Virus record (IMG/VR): IMGVR_UViG_3300009174_000002
Coordinates: 51,517-115,516 of that record
DNA from: a virus
DNA length: 64,000 nt
Reading direction: 5' to 3' (one strand)
Below the pieces are notes generated by a model. It was not told where the DNA came from. It ran no database searches and saw only the letters and a list, made by a program, of their open reading frames with translations. Of this stretch, positions 1 through 64,000 are shown piece after piece. The translations under genes were made by a program, and so were the position numbers. How positions within the stretch are numbered: position 1 is the first letter of the stretch; each line of letters opens with the position of its first letter.

Positions 1-266
1 TAAGTGGATTTAATTTCTATATATCTATCTTTGAATTCAAAATCAGGATGATAAATACCAAAAGGTGTTTTTACAAATATTTTATCTAAAAAAGGCAATT
101 GTAAGTTATTATTAATTAAATATTCAATATAAAATTTTTCACTTCTTCCTTGACATTTATATCCATTTACTTCATAGAATTTACATTTAGGAAATGTAGT
201 TATACCTTTTTCTAATTTTTCTTGTAAAGTATTAGCTTTTTTAATAAGCGTTTCTATAGTAGGTTT
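1..266 (-). pseudogene. Frame-shifted C-terminal nuclease domain of homing endonuclease (partial)
   Basis: This is an open frame without its own start that continues the gene to its right after a shift at an eight-A tract (264-271). It runs off the window edge. The translation contains 'GRSEKFYIEYLI' followed by 'YHPDFEFKDRYIEIKST', which has the E...PDF...ExK layout of a PD-(D/E)XK nuclease core. The upstream ORF carries only the DNA-binding-like half, so the two belonged to one homing-type endonuclease. It is either a decayed gene or a homopolymer sequencing error, since removing one A restores the frame. Confidence 0.6.
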
Positions 267-894
267 TTTTTCCTAACATTCTTTCACTTGCCAATTTCCT
301 CATCTCTTCTCTTTTCATATGATTATTTTCACCAGAGATTTTTTTAGAAATTTTTTCTCCTCTTTTTTTTAATATCTCTTGTTTAGAAGGATCGTTTTTT
401 ATTTCTTGCCATTTTTTCTTTAAAGCCTTACTTTGTTTTTGTTTAATCACTTCTTTTTCCTGTTGAGACTTATTTTGTTTCGTTTCTGAAGATTTTTTAT
501 ATCTTTCTAAATATTTTTCTGGATTAGTATTATAAATTTGTTTTTGAGCATTTGACATTCTTTCTCTACTTTCTTTACTTCTTTTCATACCTCGTTGTTT
601 ATTGGCAGTTTTTTCTTGTTTTTCTGACATCTGCTCAGGAGTATATTTAGAATATGTTTCCTTAATACTTTTGGCTCTTCTATTAATTATTTCTTGATAT
701 TTTATAGGATTATCATTTTTTAATTTTTCTATTGCATTTTTTTTATTTTGTTTTATTTTAAGAAAATATTCTGAATCGTTTAAAATTTGTTTATATCTTC
801 TAAATTTTTTCTTTTCTGATCTTGTTAATACTCCTTTATTTTGTAATTCTAAAAATGCCTTTTGCACTGATTCATGATTTTGTTTTATTCTCAT
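241..894 (-). CDS. Homing endonuclease N-terminal part, NUMOD3-like repeats
   Basis: The 217-residue protein is very Lys/Glu/Gln-rich and contains repeated short basic motifs of the NUMOD3 type, such as 'RGMKRSKESRERMSNAQK' and 'SGENNHMKREEMRKLASERM'. NUMOD3 motifs are DNA-binding elements of phage homing endonucleases. The frame ends in a short unrelated tail, 'KKTYYRNAY', right after an A-tract. The nuclease domain lies in the neighbouring frame to the left. It sits just downstream of the tail sheath gene, a typical place for a free-standing homing gene. I infer a mobile endonuclease; the family call is by motif only. Confidence 0.6.
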   Translation of the reverse strand: MRIKQNHESVQKAFLELQNKGVLTRSEKKKFRRYKQILNDSEYFLKIKQNKKNAIEKLKNDNPIKYQEIINRRAKSIKETYSKYTPEQMSEKQEKTANKQRGMKRSKESRERMSNAQKQIYNTNPEKYLERYKKSSETKQNKSQQEKEVIKQKQSKALKKKWQEIKNDPSKQEILKKRGEKISKKISGENNHMKREEMRKLASERMLGKKTYYRNAY

Positions 895-902
895 TTTTTA
901 TT

Positions 903-911
903 TTTAAATAT
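903..911 (-). promoter_or_regulatory. Late-promoter-like box ATATTTAAA
   Basis: On the minus strand the sequence reads ATATTTAAA followed by an A-rich stretch, 8 nt upstream of the endonuclease start. It matches the box found before most structural operons here. The short spacing would give a nearly leaderless transcript, so support is weak. Confidence 0.35.
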
Positions 912-952
912 CATTAATGAGAATAAAATCAATTATAATTTAAACAAAACAT

Positions 953-985
953 AAAAAAAAGAGTAGTTTATAATAACTACTCTTT
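953..985 (-). terminator. Intrinsic terminator after tail sheath gene
   Basis: A perfect 11-bp stem, AAAGAGTAGTT / AACTACTCTTT, has a 6-nt loop (TATAAT). On the minus strand it is followed by a run of T's (the A-run at 953-960). It lies about 20 nt past the stop codon of the sheath gene and separates it from the endonuclease fragment. Confidence 0.85.
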
Positions 986-1006
986 AAACACTTTTTAGAT
1001 TAAATT

Positions 1007-3790
1007 TTATTGCGTAAAGTTTGTACTACCGTTTTGAAGTACAAAGTCCACGATTATGCGTTCAATTGGGTATAAAGGCACTATTATAATTCTTCCATAC
1101 AATGTAGTTGGATCATTCAATTCTGGTCTATCTACAATTTCAACTTTATAGGTATCAATTCCATTTAATTTTTTGATTCTATCAAAAATAGGAGTGACAG
1201 TCTGTATAAATGCAGTTTGTGATAACTGACCATTTAATTGGAATAATAGAGGACGTAAAGTCTGATTCAAAACTTTTTTAGCATAACATAATAATAATCT
1301 ATTATGAACAAAAGAAAGAGCACTTAAATAAGGTTGTGTAGTTCTTTCCTCGGTTATTTCATATCCACTTCCAGGAAATGTAGTAATAGGATTAATATTG
1401 GCTAATTTCAAAGCATCTCTATCACCTATTACTAAACGTCTTCTACTTCTAATTAAATTATTAGTCACAGTTCTAACTGGACCAGCAGGCGGTTGCCAAA
1501 CATTTTCAACATTGGCAGTATAAGCAATAGTACCTAAAGCCAATATTGAAGGTGGAAGCCATACATATTGATTATTTATTGTATCATTGATTTGTAACCA
1601 TGGAAAATAAACTGCTGTATCGCTGTTTAATAAATCTCCACTTGAAGTTTGAATATAATTAACAGCAGTAGTTGTGTCAGCCAAAGGATCATAAGAAAAA
1701 TCTGGAATATATAGTGCATCTCCCCTTCCTCTAACCATATCCGCAACAACTCCACAAGCTGCGGGATGTGTATCTAAAAAGAAATCTGGAGTAACCATTA
1801 CTGTAAAATCAGCGTCTAAAGATTCTTTATCTGCTAAAATAGCAACTGCTGTTTGTAAAGCTAAATAATCTTTAGAACTTGTGTTATTCCAATCTCTTGT
1901 CTTATATACATTCCAACCATCAAATCCGCCTGAAAAGTCAACTACAAATTTTTGTCTTTGAATTTTTAAAGTGGCTGTTAGAGGATTTCCGTTTGCATCG
2001 GTATAAATACTTTGATTTGCAAAAGTAAATACTGCGGATTGGTCAGTAGTAAAAGTAGTATTGTTATTAGGATTTAAATGAAATCCTAATCCAAATTGAG
2101 CAACAGATCTTTTATAAGCTAATTGATCAATTGCTACGGATTTTACCATATTAATAGAATTATTAGCTAATCCTAAATTTTGTTTTGCTATGGATTTAGT
2201 TTTATCATATTCTGTTGCCCAGGTTACATCAGGAAATAAATTCAAAGTAGTATTAGGATAACCTAAACATCCAAAAGGAACAAGTCCTACTAAATCTTCC
2301 GCATCATTTGTTTCAACAAAAACAAATCTACTATTTAAAGGAAAATTATCTCCATCTCCAATTCTTTTCTTAATATAATTATTTGAAGTTTTATCAAATG
2401 TTAAATTAATATACGCTTCAAGAATTATTGGATTTTGATCATCTTGGTCATCCCATCTTCTAACATATAAATCAAATGTTCCTGCTCCATTATTTGCTCC
2501 AGGATTAATATTTCTTATCTCAATTTTAATTTCAGTATTAGCCGATTTTCCATCTGAAATAGACCATAACCTAAATAATTTAGTATAATCACCATTTGCG
2601 TCTCCATCGCTTACAAACCAAGGAGTGTAAGGGGTTTGAAATCCTAAATTAGAGAAATTTAAAATTTCAGATTCCCAAGTAGGTAAACTATAATGAGATA
2701 CCAAAGGACTATTAACCCCACTAAAAGTAGTAGTTCCTGAAATTACTAATGGAGCTCCAGGTGAGCCTCCAGATTGATTTAAAATCCTGAAGGTAGTAGA
2801 ACCTGAACCAAATGAAATATTATCTGCCATCCAAGTTCCATTGACTTGGGCAATATTTCCTGTTCCACTTACATCTGTAATTTTTATTACAGTATTAGTA
2901 TTTAACCATCCTGTAATATCTCCAGATGCAGTTATAGTCACATCAGTAAGCGTTGTTACTACGTTTGTAATAGCTGCATTTTGAAGAGTAATTCCAGTTC
3001 CAAATAACATATTTCCTGTTAAAATAGGCAAAGTACTTTGTGGGGTATTACTTCCAGGTGCATAATATGCTAAAGTACTAGTTAAAGTAGGTTTAAATTG
3101 AACAGAGGGAATTACAAAATCAACCCATAGAGTACCAAACTGTCCTTTAATTGTAGTTGGATTTAAAGGATCAGTTCCAAAAGTGTTTTTAATATATTGA
3201 CCACTATCTGGACGTAAAGAACAAATTACAAGTTCATTTGTTGAATCTGCATAAAAAATTCTTACACCAAATAGATAATCTGTAGCTGCGGTAGTAGTTA
3301 AATTTGTTGAGGGATCAGTATAGGTTACAGTTTCAACAGAAACCGATGTTACCGCTGGTCTTCCAGTTGTTGTAGTTGGTCTAGCTTTTAATACTACTGC
3401 CAAACATCCATTTCCTACTACCAATGTTGATGTACCAGGAACAGCTGCGGCAGATCCATTCGCATTATATACAATAGCATATCCTACAGTATCAGTATAT
3501 CCTTCTAAACCTAAAATTCTAACTTCTTTCCAATTTGTTGCTTGTTCCAAGTATTGTCTTGCATAATAACTAGAAGGAAAATTAGGATTTAAATCGCCTA
3601 GTCTAAAAGCTCTATCTTCAAATGTAGAAGTGCTAGATATTTGAAAGGCAGGACCTTTTTCAGTTAAACCTATCATAGCTCCACTAAATCCTCCAACTGC
3701 TCTTGTAATTACAGTTAAATCAACTTCTCTAAAATATATTCCAGAACTCGGATTTGGAACCTGACTAACATCCGTTATACGTACAGCCAT
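1007..3790 (-). CDS. gp18: Contractile tail sheath protein (T4 gp18 family)
   Basis: The 927-residue protein has the sheath N-terminus: 'SGIYFREVDLTVITRAVGG' followed by 'GAMIGLTEKGPAFQ', the usual handle before the first domain. Its C-terminal domain resembles phage sheath C-domains, with 'FDRIKKLNGIDTYKVEIVD' and 'GRIIIVPLYPIERIIVDFVL'. It should polymerise around the tail tube and contract during infection. T4 gp18 is 659 residues, so roughly 270 residues are extra. They lie in the Thr/Ser/Gly/Asn-rich central region (about 110-400), which suggests surface-exposed inserted domains. The start gives the expected 'MAVRITDVSQVPNPSSG'. It forms its own unit, with a late-type box upstream and a strong terminator downstream. 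Confidence 0.93.
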   Translation of the reverse strand: MAVRITDVSQVPNPSSGIYFREVDLTVITRAVGGFSGAMIGLTEKGPAFQISSTSTFEDRAFRLGDLNPNFPSSYYARQYLEQATNWKEVRILGLEGYTDTVGYAIVYNANGSAAAVPGTSTLVVGNGCLAVVLKARPTTTTGRPAVTSVSVETVTYTDPSTNLTTTAATDYLFGVRIFYADSTNELVICSLRPDSGQYIKNTFGTDPLNPTTIKGQFGTLWVDFVIPSVQFKPTLTSTLAYYAPGSNTPQSTLPILTGNMLFGTGITLQNAAITNVVTTLTDVTITASGDITGWLNTNTVIKITDVSGTGNIAQVNGTWMADNISFGSGSTTFRILNQSGGSPGAPLVISGTTTFSGVNSPLVSHYSLPTWESEILNFSNLGFQTPYTPWFVSDGDANGDYTKLFRLWSISDGKSANTEIKIEIRNINPGANNGAGTFDLYVRRWDDQDDQNPIILEAYINLTFDKTSNNYIKKRIGDGDNFPLNSRFVFVETNDAEDLVGLVPFGCLGYPNTTLNLFPDVTWATEYDKTKSIAKQNLGLANNSINMVKSVAIDQLAYKRSVAQFGLGFHLNPNNNTTFTTDQSAVFTFANQSIYTDANGNPLTATLKIQRQKFVVDFSGGFDGWNVYKTRDWNNTSSKDYLALQTAVAILADKESLDADFTVMVTPDFFLDTHPAACGVVADMVRGRGDALYIPDFSYDPLADTTTAVNYIQTSSGDLLNSDTAVYFPWLQINDTINNQYVWLPPSILALGTIAYTANVENVWQPPAGPVRTVTNNLIRSRRRLVIGDRDALKLANINPITTFPGSGYEITEERTTQPYLSALSFVHNRLLLCYAKKVLNQTLRPLLFQLNGQLSQTAFIQTVTPIFDRIKKLNGIDTYKVEIVDRPELNDPTTLYGRIIIVPLYPIERIIVDFVLQNGSTNFTQ

Positions 3791-3837
3791 TATTTATCTA
3801 ATATTTAAAGTTTTATAAAATCTCAAATGATTTTTTC

Positions 3838-3847
3838 TTTAAATATT
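3838..3847 (-). promoter_or_regulatory. Late-promoter-like box AATATTTAAA (tail sheath)
   Basis: The minus strand reads AATATTTAAAGAAAAAATC about 48 nt upstream of the sheath start. The core ATATTTAAA followed by A's recurs before the terminase, protease, scaffold, neck and other minus-strand operons. Confidence 0.5.
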
Positions 3848-3885
3848 GAAGAGAAATAAAATAACTTAACTGTAGTTATAAAATA

Positions 3886-4140
3886 CTAAGCTATTTTCTG
3901 TACTTCATAGAAGGGTTTGATAGAACTATGTAAAAAACTACCTACTGATGGAGCTTCTAAAAATTCTTGATATACATTTAGAGGTACACCACTATATTCA
4001 TACATACCACCATTCTTAAAAGTAATAGTAAGAACTTCGGTTTCATCGTCATATTCTGCATTAATTATATTAGAAGAAACTACTGGATTATTATGTATTT
4101 CTTCATTTAATATTTTTTTTATAGTTTCGTTTAGATTCAT
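3886..4140 (-). CDS. KTSC-domain protein with capsid-targeting-like leader
   Basis: The 84-residue protein carries a KTSC-type domain at residues 20-80: 'SNIINAEYDDETEVLTITF', 'GGMYEYSGVPLNVYQEFLEA', then 'SVGSFLHSSIKPFYEV'. This matches the family pattern of a short beta-rich domain with a conserved 'S.G.++...I+..Y' end. Its N-terminus, 'MNLNETIKKILNEEIHNN', looks like the leaders of module-bearing proteins elsewhere in the window and contains an ILNE tripeptide like a prohead protease site. The KTSC function is unknown; roles in nucleic-acid metabolism have been suggested. It lies 5 nt from the next upstream gene, so the two probably share a transcript. Confidence 0.75.
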   Translation of the reverse strand: MNLNETIKKILNEEIHNNPVVSSNIINAEYDDETEVLTITFKNGGMYEYSGVPLNVYQEFLEAPSVGSFLHSSIKPFYEVQKIA

Positions 4141-4145
4141 TTATT

Positions 4146-4664
4146 TTATTTTAATTCCAAATATTGTATAAGGTTTGATTCAGGATCTTGTACCCATTCG
4201 GCAATTCCTTCAATTATTTCTTCTATGGTCCCCCACTCTTCCATATCAACATATGGAGTATAATTAATGAAAGATTCAGGATCATCTTCTCTATCAGCTC
4301 TATCATCTTCAGTTATAGGAGTTTCCCAAAAATAATTGCCCTTTATTGTAAATGAACATACAAATGCACTATTTCCATTATTTGGTTTTTTACCTAATAA
4401 ATCTCTATTTCCAAATTCAAAAGTAGCTTTTAAATCATGTTTTAGAGGAATTATTATTTTTTTTATCATATATGGTTTATCCCCCATTTCGATATCAGTA
4501 TCAATCATAAACTTATATATTTTTTGTAATACAGGATTTTGTAAAATCTTTTTAAGTTGAATATTTTTATCCTCAATCCTTTTTTTTATTTTTCGAGGTT
4601 TGAACAAATTTTCATCTTTGTTAGATTTTTTTAACATAAATAATATTTTTTTACTTAAATTCAT
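4146..4664 (-). CDS. Module-bearing putative internal virion protein (LFKPRK)
   Basis: The 172-residue protein starts 'MNLSKKILFMLKKSNKDENL' followed by FKPRK. This is the helical leader plus K-P-R-(R/K) module shared by about 15 proteins here. In this copy the usual L-K-E site reads L-K-K, so cleavage could be lost or shifted. The rest is a mixed alpha/beta domain ending in an acidic Trp-rich tail ('MEEWGTIEEIIEGIAEWV'). No known family was recognised. It is the first gene of a two-gene unit with the KTSC protein, with a late-type box 27 nt upstream. Confidence 0.7.
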   Translation of the reverse strand: MNLSKKILFMLKKSNKDENLFKPRKIKKRIEDKNIQLKKILQNPVLQKIYKFMIDTDIEMGDKPYMIKKIIIPLKHDLKATFEFGNRDLLGKKPNNGNSAFVCSFTIKGNYFWETPITEDDRADREDDPESFINYTPYVDMEEWGTIEEIIEGIAEWVQDPESNLIQYLELK

Positions 4665-4690
4665 CTATTTGTTTTTATCTTATTACCTAA

Positions 4691-4700
4691 TTTAAATATT
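4691..4700 (-). promoter_or_regulatory. Late-promoter-like box AATATTTAAA
   Basis: The minus strand reads AATATTTAAATTAGG 27 nt upstream of the module-bearing gene, matching the boxes of other structural operons. Confidence 0.45.
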
Positions 4701-4770
4701 ATTTTTTATTTGAAAAAGAAATATTATTTTTATAATATATAAACGAAATCTAAGAATAAATCAATTTACA

Positions 4771-4798
4771 AAAGGAATGTTTCTACATTCCTTTTTTT
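4771..4798 (+). terminator. Intrinsic terminator or short-RNA hairpin between divergent genes
   Basis: A perfect 10-bp stem, AAAGGAATGT / ACATTCCTTT, has a TTCT tetraloop followed by a T-run (4792-4798). It lies between two genes that start outward on opposite strands, so on the plus strand it ends no coding transcript seen here. It may terminate a small RNA or insulate the early promoter just downstream. Confidence 0.7.
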
Positions 4799-4813
4799 AT
4801 CTTTGTACTTAAA

Positions 4814-4839
4814 GTTTACTTAAGGATAATTAATTTCAT
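4814..4839 (+). promoter_or_regulatory. Early-promoter-like element, copy 1
   Basis: GTTTACTTA, an 8-nt spacer, then TAATTTCAT, ending 17 nt before the start codon of the first early gene. It has the same layout and spacing as three other copies (5226, 22466 and 57101). The second box resembles the Bacteroidota TAnnTTTG -7 box. Confidence 0.6.
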
Positions 4840-4855
4840 TCATAAATTAAAATTT

Positions 4856-5209
4856 ATGAAATATAAGTCTTTTGATTGCCATTTTGCTGCTTTTTCCACT
4901 GAAGAAAATACTCCAATACATAAAATTTCAGTTCCAGAAAATAAATTAACAGGCGAAATAGATAAGGATTTAGAGGTAATTTTTACCTATGGGCAAAATG
5001 ATTTTAAACCCATTTCGGAAAGAAAAAAGGTGAGAAGTTTATCTAGTGGAGATATAATTGATTATCAAGGAGTTCTATACTTTATAGATGATTTTGGCTT
5101 TGTAAAAGAAGGCGAACAAGTGGAAAAAGGAATGTCTGTTTTATTCCTAAAGGACTCAAAATCAAAGGTTTTACATGAAAAATTTCCATCTATTTTTAAT
5201 ACAAAATAG
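4856..5209 (+). CDS. Hypothetical early protein, 117 aa
   Basis: This is a soluble protein of mixed composition with no recognised family. A central stretch, 'GDIIDYQGVLYFIDDFGFVK', looks like a small beta-barrel or SH3-like fold, by impression only. It is the first gene of the plus-strand early cluster, with a promoter-like element 17 nt before the ATG. A near-perfect inverted repeat starts at its stop codon: TAGCCTTA...AGTAAA pairs with TTTACT TAAGGCTA, and its right arm is part of the next promoter element. It may therefore also act as an operator or attenuator. Confidence 0.7.
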   Translation: MKYKSFDCHFAAFSTEENTPIHKISVPENKLTGEIDKDLEVIFTYGQNDFKPISERKKVRSLSSGDIIDYQGVLYFIDDFGFVKEGEQVEKGMSVLFLKDSKSKVLHEKFPSIFNTK

Positions 5210-5225
5210 CCTTAAAAGTAAATAA

Positions 5226-5251
5226 GTTTACTTAAGGCTATATATCTTTAT
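5226..5251 (+). promoter_or_regulatory. Early-promoter-like element, copy 2
   Basis: GTTTACTTA-AGGCTATA-TATCTTTAT, identical over all 26 bases to the copy at 22466-22491 and ending 20 nt before the next start codon. Its left half pairs with sequence at the preceding stop codon, giving a hairpin over roughly 5207-5240. Confidence 0.75.
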
Positions 5252-5270
5252 GGTATAAAAATAAACAAAA

Positions 5271-5522
5271 ATGGCAACTTTAAATCTTAAATTGGTAGAT
5301 ATAAAAAATAAAACTTCAGAAAAATCTTGGAAAAAAGCCATTGATCTTAAAAAACAATATGTAGTTATATCTACTGGACTCGATGATGAAGAAGAACCAT
5401 TTACTCAATTACTTACAGGTAAGGAGGTTTTATTAGAATACTGGCCACCAAATGCCGATCCTATAGAGGATGAAGAAGAGTTGGGTTGGTTTGAAATTTA
5501 TGAAGTAGTTATTGAAAATTAA
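5271..5522 (+). CDS. Hypothetical early protein, 83 aa
   Basis: A small acidic protein (C-terminal half rich in Asp/Glu: 'EDEEELGWFEIYEVVIEN') with no recognised domain. It lies directly behind the second early-type promoter and 5 nt before the next gene, so it leads a compact run of seven or eight small genes. It is probably an early host-takeover or accessory protein, from position only. Confidence 0.65.
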   Translation: MATLNLKLVDIKNKTSEKSWKKAIDLKKQYVVISTGLDDEEEPFTQLLTGKEVLLEYWPPNADPIEDEEELGWFEIYEVVIEN

Positions 5523-5527
5523 AAAAT

Positions 5528-6046
5528 ATGCAACTCGAATTAAAAAAAATAAAAATTTCAAAAGGTTTAAGCCATGAAACAATTGCATTCACAGGTGAAT
5601 TGTGGGTAAATGGTGAAAAGGCAGCACTAGTAGAGAATAGTGGTACAGGCGGTCCCAATAGGGTATATCCTTTTCCTTCCAGTGATGAAAATAAATTTAA
5701 ACTGGTAAAAGAGGCAGATGAATATTGCAAAACACTTCCTCCTGTACCTTCAGGTGAAGATGATGATAATTTGCCTATGGATTTGGAATTTTGGATAAGT
5801 CTGGAAGTGGGGAAAATTGAACAACTAAAGGCAGTTGAAAAACATAGTAAAAAAGGCATTGTAATAGGCAACCCTAACAATCTTATTCAATATAGGATTC
5901 TTAAATTACCTGGTAAAATAGAAGAAATTCTTCGACAACCAAATGGAATGGGATATCTTGAAAAGGCTATTGTTATGGCTAGAGAAAAATTAAAACCTGG
6001 AGAAGAAATTCTCAATAAAAATATTCCTGAAGGTTTATTAAAATAA
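5528..6046 (+). CDS. Hypothetical early protein, 172 aa
   Basis: The protein starts 'MQLELKKIKISKGLSHETIA' and continues with 'FTGELWVNGEKAALVENSGT'. This beta-rich beginning recurs in phage and plasmid proteins of unknown role. The middle is charged ('GEDDDNLPMDLEFWISLEVG') and the C-terminal part is helical. No catalytic motif is visible. It is tightly spaced with its neighbours, 5 nt after one gene and 8 nt before the next. Function unknown. Confidence 0.7.
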   Translation: MQLELKKIKISKGLSHETIAFTGELWVNGEKAALVENSGTGGPNRVYPFPSSDENKFKLVKEADEYCKTLPPVPSGEDDDNLPMDLEFWISLEVGKIEQLKAVEKHSKKGIVIGNPNNLIQYRILKLPGKIEEILRQPNGMGYLEKAIVMAREKLKPGEEILNKNIPEGLLK

Positions 6047-6054
6047 AAAAAAGT

Positions 6055-6309
6055 ATGTCAAACCCTAATACATTTGGCGTAGAATGGAAAGAAATACATG
6101 AACGCCAATCAAAAGTAAATATAGATGGAGAATTACTCTTAGTAAAGCATAATGTCTTAACTAATACATATTCTGCAATTTATATTTGTGGTGAAGATGA
6201 GGAAGTAGTAAATTATGAATTTGAAGATTTGAGCGAAATTGATTTACAAGAAATTATAAAAAAAGGATTGGGTTACTTTAAACTACACGCCAATAGGTGG
6301 GTTTGTTAA
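6055..6309 (+). CDS. Hypothetical early protein, 84 aa
   Basis: A small acidic protein with alternating hydrophobic strands ('SAIYICGEDEEVVNYEF') and a Trp/Cys end ('HANRWVC'). No family was recognised. It sits within the early gene run; the start codon follows an A-rich leader with no Shine-Dalgarno sequence, as for its neighbours. Confidence 0.6.
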   Translation: MSNPNTFGVEWKEIHERQSKVNIDGELLLVKHNVLTNTYSAIYICGEDEEVVNYEFEDLSEIDLQEIIKKGLGYFKLHANRWVC

Positions 6310-6334
6310 AAATTTATCTAAAAAGAAATTTAAA

Positions 6335-6940
6335 ATGAAAAATTCAGAGAATCCACAAATATTATCCAATCTAAATAAAGGTTTGTGGGATATTATGATT
6401 GCCGATGAAAGAATACTCAATCATTTATCTTATGAACAAATGAAAGAACTGGTAGATTTATATCAAAATTCTATTCCAGAAAAAGTAAAAACTGAAATAG
6501 ATAAAATGGAATTGGAATTATTATTGCCAGCGGAAGTGACAGTGAAGGTAACTACTAAAAAGAAAGGTAAAGTATTAATTACAGATTTTTATCACAAAGA
6601 TTTAAAAGATAAAATATTGCCTATTCATAGCGAATTACATGAGTATATTCATTATAAGCAATTAATATCTTTTAGGCTTTATCAAAATGAAAATATTCTC
6701 AGATATTGGGATAATGGAGTTCCTAAGAAAATTTGTTGTGAAGCGATGAGAGGACAATTTACTTTTTGTTCTGAACATGGTTTAAATTGCCCAGATTATT
6801 TTATAAGATGCAGACCTACTGGAGAATTTCAAATAAATGCCGATAATCGTACCTATGCTATATCTAATTGTCCATTCTGTGGAAAATCTGTTAATCAAGA
6901 AAAAGAACAAAGACAAGGTTTTGTAATTAATTTAATTTAA
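6335..6940 (+). CDS. Zinc-binding hypothetical protein, 201 aa
   Basis: The N-terminal two thirds are helical and charged. The last 70 residues carry a Cys cluster: 'CCEAMRGQFTFCSEHG' followed by 'YAISNCPFCGKSVNQ'. A CCE motif about 50 residues before a terminal N-C-P-F-C-G is common in small phage proteins and looks like a zinc ribbon. It may bind nucleic acid or protein, but no reaction can be assigned. It is the middle gene of the early cluster. Confidence 0.7.
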   Translation: MKNSENPQILSNLNKGLWDIMIADERILNHLSYEQMKELVDLYQNSIPEKVKTEIDKMELELLLPAEVTVKVTTKKKGKVLITDFYHKDLKDKILPIHSELHEYIHYKQLISFRLYQNENILRYWDNGVPKKICCEAMRGQFTFCSEHGLNCPDYFIRCRPTGEFQINADNRTYAISNCPFCGKSVNQEKEQRQGFVINLI

Positions 6941-6952
6941 ATAAATAAGTTT

Positions 6953-7387
6953 ATGCGCACTATAAAATGTATACCTATTTCACTTCCTTCTATTGATAAT
7001 TCAAACGAATTTGACATACATTTGATAGCAATTGATGATATTTGGAAAGGAAAATGGGCCTATGATACACAAGAAAAAATATTATTTCAAGCAATTGGGA
7101 ATTTTAAAGCTAATCCTACTGGTACTTATAGAAAAGTAATTGCTAGTACAAACCCTAAGTTAGAAAAAGTATTTACTATTTCTGTAGAAAATATAGAAAA
7201 ACTTCAAAAAGAATTAGGAAAAGAAATTGAAGTTGAGATTAAAGTTAGTAGTCCTTGTACTTGTGATACCGCTGAAAAATTATTTAAATGTCCATTTGCC
7301 TGCTCTGGAAATGATGGAGATATAGAATGTAATAGAAGATGGCCAGGAGGAGATTTTTGGAAAAAAGAAATTTTGATTAAAGCTTAA
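6953..7387 (+). CDS. Hypothetical early protein, 144 aa
   Basis: Begins 'MRTIKCIPISLPSIDNSNEF' and has a region 'DDIWKGKWAYDTQEKILFQA' typical of small beta-sheet phage proteins of unknown function. It has a C-terminal Cys group ('SSPCTCDTAEKLFKCPFACS') that could bind metal. Spacing to both neighbours is short. No confident family. Confidence 0.65.
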   Translation: MRTIKCIPISLPSIDNSNEFDIHLIAIDDIWKGKWAYDTQEKILFQAIGNFKANPTGTYRKVIASTNPKLEKVFTISVENIEKLQKELGKEIEVEIKVSSPCTCDTAEKLFKCPFACSGNDGDIECNRRWPGGDFWKKEILIKA

Positions 7388-7397
7388 ATTTAAAAAT

Positions 7398-7592
7398 ATG
7401 AAACTTCTAACCAAATTTAAAGAACAAGAAGTAGAACTAAATACACATATTGTAAATTGGAATAAGGAAAGTATAAATATACCTTTCAAATTCAAACGTT
7501 ATCTTAGTTTGAATGTAAATATTGAAGAGGCAAAGGAATTGCGAGATCTTTTAACAAAATATTTAGCAAACTATGAAGAAAAAAACTATTGA
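7398..7592 (+). CDS. Hypothetical early protein, 64 aa
   Basis: A very small charged protein with a likely amphipathic C-terminal helix ('EEAKELRDLLTKYLANYEEK'). It starts 10 nt after the previous stop and continues the early run. No family recognised. Confidence 0.55.
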   Translation: MKLLTKFKEQEVELNTHIVNWNKESINIPFKFKRYLSLNVNIEEAKELRDLLTKYLANYEEKNY

Positions 7593-7610
7593 TCCTTAAA
7601 ATAAAAAAAC

Positions 7611-8183
7611 ATGCAAGGTACTATAATTTTAACTTCTATTGATCCAACTACAGTAAAAAAAGGGCAAGTTGTTATTTATCGTGTTGGTGGTATAAGAACT
7701 AAAGGAATAATTGAACAAGTAATTGATGAGAACCATGTTCACCTTTATGGTTTTAAATCTGGAAATAACCATGAAATACAAAGAGAATTGCAAACTCTAG
7801 CAATTCAATATAAAAAATATACAGTTCCTAATTCTACTGAAAGTTTAAGATTAGAGGAAGGTGAAAGTTATTTAGAAACCGTACCCTTGATGTATGTCCA
7901 ATGGGAAGAAATTCTTAAACGTGATTTAATTAATCGCAATATAGAATTTAAATTCAAATATCGAGTAAATAACGAATGGAAAGAAGTTTTACTTCCTAGC
8001 GAATGGTCAGAAGAAAATAAAAAAGTAGGTATTGTTATTTTTGAAAAAGGAACTAAAATAATATATACTGAGAATGAGGCACAAAAATTAGTTTTATCCG
8101 CCTGGCATGACGGATGGAATTCTTGCAATGAAAAAAGAGGAGATATGCCTGATAAGTTTTGGCTAGAAAATAAAAAAGTTTAA
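7611..8183 (+). CDS. Hypothetical early protein, 190 aa
   Basis: The N-terminal 60 residues ('KGQVVIYRVGGIRTKGIIEQ') look like a small beta-barrel. The same kind of segment ('RPKVGMLVYIQHTGILII') and a downstream 'QWEEILKRDLINRNIEFKF' recur in the 198-aa protein at 23199 ('EWQDVLIEDLLDTSKSIRFR'), so the two are distant paralogues. The C-terminal part contains 'SAWHDGWNSC'. Function unknown. Confidence 0.65.
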   Translation: MQGTIILTSIDPTTVKKGQVVIYRVGGIRTKGIIEQVIDENHVHLYGFKSGNNHEIQRELQTLAIQYKKYTVPNSTESLRLEEGESYLETVPLMYVQWEEILKRDLINRNIEFKFKYRVNNEWKEVLLPSEWSEENKKVGIVIFEKGTKIIYTENEAQKLVLSAWHDGWNSCNEKRGDMPDKFWLENKKV

Positions 8184-8204
8184 TTAATAAAAACTATTAA
8201 ATAT

Positions 8205-8453
8205 ATGAATGGTATTACCTTTAGAGACAAAAGTTTAGTGTTAAAAAAAATTGCTGAATTTAAGAAAAATACTTTTTTTGATTTATATAATCAATTAACC
8301 TCTGAACAACAAAGATTTTTTAGAATGATGTATTCTCACAAAAATCCTGAACTTTCTATTGAAGAAATTTACGATAAAATACCTCTGGAAAAAATAGACT
8401 GGGCTATTTATCAATGCGAAAATACAATAATTAAAAACAATAAACAACAATAA
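8205..8453 (+). CDS. Hypothetical early protein, 82 aa
   Basis: A small, predicted all-helical protein ('LTSEQQRFFRMMYSHKNPEL') with no recognised family. It is followed after 2 nt by the lipoprotein gene, suggesting co-translation. Part of the same early run. Confidence 0.6.
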   Translation: MNGITFRDKSLVLKKIAEFKKNTFFDLYNQLTSEQQRFFRMMYSHKNPELSIEEIYDKIPLEKIDWAIYQCENTIIKNNKQQ

Positions 8454-8455
8454 AA

Positions 8456-8626
8456 ATGAAAATTAAAACAATTCTAGGCATTCTATTATTAATTGCCTTT
8501 CTTTTTAGCTGTAGGAAAGAATTATCAGTAACCAAACCTACTCCAAGGCCCAAGGCTCCACCTTCTGATCAATTACCGTGGCAAGTATTAACAGGACATG
8601 CCACTACAATTATAGGCAATCCTTAA
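8456..8626 (+). CDS. Small lipoprotein, 56 aa
   Basis: Starts 'MKIKTILGILLLIAFLFSC': a basic start, a hydrophobic core and a lipobox (L-F-S-C19), giving a mature lipoprotein of about 38 residues rich in Pro. It would be anchored in an envelope membrane of the infected cell. Phage lipoproteins of this size often act in superinfection exclusion or receptor blocking; here that is only inference. It is the last gene of the early run, ahead of a bidirectional terminator. Confidence 0.7.
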   Translation: MKIKTILGILLLIAFLFSCRKELSVTKPTPRPKAPPSDQLPWQVLTGHATTIIGNP

Positions 8627-8664
8627 TTCCTTTTAAAAAAATTAATCCCTATTGAAAACATAAA

Positions 8665-8700
8665 AAAAGGCTTAGTAATTAAACTAAGCCTTTTGTTTTT
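8665..8700. terminator. Bidirectional terminator between early cluster and capsid gene
   Basis: Stem AAAAGGCTTAG / CTAAGCCTTTT with an 8-nt loop, flanked by an A-run on the left and a T-run on the right, so it can end transcription from both sides. It lies between the lipoprotein stop (plus) and the capsid stop (minus). Confidence 0.9.
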
Positions 8701-8719
8701 TTATTTAAACTCATATTGG

Positions 8720-10453
8720 TTATGAGTTATTTACAAGAGCGGGTTGGTAAACTTGGAAAGTTTCAATTCCCTTCATAATAACTAGGCAATAGAACCTGTT
8801 ATTCAACATCTTAGTTCCAAAACGGCTAGAAATCATCTTTCTAGGATTGAAGTCTTGGTCTTCAATAACTGTTGGTGATAAGATATATTCAATGTAAGGA
8901 CAATAAACATATCCAGTATCAAAGAAAGAACTTCCCTTTCTACCTACAAGGCAAATTTCAGAAGGGATAAAAGGATCCACATAAACCTGATACTTACTTT
9001 GAAGTGTACCAATTTTTTCAACACCTAAAGTAAACTTGGTTCCCATTTCGTCACCATCATAAGCCTTAAATGTATCAAGGTTAACTAACTTAGCTGCACC
9101 TTCTGCAGAAATCAATACCCAGTTAGCACCACCTTGACGTGTTGATTTTTGAATTTTAGCATTAGCTCTATTGATAGCCAAAACTAAACCTTGGTTATAG
9201 TCGGCTTCAATACCTCTAAATACTGTGTTTGCTGGATTAGGATCTACTGAATTATAAAAATCAGCGTTCCAAAGTTCAATATGACCAGCGAAAGTGATTA
9301 ACTCTCTAATGATCAATCTATCTTTTTCACCAGCTATTTGTTCAGCTAACAACTGTGATAATTCAGCTTCAGCATCAATAGCATAATATGCCATCAAGTC
9401 CTGAGCTAATTCAACAGTCCAAGCTGTTTTCATTTTGTGAATCTGAGTTGTAATAGGAATTGATTTAACTTCCATTTTCAATTCAGAACTAAATGCGGGA
9501 TTCAACTCTAGGTTTAAATATTGACGGAAACCTAAACGTAAGCTAATAGTTGCGATACCAGATTTCAAAGGAGAAATTCTGAATCTCAATTTGTTATTAA
9601 CTGCTCCAGGACCACCTGCACGACCAACAGTTGAAGTTGTATTGTTAGGGGCTAAAGCGTTAGCATTTCTATCAGATGACATAACATCATCACCATAGTT
9701 CATTTGTACTCTTTGGAAGAAGAAATCTACTCCATATACTTTAGCACCAGTAGATTCATAAAGCATAACCGAAGCTGCTTCATCCATTGTAATTCCACCA
9801 ATTGAAGAAAGGTCAAATTCAACTACTGCAAATTGAGGATTACCACTACCATCAGTTAATGTAGCTGTTGCTGTTAAAGCTGCTGCATTGGCTGTATCGT
9901 TTTGTCCACCAATTGAAGTATTGTTAAAAGAACCTGCGGTAGCATTCCAACCTCTGGCAATAACCTTACCCTTTGAAATGTCATAATTGGCATTATCATA
10001 GAATTGGTCATAACCTGTTAAACTTTGGAAAGTATTTCCTGACATATCATCAGCCTGACCACCTGAAAGGTTGTTGGCTAAATAATCACTACCAATAGGT
10101 TTCTTAGTAGTTGAGACATGGTAATCAAGATAGAAAGCTAAACCGAAAGGATATGACAAAGGTTGTACTGATACTAAATTAGGAGTAACCATCATCGCAT
10201 TTTGTCTACGAATCATAGGTATCGCAATTGTATCAAATACTGCCATATCAGCTGTAGAGTTATTTTCTTTCAAAATTTGTCTTTTTTGATTCTCCATCAA
10301 AACAGCCATATTTGCCATATCTCTACCTTTCAATTTATATAGATAGCCAGTGCCTTTCCATGCTTCTACAAGCACCTGGCGCTTCGCTCTCTCATCATGT
10401 TCCATCAATCTTCCTAGATTTTTTTCTTCTAGGTTTTCCTTAATGAATTTCAT
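8720..10453 (-). CDS. gp23: Major capsid protein (T4 gp23 family)
   Basis: The 577-residue protein matches T4 gp23 best in 'AWTVELAQDLMAYYAIDAEA' (gp23: YSIELAQDLRAVHGMDADA), in 'KYQVYVDPF' and in 'DFNPRKMISSRFG'. It forms the hexameric shell. T4 gp23 is cleaved after Glu65 by gp21; here 'QILKE' ends at Glu63, followed by NNSTADM, a very good candidate for the equivalent (I/L)-x-E site. Its sister motif is found in many other proteins of this phage. It has its own upstream promoter-like box and a terminator on each side, consistent with very high expression. Confidence 0.95.
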   Translation of the reverse strand: MKFIKENLEEKNLGRLMEHDERAKRQVLVEAWKGTGYLYKLKGRDMANMAVLMENQKRQILKENNSTADMAVFDTIAIPMIRRQNAMMVTPNLVSVQPLSYPFGLAFYLDYHVSTTKKPIGSDYLANNLSGGQADDMSGNTFQSLTGYDQFYDNANYDISKGKVIARGWNATAGSFNNTSIGGQNDTANAAALTATATLTDGSGNPQFAVVEFDLSSIGGITMDEAASVMLYESTGAKVYGVDFFFQRVQMNYGDDVMSSDRNANALAPNNTTSTVGRAGGPGAVNNKLRFRISPLKSGIATISLRLGFRQYLNLELNPAFSSELKMEVKSIPITTQIHKMKTAWTVELAQDLMAYYAIDAEAELSQLLAEQIAGEKDRLIIRELITFAGHIELWNADFYNSVDPNPANTVFRGIEADYNQGLVLAINRANAKIQKSTRQGGANWVLISAEGAAKLVNLDTFKAYDGDEMGTKFTLGVEKIGTLQSKYQVYVDPFIPSEICLVGRKGSSFFDTGYVYCPYIEYILSPTVIEDQDFNPRKMISSRFGTKMLNNRFYCLVIMKGIETFQVYQPALVNNS

Positions 10454-10511
10454 TTATTCTTTTTGTTTTTGTTAATCAATGTGTGTTAAATTTTAAATCT
10501 TTAATACTTTT

Positions 10512-10521
10512 TTTATATATT
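10512..10521 (-). promoter_or_regulatory. Variant late-promoter-like box (capsid gene)
   Basis: The minus strand reads CTACAATATATAAAAAAAG about 60 nt upstream of the capsid start. The scaffold gene has CTACAATATTTAAAAAAC at a similar distance, so the two share an extended motif differing at one core base. Confidence 0.45.
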
Positions 10522-10593
10522 GTAGTTTTTTCAAAAGTTTAAAAAATTAAATTGATTTAGTAGTTTTTTGAATCATTGTTAGTAATAACAGCA

Positions 10594-10630
10594 AAATAGG
10601 GAGTAGTTGATTAAACTATACTCCCTATTT
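10594..10630 (-). terminator. Intrinsic terminator after scaffold gene
   Basis: Long stem AAATAGGGAGTA...TACTCCCTATTT around a loop, 12 nt beyond the scaffold stop codon on the minus strand. The T-run after the stem is short (TTTTGC), so it may only attenuate, allowing some read-through into the capsid gene. Confidence 0.75.
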
Positions 10631-10641
10631 CTAATTAAATT

Positions 10642-12117
10642 TTATTGGAAATAACTATCGTTATATCCCTCAAGACCCATCAAGAAACGAATTCTAGAAT
10701 CTTTTTCATTTATTTGTTCTGGTTTATTCGTTTCAAAATTTTCAGATTCTTTCAAACTATTAATAGTTTTTACAGAACTCTTAGTTCTTTGAACAGTTTC
10801 ATTTAAAGATTCATGTGCCTGTTCTCTTATAACTTTAACTAATTTCTTATACAAATTATCAATTTTTTGAGGATTTGAACATTTGTCAAATGATTCAGAA
10901 ATTTTAAGTCTAGTTTCTTTATCTAATTTATCACCAACGGCAGTTAAAATACCATTAGCTTTGGTAATTTTATAAGCCTCTAATTTAAATTTATTCACTT
11001 GTTTTTGTAAAAGTGCAATTTGTTTGGAAGCTTCAACCAACATTTTTGATTTTTTAACTTCTTCAGAGATAGCAACTTTTTTCCCATCACCAGCTCCACC
11101 ACCAGAAGTAGATGTAACCTTTTTAAATGTAGGTTTAGTTTCAACTTTTTTAGCAGTTTTATTATCGGTTACTCCAGCAAATTTTGGTTTTGTTTCAATT
11201 TTTCTAGATTTATTTTCACCAGAAACTTTTCCAAAACTTTTTTGTAAATCGCTATCTGTTTTCTTAAATTCATCAGGAACGTCTACTCCATCATAAGGAT
11301 CTTCTGTTTCTTTAAGTTTTTTCTTAGTAACAACTTTTTCTGGTTGTTTCTTAACTACTTTTTTAGTTTTAGATTGTTTATTTAAAGCTTCGTTAATTTC
11401 TTGTTCAACTTCAGCTTCTAACATTACTGATTCTTCAATATCATCAAACTCATCATCGCCTTCATCATCAAATTCTAAACCAGCTTCGTCTTCGCCAAAA
11501 TCTTCTCCATCTTCAAAACCTTCTTCATACTCTTCTTCGTCACCAAAACTAAAATCTTCATCTCCACCTTCTTCGCCAGCGAGATCCCCATCTTCTTCCT
11601 GGGCTACCGATGCTAGAGTAGATCCTAATTCATGGTAGGTATCAGGACTATCAATTATATCTTCTAATTCGCCAGCGGTAACTGGACCATCAAGAGCTTC
11701 TTCGCCTTCTTCTTCTTCATGTTGCAAAAGATCAAGTTCAGGCTCTAATAATTCGTCGGTATATTCTTCAAAGGTTTCATCCTCTGTAGGAGTTAAATCA
11801 GCTGTAGGATCCACATATTCATCTTCCCCCTCTAAACCTTCTTCACCTTCAAAATCTCCTTCTCCGCCTAGTTCTTCGCCACCACCACCACCAAAATCTT
11901 CACCACCTTCGCCTCCGAAATCTTCTCCTCCACCCATTTCTCCACCTTCATCTTCGCCTCCTGCATCTAGGCCTAGATCATCATCAAGTGGTTCATCATC
12001 AGCTTCGTTCATAAAATGTTCGTAATCTTCTTTCAACCTAGCACGAAGTTTTTTTGTTATTTCACTTTCTTCTTTTTTAGGTTTTAAAGTAGATCTTTTA
12101 TTTTTTTCTGTAGCCAT
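10642..12117 (-). CDS. gp22: Prohead core scaffolding protein (T4 gp22-like)
   Basis: The 491-residue protein sits between the protease and the capsid gene in T4 gene order. Residues 35-235 are an extreme acidic Gly/Glu/Asp low-complexity region ('GGGEDFGGEGGEDF'). The C-terminal half is lysine-rich and helical ('LLQKQVNKFKLEAYKITKAN'), as expected for a core-forming scaffold. It contains 'INSLKESENFETNKPE', an L-K-E-S site like those in the module proteins, and ends 'FLMGLEGYNDSYFQ'. T4 gp22 (269 aa) is likewise acidic and degraded by gp21. The assignment rests on order and composition rather than detailed similarity. Confidence 0.75.
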   Translation of the reverse strand: MATEKNKRSTLKPKKEESEITKKLRARLKEDYEHFMNEADDEPLDDDLGLDAGGEDEGGEMGGGEDFGGEGGEDFGGGGGEELGGEGDFEGEEGLEGEDEYVDPTADLTPTEDETFEEYTDELLEPELDLLQHEEEEGEEALDGPVTAGELEDIIDSPDTYHELGSTLASVAQEEDGDLAGEEGGDEDFSFGDEEEYEEGFEDGEDFGEDEAGLEFDDEGDDEFDDIEESVMLEAEVEQEINEALNKQSKTKKVVKKQPEKVVTKKKLKETEDPYDGVDVPDEFKKTDSDLQKSFGKVSGENKSRKIETKPKFAGVTDNKTAKKVETKPTFKKVTSTSGGGAGDGKKVAISEEVKKSKMLVEASKQIALLQKQVNKFKLEAYKITKANGILTAVGDKLDKETRLKISESFDKCSNPQKIDNLYKKLVKVIREQAHESLNETVQRTKSSVKTINSLKESENFETNKPEQINEKDSRIRFLMGLEGYNDSYFQ

Positions 12118-12169
12118 TTAATTTTACTTTTTTAATTGAAAGTTTTTTAAAAACACTTCCTATTTGTTT

Positions 12170-12179
12170 TTTAAATATT
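12170..12179 (-). promoter_or_regulatory. Late-promoter-like box AATATTTAAA (scaffold)
   Basis: The minus strand reads CTACAATATTTAAAAAAC 53 nt upstream of the scaffold start. The extended motif CTACAATAT is shared with the capsid promoter region. Confidence 0.5.
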
Positions 12180-12202
12180 GTAGTATTTTAAAATAATTAA
12201 TT

Positions 12203-12808
12203 TTATACAGCAATATTATTTGATAAACTTAATAATTGTTTTTTAACTGAATTTAAAGTTGAAAATAAACCTTTAAAACCATAATATAATCTTTTTATCC
12301 ATTGTCCTAAATTTTCATTTAGTATAGTAACCTTTTTACCAGTTTCTTTTTCAAGTAAAGATTTTAATATTTCTATTTTCTTACTTTCTTTTACTTTATC
12401 TTTTCCTTTAGATTTATCAATTGATAATTTGCTACTAACTGTTGTTTTAGTAGTAAATTCCTTCATTGTCTCATTTACAAATTCTTTTAATTTTGCATTC
12501 AATTTAGGAATAAGGGCATCTAAAACTTCTTTATATTTTGTAGTTTCTTTATCAAATTCTTTAGAAAGTTTTGCTATAATATTATCTATTTCATACAATT
12601 CAGTTTTTGTACTTTTCATGAGACTATATATTTCATTATAAAGTCCAGTTTGTTTTTCAATTTTTGGCTTTAAGTTATTTTGTAATTCGATTATTCTCTC
12701 TTTTACGTAATTACTTATTTCAAAATATTCTTTAATTTTTTTATCTAAAGAAGATTTTGTTTTGTCATCTAGACCTGGAGTTTCTTCTGATGATTCAGAT
12801 TCTACTTC
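12203..12808 (-). CDS. C-terminal extension reached by -1 frameshift; GKKV module
   Basis: This open frame has no good start near its beginning. The first Met is 63 codons in, at 12619, without a plausible ribosome site. Its 5' end coincides with a nine-A tract at the stop of the upstream gene. Translated from the slip, it begins 'EVESESSEETPGLDDKTK', continues as a long helical region, and near its end contains 'IEILKSLLEKETGKKVTILN', a copy of the GKKV leader module found at the N-terminus of several small proteins here. It most likely forms residues 467-667 of a fusion with the preceding gene. An independent 138-aa product from 12619 is the alternative. Confidence 0.7.
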   Translation of the reverse strand, partial: EVESESSEETPGLDDKTKSSLDKKIKEYFEISNYVKERIIELQNNLKPKIEKQTGLYNEIYSLMKSTKTELYEIDNIIAKLSKEFDKETTKYKEVLDALIPKLNAKLKEFVNETMKEFTTKTTVSSKLSIDKSKGKDKVKESKKIEILKSLLEKETGKKVTILNENLGQWIKRLYYGFKGLFSTLNSVKKQLLSLSNNIAV

Positions 12809-14205
12809 TTTTTTTTTGCCTCATGGTAAACTATCTTGCCCGCAGATTTATTAATGGGAACATTTGTACCTTTAATCCTATTGGCAACATTACTATAAGA
12901 ATCTACTGTTTTAGCTTTTCCAGTATGTTTAATAATACCTTCACTTTCATCTTCTTCTAATTTTTCAGTATCATTATCAATACTGTCTAGAACATCTTCA
13001 GCATCAGTTATTTTCTTTTTGCCATAGATAGATCTATTTTCTCCTGGAGTAAATTCTTTCAAGGTTTTTTTATGATTACTTTCTACTTTTTCAAGTAATT
13101 TTTGTAAAATATCTTTTACTTCTTTTAGAGATACAGTATTATTTTTGTTTGTTTTCATTTTATTATTGTTTTGTACTTTTTTGTTTTTAGTAGTTTCATT
13201 TAAATCATTTAAACCCCAATCATTTTTACTTTGTCTTGGATCAATATTTGAATCAGATAAAGATTTATTATATGTATTAGCGTTTGTTTCTTCAATATTA
13301 TATATTTTATCTTCTGGATTTATTTTTCCAGTTTTAACAGCAAAATTTTTAATTTTTTCAGTAGTTATAGTCATTCCGTTTTTATCTTGTTTCCCAAAAT
13401 AACTATATGGTATTTTAATAAAAACTCTTTTATTTGTGTTTCTTTCAAGATATAAGCAATAATATATATATTCTTCTTCAGTTTCTTTCATTAATTTATT
13501 TTTAAAAGAAGATTCAAACATCTTTTGAATTTCTTCTCGTTTAAATTTTTTAGCTGGCCATTTAGCTCTTATTGAATTACTATCTATTACATTAGCTTCA
13601 ATACCTTTTGCTCTGAGTCTATGAAGTATTTCAAATTGTTCCTTATTGTTTTTTACTACAAAATCTCCACCTTCTTTTCTAACTCCTTCGCCCAATGGTC
13701 TAACCTCATTACTACTATCCCCTACTCCTATTCTTATTGTTTCTTCTAAATCTTCATCAGATTCTATTTTTTTTGCTTCATCTAATTTTTTTTTCCTAAC
13801 TCCTGTAACCCATTCTTTAATATCAGTATCTGAAGTAAGAATACTTAAAAATAAAGTAGCTTTATCTTCACCTTTAACTATTTCATATTTTTTTAAAGAA
13901 ACATTAACTACAGGAAGTACTTCGTTTACTCCAGACATAATATCACTTCTTACCTCTTGGCTTAACTGAATTAATTTAAATCTATTAAATTCTAAATCTT
14001 CGGTTTCATCAAAATCAATAGATACTTCAATAGAAATGAAACTACCTTGAACAGTGATTTTATTTAAAGTATATTTCTTAAGTTTATTTTTAAAAACACT
14101 TTCAATTTTTTCTGTTACTTCATCTTTTGGAAAAAGATAGATATCAGTATTTTCTTTTAAGTAATCCTTACTAACTTTATTAGTTAATTGTTTCTTTTTA
14201 TTCAT
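12802..14205 (-). CDS. Putative internal head/core protein, 467 aa (zero frame)
   Basis: The protein lies between the protease and the scaffold, where T4 carries small head core genes. Residues 20-150 look like an alpha/beta domain and a second domain, 'EQFEILHRLRAKGIEANVID', follows. The last 200 residues are charged and low complexity, with candidate L-x-E sites ('DLNETTKN', 'KTLKEFTPGEN') and a helical 'VKDILQKLLEKVESNHKK' resembling the GKKV leader. It ends in poly-Lys encoded by the slippery A-tract, from which a -1 shift adds 201 residues. No known family; the capsid-interior role is inferred from position. Confidence 0.7.
   Translation of the reverse strand: MNKKKQLTNKVSKDYLKENTDIYLFPKDEVTEKIESVFKNKLKKYTLNKITVQGSFISIEVSIDFDETEDLEFNRFKLIQLSQEVRSDIMSGVNEVLPVVNVSLKKYEIVKGEDKATLFLSILTSDTDIKEWVTGVRKKKLDEAKKIESDEDLEETIRIGVGDSSNEVRPLGEGVRKEGGDFVVKNNKEQFEILHRLRAKGIEANVIDSNSIRAKWPAKKFKREEIQKMFESSFKNKLMKETEEEYIYYCLYLERNTNKRVFIKIPYSYFGKQDKNGMTITTEKIKNFAVKTGKINPEDKIYNIEETNANTYNKSLSDSNIDPRQSKNDWGLNDLNETTKNKKVQNNNKMKTNKNNTVSLKEVKDILQKLLEKVESNHKKTLKEFTPGENRSIYGKKKITDAEDVLDSIDNDTEKLEEDESEGIIKHTGKAKTVDSYSNVANRIKGTNVPINKSAGKIVYHEAKKKK
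12808..12814 (-). promoter_or_regulatory. Slippery heptamer A AAA AAG, candidate -1 frameshift site
   Basis: In the upstream reading frame the end is GCA AAA AAA AAG AAG TAG. The A AAA AAG heptamer is the classic efficient bacterial -1 slip site (as in dnaX). Slipping leads to 201 open codons, and the zero-frame stop is only two codons downstream. No strong downstream stem-loop is obvious. A one-base homopolymer error would give the same picture. Confidence 0.55.
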
Positions 14206-14212
14206 TACTATT

Positions 14213-14221
14213 TTTAAATAA
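14213..14221 (-). promoter_or_regulatory. Late-promoter-like box TTATTTAAA
   Basis: The minus strand reads CATTATTTAAAAATAG ending 8 nt before the 467-aa gene. It matches the recurrent box, but the spacing is unusually short. Confidence 0.35.
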
Positions 14222-14274
14222 TGTTCTTTTTTATTTTTTGTTTTTTAGTATATTTTTTTGCTAAAAAAATTGCA

Positions 14275-14592
14275 TTAGTATAATTCATCAGTAACACTTG
14301 TGACATTTAATAAACTATCCTTTAAATCCAATTCTCCGTTTTTTTCGGCAAAATCAACAACAATGTTTTCTATTTCATTATCAGTTTTATCTTTTACTAA
14401 ATTATAAGGTATTTCTATATCTACAGTTCCTACAGGATTGCCATACATATTTTCTAATCCTATATAATACTTAACATACTTAGGCACTGGTCTATTTAAT
14501 CTTCTAGGTTTAAAAAGATTTTTTTCTTCTGAATCCTTCGGATTAAATAGATTTTCTTCAGATTCTTTAAGTATTTTATTTACTAAATTCAT
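14275..14592 (-). CDS. Module-bearing putative internal virion protein, 105 aa
   Basis: The N-terminus is the full leader 'MNLVNKILKESEENLFNPKD' followed by SEEKNLFKPRR, so the L-F-x-P part is present twice in tandem (NPK then KPRR), a recent internal duplication. The remaining domain ('KYYIGLENMYGNPVGTVDIE') resembles the C-terminal half of the gene just upstream ('YYFVKLHLKTTKIFYLKIPF'), so the pair are paralogues. A predicted protease cut after ILKE would leave a basic N-terminal tail. Function unknown; packaging into the head is inferred. Confidence 0.75.
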   Translation of the reverse strand: MNLVNKILKESEENLFNPKDSEEKNLFKPRRLNRPVPKYVKYYIGLENMYGNPVGTVDIEIPYNLVKDKTDNEIENIVVDFAEKNGELDLKDSLLNVTSVTDELY

Positions 14593-14610
14593 TTTTTTGA
14601 AAAGATATAC

Positions 14611-15156
14611 TTATTCTGTTTGTCCTGAATTATCTTTATTCTTCAAATACTCTTCCTCAGAAATTTCTTCCATGTATGGGTTACCTAGAGCTATTTGTCT
14701 TCTGGTAACTAGACCTGAGCTTGACATATATTTTAAAACACTTTCAAATTCTTCTCCTCCATCCTCATCCTCATCTTCAAAATCTATTAATTTAAATGGG
14801 ATTTTTAAATAAAAAATCTTTGTAGTTTTTAAATGTAATTTAACAAAATAATAAACAAATTCTGGTTGTTCTCTATTTAATCTTCTAGGTTTAAAAATAT
14901 CATCAGATTCCATTAAAAAAGTTTCCTTTCTAACATAATCAGTTAATATTTTCTCAACAAGATTACTACTATTTTTTGGTTTTATTTGCCCAACATCTAA
15001 TAAACGATTTAAAATATTCAAGCTATAAATTACTTTTCTATTACTAGTCAAATTTATCGCATGAACTTTATCTCCTAAAATAGCATAAACTTTAAAATAA
15101 TATCCATTGCCAATATTAACCCCTGGCAAATATGTTTTTCCTACTTCTATTGACAT
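14611..15156 (-). CDS. Module-bearing putative internal virion protein, 181 aa
   Basis: Here the module is internal: 'FLMESDDIFKPRRLNREQPE' near residue 90. Before it lies a small beta-rich domain ('GKTYLPGVNIGNGYYFKVYA') and a helix ('NLVEKILTDYVRKETF') that may be the equivalent of the leader helix. After it comes a domain related to the 105-aa neighbour. A cut at F-L-M-E would separate the two domains. It follows the protease gene by 4 nt and is probably co-expressed with it. Confidence 0.7.
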   Translation of the reverse strand: MSIEVGKTYLPGVNIGNGYYFKVYAILGDKVHAINLTSNRKVIYSLNILNRLLDVGQIKPKNSSNLVEKILTDYVRKETFLMESDDIFKPRRLNREQPEFVYYFVKLHLKTTKIFYLKIPFKLIDFEDEDEDGGEEFESVLKYMSSSGLVTRRQIALGNPYMEEISEEEYLKNKDNSGQTE

Positions 15157-15160
15157 TTTT

Positions 15161-17047
15161 TTAAAGAGTTTGTTTCTTTATTTTTAAGAATTTCTCTACT
15201 CCTAAAATATTCAAATAAATTTTTTCAGCTTCAGTTAATCCTTGTAATTTTTTTTCTTTAATAATTTCTTTAGAAGTTTTGAGATTACAATTACCACCAA
15301 GGCACTGTCTTTCTGTAAGAACTAAATTTTTATTGTTTTTACTTTTGGATTCAATTAATTTTAAATTAGCTTCATAGGTAGATGGCCTACTTACTAAATC
15401 CCAACAAATCACTTCTAAATCATCTTCTACTACATCATATCCACTTCCATCTTGATAAACTGATCCTAGTGCTCTAGAGCTAATGCCTAAGGTCTTTTCA
15501 TTTAAAATTATATTTCTTGCCTTTAAAGCAGGATCGCCAGGACTGGCAAAAGCATTTAATAGTTTAATTTTACCCCATACTTCTACTCCTTTAAACCAAA
15601 TATCTTCAATTGTCATAGCTGCATTCTTTAATTCAGGCACTGTAGATTCAGAGTTTCCGGTCCAAGTAACCTTACCATCTCTCATAGTTAAAAAAGTATG
15701 ATTTTCTACCTCTATACAATAAATTCTGTCATCAAATAAAAATTCTTCTTTTTTAATTGCTCTTGCATTACAATACTTAGAAATTTTCTTTCTTATCGTA
15801 TAAGATTTATTTTCTTTTAATATTTTTTGTTTTTCAAGAACTTCATAATTTTCTTTATTGCTTCTATAAGGTTCTTTTGAATAGTAAGTGATATTATTTA
15901 CTAATTCTATTTCTTCAGTTTTTTTATTTTTTAATAAATAATCTTTTTTATAAACTTTCTTTTCTTTAATAGAAAAAGAATATCCAGTTTTTAATAATAA
16001 TTCTCCAACATCATCTATTAATTGTTTTGATACAGAATAATAATCATTTTTATGACCATCACCTTTATATAAGTATTCAATTAAAATTTCTAGATATTTT
16101 TTATCTAAATCCTTTATAAATTGAGGAATACATTTATTAAAAGCTCCTTTACCAAATTGTTCACAAAATAACCCTAATGCAGTACTATTAATAGTAAAAG
16201 TAGATTCTTTATTATCTTTTTGTATTTTTTCTCTCCAATTAAATGGCATTTGATTTAAAATATTAACTATATCATCTTTACCATTTTGCTTAGTTTGTGA
16301 AATTTGAACAAATTTAAATCCATTACTATCAGTTCTTACCCAACCTTCTGAAATAAACCATCCTAAAAATTTCATTAATACTTCAGTAGATATTTCTACT
16401 TCAGGTAATAGTTTAGTACCTTTAACAGTAATAGTTTTTAAATCCTCACCCTTCCAATTACAAAATTGAGGAATTTGAGTATTAGAATTAAATTGATCAA
16501 AAACTAAAAATTTACCTTTTTTAAAACCTTTACCTTGTTGTGTAAAAAATTTATGATTAGGCGTAACTACAGAGGAAAAATGCTCATTATATAACTTATA
16601 CATTTTACCATAGTATGGTTCATCAATTTTCTTTAATACTGGTTTGTATTCTAAATCGCCAGTATCTGGATTACGAGTAGCTACAATATCGCCTACTTTT
16701 ACATCTACAATTGATATCCAACCATTTTTAGTAAGAATAGAATGTTGATTATCTAGGCAGGGATGATCTAATTCGCCAAAGGATTGTCCGTCCCTAATTT
16801 CCTCTTTTGTATATCTTTCACATTCTTTCTTTAAAATTGAAAAAGGATATATTCTACCATTTCTATTAGGCGTATCACCTTTTTGAATTACACCCACAAG
16901 AAAAATAGGTTGGTCTGGATCTCGTTTAGCTTTTTCTAAAGCCATATTTCCACCTTCAATTTCTAATAATAAATTTTTAGATCCTTTTATGGGAGTTTCA
17001 ATTAATACTCTTCTTTCTTTTAGAACACCTTTTTTATTTACTAACAT
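15161..17047 (-). CDS. gp21: Prohead maturation protease (T4 gp21) interrupted by an intein
   Basis: The 628-residue precursor has exteins of 96 and 163 residues, giving a 259-residue mature protease (T4 gp21 is 212). The N-extein has 'VLIET' and 'NRNGRIYPFSILKK', and ends 'SFGELDHP', the catalytic His motif (T4: ALGELNHP). The C-extein resumes with 'SESTVPELKNAAMTIEDIWF' and carries 'LGISSRALGS', the catalytic Ser motif (T4: GVSSRGLGS). The intein lies directly after the His-Pro, so unspliced protein should be inactive. The enzyme cleaves capsid, scaffold and packaged proteins after (I/L)-x-E. It heads an operon with a late-type box 18 nt upstream. Confidence 0.93.
   Translation of the reverse strand: MLVNKKGVLKERRVLIETPIKGSKNLLLEIEGGNMALEKAKRDPDQPIFLVGVIQKGDTPNRNGRIYPFSILKKECERYTKEEIRDGQSFGELDHPCLDNQHSILTKNGWISIVDVKVGDIVATRNPDTGDLEYKPVLKKIDEPYYGKMYKLYNEHFSSVVTPNHKFFTQQGKGFKKGKFLVFDQFNSNTQIPQFCNWKGEDLKTITVKGTKLLPEVEISTEVLMKFLGWFISEGWVRTDSNGFKFVQISQTKQNGKDDIVNILNQMPFNWREKIQKDNKESTFTINSTALGLFCEQFGKGAFNKCIPQFIKDLDKKYLEILIEYLYKGDGHKNDYYSVSKQLIDDVGELLLKTGYSFSIKEKKVYKKDYLLKNKKTEEIELVNNITYYSKEPYRSNKENYEVLEKQKILKENKSYTIRKKISKYCNARAIKKEEFLFDDRIYCIEVENHTFLTMRDGKVTWTGNSESTVPELKNAAMTIEDIWFKGVEVWGKIKLLNAFASPGDPALKARNIILNEKTLGISSRALGSVYQDGSGYDVVEDDLEVICWDLVSRPSTYEANLKLIESKSKNNKNLVLTERQCLGGNCNLKTSKEIIKEKKLQGLTEAEKIYLNILGVEKFLKIKKQTL
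15653..16759 (-). mobile_element. LAGLIDADG intein in the prohead protease
   Basis: The intein is 369 residues (97-465 of the precursor). It begins C-L-D-N-Q-H-S (Cys1), has the block B motif 'VTPNHKFFT', two LAGLIDADG-type helices ('LMKFLGWFISEGWV' and 'LEILIEYLYKGDGH'), and a block F/G end, 'IYCIEVENHTFL...KVTWTGN', followed by Ser as first C-extein residue. The penultimate residue is Gly, not the usual His, which can slow Asn cyclisation in other inteins. Both exteins align with T4 gp21 only after removal, confirming the borders. Confidence 0.92.
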
Positions 17048-17065
17048 TATTCAAGAGAATTTTAT

Positions 17066-17074
17066 TTTAAATAT
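17066..17074 (-). promoter_or_regulatory. Late-promoter-like box ATATTTAAA (protease operon)
   Basis: The minus strand reads TGATATTTAAAATAAAATTC, ending 18 nt before the protease start. Core and spacing are typical of the set. Confidence 0.5.
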
Positions 17075-17091
17075 CATTGAAGAAAAAAACA

Positions 17092-17127
17092 TAAAAAAAC
17101 TACTAGAAAATTAATCCTAGTAGTTTT
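17092..17127 (-). terminator. Intrinsic terminator at end of terminase operon
   Basis: Stem AAAACTACTAG / CTAGTAGTTTT with a loop of about 10 nt, followed on the minus strand by a T-run (TTTTTTTATG). It lies 23 nt after the last stop of the operon that starts with the terminase. Confidence 0.9.
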
Positions 17128-17149
17128 AAACTTATTTTTCTAAAAAAAT

Positions 17150-17527
17150 TTAAATTTTTTGTTCCATTAAAATAAGAAATCCTTCATTTATTAATGTATC
17201 TCTAAGAGTTGTTGAATTTAATCTAGATTTTAAAATATTTGTAAATCTTTTACTTTCTAAAATAGGTTTTTTTGAAATTATTTTAAAATCTTTTTCATCT
17301 TGAAATATTTCCGTCGAAAATACTGCATAAAATACTCTAAATCTTTCTCTTTTTTTATTAATAGTAATTCCATATTTTACTTCTACTAGTAGAAGTTTTT
17401 TTAATAATTTTTCAATATCAAACAATTCAAGAAATTCTTTTTCTCTTTCTTTTATTCTTCTGGGTTTAAATAAATCTTTAGAATTTGGCGTTAAATTATC
17501 TTCTTGTTCTAAATTTTCCTTAATCTT
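17150..17527 (-). CDS. Module-bearing domain reached by -1 frameshift
   Basis: The frame is open for 125 codons back to a poly-A tract inside the upstream gene and has no ATG. The only start candidate, a TTG at 17425, lies after the conserved module. Read from the slip site it gives 'KIKENLEQEDNLTPNSKD' then LFKPRRIKERE and a C-terminal domain, 'FRVFYAVFSTEIFQDEKD'. The joined 212-residue protein has a GKKV leader, acidic linker, FKPRR module and domain, the same architecture as the protein at 25174. That match strongly suggests the two frames make one protein. Confidence 0.75.
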   Translation of the reverse strand, partial: KIKENLEQEDNLTPNSKDLFKPRRIKEREKEFLELFDIEKLLKKLLLVEVKYGITINKKRERFRVFYAVFSTEIFQDEKDFKIISKKPILESKRFTNILKSRLNSTTLRDTLINEGFLILMEQKI

Positions 17528-17787
17528 TTTTTTATTACTTTCTTAGCTTCAAAATAGCCTGTTTTATTAGGATCTTTTACTTTAACATCTATATTTTTAT
17601 CACCTAATTTTTTTACATCTGTGGGATCGCTAATAATTTCATCCGCAGTCATAGTTACATCTTCTTTTATTTCTGTAGTAGGCATAGTAGGATCTTCAAA
17701 TTCTTTAAAAATTACTTTTTTACCAGAATATTTTTCTAGAAGATTTTTAATAATAAATATTTTTCTTTTGTCAATTTTATTTTTCAT
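17509..17787 (-). CDS. GKKV-leader protein, zero-frame product 92 aa
   Basis: The N-terminus 'KIFIIKNLLEKYSGKKVIF' then KEFEDP is a clear copy of the second recurring leader (I-x-I-x-K-L-L-E-K-x-x-G-K-K-V-I-x-x-E), ending in an I-F-K-E tripeptide that fits a prohead protease site. The following 'TMTADEIISDPTDVKK' contains T-A-D as in the capsid protein's post-cleavage sequence (STADM). It ends basic ('KKVIKKRLRKI') at the slip site. Starts immediately after the next gene's stop. Confidence 0.7.
   Translation of the reverse strand: MKNKIDKRKIFIIKNLLEKYSGKKVIFKEFEDPTMPTTEIKEDVTMTADEIISDPTDVKKLGDKNIDVKVKDPNKTGYFEAKKVIKKRLRKI
17527..17533 (-). promoter_or_regulatory. Slippery heptamer A AAA AAA, candidate -1 frameshift site
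   Basis: The zero frame reads ATA AAA AAA AGA TTA AGG AAA ATT TAG. Slipping back one base on A AAA AAA G continues as AAG ATT AAG GAA into the open module-bearing frame. The zero-frame stop is five codons on. It may be programmed or a single missing A in an eight-A run. Confidence 0.55.
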
Positions 17788-18090
17788 TTATTTAGCATTT
17801 GAATACATTACAATATCATCATCTTGTTTACTTCCTACTTTACTTCGTAATAACTGAGCTAGTTTTTGTAAACTATACATAATTCTAGTGGCTTCCTGAA
17901 AGCTACCATTTTTGTATTTGTTATAAGATTCGTCAGTCATATTTTTTAATGATTGAAACAACTTATCTACTTCCGGATCATCAGTAGAAGCTCCAACTTC
18001 TTTTAAAATTACTTTTTTACCAATTTGTTTTTCAAGTAATTTTGTTAAAATAATTATTTTCTTATCTACTATAGATTTATCTTGTTTCAT
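17788..18090 (-). CDS. GKKV-leader small virion-type protein, 100 aa
   Basis: Leader 'IIILTKLLEKQIGKKVILKE' (residues 11-30) ends in an I-L-K-E candidate cleavage site. The remaining 70 residues form one predicted helical unit ('YNKYKNGSFQEATRIMYSLQ'). No known family. It overlaps the preceding gene by 14 nt and abuts the next, so translation is probably coupled. Packaged internal protein is inferred. Confidence 0.7.
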   Translation of the reverse strand: MKQDKSIVDKKIIILTKLLEKQIGKKVILKEVGASTDDPEVDKLFQSLKNMTDESYNKYKNGSFQEATRIMYSLQKLAQLLRSKVGSKQDDDIVMYSNAK

Positions 18091-18373
18091 TTAACATAGT
18101 AGTTTGTTTAATTTTATTGTTAATTCTATCTTTTAATTGTTCAATAACTTGTAAATCTTTATTTAAACTATTTTCTAATTCTTCAAATTGTGGATAATTT
18201 CCAGTATATTCTAAAATTTGTGAATAATTATAAATTAAATCTTCAATATTGTTAGTAGCATTTTGTAAATATTCAACAATTTGATTCTTTTCAGATTCAA
18301 TATCTTCAAATATTACTTTTTTATTAGAATATTTTTCTAGAAGTTTGATATATTGTTTTACTTTAGAATACAT
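18077..18373 (-). CDS. GKKV-like leader small protein, 98 aa
   Basis: Starts 'MYSKVKQYIKLLEKYSNKKV' then IFEDIESEKN, a variant of the second leader with N-K-K-V. The rest is helical/coiled-coil-like ('NATNNIEDLIYNYSQILEYT'). It shares length and layout with its neighbour and may be a diverged duplicate. Role unknown. Confidence 0.65.
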   Translation of the reverse strand: MYSKVKQYIKLLEKYSNKKVIFEDIESEKNQIVEYLQNATNNIEDLIYNYSQILEYTGNYPQFEELENSLNKDLQVIEQLKDRINNKIKQTTMLNETR

Positions 18374-18400
18374 TTCATTTCATATCATACAAAAAAAATT

Positions 18401-19171
18401 TTACATCTCTATATAAACGTTATTATAATCAGCCCAATCATATAAATCATTCAAATTCATGTTAAAATCTTCAATATTCTCTGATTCTTGTAAATAATTT
18501 ATTAATTTATTATATTGTAATTGTTTATCTTCATGTAATTTGGCTTCATTAAGATTTGTAGTTCTTAATTTTTTAACAAAGTTTTTATAATTACTTGAAG
18601 TATTACTAAAATTATTTTTTTCTATTTCCTGATTTAATCTTACCCATTCTTCCTTAAGATTTAATTTAATTTTCCATTTATCTTTAGAAGATGTATTTTT
18701 ACTTTCAACTACTCCTCTATCCTCATCAGGATTTCTTTGATGTAAATTTACCCTTTGTTCTTCTTGATCAATATCCATACCAGATCCTTCGCCTACTCTA
18801 TGAGCAGTTAAATAATTACTAAAATCTTCCATATAGCTCTTTGCTTTACCTACTTTATGTGTTAAATTAGAATCTCTTAATTCAGTAGCACAATACTCAT
18901 GTAATTGAATTATCTTTATAAGAATAGAGGAAACATCTTTAATTAATTTGGTTTGTTGTTCATCTGATAAATTACTAATATCCATTTCCTCTTTAATTAA
19001 TTCTTTCATTGATTCGTTTATTTGTTGTTTTATATTAAGATTTTTATTATCCAACTCAAATGTCTTTGAGAAAATTTCAAAAAGATTCTTTCTTGATATA
19101 TCAGTATCAGAAACAGCTATTCTTTCTTCCCACCAAGTATTTAATTTTTTACTCTTCATCATCTTTATCAT
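18401..19171 (-). CDS. Hypothetical protein in terminase operon, 256 aa
   Basis: A charged, mainly helical protein. 'LSDEQQTKLIKDVSSILIKI' and 'LHEYCATELRDSNLTHKVGK' suggest a helical bundle. The middle is disordered and acidic, and a later 'LNEAKLHEDKQLQYNKLINYL' precedes an acidic end. 'LQESENIEDFN' is a possible protease site. It overlaps the upstream gene by 23 nt. The start could be M1, M4 or M5. No family recognised; virion or packaging role from position only. Confidence 0.65.
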   Translation of the reverse strand: MIKMMKSKKLNTWWEERIAVSDTDISRKNLFEIFSKTFELDNKNLNIKQQINESMKELIKEEMDISNLSDEQQTKLIKDVSSILIKIIQLHEYCATELRDSNLTHKVGKAKSYMEDFSNYLTAHRVGEGSGMDIDQEEQRVNLHQRNPDEDRGVVESKNTSSKDKWKIKLNLKEEWVRLNQEIEKNNFSNTSSNYKNFVKKLRTTNLNEAKLHEDKQLQYNKLINYLQESENIEDFNMNLNDLYDWADYNNVYIEM

Positions 19172-20477
19172 TAGTTCTAGAACCTGGTCCTACTGGACTA
19201 AAAATATCAAAGTTATCATCTATATCAGGTTTATCATTGTAAAAATCTCTATTAGTTTTTATATTTCTTGTTGATTCAGGGTCCCTATGTTTGACTGCTA
19301 AATTTTGTGCTTCTAGATCTAACTCATCTGGAAATAAATCTGGTAACATATTATCAAAATCTTTTAACATATTATAACATCCTCTCCAATAATCATCCCA
19401 AGAAGCGTTTTCACCTTTTTTCTTATTGGTATGAAATAATATTTCAACTCTAGCAGGAACAGCTTTATTAAATTTAAAACCAGAAGTATCGCGCATTATT
19501 ACATTCCATCCTGTACCAATTGGATCAATTAAATTTGTTCTATCCTTTTGATAAATAAATAAGTTAATGAAGGTTCTTCTAAATTTTTGAAGCCTATTTT
19601 TAATATGAATAGCACTTTGTTTTAAATTAGAATAATATCCACCTACTGGGAAAAAATCTATTTTAAAATTTACAATAAGATGTGAAGGACTTTTATAATT
19701 TTTTGGTGTTTCAATAACTATGTGCTTAATATATTTAAGATCCTTTAACTTTAATTTTTTTCCAGGAGAAGTTTTAGGTTCATCTGGTTCTTCATCTCCT
19801 GGTTCATCAAATTCTTCATCCTCTAAACTAAATTCTCTTAAAAGTTTTTCTGTAAGCAAACGTAATTTGTAAACATTACTCACGGCTTCTTTAAATTTTT
19901 CGTTATAGGAATTTTTGATTCTAGCTAAAGATTCATCAATAAATATTTTATCTTTATCATTAACACATTCTGCTAAGAATTTAACGATAGAAATATTATT
20001 TTTTAATTGTTGTCTATCCTTATTCTTATAAATATAATTGAAATTTTCTTTTATTAATTCTTTTTTACTAAATTCTTTGGTTTCTACAATTTTATCTTTA
20101 AAATAACTACGTAAGGCTTTTTCATTCAATTTTCTATCTATATTCAAATCAATTGCCTTATCTAAAATATCTAAAGTTAAATCATCGGAATTAATATTAT
20201 AAAATTCTAACAATTTTTTGTTTTCTTTCCAAACATCAATATGACTTACTTTATGTTCTTTAATAAACTTATGATTTTTTCTTATTATAGTCTTAACTAA
20301 ATCATTTAGATCTTCATTATTCTCAACTCTACTTTCTTTAACAAAGGTTAATATATCAAACTGATGTTTATAAATTGGATTTTTTTCCAGTTTTTCAGTT
20401 AAAGTTTTTAATGAATTTTCATCTTTATCTTTAGCAAACTTTTTTAACACCGTATTATAAATTGACGAAAAGTACAT
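19149..20477 (-). CDS. Hypothetical virion/packaging protein, 442 aa
   Basis: The N-terminal 210 residues are helical ('YNTVLKKFAKDKDENSLKTL', 'LLTEKLLREFSLEDEEFDEP'). A proline/acid linker follows, then a beta-rich domain ('YIKHIVIETPKNYKSPSHLI') with long strands. It ends with a disordered acidic tail. It directly follows the terminase in the operon, a slot where T4-like phages carry tail tube or portal genes, but I see no portal signature and do not assign one. It has its own late-type box 19 nt upstream. Confidence 0.65.
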   Translation of the reverse strand: MYFSSIYNTVLKKFAKDKDENSLKTLTEKLEKNPIYKHQFDILTFVKESRVENNEDLNDLVKTIIRKNHKFIKEHKVSHIDVWKENKKLLEFYNINSDDLTLDILDKAIDLNIDRKLNEKALRSYFKDKIVETKEFSKKELIKENFNYIYKNKDRQQLKNNISIVKFLAECVNDKDKIFIDESLARIKNSYNEKFKEAVSNVYKLRLLTEKLLREFSLEDEEFDEPGDEEPDEPKTSPGKKLKLKDLKYIKHIVIETPKNYKSPSHLIVNFKIDFFPVGGYYSNLKQSAIHIKNRLQKFRRTFINLFIYQKDRTNLIDPIGTGWNVIMRDTSGFKFNKAVPARVEILFHTNKKKGENASWDDYWRGCYNMLKDFDNMLPDLFPDELDLEAQNLAVKHRDPESTRNIKTNRDFYNDKPDIDDNFDIFSPVGPGSRTNDKDDEE

Positions 20478-20496
20478 TTAAATGTTAGATTTTTTC

Positions 20497-20505
20497 TTTA
20501 AATAT
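20497..20505 (-). promoter_or_regulatory. Late-promoter-like box ATATTTAAA
   Basis: The minus strand reads AGATATTTAAAGAAAAAATC, ending 19 nt before the 442-aa gene. AATATTTAAAGAAAAAATC, nearly the same 19 bases, also lies upstream of the tail sheath gene. Confidence 0.5.
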
Positions 20506-20512
20506 CTAGAAA

Positions 20513-22381
20513 CTAAATAAATCTAGTATTCTGTTTTAAGTTAGAACCAGATTCTTTATCTATATTAAAAGAATGCTCTCGCATCTTATTGTATTTGGTT
20601 GACATTCCTGTACTGATTGATTCCCTTTTTCTAATTATACTACCATTTGCAGTATGAGGATTTTCTGATAACATTCTACTATCTTCACCTTTTTGTATTT
20701 CAAACACTTGATTAAATACTTTTCTATTTTTATCTGATCTAAATATTACATAGAATATATAATAAACGGCATGCTGGGTAGCCATAATCAAATCATCATT
20801 TTTCTCAGGTGCATGGCGTCTTTTTCCATCCTTATCCCAAATCCAAGTATCTAATTCTGCTACTAAATCCAAACAATGTATTTTTAATTTTCTATTTCTA
20901 ATTACTTGCTCGAGTCTATCTCCTCCTTCCCATCTAACCTGTTCACTAGGCCATAAACCTATTTTTCTTTTCTTTAAACCTGTAGAAGGATCTTGTTTTC
21001 TCAAAGTTGAATAATAAATATTTGGATATCCATCTTGTTTTAAGGTTTGTAAGGTGGTTCCTCCACCTCCTGCATTTTCAACAATTACAGGACATTTGCC
21101 ATATCTTTTTCCAGCTAGTTCAATTATTTTTGCAAACGTATCTGGTAATAATTGTGCTTTAAAAGTTGCACAAATATCCAGAGTTTCTATATCTATAATT
21201 GCAAAAGCGGAATAATCTGATCCATCTCCAGTTGCAACGTCTGCTCCTAAAATATATCTTTTATTAGGCTGAGGTGCGATATACTCTTTATATAATTTGA
21301 ATATTCCGTTTACATTTGCAAAAATTTCAGCAAATGTTTTATGAGGAGATTTTTTTATAAATACTCTTAAATCTCTCAATATTTCTGTACTTAATACTTC
21401 ACCACCAGTACCCATAAAACTGCAATCTAATTCAGCCTTACTTTTTTCTGGTCCTAATTTATCGCTTTCAAAATCATACCAAGGACTTCTTAATTTTCCG
21501 TCTTTAATAAAATTATAGTTATCCTTTGGTATTTCTACATACATACCAGTTTCTTTATCAAATACACTTTCAGGCCATTTGTTATTATATAATTTTAAGT
21601 ATCCGCCTTGTGGATGTTCAGAATCTTCCATCCATCTATACATACCCATATTAAAAATTGGGTGTCTTTTCCAATGGGCATCAATTATATTAAAGCCTAA
21701 TTTCTTATGATTAGAATAAGTATTATAATACCATCCTGAAGTACCTTTGGGAGTACTAATCATAATAGATTTTCCTTTTACTGTTGTTAATGCTGGACCA
21801 GCTGCTGCCCAAATTTCTCCCATTTTCTCGGGTGATGACCTATCAATAAACGCCACCTCATCCACAACAAGTAAGTTTAAATTAGTAAAACCTCTACCCG
21901 CATCCGCTGACGTAGATTGAGCTTTAACTACAGATTCGTTATTTAATGTAAAACTTTCCTTATTATTATATCCTTCTTTAAATCCACAAAATAACCATGG
22001 ATAATTTTCATCAACTTCTACTAAAATATCTTTAATAGTCTTTATGAATCCCTTCGCATCATCCATTGTCTTAGAAATAAGCAAAGTCTGAAAGGATTTA
22101 ATAAATAACATTTTATAAGCTATATAACCTGATGTAAAACTAGTAAACCCCATCTGCCTGGTTTTCATAGTTATATTATTAGTATAACTTTCATAGCAAT
22201 TAAGGGCATCTATTTGATGAGGGAATAATTTAAAAGGTTTTCTTTTTCCGCCGGCATTTACAGTAAAATACGTTTCTATGCAGTATTTTATGTCCAGGGC
22301 ACACTTAAAATATTCTTTTACAATAACATCTGCCCTGGTTTTTTCATCTAAAGAACTTAAATATTCCTTTGTTAAAACCAT
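20513..22381 (-). CDS. gp17: Terminase large subunit (T4 gp17 family)
   Basis: The 622-residue DNA-packaging motor has an N-terminal ATPase with P-loop region 'MKTRQMGFTSFTSG', Walker B 'LNLLVVDEVAF' and motif III 'ISTPKGTSGWYYNTY'. The C-terminal RNase H-type nuclease has 'ILGADVATGDGSDYSAFAII', 'CPVIVENAGGGG' and 'KNDDLIMATQHAVYY', which supply the metal-binding Asp/Glu. The P-loop has Phe where T4 gp17 has Lys166 (SRQLGKTT), with a Lys four residues before the Gln, as in other terminases with a displaced P-loop Lys. It is not interrupted by an intein. It starts the packaging operon. Confidence 0.95.
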   Translation of the reverse strand: MVLTKEYLSSLDEKTRADVIVKEYFKCALDIKYCIETYFTVNAGGKRKPFKLFPHQIDALNCYESYTNNITMKTRQMGFTSFTSGYIAYKMLFIKSFQTLLISKTMDDAKGFIKTIKDILVEVDENYPWLFCGFKEGYNNKESFTLNNESVVKAQSTSADAGRGFTNLNLLVVDEVAFIDRSSPEKMGEIWAAAGPALTTVKGKSIMISTPKGTSGWYYNTYSNHKKLGFNIIDAHWKRHPIFNMGMYRWMEDSEHPQGGYLKLYNNKWPESVFDKETGMYVEIPKDNYNFIKDGKLRSPWYDFESDKLGPEKSKAELDCSFMGTGGEVLSTEILRDLRVFIKKSPHKTFAEIFANVNGIFKLYKEYIAPQPNKRYILGADVATGDGSDYSAFAIIDIETLDICATFKAQLLPDTFAKIIELAGKRYGKCPVIVENAGGGGTTLQTLKQDGYPNIYYSTLRKQDPSTGLKKRKIGLWPSEQVRWEGGDRLEQVIRNRKLKIHCLDLVAELDTWIWDKDGKRRHAPEKNDDLIMATQHAVYYIFYVIFRSDKNRKVFNQVFEIQKGEDSRMLSENPHTANGSIIRKRESISTGMSTKYNKMREHSFNIDKESGSNLKQNTRFI

Positions 22382-22403
22382 TAAAAATCATGCTTTTATA
22401 GCC

Positions 22404-22412
22404 TTTAAATAG
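22404..22412 (-). promoter_or_regulatory. Late-promoter-like box CTATTTAAA (terminase)
   Basis: The minus strand reads GCTATTTAAAGGCTATAAAAGC, ending 22 nt before the terminase start. It combines the late core with an AAGGCTATA string also found in the early elements. Confidence 0.45.
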
Positions 22413-22465
22413 CACGATTTTAATCTAGAACAGAGATAAAAGTTTTACTCAAAAAGTAAAACTTT

Positions 22466-22491
22466 GTTTACTTAAGGCTATATATCTTTAT
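22466..22491 (+). promoter_or_regulatory. Early-promoter-like element, copy 3
   Basis: Identical over 26 bases to the copy at 5226 (GTTTACTTA-AGGCTATA-TATCTTTAT), ending 15 nt before the first gene of the plus-strand cluster. AGTAAA upstream can pair with its TTTACT. Confidence 0.75.
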
Positions 22492-22505
22492 AGTAAATAA
22501 GAAAT

Positions 22506-22727
22506 ATGAAAAATTTAACTCCGAGAGAATTTAAAACTTTCGTTAAAAATATTAAGTCAAAAAGGAATAAAGGTAAAAATTTAACTATTTATGAACTTTA
22601 TATAGAAGCTTGTGATAATTATAATCAAGCCTTAAGCCAAGATAATAATGATAAAAATTACTTTGAAGGAAAAAAGAATGCTTATTTTGAAGTTTTGGAA
22701 ATCTTAGAAAATCAAATAAAAAAATAA
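22506..22727 (+). CDS. Hypothetical early protein, 73 aa
   Basis: A small basic N-terminus followed by an alpha-helical stretch ('YELYIEACDNYNQALSQDNN'). No family recognised. It sits directly behind an early-type promoter element at the same spacing as the 83-aa gene at 5271, supporting the ATG used. Confidence 0.6.
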   Translation: MKNLTPREFKTFVKNIKSKRNKGKNLTIYELYIEACDNYNQALSQDNNDKNYFEGKKNAYFEVLEILENQIKK

Positions 22728-22780
22728 TTATGGATAAATGAAAAAAATTCACGAAATAACTTAATAAATAAATTTGTTAG

Positions 22781-23044
22781 ATGTCTAAAATATATTATAT
22801 AAAAAGTTTTAAAAGACAAAAATATAAGTATATTGCTTTTTATGAAACTACTTCATATAGTTTAGGATTTTATTTTAAGATAGATAAAAAGACAAAAACT
22901 ATATGGTTGCATCTTCCTTTAGTTAAACCTAAAGAAACAAAAATTGATATAAAACATTATAAAGAAATTATCCTTAATTTAAAAGCAAATAATCCAAAAA
23001 ATGTTATAGGAATAGTTATAAATAAGGCTAATAAACTAATGTAG
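22781..23044 (+). CDS. Hypothetical early protein, 87 aa
   Basis: A basic beta-rich protein ('YKYIAFYETTSYSLGFYFKI') with a helical end ('HYKEIILNLKANNPKNVIGI'). No known domain. Located in the small plus-strand cluster. Confidence 0.6.
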   Translation: MSKIYYIKSFKRQKYKYIAFYETTSYSLGFYFKIDKKTKTIWLHLPLVKPKETKIDIKHYKEIILNLKANNPKNVIGIVINKANKLM

Positions 23045-23092
23045 TTTGTTTACTGGTTTCTTTATAATTTTATTAAATTAAGAAACAAAACA

Positions 23093-23191
23093 ATGAAACT
23101 TAAGAAAAAAATATTATTTGAATTTCTTTTAATAGTTGGATTTTTTATATTCACAATAATTTTTCTATTAAAATACGGTTTTACCAATTAG
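23093..23191 (+). CDS. Single-pass membrane microprotein, 32 aa
   Basis: Reads MKLKKKILFEFLLIVGFFIF followed by TIIFLLKYGFTN: a Lys-rich start, then one clear transmembrane helix. It lies neatly between two co-oriented genes, 7 nt before the next ATG. Function unknown; too small to identify by family. Confidence 0.55.
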   Translation: MKLKKKILFEFLLIVGFFIFTIIFLLKYGFTN

Positions 23192-23198
23192 GCAAGTT

Positions 23199-23795
23199 AT
23201 GAAACAAGCAGAGATTAAATTAGGCCTTTGTCCTAAATGTTATAAGTTTGGAGATAAATGCTCCTGTGGTTATAATTATGGATTTTCTTCTCAAGAAGAA
23301 TTAGAAAATTATCTAGATCATTTATTTAGTCAAAAAGAATTTATCGGAACTGTAATAAGTAAAAATTTATTAGAATTAAATCAAAGACCAAAGGTAGGAA
23401 TGTTAGTATATATTCAGCATACTGGCATTTTAATAATTACACAAAAAGATAGTTTAACTTATGAGGATAATGAACTTTCATTAAACTATGCTCAACTTTT
23501 ATATTCAAGGGGCGAATTAAAAACCATTTATGTTAAGGGAATAAATGAATTTTCCATGGAAGCCCAATTACGGTATGCAGAATGGCAAGATGTTTTAATT
23601 GAAGATTTACTTGATACCAGTAAATCAATTAGATTTAGAGTAAACAAAGTAAAGTGTCATGGTACTTTAAAAAAATCAGAAGAAAAAAATACATATATCT
23701 GTGATAAATGTAATAATAGCATAATACTTAATGTTAAAAAAATACCTACAGTTTGCCCTTTTAAAAACGAACTAAGGGCTAGATTAATTCTTTAA
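23199..23795 (+). CDS. Zinc-finger hypothetical protein, 198 aa
   Basis: Two Cys clusters flank a middle domain. At the N-terminus is 'LGLCPKCYKFGDKCSCGYNY' (C-x2-C, C-x-C) and near the C-terminus 'CHGTLKKSEEKNTYICDKCN', followed by a further Cys. Both look like zinc ribbons. The middle ('RPKVGMLVYIQHTGILIITQ', 'AEWQDVLIEDLLDTSKSIRF') resembles the 190-aa protein at 7611. Possibly a nucleic-acid-binding early regulator; not assignable further. Confidence 0.65.
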   Translation: MKQAEIKLGLCPKCYKFGDKCSCGYNYGFSSQEELENYLDHLFSQKEFIGTVISKNLLELNQRPKVGMLVYIQHTGILIITQKDSLTYEDNELSLNYAQLLYSRGELKTIYVKGINEFSMEAQLRYAEWQDVLIEDLLDTSKSIRFRVNKVKCHGTLKKSEEKNTYICDKCNNSIILNVKKIPTVCPFKNELRARLIL

Positions 23796-23811
23796 TAATA
23801 ATTATATTTCT

Positions 23812-24057
23812 ATGCCAAATCTAAGAATGAGAGAAAAAGTATCTAAATATGAGGCCATTGATATTTCCGATAAGCCAAAAAATAAAGATGGAGATTATAT
23901 TTTAAATACTTTTATTGAGGATAAGGATTATTGTGATATAAAAGAAGAATTTTGGATTTGGTCTATTGGTGAACATATAATTACTGGCGAAATATTAGCT
24001 AGTACCTCTAACAAGTTTTATCAAAATCCAGATTATAATTGTTTATTTTTAAGATAA
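23812..24057 (+). CDS. Hypothetical early protein, 81 aa
   Basis: A compact protein with 'FIEDKDYCDIKEEFWIWSIG' and 'HIITGEILASTSNKFYQNPD', typical of small phage proteins of the type seen in many large phages, but without a named domain I can support. Last gene of the plus run before a bidirectional terminator. Confidence 0.6.
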   Translation: MPNLRMREKVSKYEAIDISDKPKNKDGDYILNTFIEDKDYCDIKEEFWIWSIGEHIITGEILASTSNKFYQNPDYNCLFLR

Positions 24058-24058
24058 A

Positions 24059-24086
24059 AAAAGGATAGTATAAAACTATCCTTTTT
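24059..24086. terminator. Bidirectional terminator between convergent genes
   Basis: Stem AAAAGGATAGT / ACTATCCTTTT with a short loop, A's on the left and T's on the right. It lies between the plus-strand stop at 24057 and the minus-strand stop at 24105. Confidence 0.9.
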
Positions 24087-24104
24087 CATAACTAAATCAA
24101 TAAA

Positions 24105-24563
24105 TTAGTTATTTAGGGAAATCCCCAAGCCTACTGTAGTCATAAATTTTCCAGTGTTGTTGTCTATTGCAACCCCCGCCATAAAAAGATTATTTAATAA
24201 TCCCGCCATAATTCCAGTAGCGGTAATAGGTTTACCATTAGGTAAATTACTTACTACAGTACCTATATACTGAATTGCAGAAATAGACCAAATAGCTTCC
24301 CATTTTGTTGTAACAGGATCATATTTTAAATGTTGATAGCTTACCCCTGCACCTGTCATTAATTGATTACCAGGTAAACTATAGGCAGCAAGATTTACTA
24401 CTGGTCTAAAAGCATTAATAGTAGAATCTTTGGTTGTACCCGCAACTGTTAAAGCATAACGCTGTTGCTTAATTTTAGGAACTGGTTTAAAAAAACTTTG
24501 TGCACTACAAACATTGTACATTACTAAAATACTAACTGATAAAAACAATACTTTAAATTTCAT
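24105..24563 (-). CDS. Secreted protein with Bacteroidota-type signal peptide, 152 aa
   Basis: Starts 'MKFKVLFLSVSILVMYNVCS' then AQSFF. This is a classical signal peptide with a likely cut before Gln ('A|Q'), very common among Bacteroidota exported proteins. The mature part is beta-strand rich with Gly/Asn turns ('GLLNNLFMAGVAIDNNTGKF', ending 'TTVGLGISLNN'), like a small outer-membrane or surface beta structure. A role in altering the host surface is inferred. Confidence 0.7.
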   Translation of the reverse strand: MKFKVLFLSVSILVMYNVCSAQSFFKPVPKIKQQRYALTVAGTTKDSTINAFRPVVNLAAYSLPGNQLMTGAGVSYQHLKYDPVTTKWEAIWSISAIQYIGTVVSNLPNGKPITATGIMAGLLNNLFMAGVAIDNNTGKFMTTVGLGISLNN

Positions 24564-24578
24564 TTTTTTAATTTTTAT

Positions 24579-25190
24579 TTGAACTTATATGATAAATATA
24601 TAAATTCATTTATCAAGTTCAAAAAAATTAATGGAATGTATTTTTGGGAAGATGAAGAAAAAAATAAAATTGGGAAACTTGGAATAAAATTAGTTCAACT
24701 TCATTGTGAAGAAAATTATTTAAATTTTAGACTTGCGACCATAGAAGAAGATAGAGAAAAAGGAATAGATTGTTTTATAAATGATGTAGCTACAGATATA
24801 AAAAATACACACAAGATTTTTTTAGGAAACTATGATAAAAATAAAAAGAAGTTTTTTACTCGTCATCCCTTTAAAAAAACTACTGGTTGTGAACAATATT
24901 GTATTTTAGATACAAATCCTAAAGAAGGAAAATACAATATAAAGTATTTAGGAAGTATAAGAGAATATTTATCTACAAATTATTTTAAAGATATACAAGC
25001 AATTATAATCATTTTTAATATATTACAAAAATATGATAAAAATGATTATAAATCACTAGGATTTAATTCTGCCGAGCAATTGCTGTTAAGTTTAAAGAAA
25101 GAAATTTTACCTTTATTGAGAAAGAATGTAAATTGCAGATATGATAATTATGAAGTAAGACAGGAAAGAGTAGCTATTTATCTTTATTAA
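24579..25190 (+). CDS. PD-(D/E)XK-like nuclease, 203 aa
   Basis: Residues 55-77, 'IEEDREKGIDCFINDVATDI' then KNT, give E...G-I-D...D-I-K, the usual order of a PD-(D/E)XK active site. Restriction-like nucleases of this size occur in phages. The listed start is a TTG; an ATG 57 nt later keeps the active site, so the true start is unsettled. It starts only 15 nt from the divergent secreted-protein gene and its end overlaps the convergent minus gene by 17 nt. Substrate unknown: host DNA degradation, repair or homing are possible. Confidence 0.6.
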   Translation: MNLYDKYINSFIKFKKINGMYFWEDEEKNKIGKLGIKLVQLHCEENYLNFRLATIEEDREKGIDCFINDVATDIKNTHKIFLGNYDKNKKKFFTRHPFKKTTGCEQYCILDTNPKEGKYNIKYLGSIREYLSTNYFKDIQAIIIIFNILQKYDKNDYKSLGFNSAEQLLLSLKKEILPLLRKNVNCRYDNYEVRQERVAIYLY

Positions 25191-25812
25191 TTTTTTGTTT
25201 AAATTCATAAGAATATTCTAAATACTCTTTTATTGCTAATGTAAATTGTTGCAATAAATTATATAAATCATCTAATGTAAATTCCTTATTATAAAATTTA
25301 AATTTTTCTTGTAAATTTTTTAAAATTAATTCTGCTGTTTCGCTAAAATAAGCATTTATATCTAGTTCTGTTAGAATTTCTTGAAATATTAATTCTTTAG
25401 TAATTGGTCTACCTTCTACTCTTCGAGGTTTAAACAAATTTTCTTCTTCTAATATATTACTTTTTTTGCCTGTGGGATATTGTGATAATGCCAAACCCAT
25501 TAAAGTTTTTAAACTTTCAACATATATTTTAGCTTTTCTTTGATTATTTAAACCTTCTACTGCTAATCCATATTTATAATTTTTCTTTACATTTTTATCT
25601 CTACTTAAAAACCCTAAATATAAATTAGAAAATTCTTGAGTTAATATTATTGATTCTAACCCTGCTATTCCTTGATATTTATCATACAATTGTCTAAAAA
25701 GAAGTAAAGGTTCTTCTACATCTTTATTTTCAATAATTATAACTTTTTTACCTGTAGCTTCTTCTAATTTCTCAATCAAAATCTTCTCTCGGTTGGACAT
25801 TGAATTTTTCAT
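25174..25812 (-). CDS. Two-module putative internal virion protein, 212 aa
   Basis: The N-terminus has the GKKV leader 'ILIEKLEEATGKKVIIIENK'. About residue 125 there is the second module, 'NILEEENLFKPRRVEGRPIT', followed by a helical domain paralogous to the 104-aa protein at 26455 (shared 'GRPITK...ILxELD'). The segment between the modules ('GLAVEGLNNQRKAKIYVESL') would be released if both L/I-x-E sites were cut. A start at M1 or M5 is possible. Last gene of the module-protein block. Confidence 0.72.
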   Translation of the reverse strand: MKNSMSNREKILIEKLEEATGKKVIIIENKDVEEPLLLFRQLYDKYQGIAGLESIILTQEFSNLYLGFLSRDKNVKKNYKYGLAVEGLNNQRKAKIYVESLKTLMGLALSQYPTGKKSNILEEENLFKPRRVEGRPITKELIFQEILTELDINAYFSETAELILKNLQEKFKFYNKEFTLDDLYNLLQQFTLAIKEYLEYSYEFKQKINKDK

Positions 25813-26452
25813 TAGTAGGTAATTCTAATTCATTGCTAGCACCTGCCAAATACAGCAATAATATATCTTCTTTTTTAGGGTTATTAAAAAAGTTTTGTAA
25901 ATTTTTTCTTAACTTTTTAACTGTATTAGAATATATATTTTTTTCATTATCCCTAAGTTTTTCTAACATTCCAGCAATTACTCCTTTATGTCTTAATTCT
26001 TCTTCACTATCTGCTAATTTTATTATTCTTACTTTTTCAAATTGTAAACTAGGATATTTATTATCTAAAATTTTGTTAACTAAACTTTCAATATTTTTAT
26101 ATTGTCTAGTTTTTACTAAAAAAACATATTCTGTAGAAGAGGACCAATTTTCCTTTTTAATGGTATTTGCTATAGCTATATAAAAATGTTCTGGAGTTTT
26201 TAAATTGAGAGTTTCATACTCAGTTTTAAATTTATTTTTTAATTCTTCTCTCCTTTTTTTAATATTATTTATTCTCTCATCTCTTAATACTTGTTCTCTA
26301 TCCTCTACTCTTCTAGGCTTAAAAAGATTATCTTCTAAAACTTCATCTTCATCAAGAAGCCCATAATTATCATAACTAGGAGATTCTAAAATTAATCTTT
26401 CTTTAGAGTATTTTTTTAATAATTTTATTATATTTTGTTTTTTTGTAACCAT
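25772..26452 (-). CDS. Module-bearing putative internal virion protein, 226 aa
   Basis: Leader 'IIKLLKKYSKERLILESPSY' is a degenerate GKKV-type helix ending I-L-E-S. It is followed by 'DEVLEDNLFKPRRVEDREQV' and a charged helical region, then an alpha/beta domain ('TEYVFLVKTRQYKNIESLVN'). It ends 'LPTNEKFNVQPREDFD'. It overlaps the downstream gene by 41 nt. No enzymatic motif seen. Confidence 0.7.
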   Translation of the reverse strand: MVTKKQNIIKLLKKYSKERLILESPSYDNYGLLDEDEVLEDNLFKPRRVEDREQVLRDERINNIKKRREELKNKFKTEYETLNLKTPEHFYIAIANTIKKENWSSSTEYVFLVKTRQYKNIESLVNKILDNKYPSLQFEKVRIIKLADSEEELRHKGVIAGMLEKLRDNEKNIYSNTVKKLRKNLQNFFNNPKKEDILLLYLAGASNELELPTNEKFNVQPREDFD

Positions 26453-26454
26453 TT

Positions 26455-26769
26455 TTACATTGTATCAGAATGAAAATAAGTAAGAATATTAAATTCTAAA
26501 TCTTCAGTAAGTTGTTCTACTAATAATTTCATAACTTTTCTTAAATCTTCTTCTTGCAATTCTAATTTATGGTTTTGGAATTGTTTTTCTAATTTATCAA
26601 ATAATTTATCTATAGTTATTTGATAAAAATTTTCTTTATCTAATTCCTCTAAAATATTTTCATATAAATCGGTTTTAGTAATTGGTCTACCTTCTAACCT
26701 ACGAGGTTTGAAAAGATTTTCTTCTTCTGATTCTAACAATATTTTACTTACTAATTTTATCTTTTCCAT
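26455..26769 (-). CDS. Module-bearing putative internal virion protein, 104 aa
   Basis: Reads 'MEKIKLVSKILLESEEENLF' then KPRRLEGRPITK, a textbook module with I-L-L-E as the candidate cut. The short helical domain after it is paralogous to the C-terminal part of the protein at 25174. The start overlaps the end of the 703-aa gene by 13 nt, so translation is coupled. Confidence 0.75.
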   Translation of the reverse strand: MEKIKLVSKILLESEEENLFKPRRLEGRPITKTDLYENILEELDKENFYQITIDKLFDKLEKQFQNHKLELQEEDLRKVMKLLVEQLTEDLEFNILTYFHSDTM

Positions 26770-28868
26770 GCAAATAAAGGAATTGAAGTTTGTTTGGCTA
26801 AAAACATTACTTTTCCTAATCCTTTTAAATCATTCTCATATAAACCTACTACTTCTACTATACCATAGTTTTTCTTACCTTCCAGGTCCAATAATTCTCT
26901 TATTACACCTTTGTTAGTAGATTCATTTAGATTGCCTTTAATCAAGAAAAATTGCCCAGTTTTACTATTTTTAACCAAGGTATTTTTAGCCTGTGGAGTA
27001 TGTTTTGTAATATTAGAAAAAGCCTCGTTTAAACCTGTTTTAAGATTAACTATACCCAGTTGTTTTACATTCCATCCAGGAACATAATTTGTATTTTCAA
27101 ACTCTTTTAAAATATCTGTATCTCTAAAAGAATTAGTTATATTTCTATTAACTATATCTTTATCTTCTACTATTAATTTTTTAAACATTTTCTCTCTCCT
27201 TGTATCAGGCTTACCTTTAATCTCTGCTATAATAGCTTTATTCAAACTAGTATAACTTTCATTAAAAGAAGTTTTCCAAGGAGATAAAGTTTCGAATTTA
27301 CTTCTATCTTCATAGGTAATTTTATAAGTTTTTAAATCTTTTTCAACAAATAAATTTAATCTTTGTTTATTATCCGAAGATAATTTAGACAGTCTACATC
27401 CAGATTTTCTAACTGCTTCATCTAATGCTTTTACATCTTCTTCTTCTATCATCCACCCGGTAATATGAATTTTTACAGCCCTTCCGCCTCCTACCGGGAC
27501 ATTCCCGGTTTGCTCGGTTGGTGTGTTTATATCTAAAATATCTTCATCATCTTCTGTAAATAATCCACCTTCATTTGGTTCAAATTCATTTTCCATATGG
27601 CTAGAAATAGGATCAGAGGTAATATCTTCATCTTCTTCATTACTTATACTATTATATCCATATTCATTTAAAAGTTCTAAATCTTCATCTTCATCTTCAG
27701 CTGGAGCATCTAAAATTTCTAAAGAATCATTACTTTCTGCACTTTGTCCAACAGGACCTGTTGCATTAGGATTATTAACTCCACCAGTGACTTGTCCACC
27801 TTTTGTTTGATCACCATCTCCTTCTAAATATTCTAAATAACTTTCATCATGTTCTATTCTATTTTCTATATTTTGTATTTCACTTGAAATTTCTCCAAAT
27901 TCAGTACTCAATACATCTACATTCCCTGTAGGTGCCCCAGTAGCTTGGTTAACTACTTCGGTATTATTTACAAATCCATCGGTAACATTGATTTGTGAAG
28001 GGGTATTAGTATTATTTTTTTGAGTTAAAATATTATTTACAAGGTCTTGTAATTCATCATTGGTTACATACTTATTAGTTTCGGTGCTAATTTGAGTATT
28101 AACTACTTTTGGTTTTACTTCCATATTTGGTTCTTCTATTTCTTCTTCGCCTTCCTCATCAAAAATACTCAATAAATCATCTCCTTCTAAATCAATATCA
28201 TCATCTATTTCTTCTTCCTCATCTGAGATTTCTTTTCCATCAGTATAATCCTCATCTTCATCATCCAAATTATCGTCTAACAATAATTCTTTTCCTTCAT
28301 TATTTTTCTTAATAGGATCTAAAATATCTTCTTCTTGATTTTCTGGTTCTACATCAGTATCTTCATCTTCTTCTTCCTCATTATCTCCAGGGGCTTCTTT
28401 AAAGAAAGTTTTTTTAAATTTCTTAATAGGAATTTTCTTACTTTCCTTTAGTATTTCCTTTTCACCAAACTTTTCTTTGAAGGATTCAAATAGCTTGATT
28501 AAATCTCGATCACTTAAACTATTTAAGTTTTTATTTGTTTTATATGATTCATTTAAAAACTTATACATAAGCTGATCATCTCCTTTCTTTGGTGAAAAAC
28601 CTCCGAAAAATAATCTGTCTTTTAATGTGGAAAATTCCATTGATTCTTGTATTTGATTTTGTTGTTCTTTTTCTATAGGTTTAGCAATAAAATAATCAGC
28701 GGTACTATCATATACTACTGAAATGCCTTTTGTAAGCATATCATTTACATATTGTCTCCATTTACTGTCTGATTCAAATTTTGTTAAATAATTATAAGTC
28801 TTAGTTCCTTCTTGAATTATAACTTCATGGTCCAAACCTGTAAAATCTATACTTTTGTCATAATACAT
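26757..28868 (-). CDS. Large acidic putative head-core protein, 703 aa
   Basis: The N-terminal 160 residues are folded ('FTGLDHEVIIQEGTKTYNYL', 'RLFFGGFSPKKGDDQLMYKF'). Residues 165-450 are highly acidic and low complexity ('DDNLDDEDEDYTDGKEISDE'), like the scaffold. The C-terminal 250 residues form folded domains: 'AVKIHITGWMIEEEDVKALD' and, at the end, 'FFLIKGNLNESTNKGVIREL'. L-x-E-S/T sites ('LKESKKIP', 'LNESTN') could be protease targets. Likely a second core or internal head protein; by composition only. Confidence 0.65.
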   Translation of the reverse strand: MYYDKSIDFTGLDHEVIIQEGTKTYNYLTKFESDSKWRQYVNDMLTKGISVVYDSTADYFIAKPIEKEQQNQIQESMEFSTLKDRLFFGGFSPKKGDDQLMYKFLNESYKTNKNLNSLSDRDLIKLFESFKEKFGEKEILKESKKIPIKKFKKTFFKEAPGDNEEEEDEDTDVEPENQEEDILDPIKKNNEGKELLLDDNLDDEDEDYTDGKEISDEEEEIDDDIDLEGDDLLSIFDEEGEEEIEEPNMEVKPKVVNTQISTETNKYVTNDELQDLVNNILTQKNNTNTPSQINVTDGFVNNTEVVNQATGAPTGNVDVLSTEFGEISSEIQNIENRIEHDESYLEYLEGDGDQTKGGQVTGGVNNPNATGPVGQSAESNDSLEILDAPAEDEDEDLELLNEYGYNSISNEEDEDITSDPISSHMENEFEPNEGGLFTEDDEDILDINTPTEQTGNVPVGGGRAVKIHITGWMIEEEDVKALDEAVRKSGCRLSKLSSDNKQRLNLFVEKDLKTYKITYEDRSKFETLSPWKTSFNESYTSLNKAIIAEIKGKPDTRREKMFKKLIVEDKDIVNRNITNSFRDTDILKEFENTNYVPGWNVKQLGIVNLKTGLNEAFSNITKHTPQAKNTLVKNSKTGQFFLIKGNLNESTNKGVIRELLDLEGKKNYGIVEVVGLYENDLKGLGKVMFLAKQTSIPLFAWKR

Positions 28869-28886
28869 CCTATAATTATATTTCCT

Positions 28887-28895
28887 TTTAAATAA
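28887..28895 (-). promoter_or_regulatory. Late-promoter-like box TTATTTAAA
   Basis: The minus strand reads ACATTATTTAAAAGGAAATA, ending 18 nt before the 703-aa gene, inside the long module-protein block. Confidence 0.4.
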
Positions 28896-28941
28896 TGTAG
28901 ATTTTAATTTTGTATTATTTTAATATTATGTACCAGAATTT

Positions 28942-29361
28942 TTAATCACTACTACTATATAAATAAACTTTATCACCATTTTCATCAGTTAAAAAATCTA
29001 ACATATTATCTTCTTCTAGAACTTTAAATGTCCATTTTATAAGCTCCATATTTGGTATTACTTTTTCTATAGATGAGCCACTAATTTTAGAATCGTATCC
29101 GGCTTCAATTGCTTCATTTCTTACAACTGGTTTTGCCAATTCTAAGGCTTCTTTTCCATCCTTAGCTAAAACAAAACAAAATGCATCAAAAATATAATCA
29201 CCTAATATAATATTAACCTGATATAAATTTTTAAGATTTGGATACTTTTCTATTAGTTTTAATATTTTTTCTTTTTCTTCATCTTTTCTTCCTTCTATTC
29301 TTCTAGGTTTGAAAAGTTCATTTTCCTCAGATTCAAATAATATCTTATTTATTAAGTTCAT
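28942..29361 (-). CDS. Module-bearing protein of the VLAK paralogue family, 139 aa
   Basis: Leader 'MNLINKILFESEENELFKPR' then RIEGR. The domain 'YPNLKNLYQVNIILGDYIFD' continues with FVLAKDGKEALELAKPVV and is shared with the next gene, with the protein at 61083, and more loosely with the C-terminus of the 473-aa protein. All four place this domain directly after the module. A cut at I-L-F-E is predicted. Function of the domain unknown. Confidence 0.75.
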   Translation of the reverse strand: MNLINKILFESEENELFKPRRIEGRKDEEKEKILKLIEKYPNLKNLYQVNIILGDYIFDAFCFVLAKDGKEALELAKPVVRNEAIEAGYDSKISGSSIEKVIPNMELIKWTFKVLEEDNMLDFLTDENGDKVYLYSSSD

Positions 29362-29374
29362 TTAAAAAAATTAT

Positions 29375-29821
29375 TTAAGTACCTGATACATATATATAAA
29401 CTTTTTTCTTTCCTTTTAAAACCTTTAAAATTTCAGGATCATCTTCAACTTCATCTAACAAAAAGTTTAAAACATCTAGATCATCTATAACTTTTTGTAT
29501 ATTTTTATCAGTTATTTCAATTTCATTAATAGGAATTCTATAAAAAGATTTAGGAAAATAACTTTTTGCTTCTTTTGATGCGGATGGTAAAGCCAATTTA
29601 AAAGCTTCTTCTTCGTTTTTTGCTAATACATATGAACTTGTGTCATATATTTCATTAAAAGAAATATAAACGTCATATATATTTTCAATATAAGGATATT
29701 TTAACTTAAGTTGTTTTATTTCTTTTTTTAATTTATCCTCTCTATCCTTTACTCTTCTAGGCTTAAATAAACCATCCTCAGATTCTTTTAAAATAGTTAA
29801 TATTTTGGAATTAAGATTCAT
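29375..29821 (-). CDS. Module-bearing protein of the VLAK paralogue family, 148 aa
   Basis: Leader 'MNLNSKILTILKESEDGLFK' then PRRVKDRE, with the paralogous domain 'YPYIENIYDVYISFNEIYDT' and YVLAKNEEEAFKLALPSA. It ends 'GKKKVYIYVSGT', similar to the neighbour's 'GDKVYLYSSSD', so these are tandem duplicates. The ATG overlaps the stop of the preceding gene by one base (TAATG-type coupling). Confidence 0.75.
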   Translation of the reverse strand: MNLNSKILTILKESEDGLFKPRRVKDREDKLKKEIKQLKLKYPYIENIYDVYISFNEIYDTSSYVLAKNEEEAFKLALPSASKEAKSYFPKSFYRIPINEIEITDKNIQKVIDDLDVLNFLLDEVEDDPEILKVLKGKKKVYIYVSGT

Positions 29822-31242
29822 TAAACTCTTTCAATATTATAAATTATCCCTAAAATTTTTCCGTCTAACATATTTATAAATTCTTTATCCATTAAATCTT
29901 CTTCTAATCTATCTTCATCTTCCCCATTTACCTCAATATATGTTTCAATTGATTCACATTCGCTATATGAACTAAAATTTACTAATTTTTTACTTTTGCT
30001 CATAAGTTTTCTACCATTTTCTACTGCTTCATTTTCAGAATTACCTCTACAATACATATATACATCATATTTTTCTTCATCAGTAAACCATAAAACCCAA
30101 ATAGATTTTAATTTTTCAAATAATTTTTCTTTTTCTTCAATTCTTGGTTGTAATCTTCTAGCCTTAAAAATATTCTCAGGTTTATTTACTTTTTTTTTAG
30201 TCTCCATAATATATTCTTTTACTAAATTAGAAATATACCCATAAGTTCTATTTTCTACTAGAGTCTTTAGTTTAAATTCTTTTCCTTTGAATAAAGATTC
30301 ATTTAAGGTAGTTTTACTATCTATAAATTTTGTAAATTCGCTTTCCTTAAATTTATAGATTTTTTTCTTTCCTCCTTCCTTTACAATAACTTGTAATTTA
30401 CCTTTTTCTTCACATTCTTTAAAGGTATTAGGCATTACTTCAAAATTTTGATCTATATCTTCATTTATTCTAGTTTTACTACCATCTACTACATTTTGCA
30501 TTCCTTTATAAGGGTCAAAAGTTTCCATTCTTTTTTTATTAAATCCTACTGGAGTATCAAAAGAAGCCATATCTGCTGTTGTCATATCTTCTTTCAATTT
30601 TTGTTTAGGCGCTTCCTCCTTTTTTTCAAAATCTACTTTCTCATATCCATCTTCTTCCCCAGGATAATATTCATCGGCTACTTCTACTTCTGTTACACCA
30701 GGTACTTTTAAAAGATTTTTAATTTCTTCTTCGCTAGTATATTCATCGCCACAATCTGCATCTCCAGATGTCCAACATACTTTTCCATTTTCATGATTTA
30801 CATGTAATACTCCATAATCTCCGCAATGTTTTATTTGTCTGGCATTAGATTTTAATTGTTCCATATCTATTTCATCTTCTTGTAAAGGTTTTTCATCCTT
30901 TTCCTCATTTTCTTCATCTTCTCCTTCATCATCTGAATTATCATTATAGGATTGTTTTTGCCAAGAATCAGGATCTTTATCTTCGTTTTCTTTAATAAAT
31001 TTCTTAGTAGAACTACTAGATTTCCATAAAGGAGAATTATTAATCATTTCAATATATCCTTCATTAATATCTTCTTGAGTAAATTCACAAAAATCTTTAT
31101 TATACTTACTTTCAAATAAATATTTATCATCTTCAATAGAAGATAAATACATATCTGCTAAAGTTTCTTCAACTTCTTTTAAAATCAAAGTATAAGGTTC
31201 GCCCATTCTAACTTCTTTCAAAAGTTTTACTTGTTTTTTCAT
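29821..31242 (-). CDS. Multi-domain putative internal head protein, 473 aa
   Basis: Several possible cut sites divide this protein. 'QKLKEDMTTADMASFDT' (site at Glu218) closely resembles the capsid protein cleavage region (ILKENNSTADMAVFDT). 'LNESLFKG' and 'LVENRTYG' follow. Near residue 355 is a diverged module, 'NKPENIFKARRLQPRIEEKE', then a VLAK-like domain ('WFTDEEKYDVYMYCRGNSEN'). Before Glu218 is a small domain with 'CGDYGVLHVNHENGKVCWTS' and an acidic linker. It is probably processed into three or more pieces in the prohead; this is inference. Confidence 0.68.
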   Translation of the reverse strand: MKKQVKLLKEVRMGEPYTLILKEVEETLADMYLSSIEDDKYLFESKYNKDFCEFTQEDINEGYIEMINNSPLWKSSSSTKKFIKENEDKDPDSWQKQSYNDNSDDEGEDEENEEKDEKPLQEDEIDMEQLKSNARQIKHCGDYGVLHVNHENGKVCWTSGDADCGDEYTSEEEIKNLLKVPGVTEVEVADEYYPGEEDGYEKVDFEKKEEAPKQKLKEDMTTADMASFDTPVGFNKKRMETFDPYKGMQNVVDGSKTRINEDIDQNFEVMPNTFKECEEKGKLQVIVKEGGKKKIYKFKESEFTKFIDSKTTLNESLFKGKEFKLKTLVENRTYGYISNLVKEYIMETKKKVNKPENIFKARRLQPRIEEKEKLFEKLKSIWVLWFTDEEKYDVYMYCRGNSENEAVENGRKLMSKSKKLVNFSSYSECESIETYIEVNGEDEDRLEEDLMDKEFINMLDGKILGIIYNIERV

Positions 31243-31245
31243 TTA

Positions 31246-34200
31246 TTATTTTTTAAACGCTTTTATTTTTCCTGTTAATAATTGTTCGGTTTGTTCAATA
31301 TGTTCACCTATAACTTTCATAAAATGTTCTTCTGTTTGAGAAATTTTACTATACATTGGTACTATTTCATAACGATTTTGATCTTCATCTTTCAAAAATG
31401 AAAATACTTCAAATTTACATTGTTCTGCATTAATACCTAATGTTATTACACGAAAAAATTTATTTTTATTATCGCCTTTTTTATATACTCTAAACATATA
31501 TACACCATTAGGTTTAATTTGTTTTAACAACTCCAATACTGTTTTAAACTTACTTAATCTTTCTTCTACTCGTCTAGGTTTAAATAAATCATCCCCTTCA
31601 CTTTCTCCTAATTCCATCTTATAAGGTGTCGTATTATATAAATCTGCATAGGAATCTTGAGTTAAATGAGGATTGCCAGAAGAAATACTTTCTTGTATAT
31701 TTTTATTAAAAATTTTATTATGAGTATCAGAATCTAATGTCTTTTGACAAAAGTTAATAAACTCTTCTAAATTATTTCTAAAATGAATTCTATTAAAATT
31801 TTTTAATTTATACAACTTAGAATCTAAGTATTTTGTTCTAACTATACCAATTTTTTTTACTAATTGGCCAATAACTTCTAAACTTATAAATTGTGGTATA
31901 AAAAATAATGTATCAAGGAAACCTGGTAGAAAACCATATTTTTGTTTAAATTCTTCGTTTTTAATTCTTTCTTTTTCAATTCTATCTTCTATTTTACGAG
32001 GTTTGAAAAAATCATCATTTTTAGATTCTCCCAATCCTCTTACTGTAGTATAACCAAAATCAGTAGCCATAGAAGATCCTGCATCTTTACTTATTTCTTC
32101 TTCCTCGGTAAATGGCGTCATTCCCATTTTTTCAAAAGTACCCGCCTGGGCTTCATTGAATTTTTTTTTATACCCAGGATATTCACAATATTTATCATAC
32201 AATTTATCTCCTTGATGAGTTCCAGATAATGAATTAGCTAGATTTACTAATTTTCTAATGTCTGCTTCTTCATAACTATTATGATCATTATCATTATCAT
32301 TCATCATATAATACCAATCAAAGTTTTTAAGTTTATTTTCAAGTTTAAATAATACTTGTTTTAAACTAGGACCAGGTTTAGTTTTTTCTTGTATTAACCC
32401 TACATAATTTGCTTTACCTTTGTTTTTTTGTACATAATCATAAGCAGTAGAACTATCAGTAAAATAAATTGAATTATCAGTATTCAAACCATATACATTA
32501 GCTTTTAAATTTACTTTATATACATGATCATCATCTGGTCTATATAAATAATTTTCTTTTTGTAAAGCCTCTTTTAAATTAAAATAGTTATAAAAATCTT
32601 TTTGTAAACTATAGGAACTAATAATTCCTTTAGCTTGATTTACTATATCTTTTCCATCAGAGTTAGATTGTTCTAAATAATCCTCCCAACTGATACTTGC
32701 ATTATTAGTATATCCAGATTTTATTTGATCCCATTCATTTTGTGCTTCGAGATTAGGGCATCTAGCAAAATATTCATCTAATCTTCCAAGTGTATATACT
32801 GGATCGGAAACTTTATCTAAATTTAATCCTTCGTTTATTGATTTAGATTCGGTTATTTCTTGATATCTAGATCTTTTATTAAAAGGATTATCTGGACAAT
32901 GCCATTCATTTTCTATCCAATAGGCACTAGTTCTATAGATTCCATTATTTCCAAATTGATTAGGGAAATCAAGTATGGCATTACAATGTGCAGTATATAA
33001 TTCTATATCATTATTATATTTTATATTACTAGTAATTTTTGCTTTTACACTATCTTTACCATTATTATAATATACATTTATTGTCAATTCAATTATAGAT
33101 CCTACTGGAAAATTTTTATTTAATTTTTCTTCTTCATTTTTTATTAACTGTTCTCTATCTTCTATGCGCCTGGGTTTAAACAAATTTTTATTCTCTTTTA
33201 AACCATATTTTTTTGATTCTTGATATTTATGTTCTTGATTATCTGAATCATCTAAAAAATTTCCTTCCGAAGTAATATGACTAGGACTAAGTGTAATCCA
33301 CATATTTCCTTCCTCCCTTTCTGGATGATATGAGATAGAGGTAAAATCCCAATTTAATTTTCTAACTAAAGGTTTTAATAATTCAGCAAACTTAGGTACA
33401 TCTACAGGAATATTTAAATCTTTTATTTTACAAATAAAATTTAAGTAATCGGGATATAAGCTACCATAATGAATTTTACTTCCATTTATAGGTTCTAATC
33501 TATCGCCAAATACTTCTTTTATATTATTTAACAAAGAGAAGAAATCCGATTTATTAGCATTTAAAATTTTCCTGTCGGGATCAAATTCATTTATCCAATA
33601 TTCACCTCGATTTCGTTTATCAAGTTTAAATTCATTATTTTTTGATGCCTTGATATTTAATTCTTGAAATCTATTTTGTCTCTCTAATTTTTGTCTTTTT
33701 AGTTCTTCTTGTTGTCTTTGTTCTATTTTTCTAGGTTTAAAAATATCATCAGATTCATTAATCTTTTTATTTTTATTAACTAATACTTTATTACCATTTT
33801 GCAATAAATCTCCAGTATTAATCAAATATTTAGTCCATTTAGACAAATTCATACTATTTATTTGTCCTGTAAACAATTCTGCTAAATCTCTCAATCTCCA
33901 AGTTGTAGTAGCGCCAGCGCCTGGTCTAGAAATAAGCATTAGTATAACATTCCAACCTTGTGGAGATAATTTTTTCTTTAATATAGTTAAAGATGCTTTA
34001 ACTATAGGTCTTCTACCAAAATTTCGTTCAGAATATTTATCTAAAATTGCTTTTTCTTTTTCTGGGCTAATACCAGAAAAAGCTTTTTGCTTCATAGTTT
34101 CAATATTCTTTTTATATTTTAATGCATTTTCTTCAGCTCTAGATTCGTTCTGTTCTTTTCTTATTTCTTTGGCTTTTTGTATAGCATCTTTAGTAAGTTG

Positions 34201-34770
34201 AATTTGAATATCCAAATCATCTTTATTTTTATCTAAATTATCTATATATTCGTTCCAAAATATGAGAGAAGTTTCTGATATTTTTCTAAATTCATCTAAT
34301 TCAAATTTAGTATTTACATCATATTTATCAAATTTATTTTTAAAAACTTTAATTGTTTTAGAAAGAAAATTAAATAAAATACTTTTAGATTTATTATCTA
34401 TTCCCATCCATTTTAAACCCTCTTTAATATCTGTTTTTTTATCATCTACCAGTTTTTTATATGTTTTTTCTAATCTCCCTTCTAATTTCCTTGGTCTAAA
34501 AAGATTTTCGTCTTCTTCTTTCAATTGTCTAGATTCGTTGATAGGTGCTTGTAATAACTCATCAAATAATTCCTGGAAATCAGAACCTGTATTCATGAGA
34601 ATAACATTCTGATTTTTTTCTTTGTATCTTTTTAAATAATCTTGACCTTTTTCAGGATTAGCCACAATCAAATGTCTATACTCACATATATCATCAACAA
34701 TATATGTTTCCGCATCTTCCTGCCAAGGTTGTTTTAAAAATTCTTGAAACTTTTTTATAAAAAGATTCAT
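31246..34770 (-). CDS. Putative packaged polyprotein with five FKPRR modules, 1174 aa
   Basis: Modules occur at about residues 91 (LKEEDENLFRPRK), 344 (INESDDIFKPRK), 531 (LKENKNLFKPRR), 922 (LGESKNDDFFKPRK) and 1063 (LGESEGDDLFKPRR). Each is followed by (I/V/L)-E-x-R and preceded by an x-x-E-S/E site. Between them are unrelated domains of roughly 250, 185, 390, 140 and 110 residues, including a helical region with 'SPQGWNVILMLISRPGAGAT' and a beta domain, 'NFPVGSIIELTINVYYNNGK'. The layout looks like a concatenation of what elsewhere are single module proteins. I infer proteolytic release by the prohead protease. No enzyme domain was recognised. Confidence 0.75.
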   Translation of the reverse strand: MNLFIKKFQEFLKQPWQEDAETYIVDDICEYRHLIVANPEKGQDYLKRYKEKNQNVILMNTGSDFQELFDELLQAPINESRQLKEEDENLFRPRKLEGRLEKTYKKLVDDKKTDIKEGLKWMGIDNKSKSILFNFLSKTIKVFKNKFDKYDVNTKFELDEFRKISETSLIFWNEYIDNLDKNKDDLDIQIQLTKDAIQKAKEIRKEQNESRAEENALKYKKNIETMKQKAFSGISPEKEKAILDKYSERNFGRRPIVKASLTILKKKLSPQGWNVILMLISRPGAGATTTWRLRDLAELFTGQINSMNLSKWTKYLINTGDLLQNGNKVLVNKNKKINESDDIFKPRKIEQRQQEELKRQKLERQNRFQELNIKASKNNEFKLDKRNRGEYWINEFDPDRKILNANKSDFFSLLNNIKEVFGDRLEPINGSKIHYGSLYPDYLNFICKIKDLNIPVDVPKFAELLKPLVRKLNWDFTSISYHPEREEGNMWITLSPSHITSEGNFLDDSDNQEHKYQESKKYGLKENKNLFKPRRIEDREQLIKNEEEKLNKNFPVGSIIELTINVYYNNGKDSVKAKITSNIKYNNDIELYTAHCNAILDFPNQFGNNGIYRTSAYWIENEWHCPDNPFNKRSRYQEITESKSINEGLNLDKVSDPVYTLGRLDEYFARCPNLEAQNEWDQIKSGYTNNASISWEDYLEQSNSDGKDIVNQAKGIISSYSLQKDFYNYFNLKEALQKENYLYRPDDDHVYKVNLKANVYGLNTDNSIYFTDSSTAYDYVQKNKGKANYVGLIQEKTKPGPSLKQVLFKLENKLKNFDWYYMMNDNDNDHNSYEEADIRKLVNLANSLSGTHQGDKLYDKYCEYPGYKKKFNEAQAGTFEKMGMTPFTEEEEISKDAGSSMATDFGYTTVRGLGESKNDDFFKPRKIEDRIEKERIKNEEFKQKYGFLPGFLDTLFFIPQFISLEVIGQLVKKIGIVRTKYLDSKLYKLKNFNRIHFRNNLEEFINFCQKTLDSDTHNKIFNKNIQESISSGNPHLTQDSYADLYNTTPYKMELGESEGDDLFKPRRVEERLSKFKTVLELLKQIKPNGVYMFRVYKKGDNKNKFFRVITLGINAEQCKFEVFSFLKDEDQNRYEIVPMYSKISQTEEHFMKVIGEHIEQTEQLLTGKIKAFKK

Positions 34771-35115
34771 TTATTTCTTTTTGTTTATTTTTTTTGATTC
34801 GTTATGAGCAAACATATCAGCTTTTATAGATTTTCTTGGAGAAGTATTATTAGATACAAAAGAAGAATTACTTGAGGTATTTTTATTTCTTAATAAACCT
34901 ATTTCTTCTTCTAATATTCTAACCATTTCTTCATCACTCAAAGAACCTTTATATTCATTGATAATATCATTAATTGCTCCACCAAAATCATGCTCTTCAA
35001 TACCTTCTTTTAACTTTTTCTTATTATTAGTAGAACTAACTAAAACTACTTTTTTTCCAATTTCTTTTTCAAGTAATTTTTGTAAAATTTTTATTTTTTC
35101 TTGATTTTTATTCAT
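34771..35115 (-). CDS. GKKV-leader small virion-type protein, 114 aa
   Basis: Leader 'IKILQKLLEKEIGKKVVLVS', then 'KKKLKEGIEEHDFGGAINDI', where L-K-E is a candidate cut. The tail is Ser/Asn-rich ('NKNTSSNSSFVSNNTSPRKS') and ends 'DMFAHNESKKINKKK'. It is directly followed by the polyprotein gene (adjacent stop and start). Role unknown; same class as the small proteins at 17.5-18.4 kb. Confidence 0.68.
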   Translation of the reverse strand: MNKNQEKIKILQKLLEKEIGKKVVLVSSTNNKKKLKEGIEEHDFGGAINDIINEYKGSLSDEEMVRILEEEIGLLRNKNTSSNSSFVSNNTSPRKSIKADMFAHNESKKINKKK

Positions 35116-35124
35116 TTAATTTAT

Positions 35125-35367
35125 TTAGTCGTTAGGTAAGACCGTGTTACGTTTAGTATAAAGATTCCAAAATAAAGTTTTTAAACTTTTTTTAATTAAT
35201 GCTTTTATTTTTCTTTCATCAGAAACGGTTAACTCCTCATTTAAAACAATAAAATTCTTTTTAGGAATAAAATGTTCATCTATTCTTACTCCTTCTTTCT
35301 CGCTAATATATTTTTCAACTAGCTGTCCTCTTTTAAAATAATTAGATGATTCAGTTATTATTAACAT
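35125..35367 (-). CDS. Hypothetical small protein, 80 aa
   Basis: Begins 'MLIITESSNYFKRGQLVEKY', with an early I-I-T-E-S that could be a very short cleavable leader. It has a basic helical end ('KIKALIKKSLKTLFWNLYTK'). Tightly packed in the operon. No family. Confidence 0.58.
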   Translation of the reverse strand: MLIITESSNYFKRGQLVEKYISEKEGVRIDEHFIPKKNFIVLNEELTVSDERKIKALIKKSLKTLFWNLYTKRNTVLPND

Positions 35368-35379
35368 TTGATTTTATAA

Positions 35380-35760
35380 TTAATCTTCTTCAGTTAAATT
35401 TAAATCCCATTCTTCTAATATATTTTGTATCATACTTTTAAACTCATTCAATGCGCCTTCTTTTAAATTAGAATATTTATTTGGAATATATTTATGTATT
35501 TCTCTATTTATACTAGTTATTAATCTAATAAAGGCAAAATGAACACCCATTCCATTTAAATAATCAACTGGTAAATTTTGATAATATTCTGAGCTAAATT
35601 CTCCCCCCACATTTTGTTTTTCTGCTACTCTAACAAAAGCTTTTGGTATTTTTTTATCTCGATCATCTAATCTTTTATTTACCCTTCTGGGTTTAAATAA
35701 ATTATTTTCATCTTCTTCAGATTCTTTTAAAGTGGTTAATATTTTAGAATTTATATTCAT
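35380..35760 (-). CDS. Module-bearing putative internal virion protein, 126 aa
   Basis: Leader 'MNINSKILTTLKESEEDENN' then LFKPRRVNKR: a canonical module with T-L-K-E as predicted cut. The remaining domain ('VDYLNGMGVHFAFIRLITSI') is helical. Its ATG overlaps the stop of the preceding gene. Function unknown. Confidence 0.75.
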   Translation of the reverse strand: MNINSKILTTLKESEEDENNLFKPRRVNKRLDDRDKKIPKAFVRVAEKQNVGGEFSSEYYQNLPVDYLNGMGVHFAFIRLITSINREIHKYIPNKYSNLKEGALNEFKSMIQNILEEWDLNLTEED

Positions 35761-36047
35761 TTACTAAAATTTATCCATTTCTCATTTTCCCATAAAGCAG
35801 TTCCTACATAAAATCTACCAAAAGCTTTTCTATAATAATCTACAAAATACTTACCATCAATTATATAAGGAGGTTTTGTAACTATTGAATCCAATTCCAT
35901 TAAAATATCTTTATAATATACTTTAATAGTAGTACCAACTATAATATTATCAATTGTATTTACTTTTTCAAAAATTACTTTTTTTCCACTAGCTTCCTCC
36001 AACATCTTAGTTAAGATTCTAATTCTATTATTTTTTGATTTATTCAT
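35757..36047 (-). CDS. GKKV-leader small virion-type protein, 96 aa
   Basis: Leader 'IRILTKMLEEASGKKVIFEK' followed by a beta-rich domain ('GTTIKVYYKDILMELDSIVT') ending 'VGTALWENEKWINFSK'. The sequence resembles other small domains linked to the leader but is not in a known family. It is the first gene of the module-protein block, 21 nt behind a late-type box. Confidence 0.7.
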   Translation of the reverse strand: MNKSKNNRIRILTKMLEEASGKKVIFEKVNTIDNIIVGTTIKVYYKDILMELDSIVTKPPYIIDGKYFVDYYRKAFGRFYVGTALWENEKWINFSK

Positions 36048-36068
36048 TAGAATAGAAGATTCTTTTCA

Positions 36069-36077
36069 TTTAAATAT
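36069..36077 (-). promoter_or_regulatory. Late-promoter-like box ATATTTAAA (module-protein block)
   Basis: The minus strand reads AAGGCGATATTTAAATGAAAAG, ending 21 nt before the first gene of the block. Core and spacing are typical of the set. Confidence 0.5.
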
Positions 36078-36121
36078 CGCCTTAAAGGTGAATTTACTTT
36101 GAAAGAATTAAATATCAAAAT

Positions 36122-36155
36122 AAAAAAGGTGATAAAGTACTTTATCTTATCACCT
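36122..36155 (-). terminator. Intrinsic terminator overlapping end of gp46
   Basis: Stem AGGTGATAA..TAAAG / CTTTATCACCT ending in a T-run on the minus strand (TTTTTTA). The gp46 stop codon lies inside the left arm, so the terminator is built into the gene end. Confidence 0.8.
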
Positions 36156-38610
36156 CTGTATATTTATTTTCTTTAGAAAGTAGTATTTGAGTATTATAAA
36201 TATCTTTTAATTCATCGACATGAGATATTAAAATCAGATTTTTATAATAGTTAAGTAGCGAAGTAAATAAGACTGGAATTTTATCTAAGTTATAAGGATC
36301 AAGAACATCAAAACCTTCATCAATAATCAAGGTTTGCAACTTAGGTTGTTCGGATAATTGAGTTAATCCTACTTTAATACATAAATTAATAACAAAAGTT
36401 TCAGAACCTGAAGCCAAACTTACATCACAGGTTTCCTCATCTTTATCATTATCATATTGAAATTCTAAATTAAGTTCACCCTTTTCATTATCTATTTTAA
36501 ATGTAATATCAAAATCAAATACTTGGTTGGAAATAATATTTATTTCTTGATTAATTGCTGAAATTTTTTCATCTACTATAAAAAGGGGGAAACCATCTTT
36601 GGCAACTATTTTCTTGTAAATATTATATATTCTGATTTCTTTTTCAGATTCTTGTATTTCTTTTAATTTATTATTATACTTAACAATTTCATTTTGTAAA
36701 TTTTTAATTTTTTCCTTATTAGTTGCAGAAATAGATTTTAAAGAATAAATATTATCTTGTAAAATTTTTTTCTCTGATTTAAATTCTAATATTAATTTTT
36801 GATGATCTAGCATTAATTCTTTGGCATCTTTAATTTCTTGTTCTTTTTGTCTAGATTCTAATATTTTCTCCTTTAAAATATTAATAGTATTTTTACAAGC
36901 TCCTGTTTCTACATCATAAACTAAGTATTTTGAATCAATTTTACTAATCTCATTTTCAATAGTTAAAATTTGTTTTTCTAGGTTAGTTTTATTTTTTTCA
37001 TTGGTCTGAATAAGATTTTCTGTATCTTGTAAATCTAAATATAAATCTTTAATAGAATTATAATGAATTTGAACTTTCTCGCATTCTTTTCCTAGTTTAT
37101 TTATCTTTTCCTGTTTATTTTCTACTTCTTTTTCAATTTCTAAAATTCTATCTGTATTTTTCTTTTTATCTTTTTCAGTATAGTCTTTTCCACAACCATT
37201 ACAAACATTAATACTTAATTGTTTTCTATGTCTTTGACTTTCAGATTGTAAAACTGCTATATCTTTTTCTAAAGTATGTATTTTTTCTTTTAAACTTTTT
37301 TCAAGTTTTGAAAAATTTTCATAAGTTTCATGAAAATTTTCTTCAAATGCTAATTTAGAATCAGCAATTTTTTCTAACTCTTTTTTCTTTATTTCTTCAG
37401 TATCTAATATCTTATTTTGTAATTCAATCTTCGAGGTTTCTAAATCATATACTCTTTTCTTTAATTTTTCTACTTCTTCATCTTTTCCATTTTTAATAGT
37501 TTCTAGTTCTTTAATTCTTTTTTCCTGTTTAGAAATTTTAAATTCAATTACATCTACTTCTTCATAGGGTTGATTTACTATAGCTTCATATTTAGATAAT
37601 TTTTGTTGTTGTTCAAATATAGATTCATCTATATACTTTAATTTTTCCTCATGATTTTCAATGTTAAATTGATTGTTAATTATAAAACTATTTAAATTCT
37701 CAATTTCTTTTAATAATTCTTCTTCGTCTACTGTATTATTAAAAGATTTTATTAAACTTTCATGAACTTTATTTTTTACCGACAAATCTTCTAGTACTGC
37801 CTTATGTTTTAAAGTAAATTCCTGTAGACCTAAAAATTGATTTACATGTTTTAATCTATCCGCATTTTTACAATCAATAAAATCTACTTGCTTTTTTTGT
37901 GCAGAAAATAAAGATAGAATTTCAAACATATCTTGTGTACCAAATTGTTTTTCTATATTCTTTTCCGTTTCTTGTCTTTTTTCTCCATTTAAGTTTTCTA
38001 TTATTTCACCTTCTTTATCAATTTTATAAAACTCTAGTTCAAAACTAACATTATCAGTCTTCTTAGGTATAATAGTTCTAGTTATTTGATATCTTTCATT
38101 ATTTTTGATTAGAATTAATTCTACTATACCATTTTTACTTCTGTTATATTTGTTAATTATTTTTTTATAAGAAGTAGTATTTTGAGGTACTGTACCATGA
38201 AGACAGAATTGAATCAATTTTAAAATTGAACTATTGTGTGAAACAATTCCATTAGAATAATATTGTTTTACATCTTGTACTTGAATATCATATAAATCCT
38301 TAGTTTCAGATAATAATATAATACTTTTGATTTTTGAATCACCTTTAATAGTTTTTAATTTTTGTCCTGGATTTAGTAACTCAATTTCTTTAAATCTGCC
38401 ATTTGAGGTTTTAAACTTATGTTTAGGACTTGTTTTAATCTCCATTTCATTTTCTAAAATAGTATGAATAACTTTAGAGTTTTTAGCAGTAATATCACAA
38501 GCTTCTATTTTTTTATAACCATAAGGAGTATTTACTTTTAAATTTAAATCTCCATATTTTTTAAAAATATTATAAACTTCTCCTATTGTAATTTTTTTAT
38601 ATTGTTCCAT
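36142..38610 (-). CDS. gp46: C-intein plus gp46 (Rad50-like) recombination nuclease subunit
   Basis: Residues 1-126 are a C-terminal split intein ending 'YYSNGIVSHN'. The C-extein starts 'SSILKLIQFCLHGT', which is the end of a Rad50/gp46 P-loop lacking its first half. A long coiled coil follows, with zinc hook 'INVCNGCGKDY' near the middle, then the ABC signature region 'VSLASGSETFVINLCIKVGL' and Walker B 'LQTLIIDEGFDVLDP'. The 696-residue extein cannot bind ATP until joined to the N-extein from the gp47 ORF. gp46/47 resects DNA ends for recombination-dependent replication. Confidence 0.93.
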   Translation of the reverse strand: MEQYKKITIGEVYNIFKKYGDLNLKVNTPYGYKKIEACDITAKNSKVIHTILENEMEIKTSPKHKFKTSNGRFKEIELLNPGQKLKTIKGDSKIKSIILLSETKDLYDIQVQDVKQYYSNGIVSHNSSILKLIQFCLHGTVPQNTTSYKKIINKYNRSKNGIVELILIKNNERYQITRTIIPKKTDNVSFELEFYKIDKEGEIIENLNGEKRQETEKNIEKQFGTQDMFEILSLFSAQKKQVDFIDCKNADRLKHVNQFLGLQEFTLKHKAVLEDLSVKNKVHESLIKSFNNTVDEEELLKEIENLNSFIINNQFNIENHEEKLKYIDESIFEQQQKLSKYEAIVNQPYEEVDVIEFKISKQEKRIKELETIKNGKDEEVEKLKKRVYDLETSKIELQNKILDTEEIKKKELEKIADSKLAFEENFHETYENFSKLEKSLKEKIHTLEKDIAVLQSESQRHRKQLSINVCNGCGKDYTEKDKKKNTDRILEIEKEVENKQEKINKLGKECEKVQIHYNSIKDLYLDLQDTENLIQTNEKNKTNLEKQILTIENEISKIDSKYLVYDVETGACKNTINILKEKILESRQKEQEIKDAKELMLDHQKLILEFKSEKKILQDNIYSLKSISATNKEKIKNLQNEIVKYNNKLKEIQESEKEIRIYNIYKKIVAKDGFPLFIVDEKISAINQEINIISNQVFDFDITFKIDNEKGELNLEFQYDNDKDEETCDVSLASGSETFVINLCIKVGLTQLSEQPKLQTLIIDEGFDVLDPYNLDKIPVLFTSLLNYYKNLILISHVDELKDIYNTQILLSKENKYTEVIR
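38233..38610 (-). mobile_element. C-terminal half of split intein
   Basis: 126 residues at the start of the gp46 ORF. It contains a block B-like 'EIKTSPKHKFKTSNG', a strand-rich core, and block F/G 'LYDIQVQDVKQYYSNGIVSH' then N, followed by Ser. There is no endonuclease domain. Paired with the 29-residue N-half it makes a 155-residue mini-intein split unusually near its N-terminus, as in metagenomic atypical split inteins such as AceL-TerL. Confidence 0.9.
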
Positions 38611-39806
38611 ATGTATTCTTTTAGATAATTTATATCGTTTGTAAATAAAGTGTTTAAACTATACTTTAAACATAAATCTTTTTTCTTTTTAGTTTTTTTA
38701 TCATATTCAACATGTACTCCTTGCAGTCCTAAATACTCGACATATAAGTTAAGTTTATTAATATAAAAATCATATTTATAACCTTTATTTCCTATGTAAT
38801 AATTGTTATACTTAAATTCTATATTATTATCTTCTAAAAATTTTGCAATTTCAAATTCTGATTGTGATCTTAACGTTAAATCTTTATATTTGATGATACT
38901 GCCATATTTTACACCAGGTTTAATTTGTCTTCTTAATAATTGAGATTTATAAAAAATTTCCATTTCATTTTTGTTAAATCCTAATTTATATCTTGTCAAG
39001 CTACTTTTACAAATTAAACGTAATATATTTTTGTTATTAATTTTATCGATCTCCTTAATAAATTCATCATGTATTTTTAAAAAATTATCAATAAAAAATT
39101 TTTTAACTTCTTTTGATTTAATTTTATTTTTTTCTAAAAAAATTTCTACAAATTTATCTCCATATTTATGATAAAATTTTTCTGGTGTTTTAGAAATTTT
39201 CTTCAAATTAATTGTTTCTAATTCTTCTTTAGTTTTACTTTTTAATTTTTCTTGCCATCTAATTTGTCTATCTTCCCATTTTTTTCTACCATTTATTTCG
39301 CCATATTTTTCAATGCATTTTCCTAATGTAAAAGTGGTTTGTCTTAAACTTCTTAATTTTTCTGCATCTTCCAGTGTATAACCTTTATCTAGCCAATATT
39401 GTAATCCAGTTGAAGATCTATTTTTAATTTTTTGGATATGATCTTGCCATTTTTTTAAACCCTTTTCTTTACCTAATTTTTTTTGCCATTTTTCTAAACT
39501 ACAAGTTTTTGTTTCTTTTAATAATTCTTTGGCTTCTTCTAAATCATATCCTTTATTTAAGTAATATTCTAATGTAGTAGGTCTTCTAATATTTAATTGT
39601 TTTTTAGCTTCTTCTAAATCATATCCTTTATCCAACCAATGTTGTAAAGAATAAGAACTAGTTTTAGGCGGTCGTTTTTCTTTAGGTATTTTTAATATAG
39701 GTTCATTAAATTTAATTTTATATTCATTTATTTTAATATCATGTGTTCTAATATGTCGTGTTAAATCAAAACTTCGGTGTCCACAAATTTTACAAATCAA
39801 TATCAT
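38583..39806 (-). CDS. Vsr/PD-(D/E)XK-type homing endonuclease nested in split intein gene
   Basis: The 407-residue protein starts with a zinc-finger-like 'CKICGHRSFDLTRHIRTH', followed by several repeats of a short helical DNA-binding-like unit ('YWLDKGYTLEDAEKL', 'YYLNKGYDLEEAKELL'). The C-terminal nuclease core is 'LRSQSEFEIAKFLEDNNIEF', 'YKYDFYINKLNLYVEYLG', with E, D and E in the Vsr-like order. It lies between the N-intein and C-intein ORFs, the fractured-gene arrangement described for phage split inteins. It overlaps the gp46 ORF by 28 nt and has its own late-type box. Confidence 0.85.
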   Translation of the reverse strand: MILICKICGHRSFDLTRHIRTHDIKINEYKIKFNEPILKIPKEKRPPKTSSYSLQHWLDKGYDLEEAKKQLNIRRPTTLEYYLNKGYDLEEAKELLKETKTCSLEKWQKKLGKEKGLKKWQDHIQKIKNRSSTGLQYWLDKGYTLEDAEKLRSLRQTTFTLGKCIEKYGEINGRKKWEDRQIRWQEKLKSKTKEELETINLKKISKTPEKFYHKYGDKFVEIFLEKNKIKSKEVKKFFIDNFLKIHDEFIKEIDKINNKNILRLICKSSLTRYKLGFNKNEMEIFYKSQLLRRQIKPGVKYGSIIKYKDLTLRSQSEFEIAKFLEDNNIEFKYNNYYIGNKGYKYDFYINKLNLYVEYLGLQGVHVEYDKKTKKKKDLCLKYSLNTLFTNDINYLKEYIWNNIKKLQ

Positions 39807-39821
39807 TATTCGTATTTTTAT

Positions 39822-39830
39822 TTTAAATAC
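39822..39830 (-). promoter_or_regulatory. Late-promoter-like box of the homing endonuclease
   Basis: The minus strand reads ATCGTATTTAAAATAAAAATAC, ending 15 nt before the endonuclease start, inside the 68-nt gap after the N-intein ORF. It would make the endonuclease and gp46 C-part late-transcribed in addition to any read-through. Confidence 0.4.
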
Positions 39831-39874
39831 GATATGTTATAAATAGTTTTGGTAAATGTTCAAAACTATTTAAT

Positions 39875-41221
39875 TTATTTTAATTCATTCGGCAAAAATC
39901 CTAATTTCTTAATTATTTCTTCTATATTATATTGTATTTCAATTTCTGTATCTGGATCTACACATTTTCCACTTGTATTTTTACCATTAATTCCAATAAT
40001 CTCATTTAAACTAAACTCGTTAAAAATAGTTTCTGAAGGGGGGAATGAAAAAAGATTATTTACTTTTAATTGTTCAATATGATAATCTCCAGGTTCAAAT
40101 ATTCTATCTAAGTTTAAACTACCATCATATAAATTATCTAGTTTAATAATTTCTTCTCTATCCTCTTGAAAATTATTAATCTGTAAATATTTACTTTCCT
40201 TTAATAAATATTTTTCAAATAATTCTGCAATATTTAGTTTTCCTGTATCAATTTCAATAGTACCATCCTCTTTTACTACTAACTGTTTATTTATTAGTTT
40301 TGGTTTAATTTCTACTTTATTATTAGGATAAACTTTTTGAAACTTCTTTTTATATTCAAGTATATCGGATTTGAATAATTTAGTCTTATCATAAATTAAT
40401 TTAATAGTTTGTTGAGGATATATTACTTCTCCAATATCAGGTATATTTATAGTATCTAATACTTCATGTCTAATTATTGAATGTTCATTATCTATCTTTT
40501 TAACTTCTGGATGAAAATTATTATGCAGTTTATTCCAAGTATAAACTAAATAGGAACCATGAGGTTCCTCATTTTCTTTGGTTTGAATGAAACTGCCACA
40601 ATAGTTTATTTCATTATTTCTAAAATTTTGCTGCATGTGTATATCACCAGCGATTACAATATTGCATTTATCAAATTCTTCAATATCTATACCTTCCGTT
40701 AAAGTAAAACCATTATCCGCTTTACAACCTTTTATAGCTCCATGATATAAACCTATTGTATAATATTTTATTCGTTCTTCTTTATTAATAAATGGTGATC
40801 TTTGATTATCTAAACAACTCCATATAGCCCAATCTATTTTATTATCAAAATTATAAATTCCAGATTCATCAATATAAATAATTTCATTAGATAAATTTTC
40901 TATATCAATTGAATTTATTACTACCTCTAATAATCCTTTTCTTTCTTTATTTTGTAAATTTACATCATGATTTCCAGGAATTATTAAAACTTTTGTAAAA
41001 AGTGAACAATCAATTAAAAACTTTCTAACAATTTCAAATTGCTCGGATGAAACATTTAGTTTTGAATCAATAACATCACCTACTATTACAAGCCAAGTAG
41101 GGTTTTCTGAACATAATATTTTTATAAATTTATCAAAAAGTGTTATATGTTCATTAAAACGTTTTGATTTGAAGATGTGCAGATCGGAAATACTGATAAT
41201 TTTTATATCTTTCAAAGTCAT
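39875..41221 (-). CDS. gp47: gp47 (Mre11-like) nuclease fused to gp46 N-terminus and N-intein
   Basis: Residues 1-375 are an SbcD/Mre11 phosphoesterase: 'ISISDLHIFKSKRFNEH', 'LVIVGDVIDSK', 'LIIPGNHDVNLQ', 'LYHGAIKGC' and 'IVIAGDIHMQQ' are the metal-binding motifs. From about 378 the sequence becomes gp46: 'HIEQLKVNNLFSFPPSETIF' then IIGINGKNTSGK, the first half of the P-loop. Residue 420 (Cys) starts a 29-residue N-intein that ends the ORF. After trans-splicing the product would be a single 1115-residue gp47-gp46 protein, unlike T4, where they are separate. It overlaps the primase stop by 4 nt. Confidence 0.92.
   Translation of the reverse strand: MTLKDIKIISISDLHIFKSKRFNEHITLFDKFIKILCSENPTWLVIVGDVIDSKLNVSSEQFEIVRKFLIDCSLFTKVLIIPGNHDVNLQNKERKGLLEVVINSIDIENLSNEIIYIDESGIYNFDNKIDWAIWSCLDNQRSPFINKEERIKYYTIGLYHGAIKGCKADNGFTLTEGIDIEEFDKCNIVIAGDIHMQQNFRNNEINYCGSFIQTKENEEPHGSYLVYTWNKLHNNFHPEVKKIDNEHSIIRHEVLDTINIPDIGEVIYPQQTIKLIYDKTKLFKSDILEYKKKFQKVYPNNKVEIKPKLINKQLVVKEDGTIEIDTGKLNIAELFEKYLLKESKYLQINNFQEDREEIIKLDNLYDGSLNLDRIFEPGDYHIEQLKVNNLFSFPPSETIFNEFSLNEIIGINGKNTSGKCVDPDTEIEIQYNIEEIIKKLGFLPNELK
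39878..39964 (-). mobile_element. N-terminal half of split intein (29 residues)
   Basis: C-V-D-P-D-T-E-I-E-I-Q-Y..., with block A features (Cys1, then D-x-E), ending 'EEIIKKLGFLPNELK'. It follows the P-loop Lys directly. The very short N-half resembles the 25-residue AceL-TerL N-intein (C-V-Y-G-D-T...). Confidence 0.9.
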
Positions 41222-42138
41222 TTTCCTGTATTTATAATTAAAAATTTATAAAATAGATCTAAATATTTTCTTCTTAATCCTAACTTATCTTTACAATTAT
41301 ACTCATTCAAATCTTTATAATTTGATTTAAATAGGTGTATATTCTTTACACCATAGTTTCCTAAACTATGTAAATGTTTATTAATTAATTCATCTTCGAC
41401 TTCATCATCTAAAGCAAGTATAATATTTCTATCAAAACAAAATTCCAGTATTGCTTTATTAATATTAGTGTTTAGTAAAGGAATTGCGTTTATACCAGAA
41501 TAACAATCATATATACCTTCAGTCAAAGTAATAGGATATTCTGTATTAATAAACTGAAGGTAAGGAACAAAATTCATCCTTCCGTGATTTTTATACTTTT
41601 TAGTTGTTAAATTATGAGTAACAAAACCTTCTAAATATTTTCCTGTAATATCATATAAAGGGAATACTATATTATCAAATAATTTATGTTCTTTTGAATA
41701 TACATAACTAACTTTTCTTTCAATTAGAATATGCTCCTCAAGCTGCCTCTCTTTTAATAGATAATCTTTAACTTCATCTTTTAAATAAAAAGGAATTAAA
41801 TCTTCAGGTAATTCAATTTGATTTTCACTAATAGTATTTTCATTACTTTGTCTTCTATAACTATTTCCTTTTAATTCAGGAACTAATTGCCATAAATCTT
41901 TACTTCCATAATCTTTTAATAATCTACTTATATGCCCTGAATAATTACAGGACCAACAATGCATTAATAAATATCTATGTGAACTTTCATTAAGGTTAAT
42001 TTCTAAATTATATTTATTGCCACGATCACATTTGGGGCAGTTGTATTTTTCTTGGTAATAATTTTGTTTAGGTTGGCCTAGTGTCGGTTCTAAACATTCT
42101 CGAATTATATTTTTAATTTGAACCCTTGAGGTGTTCAT
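41218..42138 (-). CDS. DNA primase (zinc finger plus TOPRIM)
   Basis: The 306-residue protein has an N-terminal zinc motif 'YNCPKCDRGNKYNLEINL' followed by 'LLMHCWSCNYSGHISRLLKD' (C-x2-C...C-x2-C). The TOPRIM-type core shows 'ITLTEGIYDCYSG' (catalytic Glu) and 'IILALDDEVEDELINKHLHS' (D-D). It makes RNA primers for lagging strands, corresponding in role to T4 gp61. It is coupled to the resolvase upstream (26-nt overlap) and to gp47 downstream (4-nt overlap), placing it in a replication/recombination operon. No helicase domain is fused. Confidence 0.85.
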   Translation of the reverse strand: MNTSRVQIKNIIRECLEPTLGQPKQNYYQEKYNCPKCDRGNKYNLEINLNESSHRYLLMHCWSCNYSGHISRLLKDYGSKDLWQLVPELKGNSYRRQSNENTISENQIELPEDLIPFYLKDEVKDYLLKERQLEEHILIERKVSYVYSKEHKLFDNIVFPLYDITGKYLEGFVTHNLTTKKYKNHGRMNFVPYLQFINTEYPITLTEGIYDCYSGINAIPLLNTNINKAILEFCFDRNIILALDDEVEDELINKHLHSLGNYGVKNIHLFKSNYKDLNEYNCKDKLGLRRKYLDLFYKFLIINTGK

Positions 42139-42718
42139 ATTTATTTTTTAAAAAAGCCAGCCCTAGGACATAGGCATCCGACATATCCTTACATTCATCC
42201 AAATATATTTCTAAACCCTTCCTTGGACCTATTTTTATTGTTTTAGTAGGAAAAAACTTCTTATCAATTATCTCGATTACTTTTTCAAAAACATAATCCT
42301 TTTGTTTTTGTTTGGTTAATCTAGTTTCTTTGAAAATCTTTGGAAATACTAAACCTCTGGCTTTTAGTACATTAATTTCAGTAGGTTGAATATAAAACTT
42401 AAATTTCATGAGATATTGACAAATATAATTGAGTTGGGCTAAAACTAAAATATTATCTGCACTACTTCTTCCACCTTGAAACTTTTTTAATCTTTCTTCA
42501 ATTACAAAATGTCTAATTGAATAAGATTTAAATAGATTTTCAATATATTGTTCCAAAAGTCTGCCTTTGTTTAAAAGATCTTTTTCGCCTTCTTGATATT
42601 TGAAATAAAATAGACTTATTAGTTCTTCTGAATCTATATCGAAAATAGCTGTGCCTATGGTAGTTGAACTTAAATCAAAAGCTAATAAAAAATTTCCTGT
42701 CTTATATTCTCCATACAT
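42113..42718 (-). CDS. RuvC-like Holliday junction resolvase / RNase H-fold nuclease
   Basis: The 201-residue protein has the four acidic positions of RuvC-type nucleases: 'LLAFDLSSTTIGTAIFDIDS' (Asp in strand 1), 'IRHFVIEERLKKFQGG' (Glu), and 'DECKDMSDAYVLGLAFLKN' (D-x-x-D near the end). T4 uses the unrelated gp49 for this step, so this is a plausible replacement that would resolve branched DNA before packaging. A different RNase H-fold role is possible. It overlaps both neighbours. Confidence 0.8.
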   Translation of the reverse strand: MYGEYKTGNFLLAFDLSSTTIGTAIFDIDSEELISLFYFKYQEGEKDLLNKGRLLEQYIENLFKSYSIRHFVIEERLKKFQGGRSSADNILVLAQLNYICQYLMKFKFYIQPTEINVLKARGLVFPKIFKETRLTKQKQKDYVFEKVIEIIDKKFFPTKTIKIGPRKGLEIYLDECKDMSDAYVLGLAFLKNKYEHLKGSN

Positions 42719-42975
42719 TAAAAATCTTTAGTAGTATATGTTATAGTAGGCCAATAAGAAGGATTATAAGGTATATAGGGGAAAGTCCAGGGTTGATTAA
42801 TTGTTGGATAATGATTATGTATCTCTTTTAACAAAATCAAAGCCTCCTGTAAACTTATTTGTTTTTCATGTAAAAGTCTTTCTACTATTGATTCTTTGGT
42901 AGGAGTAATAGCATAATTAACGTTATATGAATTAAAATTTAAATTGTCTCCAGTAGTGGTAGTATGTGTATTCAT
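42718..42975 (-). CDS. Hypothetical protein, 85 aa
   Basis: Has a short helix 'ESIVERLLHEKQISLQEALI' flanked by a Thr/Asn-rich start and a Pro/Trp/Tyr-rich end ('NQPWTFPYIPYNPSYWPTIT'), suggesting an adaptor with an extended tail. Stop and start overlaps with both neighbours (ATGA upstream, shared base downstream) tie it to the replication operon. No family. Confidence 0.6.
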   Translation of the reverse strand: MNTHTTTTGDNLNFNSYNVNYAITPTKESIVERLLHEKQISLQEALILLKEIHNHYPTINQPWTFPYIPYNPSYWPTITYTTKDF

Positions 42976-43124
42976 TTATAAAATTTAAATTGATTTTTTA
43001 ATTGTAATTGATTTTTTATTTTTATTTGTTGTGAAGTGAGATTACAATTTATCTCTTTTAATTTTACGTTTTTTAATTTTTCTTCTAAAATAGCTTTTTC
43101 AGTTTTTTTCTTTCTTCTTTTCAT
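42972..43124 (-). CDS. Basic microprotein, 50 aa
   Basis: Reads MKRRKKKTEKAILEEKLKNV followed by a Lys/Asn/Gln-rich tail ending 'NQFKFYK'. Its ATG overlaps the RNase H stop (ATGA) and its stop overlaps the next ATG (ATGA), so it is inserted exactly between two genes with translational coupling on both sides. Probably a small nucleic-acid-binding or adaptor peptide; unknown. Confidence 0.6.
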   Translation of the reverse strand: MKRRKKKTEKAILEEKLKNVKLKEINCNLTSQQIKIKNQLQLKNQFKFYK

Positions 43125-43573
43125 GATAAGTTATTTTTAGGCTTACTTAAAGAATCCGCAAAAGTGTTATTTTCTCGTTTAATCCATTTTATACTAATAT
43201 TTTTAAATTTTTTTAACTTTTCTTTTGCTTGTTCAGCATAAGGTACATATGCGCCCTTTTTAATTCTATAAAATCCATTTAGTTGTTGTACTACTAACAT
43301 AGAATCACCTTGAATTACTATTTCTTCTTTTTCTAAACCTAATTCAAGTAATTTATTTAAAACCCATAATATTGCCTTATATTCTGCCATATTATTTGTA
43401 TTTGAAGGTCTTGCTTTTTCAGTATAAGAACATTGTTCAACTAAATATGTACCTCCCTCAAAAATTGCCGCACCAATTCCTAAATTGCCGCCGGGATTTC
43501 TTGGTTCACATGAACCATCAAATACACAATAATAAACCTTTTTCATTTTTTTAGTAATGTTTTTTGGTTTCAA
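43121..43573 (-). CDS. rnhA: Ribonuclease HI
   Basis: Type 1 RNase H of 150 residues: 'YYCVFDGSCEPRNPGGNLGI' (first catalytic Asp), 'NTNNMAEYKAILWVLNKLLE' (Glu), 'EEIVIQGDSMLVVQQLNGFY' (Asp) and 'WIKRENNTFADSLSKPK' (last Asp). Removes RNA primers. An internal Met (residue 10, 'MKKVYYCVFDGS') is a possible alternative start at 43546. It is the first gene of the minus-strand replication operon bordering the noncoding hub. Confidence 0.9.
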   Translation of the reverse strand: MKPKNITKKMKKVYYCVFDGSCEPRNPGGNLGIGAAIFEGGTYLVEQCSYTEKARPSNTNNMAEYKAILWVLNKLLELGLEKEEIVIQGDSMLVVQQLNGFYRIKKGAYVPYAEQAKEKLKKFKNISIKWIKRENNTFADSLSKPKNNLS

Positions 43574-44301
43574 ACATTAAAATAATAATTTTAGAACAAT
43601 AAATTAAATTTCTACTTCTTTTAGATATTTATTATATTAAATATATCATTCTAGACTTCATTTACTTTTTTATTTTTTAGATTTTTTTTACAATTAAAAA
43701 AAGGTTTTAAGTGATTTTATCCTGTCGTTATATGTTACTTAAATACGACTTAATAAAAAGTTCAGTAAATAAATCTAGTTCTTTTATTTGAAAGTTTGGA
43801 ATAACTTGAGGAACGAACATACTTTTGGCCAAAATTCCGCTCTGTCTTGAACGCTTTGACAACGGGAGACTTCAAAATATTAAAAATCTAAAATCTGGGT
43901 GAGGTATAGGCCCGCGGCTAAAAGATACTATATATAGAAACACAGTTAGTTCTATTGGAGGTAGTTATGATTTAGTTTACGATAGATAAAGACAAAGTAA
44001 CATTTTTCTTGTCTTTATAATTAAAATCAAAAAAATTCTTTGATATTAGTACTTTTTGTAAAATTTACAAGAAATTGTATATAAACTTATGTATTTATTT
44101 TATAGAATAGAATAGAATTTAATAAAATATTTACTAAATAAGTACTAGTATAGTTCGCTGAAGATTTTTTTGATGGAGATAAAAAGCGCCTTCTGTTTAA
44201 TTAAACTTAATTAGATGTCTGTTTAAAAAAATATTCTATTTTATGATAATTATTTTGATTTTATTTTAAATTTACTTAGTTTTACTAATAAAGATTAACT
44301 T
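43574..44301. other. 728-nt noncoding hub between divergent gene sets
   Basis: No ORF of useful size on either strand. It is AT-rich at both ends, with a GC-richer core at about 43805-43960 that stands out from the window. The core contains a perfect palindrome TTTTGGCCAAAA (43823-43834), 'TTGAACGCTTTGACAACGGG', and GGCCCGCGGC near 43910. It separates the leftward replication operon from rightward genes. It could hold a replication origin, divergent promoters or a structured RNA; the sequence alone does not decide. Confidence 0.6.
43986..44018 (+). terminator. Hairpin in noncoding hub (possible terminator of small RNA)
   Basis: 10-bp stem ATAAAGACAA / TTGTCTTTAT with a 13-nt loop containing a T-run. 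It lies downstream of the GC-richer core and could end a small RNA transcribed rightward from the core. The T-tail after the stem is poor. Confidence 0.35.
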
Positions 44302-44427
44302 ATGAATTCTTTTTTAAAGATTCTATTTTTACCAATATTAGTATTCTTTTTACCTATTATCATTTTATTCAATCTAGGTATTATTCCTTTTAATTTTATT
44401 CAAATCTTTATAAAATCAAAAAAATGA
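44302..44427 (+). CDS. Single-pass membrane microprotein, 41 aa
   Basis: Reads MNSFLKILFLPILVFFLPII then ILFNLGIIPFNFIQIFIKSKK: almost entirely hydrophobic with a basic end. Its stop overlaps the ATG of the next gene (ATGA). Likely inner-membrane peptide; role unknown. Confidence 0.6.
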   Translation: MNSFLKILFLPILVFFLPIIILFNLGIIPFNFIQIFIKSKK

Positions 44428-44840
44428 AGTTAGTATTTATAATATCAACTTTTATATTATTTTCAAATTGCGATATCAAAATTAAATATAATCAAGATAA
44501 GAAAATAGATTTACCGCCCGACTCACCCGCAACGGGAATCATTTCAAAACAAGATTATGAAAAAATCAAGAATAAAGTTGAAGATGTAATTAAAGATACT
44601 AAAAAGGAATTAGATAATGATTTAAAAAAAGATCCAGAAATAAAATGTGAAACAGAAGTAAAATATCTTAATGATCATTATGTATTAGAAATTTATGGTT
44701 GGAACCATAATGAAATTGTATATAGTGCTAGAATTTCAGGATCATTTGATGATATTAAAAATGCTAAATTAAAAGAAATTAAAAAATGTGAAGAAGTAAT
44801 TTATAGTAAGGCGGTACAAAAATTAAAAGAATTACAATAA
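44424..44840 (+). CDS. Putative lipoprotein, 138 aa
   Basis: Starts 'MKLVFIISTFILFSNCDIKI', a lipoprotein-type signal with Cys16; the residue before Cys is Asn, which is not ideal. The mature part has a helical linker ('YEKIKNKVEDVIKDTKKELD') and a beta/alpha domain ('DHYVLEIYGWNHNEIVYSAR'). It may sit in the host envelope and affect phage adsorption or lysis; inference only. Confidence 0.6.
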   Translation: MKLVFIISTFILFSNCDIKIKYNQDKKIDLPPDSPATGIISKQDYEKIKNKVEDVIKDTKKELDNDLKKDPEIKCETEVKYLNDHYVLEIYGWNHNEIVYSARISGSFDDIKNAKLKEIKKCEEVIYSKAVQKLKELQ

Positions 44841-44852
44841 GTAATTTAAAAA

Positions 44853-45155
44853 ATGAAGAATTCAAATTTAATAATTTCACTTAGTTTATTTAGCCTAGTT
44901 ATATCTATTTTAACAATGATAATGGCAACTTATGATTCTAAAATGGAAGGAAAAAGATTTCAAAATTATCTTCTAATTGAAAAATATTCAAATGAATTAA
45001 TTGAATTAAGATCTAATCCAGATAATATCAAATATGATACCGTTCAACATAAAGATTATGTAGTAATTATACCAGTAGATAAAAACCCTAGATCAATAGA
45101 TTTAGTATCGTTGGTAGATTCTTTATGCAAGGAGCAAATTAAACTTACAAAATGA
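44853..45155 (+). CDS. Membrane-anchored hypothetical protein, 100 aa
   Basis: An N-terminal transmembrane helix ('LIISLSLFSLVISILTMIMA') is followed by a charged domain with 'VQHKDYVVIIPVDKNPRSID'. The stop overlaps the next start by 4 nt. The arrangement (lipoprotein, then small membrane protein) resembles spanin-type lysis gene pairs, but size and order do not match well enough to call it. Confidence 0.55.
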   Translation: MKNSNLIISLSLFSLVISILTMIMATYDSKMEGKRFQNYLLIEKYSNELIELRSNPDNIKYDTVQHKDYVVIIPVDKNPRSIDLVSLVDSLCKEQIKLTK

Positions 45156-45352
45156 TAGTACAATATAAAATTCTACAAGATTATAATACTTTTTATTTAT
45201 CCATTGCCAAGGGAGAAATAGGAATGAATTTCAATGATGATAATTTATTTTATTTTAAAACCAGAGAAGGAAAAAAATATTTCTTCTCTAAAGGTATTAT
45301 AGATAGATATCCAAATTGGTTTGAATTAGTAGAAGAACAAAAACAAAATTAA
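45152..45352 (+). CDS. Hypothetical protein, 66 aa
   Basis: A small beta-rich protein ('FYLSIAKGEIGMNFNDDNLF', 'KYFFSKGIIDRYPNWFELVE') of the SH3-like small phage protein type. It is coupled to its neighbours; the queE start follows by 1 nt. Unknown role. Confidence 0.55.
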   Translation: MIVQYKILQDYNTFYLSIAKGEIGMNFNDDNLFYFKTREGKKYFFSKGIIDRYPNWFELVEEQKQN

Positions 45353-45353
45353 T

Positions 45354-46115
45354 ATGCCAAAAACATTAATAGAACAAAAGCCAGATTTTAGTAAAAAAGT
45401 AAAAGGTGGAAATAAGTTGGCAATCGCTGAATGGTTCTTGGATACTATCCAGGGAGAGGGTATTAATATAGGAACGCCTTCTTCTTTTATAAGATTACAG
45501 GGATGCACGCTTTCCTGTGTCTGGTGTGACACGTTGGATGTTTGGCCTTATGGAAATGAATATAGTTTTGAAGAGATGTTTAAATTAATTGAAGAATCAA
45601 ATCTACAAGCAAAATTATTATCAAATAATTATCATCTAATTTTAACAGGTGGTAGTCCATTAAAACAGCAAGTTCAGTTAGTAGAATTTATTGAGGAATT
45701 TAAAATTAGATATGGATTTAAACCTTATATTGAATTAGAAAATGAAGCAGTATTAATGCCCTCAAGAGATATTATTCCATTAATAGATTGTTGGAATAAT
45801 TCACCTAAATTGAATAATTCTGGTATGAAAGAAAGAGTTAGATATAAACCAGAAATTTTAAAATCAACCGCATCATTAAATAACTCTTGGTTTAAGTTTG
45901 TCATTCAAAACGAAAATGATTGGAATGAGATTAAAAAAGATTTTATTGATACAGATATTATAAATAGAGAACAAATTATTTTAATGCCTGAAGGACAAAC
46001 TCAAGATGAATTGTCTAAAACCAGAGAATTAGTAGCAGATATTGTAATAAGAGAACAAGTATTATTTACCGACCGACTTCACGTTACGATTTGGAATCGT
46101 AAAACAGGTGTCTAA
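45354..46115 (+). CDS. queE: 7-carboxy-7-deazaguanine synthase, radical SAM
   Basis: The 253-residue protein has 'EWFLDTIQGEGINIGTPSSF' (the QueE substrate/cofactor start, with TIQGEG) and a radical SAM cluster 'CTLSCVWCDT' (C-x3-C-x2-C), then 'LTGGSPLKQ' for SAM binding. QueE converts 6-carboxytetrahydropterin to 7-carboxy-7-deazaguanine, the precursor of queuosine and of 7-deazaguanine DNA bases. No QueC, QueD, FolE or DpdA is visible in this window. It may feed host tRNA or phage DNA modification, or act otherwise. Confidence 0.92.
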   Translation: MPKTLIEQKPDFSKKVKGGNKLAIAEWFLDTIQGEGINIGTPSSFIRLQGCTLSCVWCDTLDVWPYGNEYSFEEMFKLIEESNLQAKLLSNNYHLILTGGSPLKQQVQLVEFIEEFKIRYGFKPYIELENEAVLMPSRDIIPLIDCWNNSPKLNNSGMKERVRYKPEILKSTASLNNSWFKFVIQNENDWNEIKKDFIDTDIINREQIILMPEGQTQDELSKTRELVADIVIREQVLFTDRLHVTIWNRKTGV

Positions 46116-46145
46116 TATTTATTTAAATCTTATAAAAAAATTAAA

Positions 46146-46337
46146 ATGAGGAGTGGAAGTATAACTTATTTATTATTAGGATTATATGCAGTTATGATAA
46201 ATTGGTATTATAATCATAATGTTATAGATGTAATATTATCCTATATATTTTCGCCTTTTTATTTAATATATGCTGTATTGAATGGCAATCTTTCTCATGG
46301 AATGTGGTATGAAATACCTAATAGTTATTTTAGATAA
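46146..46337 (+). CDS. Small membrane protein, 63 aa
   Basis: Hydrophobic over most of its length: 'ITYLLLGLYAVMINWYYNH' and 'IDVILSYIFSPFYLIYAVLN' give two short membrane spans. It is directly adjacent to the next start. Function unknown. Confidence 0.55.
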   Translation: MRSGSITYLLLGLYAVMINWYYNHNVIDVILSYIFSPFYLIYAVLNGNLSHGMWYEIPNSYFR

Positions 46338-46568
46338 ATGAATTTAACAAAAGAAGGAAAGGAAGAAATATGGAAAGGTATAGAATGGAAATCTTATCCC
46401 GATAGACCTAAAGGAGGACAACAAGTAGGTATAGGGATTAGAGGGGTTACATTAAAACATCCAGAATTTTCTTTTGAAATTTCTATAGGTGAATTTAGAA
46501 GTCAAAGCCAAAATAAAGAAATGTGTCTAACTTTATTTGAATTATTTTTGGGTGAATTATTAAAATAA
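46338..46568 (+). CDS. Hypothetical protein, 76 aa
   Basis: Small soluble protein, 'MNLTKEGKEEIWKGIEWKSY', with 'TLKHPEFSFEISIGEFRSQS'. No family recognised. It begins at the base after the preceding stop. The sequence at its end blends into a late-type box for the fibre operon. Confidence 0.55.
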   Translation: MNLTKEGKEEIWKGIEWKSYPDRPKGGQQVGIGIRGVTLKHPEFSFEISIGEFRSQSQNKEMCLTLFELFLGELLK

Positions 46569-46572
46569 ATTC

Positions 46573-46581
46573 ATATTTAAG
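46573..46581 (+). promoter_or_regulatory. Late-promoter-like box ATATTTAAG (fibre operon)
   Basis: Plus strand CATATTTAAGTATTAAATC, ending 22 nt before the collagen-like gene. Same core and spacing as the minus-strand structural operons. Confidence 0.5.
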
Positions 46582-46603
46582 TATTAAATCATTTCAATTA
46601 TGA

Positions 46604-48025
46604 ATGTCTAATCCATTTGATTTAACCAACCAAGAAATAAGTAATACTTATCAGCGTTTAATTCAAATAAATATTGATGATAATACTTATTATGATGGAT
46701 TAGGCAACCCTCTTACAATAAGCAGTACTAGCGGATATTCAGGATATTCCGGCTTCTCAGGATATAGTGGATATTCTGGTTATAGCGGAATATCAGGATA
46801 CTCAGGATTTTCAGGTTATAGTGGTAATATCGGCAATCCGGGAACCTCTGGATATAGCGGATTCTCAGGCGCAGGTTCTTCTGGATTTAGTGGATATTCC
46901 GGAAATTCTACATCTGGATATTCAGGCTATAGCGGTTTAGGAGGAATTTCTGGTTATAGTGGTTACTCAGGATATTCTGGAACTACAGGAGGACAAGGAA
47001 CCTCAGGATATAGTGGTTATAGTGGTCCAGGAGGTTCTATAGGTGCCAGTGGATATTCTGGCTATTCCGGGGTTGGAATTAGTGGTTATAGTGGCTTTAG
47101 TGGAAGTTCTATTTCAGGATATTCTGGATTTTCAGGAATATCCGGATTTAGTGGCTATTCAGGACTAGATGGAATTGGAACTAGTGGATACTCAGGATTT
47201 TCAGGAAATAGTATTTCTGGATTTAGTGGATTTTCTGGAACAAATGGAACATCTGGATATTCAGGTTATAGTGGTTATTCTGGTTACTCGGGAATAACTG
47301 GCACATCAGGTTATAGCGGGTATAGTGGTCCAGGAGGGATACAAGGGACTTCTGGATATAGTGGATATTCAGGATTAGATGGATCAGTAGGACAAAGCGG
47401 TTATTCAGGATATTCTGGTGTACAAGGAAGTATAGGAACTAGTGGATATTCCGGTTATAGTGGTATTACTGGTAGTACAGGATTAGATGGATCCTCTGGG
47501 TATTCTGGTTACTCTGGAATTAGTGGTTATAGTGGATTTAGTGGTCTTACTGGCGATACAGGATTAACTGGATTGTCTGGCTTTAGTGGATACTCAGGTA
47601 GTAATGGATCAGTAGGTAATTCTGGTTTTAGCGGTTATAGTGGGTACTCGGGAATTTCAGGTTATTCGGGATTTTCCGGAATAAGTGGCTACTCTGGTTA
47701 TTCCGGAAAATCAGGATATTCTGGATTCTCTGGTTTATCTGGATATTCAGGTTATAGTGGTATATCTGGATACAGTGGATATTCGGGTATTAGTGGTTAT
47801 TCAGGGTATTCAGGCTTATCTGGTTATTCTGGATTTAGTGGTATAAGTGGATTTAGCGGAGCTAACCCTGGAGCTTCTGGATACTCAGGATTTTCAGGTG
47901 TGAGTGGGTTTAGCGGTGCCAATCCTGGTGCTTCAGGGTATAGTGGATATTCAGGTACATTTAGCTACGGAAAAGTATTTGTAACAGAATTAAATTCAAA
48001 TAGTTTATTATCAATTTTACCATAA
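46604..48025 (+). CDS. Collagen-like virion fibre protein, 473 aa
   Basis: After a 43-residue head ('LTNQEISNTYQRLIQINIDD'), about 410 residues are Gly-X-Y triplets, dominated by G-Y-S and G-F-S ('SGYSGYSGFSGYSG'), with spacers such as 'GPGGSIGAS' and 'GLDGSVGQ'. The C-terminal 22 residues ('YGKVFVTELNSNSLLSILP') are a non-repeat cap. It should form a collagen-like triple-helical fibre, although it is nearly free of proline, so stability must come from another source. It leads a late operon with two other probable surface proteins. Host attachment is inferred. Confidence 0.85.
   Translation: MSNPFDLTNQEISNTYQRLIQINIDDNTYYDGLGNPLTISSTSGYSGYSGFSGYSGYSGYSGISGYSGFSGYSGNIGNPGTSGYSGFSGAGSSGFSGYSGNSTSGYSGYSGLGGISGYSGYSGYSGTTGGQGTSGYSGYSGPGGSIGASGYSGYSGVGISGYSGFSGSSISGYSGFSGISGFSGYSGLDGIGTSGYSGFSGNSISGFSGFSGTNGTSGYSGYSGYSGYSGITGTSGYSGYSGPGGIQGTSGYSGYSGLDGSVGQSGYSGYSGVQGSIGTSGYSGYSGITGSTGLDGSSGYSGYSGISGYSGFSGLTGDTGLTGLSGFSGYSGSNGSVGNSGFSGYSGYSGISGYSGFSGISGYSGYSGKSGYSGFSGLSGYSGYSGISGYSGYSGISGYSGYSGLSGYSGFSGISGFSGANPGASGYSGFSGVSGFSGANPGASGYSGYSGTFSYGKVFVTELNSNSLLSILP
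46733..47956 (+). repeat. Collagen-like Gly-Tyr-Ser / Gly-Phe-Ser coding repeat
   Basis: About 135 near-perfect 9-nt units (GGN-TAY/TTY-AGY or TCN). Synonymous codons vary widely from unit to unit (TCA, TCT, TCC, AGT, AGC), so the protein repeat is selected while DNA identity is reduced, which would limit recombination slippage. Confidence 0.9.
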
Positions 48026-48037
48026 AAAATAAAATAA

Positions 48038-48460
48038 ATGGCAGCAAATACAGCGCCTATATTTCCATTAACACCAAACATTGGAGGCATCGGTAATGCC
48101 GCATTACTTACAGCCAATACAGCCGCAGATGGTACAGGTACAGTAAGTACTGTTTTTACGGCAGGAACAAATGGAAGTTGGGTACAAAAAGTTAGATTTA
48201 GAGCAGCAGCTGGTGGAAATAATATTCAAACAGTGGCTAGAGTTTTTTTAAATAATGGAAGTACAAATGCCACCGCTACAAATAATATTCAATTATCAGA
48301 AATAACCTTACCAGCCACTACTTCAAGTTCTAATTCTGCAATAACAGATATAGATTTAGTTTTAAATATACCCATTCCAGCAGGATATAAAATAAATGTA
48401 GTTATTGGTACAACCGTTGCTACAGGTTATTATATAACAGGATGGGGAGGTGATTATTAA
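48038..48460 (+). CDS. Virion surface/adaptor protein, 140 aa
   Basis: Beta-rich: 'TVSTVFTAGTNGSWVQKVRF', 'IQTVARVFLNNGSTNATATN', 'IPAGYKINVVIGTTVATGYY', ending 'TGWGGDY'. This arrangement recurs in many tailed phages next to fibre genes, as a small jelly-roll-like protein of unknown role. Probably a decoration or fibre-associated protein. It lies in the fibre operon, 12 nt after the collagen-like gene. Confidence 0.7.
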   Translation: MAANTAPIFPLTPNIGGIGNAALLTANTAADGTGTVSTVFTAGTNGSWVQKVRFRAAAGGNNIQTVARVFLNNGSTNATATNNIQLSEITLPATTSSSNSAITDIDLVLNIPIPAGYKINVVIGTTVATGYYITGWGGDY

Positions 48461-48489
48461 TTTTTTAAACTTAAAAAATATAAATAAAT

Positions 48490-49386
48490 ATGTTTTATTT
48501 TCCGGATCAAAGTTTGTATAACACTTCAGTATTTAATCCACACGGATCAGGTGATTGGGATATATGGACAAAACCAAAAGGAATTTCTGTGGTTTATATG
48601 ATTGGAATAGGTGTTGGAGGAGGAGGTGCTGGAGGATTTGCTGGAGCAGCTGGTGGACAAAGAGGCGGAGGGGGAGGCGGAGGAAGTGGAGCAATAAATA
48701 AAATTCTTATTCCAGCCATTTTTTTGCCAGATATATTATGGGTTAGAGCAGGCGCTGGAGGCGCTGGAGGTGGAAGTAGTTCAAATGCTTCTAGTGGAGG
48801 AACTTCTATAGTATCTAGACAACCAAATTCAACAGCTCAAAATATTGTTTTAAATATAAATGGTGGATCAGGCGGTTCCACTGGGACAGCTAGTGCTGGA
48901 GGAAGTGCTGGTGGAGGAGGCGGTACTGATAATTCTAACGTAGCCTTACATAGTTTAGGAATATTTACTTCTTTACCTGGAATTAGTGGTGGAGCAGGCG
49001 GAGCTAGTGGAGCTGGTACAGCAGGAATCGTAATAAATGGATTAATATTAGCTGGTGGGGCAGGAGGGGGAGGAGTTACCTCTGGAAATAGTAATGGGGC
49101 AGGGGGAGGAATGAATTCAGTAGGAGGAGGTACTCAATGGATAAATTTATCTGGAGGAACAGCAGGAGGAGGTAGAGGCATAGATGGTTTATCATTTTAT
49201 AAATTTGGAAGCGATGTTTTTTATAGTTCAGGTGGAACAGGAGGAGGTGCTAGTGGAGCTAGCGGAACGGGAGGAGCAGGAGGAAATGGAGGAATTGGTT
49301 CTGGAGGTGGCGGTGGAGGAGCAGGAGTTACAGGAGGTACAGGAGGAACTGGTGGGCCAGGTATGATTTATATAATTTGTTGGTAA
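48490..49386 (+). CDS. Glycine-rich tail tip/adhesin-like protein, 298 aa
   Basis: The first 45 residues ('DWDIWTKPKGISVVYMIGIG') form a beta start, followed by a sequence extremely rich in Gly/Ala/Ser ('GGGAGGFAGAAGGQRGGGGG') with interspersed hydrophobic strands. Phage adhesins such as T-even gp38 carry comparable polyglycine segments that fold into polyglycine-helix sandwiches, and many phage tails have similar 'glycine-rich tail' proteins. A receptor-binding role is inferred. Last gene before a terminator. Confidence 0.7.
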   Translation: MFYFPDQSLYNTSVFNPHGSGDWDIWTKPKGISVVYMIGIGVGGGGAGGFAGAAGGQRGGGGGGGSGAINKILIPAIFLPDILWVRAGAGGAGGGSSSNASSGGTSIVSRQPNSTAQNIVLNINGGSGGSTGTASAGGSAGGGGGTDNSNVALHSLGIFTSLPGISGGAGGASGAGTAGIVINGLILAGGAGGGGVTSGNSNGAGGGMNSVGGGTQWINLSGGTAGGGRGIDGLSFYKFGSDVFYSSGGTGGGASGASGTGGAGGNGGIGSGGGGGGAGVTGGTGGTGGPGMIYIICW

Positions 49387-49427
49387 TAGTAAATTTATTT
49401 AGAACAAATTGTTTATTTAGTTTATTA

Positions 49428-49472
49428 AGGAGATATTTTCTAATTAATTTTAAAAAAATATCTCCTATTTTT
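49428..49472 (+). terminator. Intrinsic terminator after fibre operon
   Basis: Stem AGGAGATATTTT / AAAATATCTCCT, loop rich in A/T, followed by TATTTTTATG. It lies directly upstream of the glycosyltransferase ATG at 49473, whose initiation region starts in the terminator's T-tail. Confidence 0.85.
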
Positions 49473-51551
49473 ATGTTTAAGTATTCTATAATTATTCCTA
49501 CATATAATAAGTGCGAAGAATTATTAAAACCTTGTTTAGAGTCTATAATAAAATATACTAATACCAAAAGCGATGATATTGAAATTATAGTAGTTTCTAA
49601 TGGATGTAAAGATAATACGAAAAAATATATACTCTTTATAGAACCTACGGTAATAAAAAATTTAACACTATTATCATTTGTTAATCCGTTAGGATATTCA
49701 AAAGCTATAAATAAAGGATTAGAAATAGCTACTGGTGAATATATAGTATTACTAAATAATGATACTATTTTATTAAATCAATATAAAAATCAATGGCTTG
49801 ATATTTTAGTAAAACCTATGGAAGAAAACAATAATGTAGGTATTACTGGGCCCATGAAAGTTTTTTCTGAATCTGCAGGAAGAGAATTTATAATTTTTTT
49901 TTGTGTTATGATTAGTAGAAAAGTTATAAATACATTGGGTTTTTTAGATGAGTCTTTTGCAGAAGGATACGGAGAAGATACGGCATATTGCATAGAAGCA
50001 GAAAAAGCAGGCTTTAAAGTTATTCAAGTACCATATGAATCGAAAGAATATTATGAAGATAAAAAAATGATTGGTAGTTTTCCTATATATCATATAGGTA
50101 ATCAAACTTTTAAAGATCAGTCTGATGAAAATTTAATACATAGAAATAATGAAATTTTAAGAAAAAGATATAATATGATAAATATTTCAAAAGCTTTAGA
50201 ATGTGATGGATTTATGTCAGAGGAAGAATTAAAGTGGCTGGCTACTCAAAGTAAAGATAAAAATATAATTGTTGAAATTGGTTCTTGGCATGGAAGATCT
50301 TCGAGGGCAATTGCTGATAATTTACCAGAAAATGGTATTTTATATTGTATTGATCATTGGAAAGGGAGTGAGTTAGAAAGAACTACTAATCATGCTTCCG
50401 CATTCATGAATGAAGGCGATCATGCATTTATGGAATTTTGTAATAATTTGGCTGATCATATTATAAAGGGAAAAGTAATTCCTTTAAGAATGTCTAGTTT
50501 AAATGCATTTAATTTCTTTTCTACTAATAATATAAAACCTGATATGGTTTTTATTGATGCCGGACATACCTATGAAGAAGTTAAAAATGATATTCTAAAT
50601 TGGAAATGTTTATTAAAACATGGAAGTTTATTATGTGGACACGATTATTTTCATCCTAATAACCCTTGGCCTGGAGTAAAACAAGCGGTAGATGAAATTA
50701 TAGTTTGTACGCCTATACAAGGTACATCTATTTGGTCATATGTTATGAATATAATGTCAATAAATAAACAAATTGCTAAAGGTAATATATATGATTGTTT
50801 TACTTTTAATAATGAATTAGATATTCTTGAAATAAGATTAAATGAGTTATATGATGTAGTGGATAGATTTATAATAGTAGAAGCATTAAAAACTCATTCA
50901 AATAGATCAAAAGAATTATGTTTTCACAACAATTTAAAAAGATTTGAGAAATTTTTACATAAAATTACTTATTTAGTAGTTGAAAGTTTTCCTTATACTG
51001 ATTCTTGGGGTATTGAAAGATATCAAAGGGATTATATAATGAAAGGGCTAGAAGGATGTAAAGATAATGATATTATAATAATATCAGATGTAGATGAAAT
51101 ACCAAGATATGAGAGAATAAAAGAATATAAATTAGAAGATGGATTGTGTACATTTGAACAAGATTTATTTTATTACTATTTAAATTGTAAGGCAATTGAT
51201 CAAGTATGGAGATGGTCAAAGATATTACCATATAGTACTTTAAAAAAAATGTCACCCTGTGAAGTTAGATATACATCAGGAAATAATATTAAAAATGGAG
51301 GATGGCATTTTTCTTATATGGGAGGAATAGATAGTATAATTGAAAAAATAAAAAATACTGCTCATCAGGAATATAATAAGCCAGAATTTTTAGATAGAAA
51401 TGAGATAGATAAAAGAATATTTAACGGGGAAGATGTATTTGGAAGAACAAATATGAAATTTAAATACATTAAAATTGATGAATCATTTCCTTCTTATGTA
51501 ATATGGAAAGAAAAAGATTTAGAAATTAAAAATTTAGTTTATAATTTATGA
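49473..51551 (+). CDS. Fused GT2 glycosyltransferase, SAM methyltransferase and GT17-like protein
   Basis: With the start at 'MFKYSIIIPTYNKCEELL' (an upstream start at 49377 would lie across the terminator) this is 692 residues in three parts. Residues 1-240 are a GT2 domain ('YSIIIPTYN', 'EYIVLLNNDT'). Residues 240-440 are a class I methyltransferase ('IIVEIGSWHGRSSRAIADNL', 'DMVFIDAGHTYEEVKNDI'). Residues 440-690 are GT17-like ('IYDCFTFNNELDILEIRLNE', 'IIISDVDEIPR', 'NGGWHFSYMGG'), the family of beta-1,4-mannosyl-glycoprotein GlcNAc-transferases. It probably builds a methylated glycan on virion proteins or host surface polymers. Confidence 0.85.
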   Translation: MFKYSIIIPTYNKCEELLKPCLESIIKYTNTKSDDIEIIVVSNGCKDNTKKYILFIEPTVIKNLTLLSFVNPLGYSKAINKGLEIATGEYIVLLNNDTILLNQYKNQWLDILVKPMEENNNVGITGPMKVFSESAGREFIIFFCVMISRKVINTLGFLDESFAEGYGEDTAYCIEAEKAGFKVIQVPYESKEYYEDKKMIGSFPIYHIGNQTFKDQSDENLIHRNNEILRKRYNMINISKALECDGFMSEEELKWLATQSKDKNIIVEIGSWHGRSSRAIADNLPENGILYCIDHWKGSELERTTNHASAFMNEGDHAFMEFCNNLADHIIKGKVIPLRMSSLNAFNFFSTNNIKPDMVFIDAGHTYEEVKNDILNWKCLLKHGSLLCGHDYFHPNNPWPGVKQAVDEIIVCTPIQGTSIWSYVMNIMSINKQIAKGNIYDCFTFNNELDILEIRLNELYDVVDRFIIVEALKTHSNRSKELCFHNNLKRFEKFLHKITYLVVESFPYTDSWGIERYQRDYIMKGLEGCKDNDIIIISDVDEIPRYERIKEYKLEDGLCTFEQDLFYYYLNCKAIDQVWRWSKILPYSTLKKMSPCEVRYTSGNNIKNGGWHFSYMGGIDSIIEKIKNTAHQEYNKPEFLDRNEIDKRIFNGEDVFGRTNMKFKYIKIDESFPSYVIWKEKDLEIKNLVYNL

Positions 51552-52582
51552 AAATAACCTGTGGTATCCCCACTAAGAATAGATATGATGTACTATCACA
51601 TACATTATTATCTATAGCTTTTCAAACATATAAACCACAAGAAATAATTATTGTTGATGATAGCGATAATCCGATTGACATAAGAACTATTCCTACATAT
51701 TTATATATTTTAAAATTATTTGATGATTTTAAAATCAAATGGAAAGTATTATTTGGTGCAAAAAAAGGGCAACATTATTCACATCAACTAGTTCAAGAAC
51801 AGGCTTTAGGAGAGTATATTTTTAGAGTAGATGATGATGTAATATTAGAACCTAATGTTTTATTAAGTTTATTACATTGTATTCATGGTTGTAAAGAATT
51901 TGGGGCAGTAGCCCCTTTAGTTTTGATGCCTAATTCAACTTCTCTGCCAAAAGATATTAGAAATAAAATTACTAATTTAAATATTCCAAATGTTCAATGG
52001 TTCAATTACAACAACGAAATTAATAATGATATAGCTTATCAAGATGTAGATCATTTATATAGTACATTTTTATATAGAAAAGATATTACAAATTATGAAT
52101 TATCCCTTAGTCCAGTTGCTCATAGAGAAGAAACAATATTCTCATATAAGATCAAAAGAGCAGGATATAAACTTAATATAGATCCTGCCGCTAAATGTTA
52201 TCATTTTAGACAAGAAACAGGAGGTATTAGAAGTTATCAAAATTTAACTTATTATGAACACGATGAAAAAATATTTAAATCCTTATTACATATATGGAAT
52301 GTGGATTCAAGTAATGTTAAATCTATAGTATTAAAAAATGGTATAGGTGACCATTTTGCTTTTAAACATATTTTAAATAAATTAAAAAGTAAATATGAAA
52401 AGTTAATTTTATATGTGACTTTTCCTGAAGTATTTTTTGATATTGAGAATTTAGAATTAAAATCTATTGCAGAAGCCGAACTTCTATTTGGAAATGTAGA
52501 AAATTTTAATATTTATAAATGGATGTGGGATAATAATTGGAAAGGTAATTTAGTAGAAGCGTTTGAAAAATTTTATTTATAA
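51548..52582 (+). CDS. GT2 glycosyltransferase with GT9 N-domain-like tail, 344 aa
   Basis: Residues 1-250 are a family 2 glycosyltransferase ('ITCGIPTKNRYDVLSHTLLS', 'EIIIVDDSDNP', and 'YIFRVDDDVILEPN' for the DxD). Residues 258-344 ('IVLKNGIGDHFAFKHILNKL') look like the N-terminal half of a GT9/heptosyltransferase, whose C-terminal half may be the gene at 53385. The start overlaps the preceding stop by 4 nt. Sugar donor and acceptor unknown. Confidence 0.8.
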   Translation: MKITCGIPTKNRYDVLSHTLLSIAFQTYKPQEIIIVDDSDNPIDIRTIPTYLYILKLFDDFKIKWKVLFGAKKGQHYSHQLVQEQALGEYIFRVDDDVILEPNVLLSLLHCIHGCKEFGAVAPLVLMPNSTSLPKDIRNKITNLNIPNVQWFNYNNEINNDIAYQDVDHLYSTFLYRKDITNYELSLSPVAHREETIFSYKIKRAGYKLNIDPAAKCYHFRQETGGIRSYQNLTYYEHDEKIFKSLLHIWNVDSSNVKSIVLKNGIGDHFAFKHILNKLKSKYEKLILYVTFPEVFFDIENLELKSIAEAELLFGNVENFNIYKWMWDNNWKGNLVEAFEKFYL

Positions 52583-52584
52583 AA

Positions 52585-52899
52585 ATGAAAATAAAAAAAG
52601 AAACTATAAGTATTATAGGATTAATACTAATTATAATTATAACATTTGTTTGTAGTTATTTAACTTTTAGATATGAATCTACTATTTGGAAAACAACCGA
52701 TGATAAATGACTTAATTTATATCAAGATGATAAACTTACCTTTTATATAACTATAGTATTTATGTTTTCTTTATTATATCCTATTATACAAGTAGCTTTT
52801 AATAAGGATTTTGATATAAAGAAATTCAAAAATTACATTTGGTTGATTATTTTAAGTTTAACATTTATTTTTTTAACAATTTTTTCTTTTATACATTAA
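52585..52899 (+). pseudogene. Small membrane protein with in-frame UGA, 104 codons
   Basis: The frame opens 'MKIKKETISIIGLILIIIIT' (transmembrane helix) and stops with TGA after 'WKTTDDK' at 52708-52710. It then continues in the same frame without further stops to 52899, with two more membrane spans ('FYITIVFMFSLLYPIIQVAF' and 'IWLIILSLTFIFLTIFSFIH'). TGA is followed by C, a leaky context. Either a TGG-to-TGA mutation split a three-span protein or the codon is read through. The first 41 residues alone could still be made. Confidence 0.6.
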
Positions 52900-52912
52900 A
52901 AACTAGTAAAAA

Positions 52913-53371
52913 ATGGCATATACTACAGATAGAAATGATCCTGATTTAGGATTTGGTGGAAATACAAACCCTGTGGCACAAAATAAAAAATATTTGGTTC
53001 TTTCAGAAGAAGAGAGAGTTAAAGGTTTTATTAGACCAGTAAGAAAAAGTTATATTCATGTAGGTAAAGAAGGACCTAAATATGAACTGGTTGATTTATC
53101 CATAGAAGACAAAGAAAGATTTAAAAGTTATGAATATATTAAGTTTGAGAAGTATCCAGAAGAGGGAAATTGTATAGGTAGGTATTGGTCACAAAAAGAT
53201 TTAGATGAAGTAAATAATGGATGTAAATCGGTTACTACCATGGGCCTACCTTTGGCAGAAACCTATGCTAGGGATCCTAATTTTTATGGGTTTACTTATT
53301 GTGTACATTGTTCAAAACATTTACCAGTAGATGAATTTACTTGGGAGGATGGTAGTAGAGTGGGATCATAA
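52913..53371 (+). CDS. Conserved phage hypothetical protein, 152 aa
   Basis: Has the run 'YARDPNFYGFTYCVHCSKHL' then PVDEFTWEDGSRVGS, a terminal pattern that I recognise from many uncultured-phage proteins of unknown function. The two Cys in C-V-H-C plus His suggest a half zinc site. The N-terminus is disordered. It sits between glycosyltransferase genes, but there is no sign it is an enzyme. Confidence 0.65.
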   Translation: MAYTTDRNDPDLGFGGNTNPVAQNKKYLVLSEEERVKGFIRPVRKSYIHVGKEGPKYELVDLSIEDKERFKSYEYIKFEKYPEEGNCIGRYWSQKDLDEVNNGCKSVTTMGLPLAETYARDPNFYGFTYCVHCSKHLPVDEFTWEDGSRVGS

Positions 53372-53384
53372 AATAAAACTAGGT

Positions 53385-53861
53385 ATGGATAGATTAAAAA
53401 TTTTAATTGCTCCGTTTGCAAGACCATTGAGAAATGGAAAAGAAAATCCCAAAAATTATCCTTATTGGGAAGTAGTAATAAGAAATTTACATTGTAATTT
53501 TGATATTTTTCAAATAGGAAAATCTGGAGAAAAAATATTTTATAATATCAATGATTATTTTTTTGATTTATCTTTTTCCGAAATAGTAGATTTAGTAAAA
53601 GGATATGATTTATTTATTTCAGTAGATTCGTTTCTGCCACATTTATGTCATTACTATAACAAAACCGGGATAGTTATATTTAGTAGATCAAATCCTAAAT
53701 TATTTGGTTATCCTGAAAATATTAATCTATTGAAAGATGAAAAATATTTAAGGAATGATCAATTTGGAAATTGGGAGGATTGTGAATATTTAAAAGAATC
53801 CTTTATTGATCCAACTATAGTTATTGATACTGTAAGTAAATGGCAAATAAAAAATATTTAG
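53385..53861 (+). CDS. GT9-like glycosyltransferase C-domain, 158 aa
   Basis: With the start at 'MDRLKILIAPFARPLRNGKE' it is 158 residues, about half a normal GT9. It shows 'YPYWEVVIRNLHCNFDIFQI', 'IVDLVKGYDLFISVDSFLPH' (the SxDS...H donor-binding region) and 'TGIVIFSRSNPKLFGYPENI'. An upstream Met at 53331 would overlap the previous gene, so I prefer this start. It probably pairs with the N-domain at the end of the 344-aa protein. Confidence 0.75.
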   Translation: MDRLKILIAPFARPLRNGKENPKNYPYWEVVIRNLHCNFDIFQIGKSGEKIFYNINDYFFDLSFSEIVDLVKGYDLFISVDSFLPHLCHYYNKTGIVIFSRSNPKLFGYPENINLLKDEKYLRNDQFGNWEDCEYLKESFIDPTIVIDTVSKWQIKNI

Positions 53862-54184
53862 TATGGAATAATTTATCCGATATACCTGATCAACAAACCT
53901 GGAATACATGTACTATTAATTGGATAGATATTTATATCATTGTTGATGTAGAATTTGGTATCGATGGTGGTGCTAATATCAAAAGAAAAAAGATAGTAAA
54001 GAAGAGTAATAGAGATAAAAAATCTAACAGTATTACCATTATTTGTAATTATCAAGGAAAAAGTTTTAAATTAACAAAAGAAACTAAGAAAAGCATTAAT
54101 ATATCTGCCGAAGATATTAAATTTGATATTTTAAAAGAAAATAATGATATAAAAATCAAAATACACTTTCCTTCGAATATTTAA
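53840..54184 (+). CDS. Hypothetical protein, 114 aa
   Basis: A beta-rich and basic protein ('WIDIYIIVDVEFGIDGGANI', 'SITIICNYQGKSFKLTKETK'). It overlaps the preceding gene by 22 nt, and its last codons contain the late-type box of the following gene. No known family. Confidence 0.6.
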   Translation: MANKKYLVWNNLSDIPDQQTWNTCTINWIDIYIIVDVEFGIDGGANIKRKKIVKKSNRDKKSNSITIICNYQGKSFKLTKETKKSINISAEDIKFDILKENNDIKIKIHFPSNI

Positions 54185-54185
54185 A
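54177..54185 (+). promoter_or_regulatory. Late-promoter-like box ATATTTAAA
   Basis: Plus strand CGAATATTTAAAAATAAATA, overlapping the stop of the 114-aa gene and ending 15 nt before the next ATG. Confidence 0.45.
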
Positions 54186-54200
54186 AATAAATATTTGTGA

Positions 54201-54827
54201 ATGGAAACTTTCTTTAGGGATAAAAAAAAGATTTTTGAGTGTAAAGTATATGTAGAAGGTGCCGACATTGAAAAAACTTCTGCAAGGTTATTATTAAAAT
54301 TTCCTAAATCAAATTTAAACTTACTTTACTATGGAAAAATTAATGAGAATAATATTTGTTCAATAGAAATACCTGCACTTAAAGAAGTTAAAGATAATGA
54401 AGGAGAAGCTATTTTAGAAGTAATATCAGAATCTACATATTTCGAACCTTGGAAATCTAATATTGAACTTAAACAAGCAAAAACTGTAAAAGTAGAAATG
54501 TTAAATAGAGAAGGTAATAAATTAAATGAAAACATTACTAAAGTCACAGTTTCTCCCATTAAGAAACAAACTAAAAATCTAGTTAAAGAAGTTATTAAAC
54601 CTAAAGTAGATTTTAAAAGTAAATTACTAGAGATTTTTAGAAAAAGCATAAAAGAAAAATTGATTACATCTAGCGGAGCTTCTAAACATTTACCAAGTAA
54701 AACTTCACTAATTATTACCGAGAAATACAAAGGATCCATAAAAAATACTGAGGAAACTTTATTTCAATATTTTATTGATAAACTAGGGAAAGAAAAAATT
54801 TCTTTAGTAAAGAAAAATCTTCTATAA
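54201..54827 (+). CDS. Putative virion protein, 208 aa
   Basis: The N-terminal beta-domain ('SARLLLKFPKSNLNLLYYGK', 'ICSIEIPALKEVKDNEGEAI', 'VISESTYFEPWKSNIEL') resembles a domain I associate with marine T4-like phage structural genes. The C-terminal half is a lysine-rich helical segment. The late-type box directly upstream fits a virion role. Exact function not assignable. Confidence 0.6.
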   Translation: METFFRDKKKIFECKVYVEGADIEKTSARLLLKFPKSNLNLLYYGKINENNICSIEIPALKEVKDNEGEAILEVISESTYFEPWKSNIELKQAKTVKVEMLNREGNKLNENITKVTVSPIKKQTKNLVKEVIKPKVDFKSKLLEIFRKSIKEKLITSSGASKHLPSKTSLIITEKYKGSIKNTEETLFQYFIDKLGKEKISLVKKNLL

Positions 54828-54887
54828 ATTTTGTTTTGATAATTAAATCTTTAAATTTAATTATTAGATAAAATTTTAAGAAATGTT

Positions 54888-55781
54888 ATGAACCAAATCG
54901 AGCAATTAAATTATAAAAATAAAGAAGGTTTAAGTTTAGCTGATCGTCAAAAGGAATATGAGAATATTACTCGTACCTACCTTATACCTAAACAACCAGT
55001 AATTATCAGAATAGATGGAAAGGCATTTCATAGTTATACAAAACAAAAATGTTTTTCTAAGCCGTTTGATAAAAACATTTCTTTAGCTTTTGAGAAAAGT
55101 ACAAAAGAATTATGCGAATCTTTACAAAATGTAGAGTTTGCCTATCATCAAAGTGACGAAGTAAGTATTTTCTTAAAAGATTATACCGAAGAAAAACAAC
55201 AACAATTTTTTAACGGTAATATTCAAAAGATAGTTTCAGTAGCAACTTCACAATTTACTTATTTTTTTAATAAGAATATTAAAGAATTACTAGAAACTAA
55301 TGTAATAGGCGATATTACTCTTAAACCTGCTTTTTTTGATGGAAGAGTATTTAATTTGCCTCTACATGAAGTAAGCAATTATTTTATTTGGAGACAAAGG
55401 GATGCAATTAGAAATAGTATTACTTCTCATAGTTTGGCTTATTTTTCTCAAAAAGAATTACATAAGAAAAATAGTGATGAAAAAGTTAATATGCTAGATA
55501 AGTTAGCTTTTGAGAAAAATGATTCTACTATTATGTGGAAAGAACTAGATATTTCCTTACAAAGAGGAACAGTTTATTATAAAATAGATATTGAGGAAAA
55601 GATAAAAGATTTACCTCAGAATATTATTGATATTTACATTAAACAAGGAAAAGAAATATCTGATACTGTAATTAGAAATAGATGGATGATAGATTATAAT
55701 ATTCCTATTTTTTCCGAAAATAAAAATTTTATAGAAAGATTTGTTATAAACGAAAATGGAAATAATCTTCAATCCTTCTGA
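54888..55781 (+). CDS. thg1: tRNA(His) guanylyltransferase-like protein (Thg1 family)
   Basis: The 297-residue protein has 'PVIIRIDGKAFHSYTKQKCF' (first metal-binding Asp, R-x-D-G-x-x-F), 'KPFDKNISLAFEKSTKEL', 'VEFAYHQSDEVSIFLKD' (the HxxSDE motif), and 'FDGRVFNLP' followed by 'NYFIWRQRDAIRNSI'. Thg1 and Thg1-like proteins add nucleotides in the 3'-to-5' direction to tRNA 5' ends. Phage members could repair tRNAs damaged by host defence or mature phage tRNAs. No tRNA genes were seen in this window. Confidence 0.93.
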   Translation: MNQIEQLNYKNKEGLSLADRQKEYENITRTYLIPKQPVIIRIDGKAFHSYTKQKCFSKPFDKNISLAFEKSTKELCESLQNVEFAYHQSDEVSIFLKDYTEEKQQQFFNGNIQKIVSVATSQFTYFFNKNIKELLETNVIGDITLKPAFFDGRVFNLPLHEVSNYFIWRQRDAIRNSITSHSLAYFSQKELHKKNSDEKVNMLDKLAFEKNDSTIMWKELDISLQRGTVYYKIDIEEKIKDLPQNIIDIYIKQGKEISDTVIRNRWMIDYNIPIFSENKNFIERFVINENGNNLQSF

Positions 55782-56154
55782 TTATTGTTTATATAGAGAT
55801 GACAATCAGAAAGTAAATGTATTAGAATTTTTATATCATATTTTAAGTCTACTTGATAAAACTATAGTAGATAAAAAGATTCAAGATAAAAGTTCCTTAA
55901 ATTTTGGAGTATTAGGATATTGTATTGCATCTTTGGAAAAAGGAATAGGAATATGTGATAATATTATTGATACAGTATACAATTATGAAAATAAACAGGA
56001 TAATATTAATTTAGAATTTTCATTTGCGTTTTTTGATAGCACATTATTAGAAGTATTTTTTGATAAATATAAACTAAGAGTCTACCCTGAATTATTGTTT
56101 ATTTTACTTGATAAAAGCATACAATTCACTAATACAAAAATTACAAATAAATAA
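55756..56154 (+). CDS. Hypothetical protein, 132 aa
   Basis: The start overlaps thg1 by 26 nt, so the two are translationally linked. Hydrophobic helices alternate with short loops ('VLEFLYHILSLLDKTIVDKK', 'NFGVLGYCIASLEKGIGICD'). Composition suggests a globular all-helical protein. No family recognised. Confidence 0.58.
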   Translation: MEIIFNPSDYCLYRDDNQKVNVLEFLYHILSLLDKTIVDKKIQDKSSLNFGVLGYCIASLEKGIGICDNIIDTVYNYENKQDNINLEFSFAFFDSTLLEVFFDKYKLRVYPELLFILLDKSIQFTNTKITNK

Positions 56155-56157
56155 AAA

Positions 56158-56697
56158 ATGGAATTAAAAGAATATCAGCAGCAAACCTTGAGAACTTTAA
56201 AACTTATTAATCCTGATATGGATATTGCTCATATGTTGTTTGGAATGAATGGTGAGTTTAATGAATTATATAATGCAATAGATGACATAAATAGAGGAGA
56301 AGAGCTCACCGATCAACTTTGGTATCTTTCGAACTATTGTAATATGAAAGAAATAACACTTTATAAAATTTTTGATTTTAAATTTAGGTTATTTTACTAT
56401 GAATTGAAATTCTATAATTATATTGAAAAACTACAATGTGAAATTAGTATCTTAACTGATTTAGAAAAGAAAAAATTAATATATGGTAAAGAAATAAGTA
56501 TAGATGAAATAAAAGATCAAGTTATAGAAATAGCCAAAAGTTTAAACGATTGTTATTCTTTTTATGAAATTGACCCTCAACAAGCCATGGAAAATAATAT
56601 TGCAAAACTGAAAGTAAGATATCCAGAAAAGTTCACAGAAGAAAATGCATTAAATAGGAACTTAGAACTTGAAAGGAAAGTATTAGAAAATAAATAA
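56158..56697 (+). CDS. MazG-like nucleotide pyrophosphohydrolase, 179 aa
   Basis: The helix 'HMLFGMNGEFNELYNAIDDI' with E-x-x-E, followed by 'EELTDQLWYLSNYCNMKE' (E-x-x-x-D), is the metal site of all-alpha NTP pyrophosphatases. The ending 'NNIAKLKVRYPEKFTEENAL' then NRN is typical of phage MazG proteins. Such enzymes hydrolyse NTPs/dNTPs or alarmone-related nucleotides to help host takeover. The middle is longer than in standard MazG. Confidence 0.82.
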   Translation: MELKEYQQQTLRTLKLINPDMDIAHMLFGMNGEFNELYNAIDDINRGEELTDQLWYLSNYCNMKEITLYKIFDFKFRLFYYELKFYNYIEKLQCEISILTDLEKKKLIYGKEISIDEIKDQVIEIAKSLNDCYSFYEIDPQQAMENNIAKLKVRYPEKFTEENALNRNLELERKVLENK

Positions 56698-56701
56698 ATT
56701 A

Positions 56702-57034
56702 ATGGAGATAGAAATATTCACTCATGGTATAGTTATAGTAGATTCTAAAACATTGGTAGAAGATAATGAATTAGAAATTTTACATTTTGTAGGTTTTTCA
56801 AGAGAAATAACAGAAGAGGATATAGATAATATTAAACAAGAAGCTCAAACTGTAGAAGAGTTTGGTTTAATTGAAGCATATGAAAGGTGTTTATTTTTAA
56901 AAGCTCCAAAAGAACTAGTTGAATTTTATAATATAGTAATAGAACAAAACGAAATTGATTTTGAGCCTGATGGCAATTTAAATAATTTAGATAATTTTGA
57001 TGAAGAAGATGATCAAGATGATTCTATAGATTAG
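56702..57034 (+). CDS. Acidic hypothetical protein, 110 aa
   Basis: Starts 'MEIEIFTHGIVIVDSKTLVE' and ends in an acidic tail ('DNFDEEDDQDDSID'). No domain recognised. It follows the MazG-like gene after 4 nt and precedes a strong terminator, so it ends that run. Confidence 0.58.
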   Translation: MEIEIFTHGIVIVDSKTLVEDNELEILHFVGFSREITEEDIDNIKQEAQTVEEFGLIEAYERCLFLKAPKELVEFYNIVIEQNEIDFEPDGNLNNLDNFDEEDDQDDSID

Positions 57035-57070
57035 TTTTTGTTTAATTCAATGTGTGTTAATTTTTAGGCA

Positions 57071-57100
57071 AGAAATTCTATTTTTATAGAATTTCTTTTT
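57071..57100 (+). terminator. Intrinsic terminator
   Basis: Perfect 11-bp stem AGAAATTCTAT / ATAGAATTTCT with loop TTTT, followed by TTTT. It separates the Thg1/MazG run from an early-type promoter that starts at the next base. Confidence 0.9.
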
Positions 57101-57126
57101 GTTTACTTATGATTAACTATCTTCAT
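57101..57126 (+). promoter_or_regulatory. Early-promoter-like element, copy 4
   Basis: GTTTACTTA-TGATTAAC-TATCTTCAT: same box layout and 8-nt spacer as the other copies, with conserved outer boxes and a diverged spacer. It ends 22 nt before the ATG at 57148, which decides that start over an ATG inside the element at 57109. Confidence 0.7.
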
Positions 57127-57147
57127 TTGAAAATAAATAAAATATAT

Positions 57148-57528
57148 ATGGAATTAACCTCAGAAAATGTAAATCAAGTTTTTACTAATTGTCTTTTTTT
57201 GGAAGATGAAGAAAAGAATAATTTTGTTATGGCCAAAGGTATTACAATAGATGTAGGTTTTCATCCTAAAAGATTGGAAGAACATAAAGATAAAATTATT
57301 GAAATGTTAGATCAACTGCCCAATGATTTTAAAATGGAAGGAGGTGGAGGATCTAGTTTTTTAAACGCCTGTCTAGATAAAAATGGAAATCAATGGACAG
57401 ATTTGCATAAAACAGTTGAAAAATTATTACTTTTGGGATTAGGTATTGATAAAATTTTTTACTGTTTACCTAAAGAAATGTGGCAATTTTTCCCAGGTGG
57501 AATGCCTTATTTTTTTATTAAAAACTAA
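57148..57528 (+). CDS. Conserved hypothetical protein, 126 aa
   Basis: I start it at 'MELTSENVNQVFTNCLF', because the Met at 57109 lies within the promoter-like element. The C-terminal part, 'GGGGSSFLNACLDKNGNQWT' and 'KIFYCLPKEMWQFFPGGMPY' then FF, matches a protein family widespread in bacteria and phages that has no assigned function. The strongly conserved W-T and PGGMPY patterns suggest an enzyme or ligand site. Confidence 0.72.
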   Translation: MELTSENVNQVFTNCLFLEDEEKNNFVMAKGITIDVGFHPKRLEEHKDKIIEMLDQLPNDFKMEGGGGSSFLNACLDKNGNQWTDLHKTVEKLLLLGLGIDKIFYCLPKEMWQFFPGGMPYFFIKN

Positions 57529-57607
57529 TAAAATAATATTAATTTTTTATAAATTTTATCTAGTAAACTGTTAATATTTAATTATTTTTATAAAACTTTT
57601 TTAAAAC

Positions 57608-58681
57608 ATGAATTCTCAATTACTTTTAAGTAGAGAGAGTGACCAAATAGTATTATTTACCCTAACTGATGTAGAGGATATAAAAACCTCTCGGAATAGA
57701 ATACTGGGAAACAAAAAAATGTTTTCTGAGATTTTGTATGAGGGTGAATTAAATAAACCACAAACTATAAAGGAAATTAGTAAATTTGTAAAGGATTTAA
57801 CTCAGTTAAGTTTTGCTAATAATATTACTTATATATTTATAGTTGCAGAAAAAACTAATCCTACCTATGAACCTGAAATAAAAGATGTTGATGATTCTAA
57901 TAATAGTAGAACAAGAAAAAATTGGACACGCGAAGAAGAGGCTTTATTGTTATCGGATGATCCTGAAGTTGTGGCTAAAGTAATTGAAAGATCAGTAGAA
58001 TCTGTAAAACAAAAAATAAGAGTTCTAAAATTAAATCAACCACATTATTATAGACAATTATTAAAAAATGCAGGTGAATATTACACTAATCCTTCAATAA
58101 ATGCAACAGATAAAGTAATTTGGAAAGAAAATGAGGATATAATATTATTTATTTTTCCTGAAACAAGAAGTGCGGCAAAATTATTAAATGTTGATTTGCA
58201 AAAATGTTTTAATAGGATTAGTTATTTAAAATATAATAAAAAAGATCTTTATAAACGATTTTCCGAACACGGTAATATTTTAAAATCTGTATCAAATATT
58301 AAAGAAAAACTTAAATTAGCTGCTGAATTTCTTGAGGGGAAAAAGGATAATTCCGAATTATTGACCAAATATTATAATTTAGCGGACAATTATCTCAATA
58401 TGAATAATAAGGAAAATAATTCTACAATCAATAATCAGCCAGTATATACGCTACCTTCTCAACCACAAATATCACAACCACAAACAAGTCAGCACTCACA
58501 GCAACAAACAATAGAAAATCATAATTCTACAGAATTTAAACAAAAAGTTTCAGAGGAAATTGTAGTAGTAGAACAGCCAATATTTCAAAGTTTTGTATTT
58601 ACATTTAATGACTTTAAAGTAGTATTTAAAAAGCAGCCTAGCTCAATAAGAATTGAAGGGAATACATTATATATAGATTAA
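57608..58681 (+). CDS. Myb/SANT-like DNA-binding protein, 357 aa
   Basis: A central 'RKNWTREEEALLLSDDPEVV' and 'AKVIERSVESVKQKIRVLKL' has the spacing of a Myb/SANT-type helix-turn-helix. A second, weaker copy follows: 'VIWKENEDIILFIFPETRSA' with 'LQKCFNRISYLK'. A Gln/Pro/Ser-rich linker ('QPQISQPQTSQHSQQQ') leads to a short C-terminal beta domain. Likely a phage regulator or DNA-organising protein. It is the last plus gene before a bidirectional terminator. Confidence 0.65.
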   Translation: MNSQLLLSRESDQIVLFTLTDVEDIKTSRNRILGNKKMFSEILYEGELNKPQTIKEISKFVKDLTQLSFANNITYIFIVAEKTNPTYEPEIKDVDDSNNSRTRKNWTREEEALLLSDDPEVVAKVIERSVESVKQKIRVLKLNQPHYYRQLLKNAGEYYTNPSINATDKVIWKENEDIILFIFPETRSAAKLLNVDLQKCFNRISYLKYNKKDLYKRFSEHGNILKSVSNIKEKLKLAAEFLEGKKDNSELLTKYYNLADNYLNMNNKENNSTINNQPVYTLPSQPQISQPQTSQHSQQQTIENHNSTEFKQKVSEEIVVVEQPIFQSFVFTFNDFKVVFKKQPSSIRIEGNTLYID

Positions 58682-58714
58682 GGATTGTTTCGTTTACATG
58701 GTTTTTTAAGAAAA

Positions 58715-58746
58715 GTAGGGTAGGATTAATCTCCTCCCTATTTTTT
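58715..58746. terminator. Bidirectional terminator between convergent genes
   Basis: Stem GTAGGGTAGGA / TCCTCCCTA with one bulge, followed by a T-run (58740-58746) on the plus strand. On the minus strand it overlaps the last codons of the GNAT fusion gene. Confidence 0.7.
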
Positions 58747-60130
58747 ATCTATATTCTAATTTTTGTTCTATTTCTTTTTTAAGAGAATTTAAAGCCTCAG
58801 TTACCTTCATAGTTTTAAATTTGCTTTTTAAATATGTTTGTCCCGCTGCTGGACTAGCGGTAGTATGTCTATCATACATATATTCGTTTCCTTTATTATC
58901 AATTCCTTTTAATACAAACCCACTACCAATTTTTATTTTATTATGTTTTTTATCCCAATTGGTAGTTTGATCAACATAATATATAAATCCATCTATCCAT
59001 TTTAATTCTAATATTTTTTGTATTTGTTCAACATTCCACCAGGAGGTTGAAGATATTCTATCTTCAACAGCTTGCACGCCTTTAATAGTATATGGACGAG
59101 AAATTTTATATTTTCCAATAGTAATTTCACTAGGAACTAGATTTTTATTTCCTTTTAATTTAGTAATCTTTTCTTTTTTAGGTTGAGTAGGTTTATTATT
59201 TTTAATATATCCTTTTTTAGTTAGTTCGTAAATTTTACGAATACTATAAATATCTTCATTAGTAAATATATTTTCATTTAAAATTTTTAAAACATTTTCC
59301 CAATTGGATTTAGATATTTCTTTGATATAAAATAATTGATTAAGAAACTCTTTAAGATTATAAGTAAACCAATCTGCATTCTCACTACGACTCATTACTT
59401 TTGCAATAATTTCTTTTTCTTCCTCGGTAAGAAATGTTGAATCTCCTATTGCTTGTTTGTTATGTGCCAAACGAGTTTCTATTTCCTTTTGTCTTAATAA
59501 GATTTCCTTTTCAATTCTAGCTTTTTCTGCTGCTATTCTAGTTTCTATTCTTCTAGGTTTAAAAAGATTATTAGAATCTTCCTCTTCTTTTAATATTTGT
59601 AGTATTTTATTAGATAGTTTCATTTCCGATAAAAGTTTTTTATAAGTAGCCAATAAAACAGTATTACTATTTTGTTTATATACATTTTCAAAATCTTTTT
59701 TATTTTTTATTTTTTTAGCTTTATCATTTTCCATATTATAAGAATATAATGGAAAAAACTTCATTAATTTCTCCCACATATGTTTAGAATATTGATTTTG
59801 TGTACCATCACTGAGTAAATATTTATATTTCTTAATTAGAAAAGTATATATTTGAAATCCTAATCCTTTATTTCTAAATTCTGGTTTGATAAAAATAGTA
59901 TTTAATTGTGGATATTTATAATATTCAGAAAGTTCATAAAAAGCTAACATTTTTTTACCTTTCATAATATAATAAACACCAGCATAATTACTAAAATATA
60001 TTTTAAAACTTCCTAAGTTTCCAAAGTATTTTAATTCTAATTCGTTAAAATCTTGTTCGAAAAATATCAAACCTTCAGACTCTAGATTATTGTTTCCTTC
60101 ACTATATAATATCTCATTTAATCTTTTCAT
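58745..60130 (-). CDS. GNAT acetyltransferase fused to FKPRR module protein, 461 aa
   Basis: Residues 1-165 form a GNAT-type domain ('YIMKGKKMLAFYELSEYY', 'LNTIFIKPEFRNKGLGFQIY' with the R-x-x-G-x-G acetyl-CoA loop). The N-terminus 'MKRLNEILYSEGNNN' resembles the targeting leader. At 168-195 is a complete second leader and module, 'MKLSNKILQILKEEEDSNNL' then FKPRRIETR, preceded by L-L-S-E. A helical region and a C-terminal domain follow ('SEITIGKYKISRPYTIKGVQ'). The protein may be cut after Glu169 and Glu182. A start at internal Met170 (59623) is also possible. Confidence 0.75.
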   Translation of the reverse strand: MKRLNEILYSEGNNNLESEGLIFFEQDFNELELKYFGNLGSFKIYFSNYAGVYYIMKGKKMLAFYELSEYYKYPQLNTIFIKPEFRNKGLGFQIYTFLIKKYKYLLSDGTQNQYSKHMWEKLMKFFPLYSYNMENDKAKKIKNKKDFENVYKQNSNTVLLATYKKLLSEMKLSNKILQILKEEEDSNNLFKPRRIETRIAAEKARIEKEILLRQKEIETRLAHNKQAIGDSTFLTEEEKEIIAKVMSRSENADWFTYNLKEFLNQLFYIKEISKSNWENVLKILNENIFTNEDIYSIRKIYELTKKGYIKNNKPTQPKKEKITKLKGNKNLVPSEITIGKYKISRPYTIKGVQAVEDRISSTSWWNVEQIQKILELKWIDGFIYYVDQTTNWDKKHNKIKIGSGFVLKGIDNKGNEYMYDRHTTASPAAGQTYLKSKFKTMKVTEALNSLKKEIEQKLEYR

Positions 60131-60673
60131 TTAAGGTCTAATTTGTTCTTCAAGCCCAAGATTATCACCCCATACATCTTTTTGAATCACTTCATCATCA
60201 TCCATGATTGCAAAATAATCTACCCTTAAATTTTCTCTTTTTAATAATACATTTCCAGGACCTACATCTTCAATAGTATAATCATATATTTGATATAGTC
60301 TTTTTCCTATTCCAAAATAATCTCCTCTTTGTGGATCTATATTTAATTCATGTAAATGTTCTCTATAAACTGAAACAACCATTTTCATGATTTTATTGGG
60401 TACTCCACTTTGTAATTGTTCACCACCTTGGGTAATTTTAAACTTACCTCTAACTTCTATACCTCTTGGCTGTTTGAATTTTTTCATTGTCAATTCACCA
60501 TAGAAATTCTTTTTACTTTGTTCCCAATCCAAAGCAAAATATAATACAGACATATTATGTATCTCTTCAACAACTTCTCTACTTTGTTTTTTGAGATACT
60601 GTATATCCTTATCATTGAAGTAAAGATTTCCATTTTCTGATCTTTTATCAGTTGTTTTCAAAGGTTCGGACAT
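60131..60673 (-). CDS. Probable neck protein (T4 gp14-like)
   Basis: 180 residues with 'MSVLYFALDWEQSKKNFYGE', 'RGIEVRGKFKITQGGEQL' and 'LHELNIDPQRGDYFGIGKRL' then YQIYDYT. The pattern 'RGDYF...+.YxI' occurs in head-closure/neck proteins of cyanophage-type T4 relatives. It has no module, unlike the genes on either side. It would seal the packaged head before tail joining. The call rests on pattern recall and on linkage to the 398-aa neck candidate. Confidence 0.5.
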   Translation of the reverse strand: MSEPLKTTDKRSENGNLYFNDKDIQYLKKQSREVVEEIHNMSVLYFALDWEQSKKNFYGELTMKKFKQPRGIEVRGKFKITQGGEQLQSGVPNKIMKMVVSVYREHLHELNIDPQRGDYFGIGKRLYQIYDYTIEDVGPGNVLLKRENLRVDYFAIMDDDEVIQKDVWGDNLGLEEQIRP

Positions 60674-61078
60674 TTAAATATTTTTTGCTTTATGTTTAAG
60701 TATATCTGATAAAATCAAATTAAAAAAATCTTCTTTGTTAGATATAGAAATAGCATCAGTAGTGTATTCAGTATAACCAATAGTTGCTTTATTAGCATTT
60801 TGATACCAAAAATATTTTACATATCTTTGATTAGATCTATTGATAGGGAAAGTAAGACCAATTTGTAATTCTATATTCAAATCATTTCTTCCAAATAAAT
60901 CACACTGTATATATCTAGTTTCAATATTATTTATCTCTAAAAATTGTTTTAAACTTTCTTCTATTTCATCTTGCTTTTTTTCTTTTTCAGTCCTTATATC
61001 CGGCCTGTTCATTCTTCTAGGTTTAAACAAATTTTCTTCTTCTTCAGATTCTAATAATATTTTAGTTATTAAATTCAT
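60674..61078 (-). CDS. Module-bearing putative internal virion protein, 134 aa
   Basis: I start it at 'MNLITKILLESEEEENLFKP' then RRMNRP, because all homologous leaders begin MN(L/I). The longer start at 61090 adds only four residues and overlaps the upstream gene. I-L-L-E is the predicted cut. The remaining domain ('YIQCDLFGRNDLNIELQIGL') is beta-rich and unidentified. Confidence 0.75.
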   Translation of the reverse strand: MNLITKILLESEEEENLFKPRRMNRPDIRTEKEKKQDEIEESLKQFLEINNIETRYIQCDLFGRNDLNIELQIGLTFPINRSNQRYVKYFWYQNANKATIGYTEYTTDAISISNKEDFFNLILSDILKHKAKNI

Positions 61079-61082
61079 TATT

Positions 61083-61538
61083 TTAAACATCGAATTTTAT
61101 ATAAGGTAAATTATGACTAAATAATTTTAATAAATCCGGTTCTTGAAGAAATACTTCTCTTCTATATCCTCCTGCTATAGGTTGGTAAATATTAACTACC
61201 GATCTTCCAGACATCCAGATTTTATTCAACTCCGAATCACTTAGGGAATTAAATTTTTTTATAAAATAAGTTCTTGCATTATTAAGTGCCATAGGTTTTA
61301 TTTTGTCTAAAGCATCTTGATAATCTTTTGCTCTTACAAAATGATCAATATAATATTCGAAACTAAATAATTTAAAAGTTAAATGAACAAGATAAACATC
61401 TTTAATTCCAGGATATTTTTTTAAAATTTCTTCTTCCTCTTTTTTTAAAATCTCTTCTCTTTCAGACACTTTTCGAGGTTTGAAGAGATTATTCTTATCT
61501 TCTTTAAGAATAGATAGTATTTTAGAATTTAAATTCAT
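61083..61538 (-). CDS. Module-bearing protein of the VLAK paralogue family, 151 aa
   Basis: Leader 'MNLNSKILSILKEDKNNLFK' then PRKVSERE, with the family domain 'YPGIKDVYLVHLTFKLFSFE' and FVRAKDYQDALDKIKPMA. It is about 32 kb from its relatives at 28.9-29.8 kb, so the family has spread to separate operons. It ends 'FSHNLPYIKFDV'. Confidence 0.75.
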   Translation of the reverse strand: MNLNSKILSILKEDKNNLFKPRKVSEREEILKKEEEEILKKYPGIKDVYLVHLTFKLFSFEYYIDHFVRAKDYQDALDKIKPMALNNARTYFIKKFNSLSDSELNKIWMSGRSVVNIYQPIAGGYRREVFLQEPDLLKLFSHNLPYIKFDV

Positions 61539-61562
61539 TATAACTGATTGATTATCAATAAG

Positions 61563-62759
61563 TTAACCAAGGTACCATTGTCTGGGGGCTTTGGAGGCTT
61601 TTTTTGCTGCTTCTATTATTTGATCTTTTTCTTGATATAATAAAGCTAAGTTTAATTTTTCCATATCACTTCTTAAATCCTCCCTCAACTTATTAATCTC
61701 ATTTTCAGCCTCAGTTAATAAGCTACCGTAATCAAATTCTATTTCAAAATCCATTTCTCCTGTACCCATGGTCTTTTTAATTTTTCTCCATTTAGATCCT
61801 TGAATATATTTACATCTGGCTAATGTATATTCCCAAATCCAGGTTTTAGCCCAATCCGATAACATCGACCAAGGAACTGCTTGTAAATTCATTTGTAAAG
61901 GATTGGCAATTAAAGTAGGATTATAGGTTTGTGAATCAGGATCAGAAGAAGGAATATCAGCTTCAAAAGTATAAGTTGAACTAGCGGTATCAGGTTCGTC
62001 TTGTCCTCTTCCGGTCAATACATCTATATCATTCCAGTAAAAATAAAATACTCTTGTACCAGGAACTATATTCAAATTTTTACTTCCAGGCATAGGGGAT
62101 ATTTCTAACATATCTCCTGATAAATTATGAAAAAATTCAGAGAATAATATTTTTCTTCTAGTTTCCATACTTTGTAATAAAAGGACGGTATCAAAAGCAT
62201 ATCCTAAATAAGTTAAAGGGCTACTTCCATAATTGAATCCAGCAGTAGTAAAATTCCATAAACCACTATTTATTACATCATCACCATTTAAAGAATCAGA
62301 ATTTCCTGTAAATTTAGATCCAATAAACAGCTCTGGCCGAGCTACCCACATTACCCTATGAATTCTTCTGGCACCAGGAGGGTAGGGTTTAGATGATTCT
62401 TTTGAAAGATCATATATTTGACGCCCTGGTTCTAAAACAATATAATCTTTTTTCCAAGGTATTTTACCACCCACCCTTGCCATAGAAGAAAACCAATCGG
62501 TAATTTGTTGAATTAAATTCATATTAAAGGTAGCGATTTGATTTGTCATAACCATTCCAGCAGGCAAACCGTACATATTTCCAAATTGATTTTTTAATTG
62601 CCAAATAGATGTCTCCTTATTGAATTCTCTCAAAGCTCTTCGCATAACAATAAGTACCTCTTTTTTGGTAATATCAACTCCAATTGTTTCTCCACCTAGA
62701 ATAGTTTGAATTTCTTCATAGGTTTCAACTAGTTCTTTTTCAGTAATGTCTAATAACAT
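61563..62759 (-). CDS. Probable neck protein (T4 gp13/gp14-like), 398 aa
   Basis: The N-terminal half contains 'ALREFNKETSIWQLKNQFGN' and a beta-rich middle. The C-terminal part 'LSDWAKTWIWEYTLARCKYI' is followed by an acidic 'FDYGSLLTEAENEINKLRED'. This W...Y..A..K...G motif followed by A-E-x-E-I-x-x-L-R resembles neck proteins of cyanophage T4 relatives. It is longer than T4 gp13 (309 aa) or gp14 (256 aa). It starts the operon behind a late-type box and shares it with a second neck candidate. Confidence 0.55.
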   Translation of the reverse strand: MLLDITEKELVETYEEIQTILGGETIGVDITKKEVLIVMRRALREFNKETSIWQLKNQFGNMYGLPAGMVMTNQIATFNMNLIQQITDWFSSMARVGGKIPWKKDYIVLEPGRQIYDLSKESSKPYPPGARRIHRVMWVARPELFIGSKFTGNSDSLNGDDVINSGLWNFTTAGFNYGSSPLTYLGYAFDTVLLLQSMETRRKILFSEFFHNLSGDMLEISPMPGSKNLNIVPGTRVFYFYWNDIDVLTGRGQDEPDTASSTYTFEADIPSSDPDSQTYNPTLIANPLQMNLQAVPWSMLSDWAKTWIWEYTLARCKYIQGSKWRKIKKTMGTGEMDFEIEFDYGSLLTEAENEINKLREDLRSDMEKLNLALLYQEKDQIIEAAKKASKAPRQWYLG

Positions 62760-62780
62760 TGTAATAAAATGTGATTTTTA

Positions 62781-62790
62781 TTTAAATATT
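62781..62790 (-). promoter_or_regulatory. Late-promoter-like box AATATTTAAA (neck operon)
   Basis: The minus strand reads GTAATATTTAAATAAAAATCAC, ending 21 nt before the neck gene. It lies 26 nt from the divergent polymerase start. Confidence 0.5.
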
Positions 62791-62816
62791 ACTATTTACT
62801 TTTTAACTTTAGTTGA

Positions 62817-64000
62817 ATGGAACTATTTACAATAGTATCAGATTTTTATAATATAAATGACTTTGAGAATCCTTTTATAGTAGATGTAATTTCTTTACAG
62901 CAATTCAAGTATCTAAGAAAATTTAAATGTACTAAATATATTATTTTAGGGTTTGAGAATGCAGTAGATATTTTTAATAAAGATGTTAATATTATTGATT
63001 TAAAAATCAATGAGGATGTTTATTGGTTTTATGATAGAAATATAGAGAATTGGGAGATTAAATTTGATGTTTTTATAAAGATTTTTTTACATAAAACTAA
63101 TCTAAAAATTTTAATAGATTTAGATGAAGTATTAGGTAGAGATGAAGTAAAAATACTACATATAATTGATAATATACTTCTAATTAAATTCATAGGCAAA
63201 GAACAAATTTATAGTTTAGATCTTAGAATATACTCATATTTTGAAAATAGAAGTATATATAATTTTAGGACTTTATTTGAATATCTTAAATTACATAAAA
63301 TATTTTCAAGTAAAACTATTTATTTCGATGAGTTTAATGATCAAACTATTTTATCAAATATAAATATAAGACTTAAAGAAAATGGATTAATTGGAAGTAA
63401 GTTTAGTTTAGAAAATATAAATAATCATTTAAAACTGATAACTGATAATGGTATTAAACTATATACCATAAATCTTATAATATTACTGGAAAGGTTATAT
63501 TCCTTATATTCCAGGTGTTATTTATCTAATATAGGGCTCATAGAGTTTAATGGAATACATATAAAGAATGGACAGGAAAATACGCTAGGATTAGATATTA
63601 CTCGTTATCAAAATACTTATCAGAATATATTAAGAGTTCAATACTATCTAAACAGTATTGAAATAACTACAATTAATTCTGAAAAATATCCAGAAATAAA
63701 TATACCTATTTATGATAAAAAGGTTATTTATAAATATAATGGATTAGATACTTTAACTGGAAGAATCTACCCAAAAGATTTGGAAGGATATACTTCTCTA
63801 CAAACTTTAAACAAAGAACATAGAGATATTTTATATGCAGATAATGATTGTTTATTAATTGAATTTGATTATAAAAGTTTTGAATTTGATATATTATTTC
63901 AGTTAATAGGCTTAGAAATTGTAAATGATTTTGATCCACATATTGAAATTATCAAGTATTTATTAAATATTAAGGATAATAAAGAATTAAGAACACTCGG
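62817..64000 (+). CDS. Family A DNA polymerase, divergent, partial (5' part)
   Basis: Open from ATG at 62817 to the window end (394 codons seen). Residues 315-375 match the palm of family A polymerases: 'LDTLTGRIYPKDLEGYTSLQ' (cf. T-G-R-x-x-S...LQN), 'EHRDILYADNDCLLIEFDYK' and SFEFDILFQLIG, where 'DYKSFEFD' is motif A (usually DYSQIELR), then DPH. The N-terminal 300 residues show no clear 3'-5' exonuclease motifs. T4 itself uses a family B enzyme, so this is a replaced replicase. The catalytic rest lies outside the window. Confidence 0.8.
   Translation, partial: MELFTIVSDFYNINDFENPFIVDVISLQQFKYLRKFKCTKYIILGFENAVDIFNKDVNIIDLKINEDVYWFYDRNIENWEIKFDVFIKIFLHKTNLKILIDLDEVLGRDEVKILHIIDNILLIKFIGKEQIYSLDLRIYSYFENRSIYNFRTLFEYLKLHKIFSSKTIYFDEFNDQTILSNINIRLKENGLIGSKFSLENINNHLKLITDNGIKLYTINLIILLERLYSLYSRCYLSNIGLIEFNGIHIKNGQENTLGLDITRYQNTYQNILRVQYYLNSIEITTINSEKYPEINIPIYDKKVIYKYNGLDTLTGRIYPKDLEGYTSLQTLNKEHRDILYADNDCLLIEFDYKSFEFDILFQLIGLEIVNDFDPHIEIIKYLLNIKDNKELRTL

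What the first reader, a model, noticed from the sequence alone, without database searches (positions are those of the whole stretch)
38233..39964. Atypically split intein in the gp46 P-loop, with a nested homing endonuclease
Seen: the first ORF ends with the P-loop GINGKNTSGK followed by a Cys-initiated 29-residue tail. A separate ORF begins with 126 residues ending in VSHN and resumes at S-S-I-L, exactly completing GKSS. Between them lies a Vsr/PD-(D/E)XK-type nuclease ORF. Known: this fractured-gene arrangement with split inteins and Vsr-like nucleases has been described from metagenomes, and very short N-halves are known from AceL-TerL. Inference: the ATPase is active only after trans-splicing. 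The host gene (Rad50/gp46), the P-loop site and the very short N-half make this a valuable new member.
Basis: partly seen in the sequence, partly recalled or inferred. Interest (0 to 1): 0.9.

Follow-up and report, generated by a model that had tools for sequence, protein, structure and literature searches.

The report
Split intein cutting a phage Mre11–Rad50
A phage DNA-repair enzyme (a fused Mre11–Rad50) is encoded in two separate genes, cut exactly in its ATP-binding loop; each piece carries half of a self-splicing intein and a probable homing-nuclease gene sits between them, and relatives in other viruses show the same intein empty, whole, and split, which makes the origin of split inteins testable.

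Summary

(1) The host is not gp46 alone. The first ORF is an Mre11/SbcD (gp47) domain fused to the start of Rad50/gp46. Joined in silico, the exteins give a 1115-aa Mre11–Rad50 fusion, gap-free over the junction against 77/77 uninterrupted homologues.

(2) The 29-aa and 126-aa pieces are two halves of one intein. Profiles built without the window find them (E 4.5e-10 and 9.5e-28). Block B His, block F Asp, His-Asn and +1 Ser are all present. The 126-aa half is predicted (pLDDT 93.5) to fold like VidaL (TM 0.85). A contiguous 158-aa intein at the same site in another phage is 60% identical to the joined halves.

(3) It is not unique. The nuclease family lies almost always between atypically split inteins in P-loops of phage ATPases; 34 of 52 host genes are SbcC-like. 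Several other contigs share the fused host and site.

(4) The same intein occurs absent, contiguous, split without nuclease, split with a relic, and split with a GIY-YIG or this nuclease.

Trans-splicing and nuclease activity are inferred. New member of a known kind (fractured gene), with an informative natural series.

The parts
39965..41221 (-). N-extein, 419 aa: Mre11/SbcD (gp47) nuclease domain followed by the first part of Rad50/gp46, up to ...GINGKNTSGK
   Evidence: Metallophos E 1.2e-9, sbcd E 1.4e-9; aligned end to end with single-ORF Mre11-Rad50 fusions; DLH13, GD48, GNHD83, GDIH192 present
39965..39994 (-). N-side of the Walker A P-loop (G410..K419); Ser420 and Ser421 come from the C gene
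   Evidence: G418 and K419 77/77, +1 Ser 76/77 in uninterrupted homologues
39878..39964 (-). Intein N-half (IN), 29 aa, starts at Cys1; strand then conserved helix-like tail IIKKLGFLPNELK; stop codon 39875-39877
   Evidence: IN profile without window E 4.5e-10; tail codons under purifying selection in relatives; matches N-terminus of the contiguous intein of L180
38583..39806 (-). 407-aa probable homing endonuclease gene: N-terminal C2H2/Ros-MucR-like zinc finger, repeated YWLxKGY modules, C-terminal PD-(D/E)XK-like domain
   Evidence: Family profile without window E 4e-46; homologues lie in the same position; DUF559/MTES_1575 hits in homologues
38583..38610 (-). Overlap of nuclease-gene end and C-gene start (28 nt); suggests translational coupling
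   Evidence: Coordinates; overlap in 70 of 72 related loci
38233..38610 (-). Intein C-half (IC), 126 aa: block B His64, block F Asp108, His125, Asn126
   Evidence: These four residues are invariant in 44 aligned ICs; PDB profile match to VidaL E 8.8e-21; AF2 pLDDT 93.5 and Foldseek to VidaL TM 0.85, 1.6 A
36145..38232 (-). C-extein, 696 aa: rest of Rad50/gp46 (coiled coil, CNGC zinc hook, ASGSE signature, LIIDEG Walker B, ISH)
   Evidence: phrog_77 SbcC-like E 1e-33; motifs listed

Best explanation
The locus is a fractured Mre11-Rad50 fusion gene carrying an atypically split class-1 intein in the Rad50 Walker A loop, with a probable homing endonuclease gene between the halves. Two polypeptides are made: Mre11-Rad50N-IN and IC-Rad50C. 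IN (29 aa) docks on IC (126 aa) to complete a HINT fold. Cys1, block-B His64, block-F Asp108, His125/Asn126 and the P-loop Ser as +1 nucleophile carry out trans-splicing, giving one 1115-aa protein with an intact GKNTSGKSS P-loop. Before splicing neither piece has a Walker A motif, so ATPase activity should depend on splicing. The nuclease probably cuts the P-loop coding sequence of intein-less alleles, and repair copies the whole block (homing). Shown: gene anatomy, homology of both halves to one intein, conserved catalytic residues, predicted fold of IC, continuity of exteins, recurrence in other phages. Inferred: splicing, dependence of activity on it, nuclease activity, homing.
For: Joined IN+IC align over their full length with contiguous inteins at the same site: 60% to L180 (score 461, shuffled maximum 22), 53% L186, 50% L204, 50% L208. 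Profiles of others find both halves. Catalytic residues invariant in 44 ICs. IC model at pLDDT 93.5, VidaL TM 0.85 and 1.6 A; sequence-profile hits to VidaL, gp41-1, Cat, NrdJ-1, DnaX and RadA inteins. Exteins gap-free over the junction against 77/77 intact fusions, with all Mre11 and Rad50 motifs kept. Same architecture in L183=L184=L185 and L189. Nuclease family found between split P-loop inteins in about 70 of 84 loci. A relic nuclease in L182 and a different (GIY-YIG) nuclease in L190 at the same split site fit a homing cycle.
Against: No splicing, ATPase or cleavage has been measured. The IN+IC complex could not be modelled: the predictor takes only sequences the DNA encodes as one chain. 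The nuclease model is weak (pLDDT 75.6) and has no PDB match. Expression is unknown.
Confidence: 0.9

Rival explanations
1. The gene was broken by the nuclease insertion and the two polypeptides assemble non-covalently into a working enzyme, without splicing, as for the mobE-split NrdA of phage Aeh1 or the split gene 43.
For: Such split genes are documented in T4-like phages (PMC2988022). The Mre11 part of this gene family is broken without a visible intein, by other nucleases or by unrelated genes, in L004, L095, L108, L144 and L149.
Against: Both pieces carry complementary intein halves with all catalytic residues. The break lies between the P-loop Lys and Ser, where two separate chains with 29 and 126 extra residues are unlikely to form a nucleotide site.
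Confidence: 0.05
2. The intein is decayed: the halves no longer splice and the Mre11-Rad50 gene is a pseudogene in this phage.
For: No activity data; the nuclease C-domain lacks the WHxNP motif of some homologues.
Against: Open frames throughout; all Mre11, Rad50 and intein motifs kept. In close relatives the IN tail changes mostly at synonymous sites, e.g. L144/L155 6.0 of 8.7 synonymous against 1.0 of 39.3 non-synonymous sites.
Confidence: 0.04
3. The intervening stretch is removed at the RNA level (group I or II intron), and the tails are intron-reading artefacts.
For: Nuclease genes of this kind also occur in introns (general knowledge).
Against: No Rfam match anywhere in the window at gathering threshold. 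Both tails are conserved protein sequences, and are read through as one protein in contiguous relatives.
Confidence: 0.01

Closest known systems
VidaL split intein (PDB 6vgv/6vgw)
   Same: Very short IN; IC begins before the first alpha-helix and aligns with VidaL's IC from its start; predicted IC superposes at 1.6 A, TM 0.85
   Different: IN is 29 aa rather than 16 (length from PMC13014065) and carries a conserved helix-like tail (IIKKLGFLPNELK); host gene is Mre11-Rad50
AceL-TerL, GOS-TerL and Cat inteins (S2-type atypical split)
   Same: Short IN, HINT IC, phage P-loop ATPase hosts; Cat is among the PDB matches
   Different: The AceL and GOS TerL split follows the first helix (PMC13014065), whereas here the IC keeps that helix (residues 9-19 of the model). 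The related S2-type set in gp46 (L099 and others) has IN of 32-40 aa
[quoted passage not shown] 2009, NAR 37:2560; cited in PMC7090010, text not held)
   Same: Gene broken into N-exon+IN, nuclease gene, IC+C-exon, all in one orientation (their arrangement as I know it, not read here)
   Different: Host gene here is Rad50 in a fusion with Mre11; whether the nuclease belongs to the 2009 family was not tested
Contiguous mini-inteins at the same P-loop site of phage Mre11-Rad50 (L180, L186, L204, L208)
   Same: Same insertion point; 50-60% identity over the whole intein
   Different: One ORF, no nuclease
Mre11/Rad50 (SbcDC) fusion proteins (Mimivirus R555 and others, PMC3175470)
   Same: Nuclease and ATPase in one polypeptide
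   Different: Those are single ORFs; the paper does not mention inteins

Membership tests
Class-1 intein, split | Nucleophile Cys/Ser at intein position 1 | tested here: met
   Cys at 39964-39962 directly after P-loop GK; IN profile E 4.5e-10
Class-1 intein, split | Block B His, block F Asp, penultimate His and terminal Asn | tested here: met
   H64, D108, H125, N126 invariant over 44 ICs
Class-1 intein, split | C/S/T at +1 | tested here: met
   Ser420, the P-loop Ser; 76/77 Ser in intact homologues
Class-1 intein, split | HINT fold | tested here: met
   IC alone: pLDDT 93.5, 52 PDB matches with E <= 0.001, the listed ones intein or related HINT folds. The joint IN+IC fold was not testable
Class-1 intein, split | Two halves of one intein in separate genes | tested here: met
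Class-1 intein, split | Trans-splicing activity | not testable with these tools
   Needs expression
Atypically split intein, VidaL-like (S1) position | IN of about 15-40 aa; IC keeps the first helix | tested here: met
   29/126; IC aligns with VidaL's IC from its start; helix 9-19 in the IC model
Fractured gene (Dassa et al. type) | Nuclease gene between the two half-genes, same orientation | tested here: met
Fractured gene (Dassa et al. type) | Nuclease belongs to the family described in 2009 | not tested
   Reference sequences and paper text not held
Vsr-like/PD-(D/E)XK homing endonuclease | Profile or fold match of the nuclease domain | tested here: inconclusive
   Window ORF: no Pfam hit below 0.001 and no fold match. 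Homologues: DUF559 8/50, MTES_1575 10/50. YDFY..YVEYxG pattern shared
Vsr-like/PD-(D/E)XK homing endonuclease | Cleaves the intein-less allele near the insertion site | not testable with these tools
   Needs assay
Mre11-Rad50 (SbcDC) fusion | Phosphoesterase motifs plus Walker A/B, signature and zinc hook in one product | tested here: met
   All present after in-silico joining

The most novel reading that the evidence does not exclude
The P-loop intein of phage Rad50 cycles in nature between contiguous and split forms, with nucleases gained, lost and replaced. Contiguous forms sit in four places on the intein tree among split ones (at least three forced by well-supported branches), and at least one contiguous form arose by re-fusion of a split one. 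The element lives in the gene for the very enzyme thought to resect the breaks it makes, so homing and the phage's double-strand-break repair may be coupled through splicing.
Probability: 0.4. Interest if true: 0.8.

Novelty: new member of a known kind. Interest (0 to 1): 0.6.

Why it matters
No intein in gp46/Rad50/SbcC was found in the open-licence literature searched, yet SbcC-like genes are the commonest host in this nuclease-centred survey (34 of 52). Having empty, contiguous, split, split with nuclease, split with relic nuclease and split with a different nuclease, all at one codon of one gene family, makes the origin of split inteins directly testable. The host enzyme resects double-strand breaks, the step homing may need (gp46/gp47 are 'possibly' implicated in T4 intron homing, PMC2988022). 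A 29-aa N-half joined at Lys|Cys and Asn|Ser is short enough to be of use in protein ligation.

Tried and rejected
Single-sequence scans of viral contigs with the N gene, C gene and nuclease gave nothing; alignment queries were needed. I first read the IN tail as a random extension or a duplicated helix. The conserved tail in relatives and the contiguous inteins show it is an ordinary part of this intein, between the first strand and the IC. I suspected the nuclease had been swapped because L095/L155-type nucleases are less like it; the tree did not reject one clade (AU p 0.23), and L189 and L179, with the same intein, carry collinear nucleases (32% over about 440 aa), so no swap is claimed for the window. 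RNA splicing: no Rfam hit. Fold search of the nuclease: nothing usable. The founding fractured-gene paper is not held.
Full report
WHAT IS THERE. The window is the right-hand 64 kb of a 115,516-bp IMG/VR virus record. On the minus strand are a 448-aa ORF (41221-39875), a 407-aa ORF (39806-38583) and an 822-aa ORF (38610-36142). The 448-aa protein is an Mre11/SbcD phosphoesterase (Metallophos 1.2e-9) whose last part is the start of Rad50, ending GINGKNTSGK and then 29 residues from Cys. The 822-aa protein has 126 residues ending VSHN, then SSILKL and the rest of Rad50 (SbcC-like phrog_77, 1e-33).

THE EXTEINS ARE ONE PROTEIN. Microcystis phage Mel-JY01 encodes the joined protein as one 1066-aa ORF: end-to-end alignment, 27% identity, E 5e-63, no gap at the junction. 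A scan of viral contigs found at least 523 relatives among 600 candidate stretches; the 80 kept are uninterrupted ORFs of 1044-1147 aa. Against 77 distinct intact proteins the joined window protein is gap-free around the junction. The residue left of the break is Lys in 77/77 and the residue right of it is Ser in 76/77. All Mre11 motifs, the CxxC hook, the signature, Walker B and the H-loop are kept. The break therefore cuts the Walker A motif between Lys and Ser.

THE TAILS ARE ONE INTEIN. Pfam Intein_splicing scores 18.3 bits on the C gene alone and 35.0 bits on the joined 155 residues. Profiles built without the window find the N tail at 4.5e-10 (next best 0.33 in 2919 ORFs) and the C part at 9.5e-28. 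In 44 aligned C-halves the only invariant columns are the block B His, block F Asp, penultimate His and last Asn. The profile of these halves matches VidaL (8.8e-21), gp41-1, Cat, DnaX, RadA and NrdJ-1 inteins in the PDB. AF2 of the C-half gives pLDDT 93.5, and Foldseek returns inteins, with VidaL best by TM (0.85, 1.6 A). Most directly, phage contigs L180, L186, L204 and L208 carry a contiguous intein of 147-158 aa at the same Lys|Ser or Lys|Thr, 50-60% identical to the joined window halves along their whole length, differing in length mainly at the split point.

SPLIT TYPE. Two types occur with this nuclease family. In one (L099 and others), the N-half is 32-40 aa and includes the first helix. 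In the other (the window, L093-L096, L105, L108, L125, L128, L144, L155), the N-half is 24-31 aa and the C-half keeps the first helix, as VidaL does. In the window's group the N-half ends in a conserved (I/V)xxK(L/I)GF(L/I)PxEL. In related sequences its codons change mostly at synonymous sites. This tail is present in the contiguous inteins too, so it is part of the intein and not debris.

THE NUCLEASE AND ITS HABIT. The 407-aa ORF is a full member of a family (profile without the window 4e-46): zinc finger, repeated YWLxKGY modules, PD-(D/E)XK-like C-domain (DUF559/MTES_1575 hits in homologues; the window's own domain has no Pfam or fold match). In the scan of this family, about 70 of 84 loci show the nuclease between a Cys-starting N-half and an HN-ending C-half (many of the rest are cut by contig ends or unclear, and the halves were recognised by pattern, so the figure is approximate). 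The hosts of 52 distinct C genes are SbcC-like 34, TerL 5, DnaB-like helicase 4, Clp-type protease ATPase 3, clamp loader 3, UvsW-like helicase 2 and PhoH 1, my reading of overlapping family counts: all P-loop NTPases, broken in the P-loop. The sample is centred on this nuclease, so the proportions are not those of phages at large. The nuclease stop overlaps the C-gene start in 70 of 72 loci.

A NATURAL SERIES. Searching with the C-half found the same intein in many SbcC genes. The states seen are: empty (77 intact genes); contiguous (L180, L186, L204=L206, L208=L209); split with only 25-66 nt between (L187, L195, L201); split with a relic of the nuclease zinc finger (L182; 42-46% identity to the best intact copies, E 5e-10 to 8e-6); split with a GIY-YIG nuclease instead (L190, Pfam 1.2e-10); split with this nuclease (window, L183, L189, L205 and others). 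The fused Mre11-Rad50 host with this split is in L182, L183=L184=L185, L189 and L190, contiguous in L180 and L186. In L095, L108, L144 and L149 the Mre11 part is broken separately upstream. On the C-half tree the contiguous state needs 4 changes, and starred branches force at least 3. In that tree loci without an explicit label were entered as split with nuclease; this does not affect the contiguous/split count except for contigs that start inside the region, such as L224. Direction is not resolved. L180 retains an in-frame ATG at the old C-half start, which hints at re-fusion.

MECHANISM. Inferred from class-1 intein chemistry: the two precursors meet, the 29-aa N-half completes the HINT fold, an N-S shift at Cys1 and transesterification to Ser420 follow, and Asn126 cyclises, leaving an uninterrupted GKNTSGKSS. 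Neither precursor has a complete Walker A, so the ATPase should be off before splicing. The nuclease presumably cuts intein-less P-loop DNA. Since gp46/gp47 are possible homing factors in T4 (PMC2988022), this element sits in a gene that may serve its own spread.

NOVELTY. The kind (fractured gene, atypically split intein, nuclease between) is known. A host gene of the Rad50/gp46 type was not found in the open-licence papers searched; subscription papers and intein databases could not be checked. Fused Mre11/Rad50 proteins are known (PMC3175470). I file it as a new member of a known kind. The added value is the recurrence and the series of states at one site.

Noticed in passing
window 15161-17047 (-): A second, contiguous intein with a LAGLIDADG domain inside the prohead core protease (Peptidase_S77), inserted directly after GELDHP, near the conserved His.
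   Followed up: partly
window, 15 minus-strand ORFs, e.g. 28942-29361 and 31246-34770: A repeated short motif ESEE(N)LFKPRR(I/V/L)xxR, mostly near the N-terminus of small proteins and four times in one 1174-aa protein (18 copies); possibly a capsid-targeting or protease-processing signal.
   Followed up: partly
L004 5944-7584; L095 1805-3618: The Mre11 part of the same gene family is broken at GDIHKRQ by another nuclease ORF with no visible intein; the N pieces end in similar tails (..DELEKYLNSGWKLDEN / ..NELKQYIKDGWLIDN).
   Followed up: partly
L092 (Vibrio phage vB_VmeM-32): Two fractured genes close together: UvsX with a canonical split intein and a SegG-like ORF, and gp41 helicase with an atypical split intein and this nuclease family.
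   Followed up: no
L174 1673-5261 (LR756500): TerL with a split intein whose C-half ends SSQ instead of SHN; the same 462-kb phage also has PhoH fractured by a split intein.
   Followed up: no
L007 1489-2817, L008 3486-4821 (Campylobacter Fletchervirus): The annotated TerL C-part starts with an intein C-half of about 100 aa, i.e. an atypically split TerL intein apparently not annotated as such.
   Followed up: no
L178 3221-3655 and 4893-6017 (same virus record, outside the window): Two free-standing ORFs with a related nuclease domain (EFDGDLWHCNP / EIHGDWWHCNP), not next to intein halves.
   Followed up: partly
window 46604-48025 (+): 473-aa collagen-like protein made of GYSGYSG-type repeats.
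   Followed up: no
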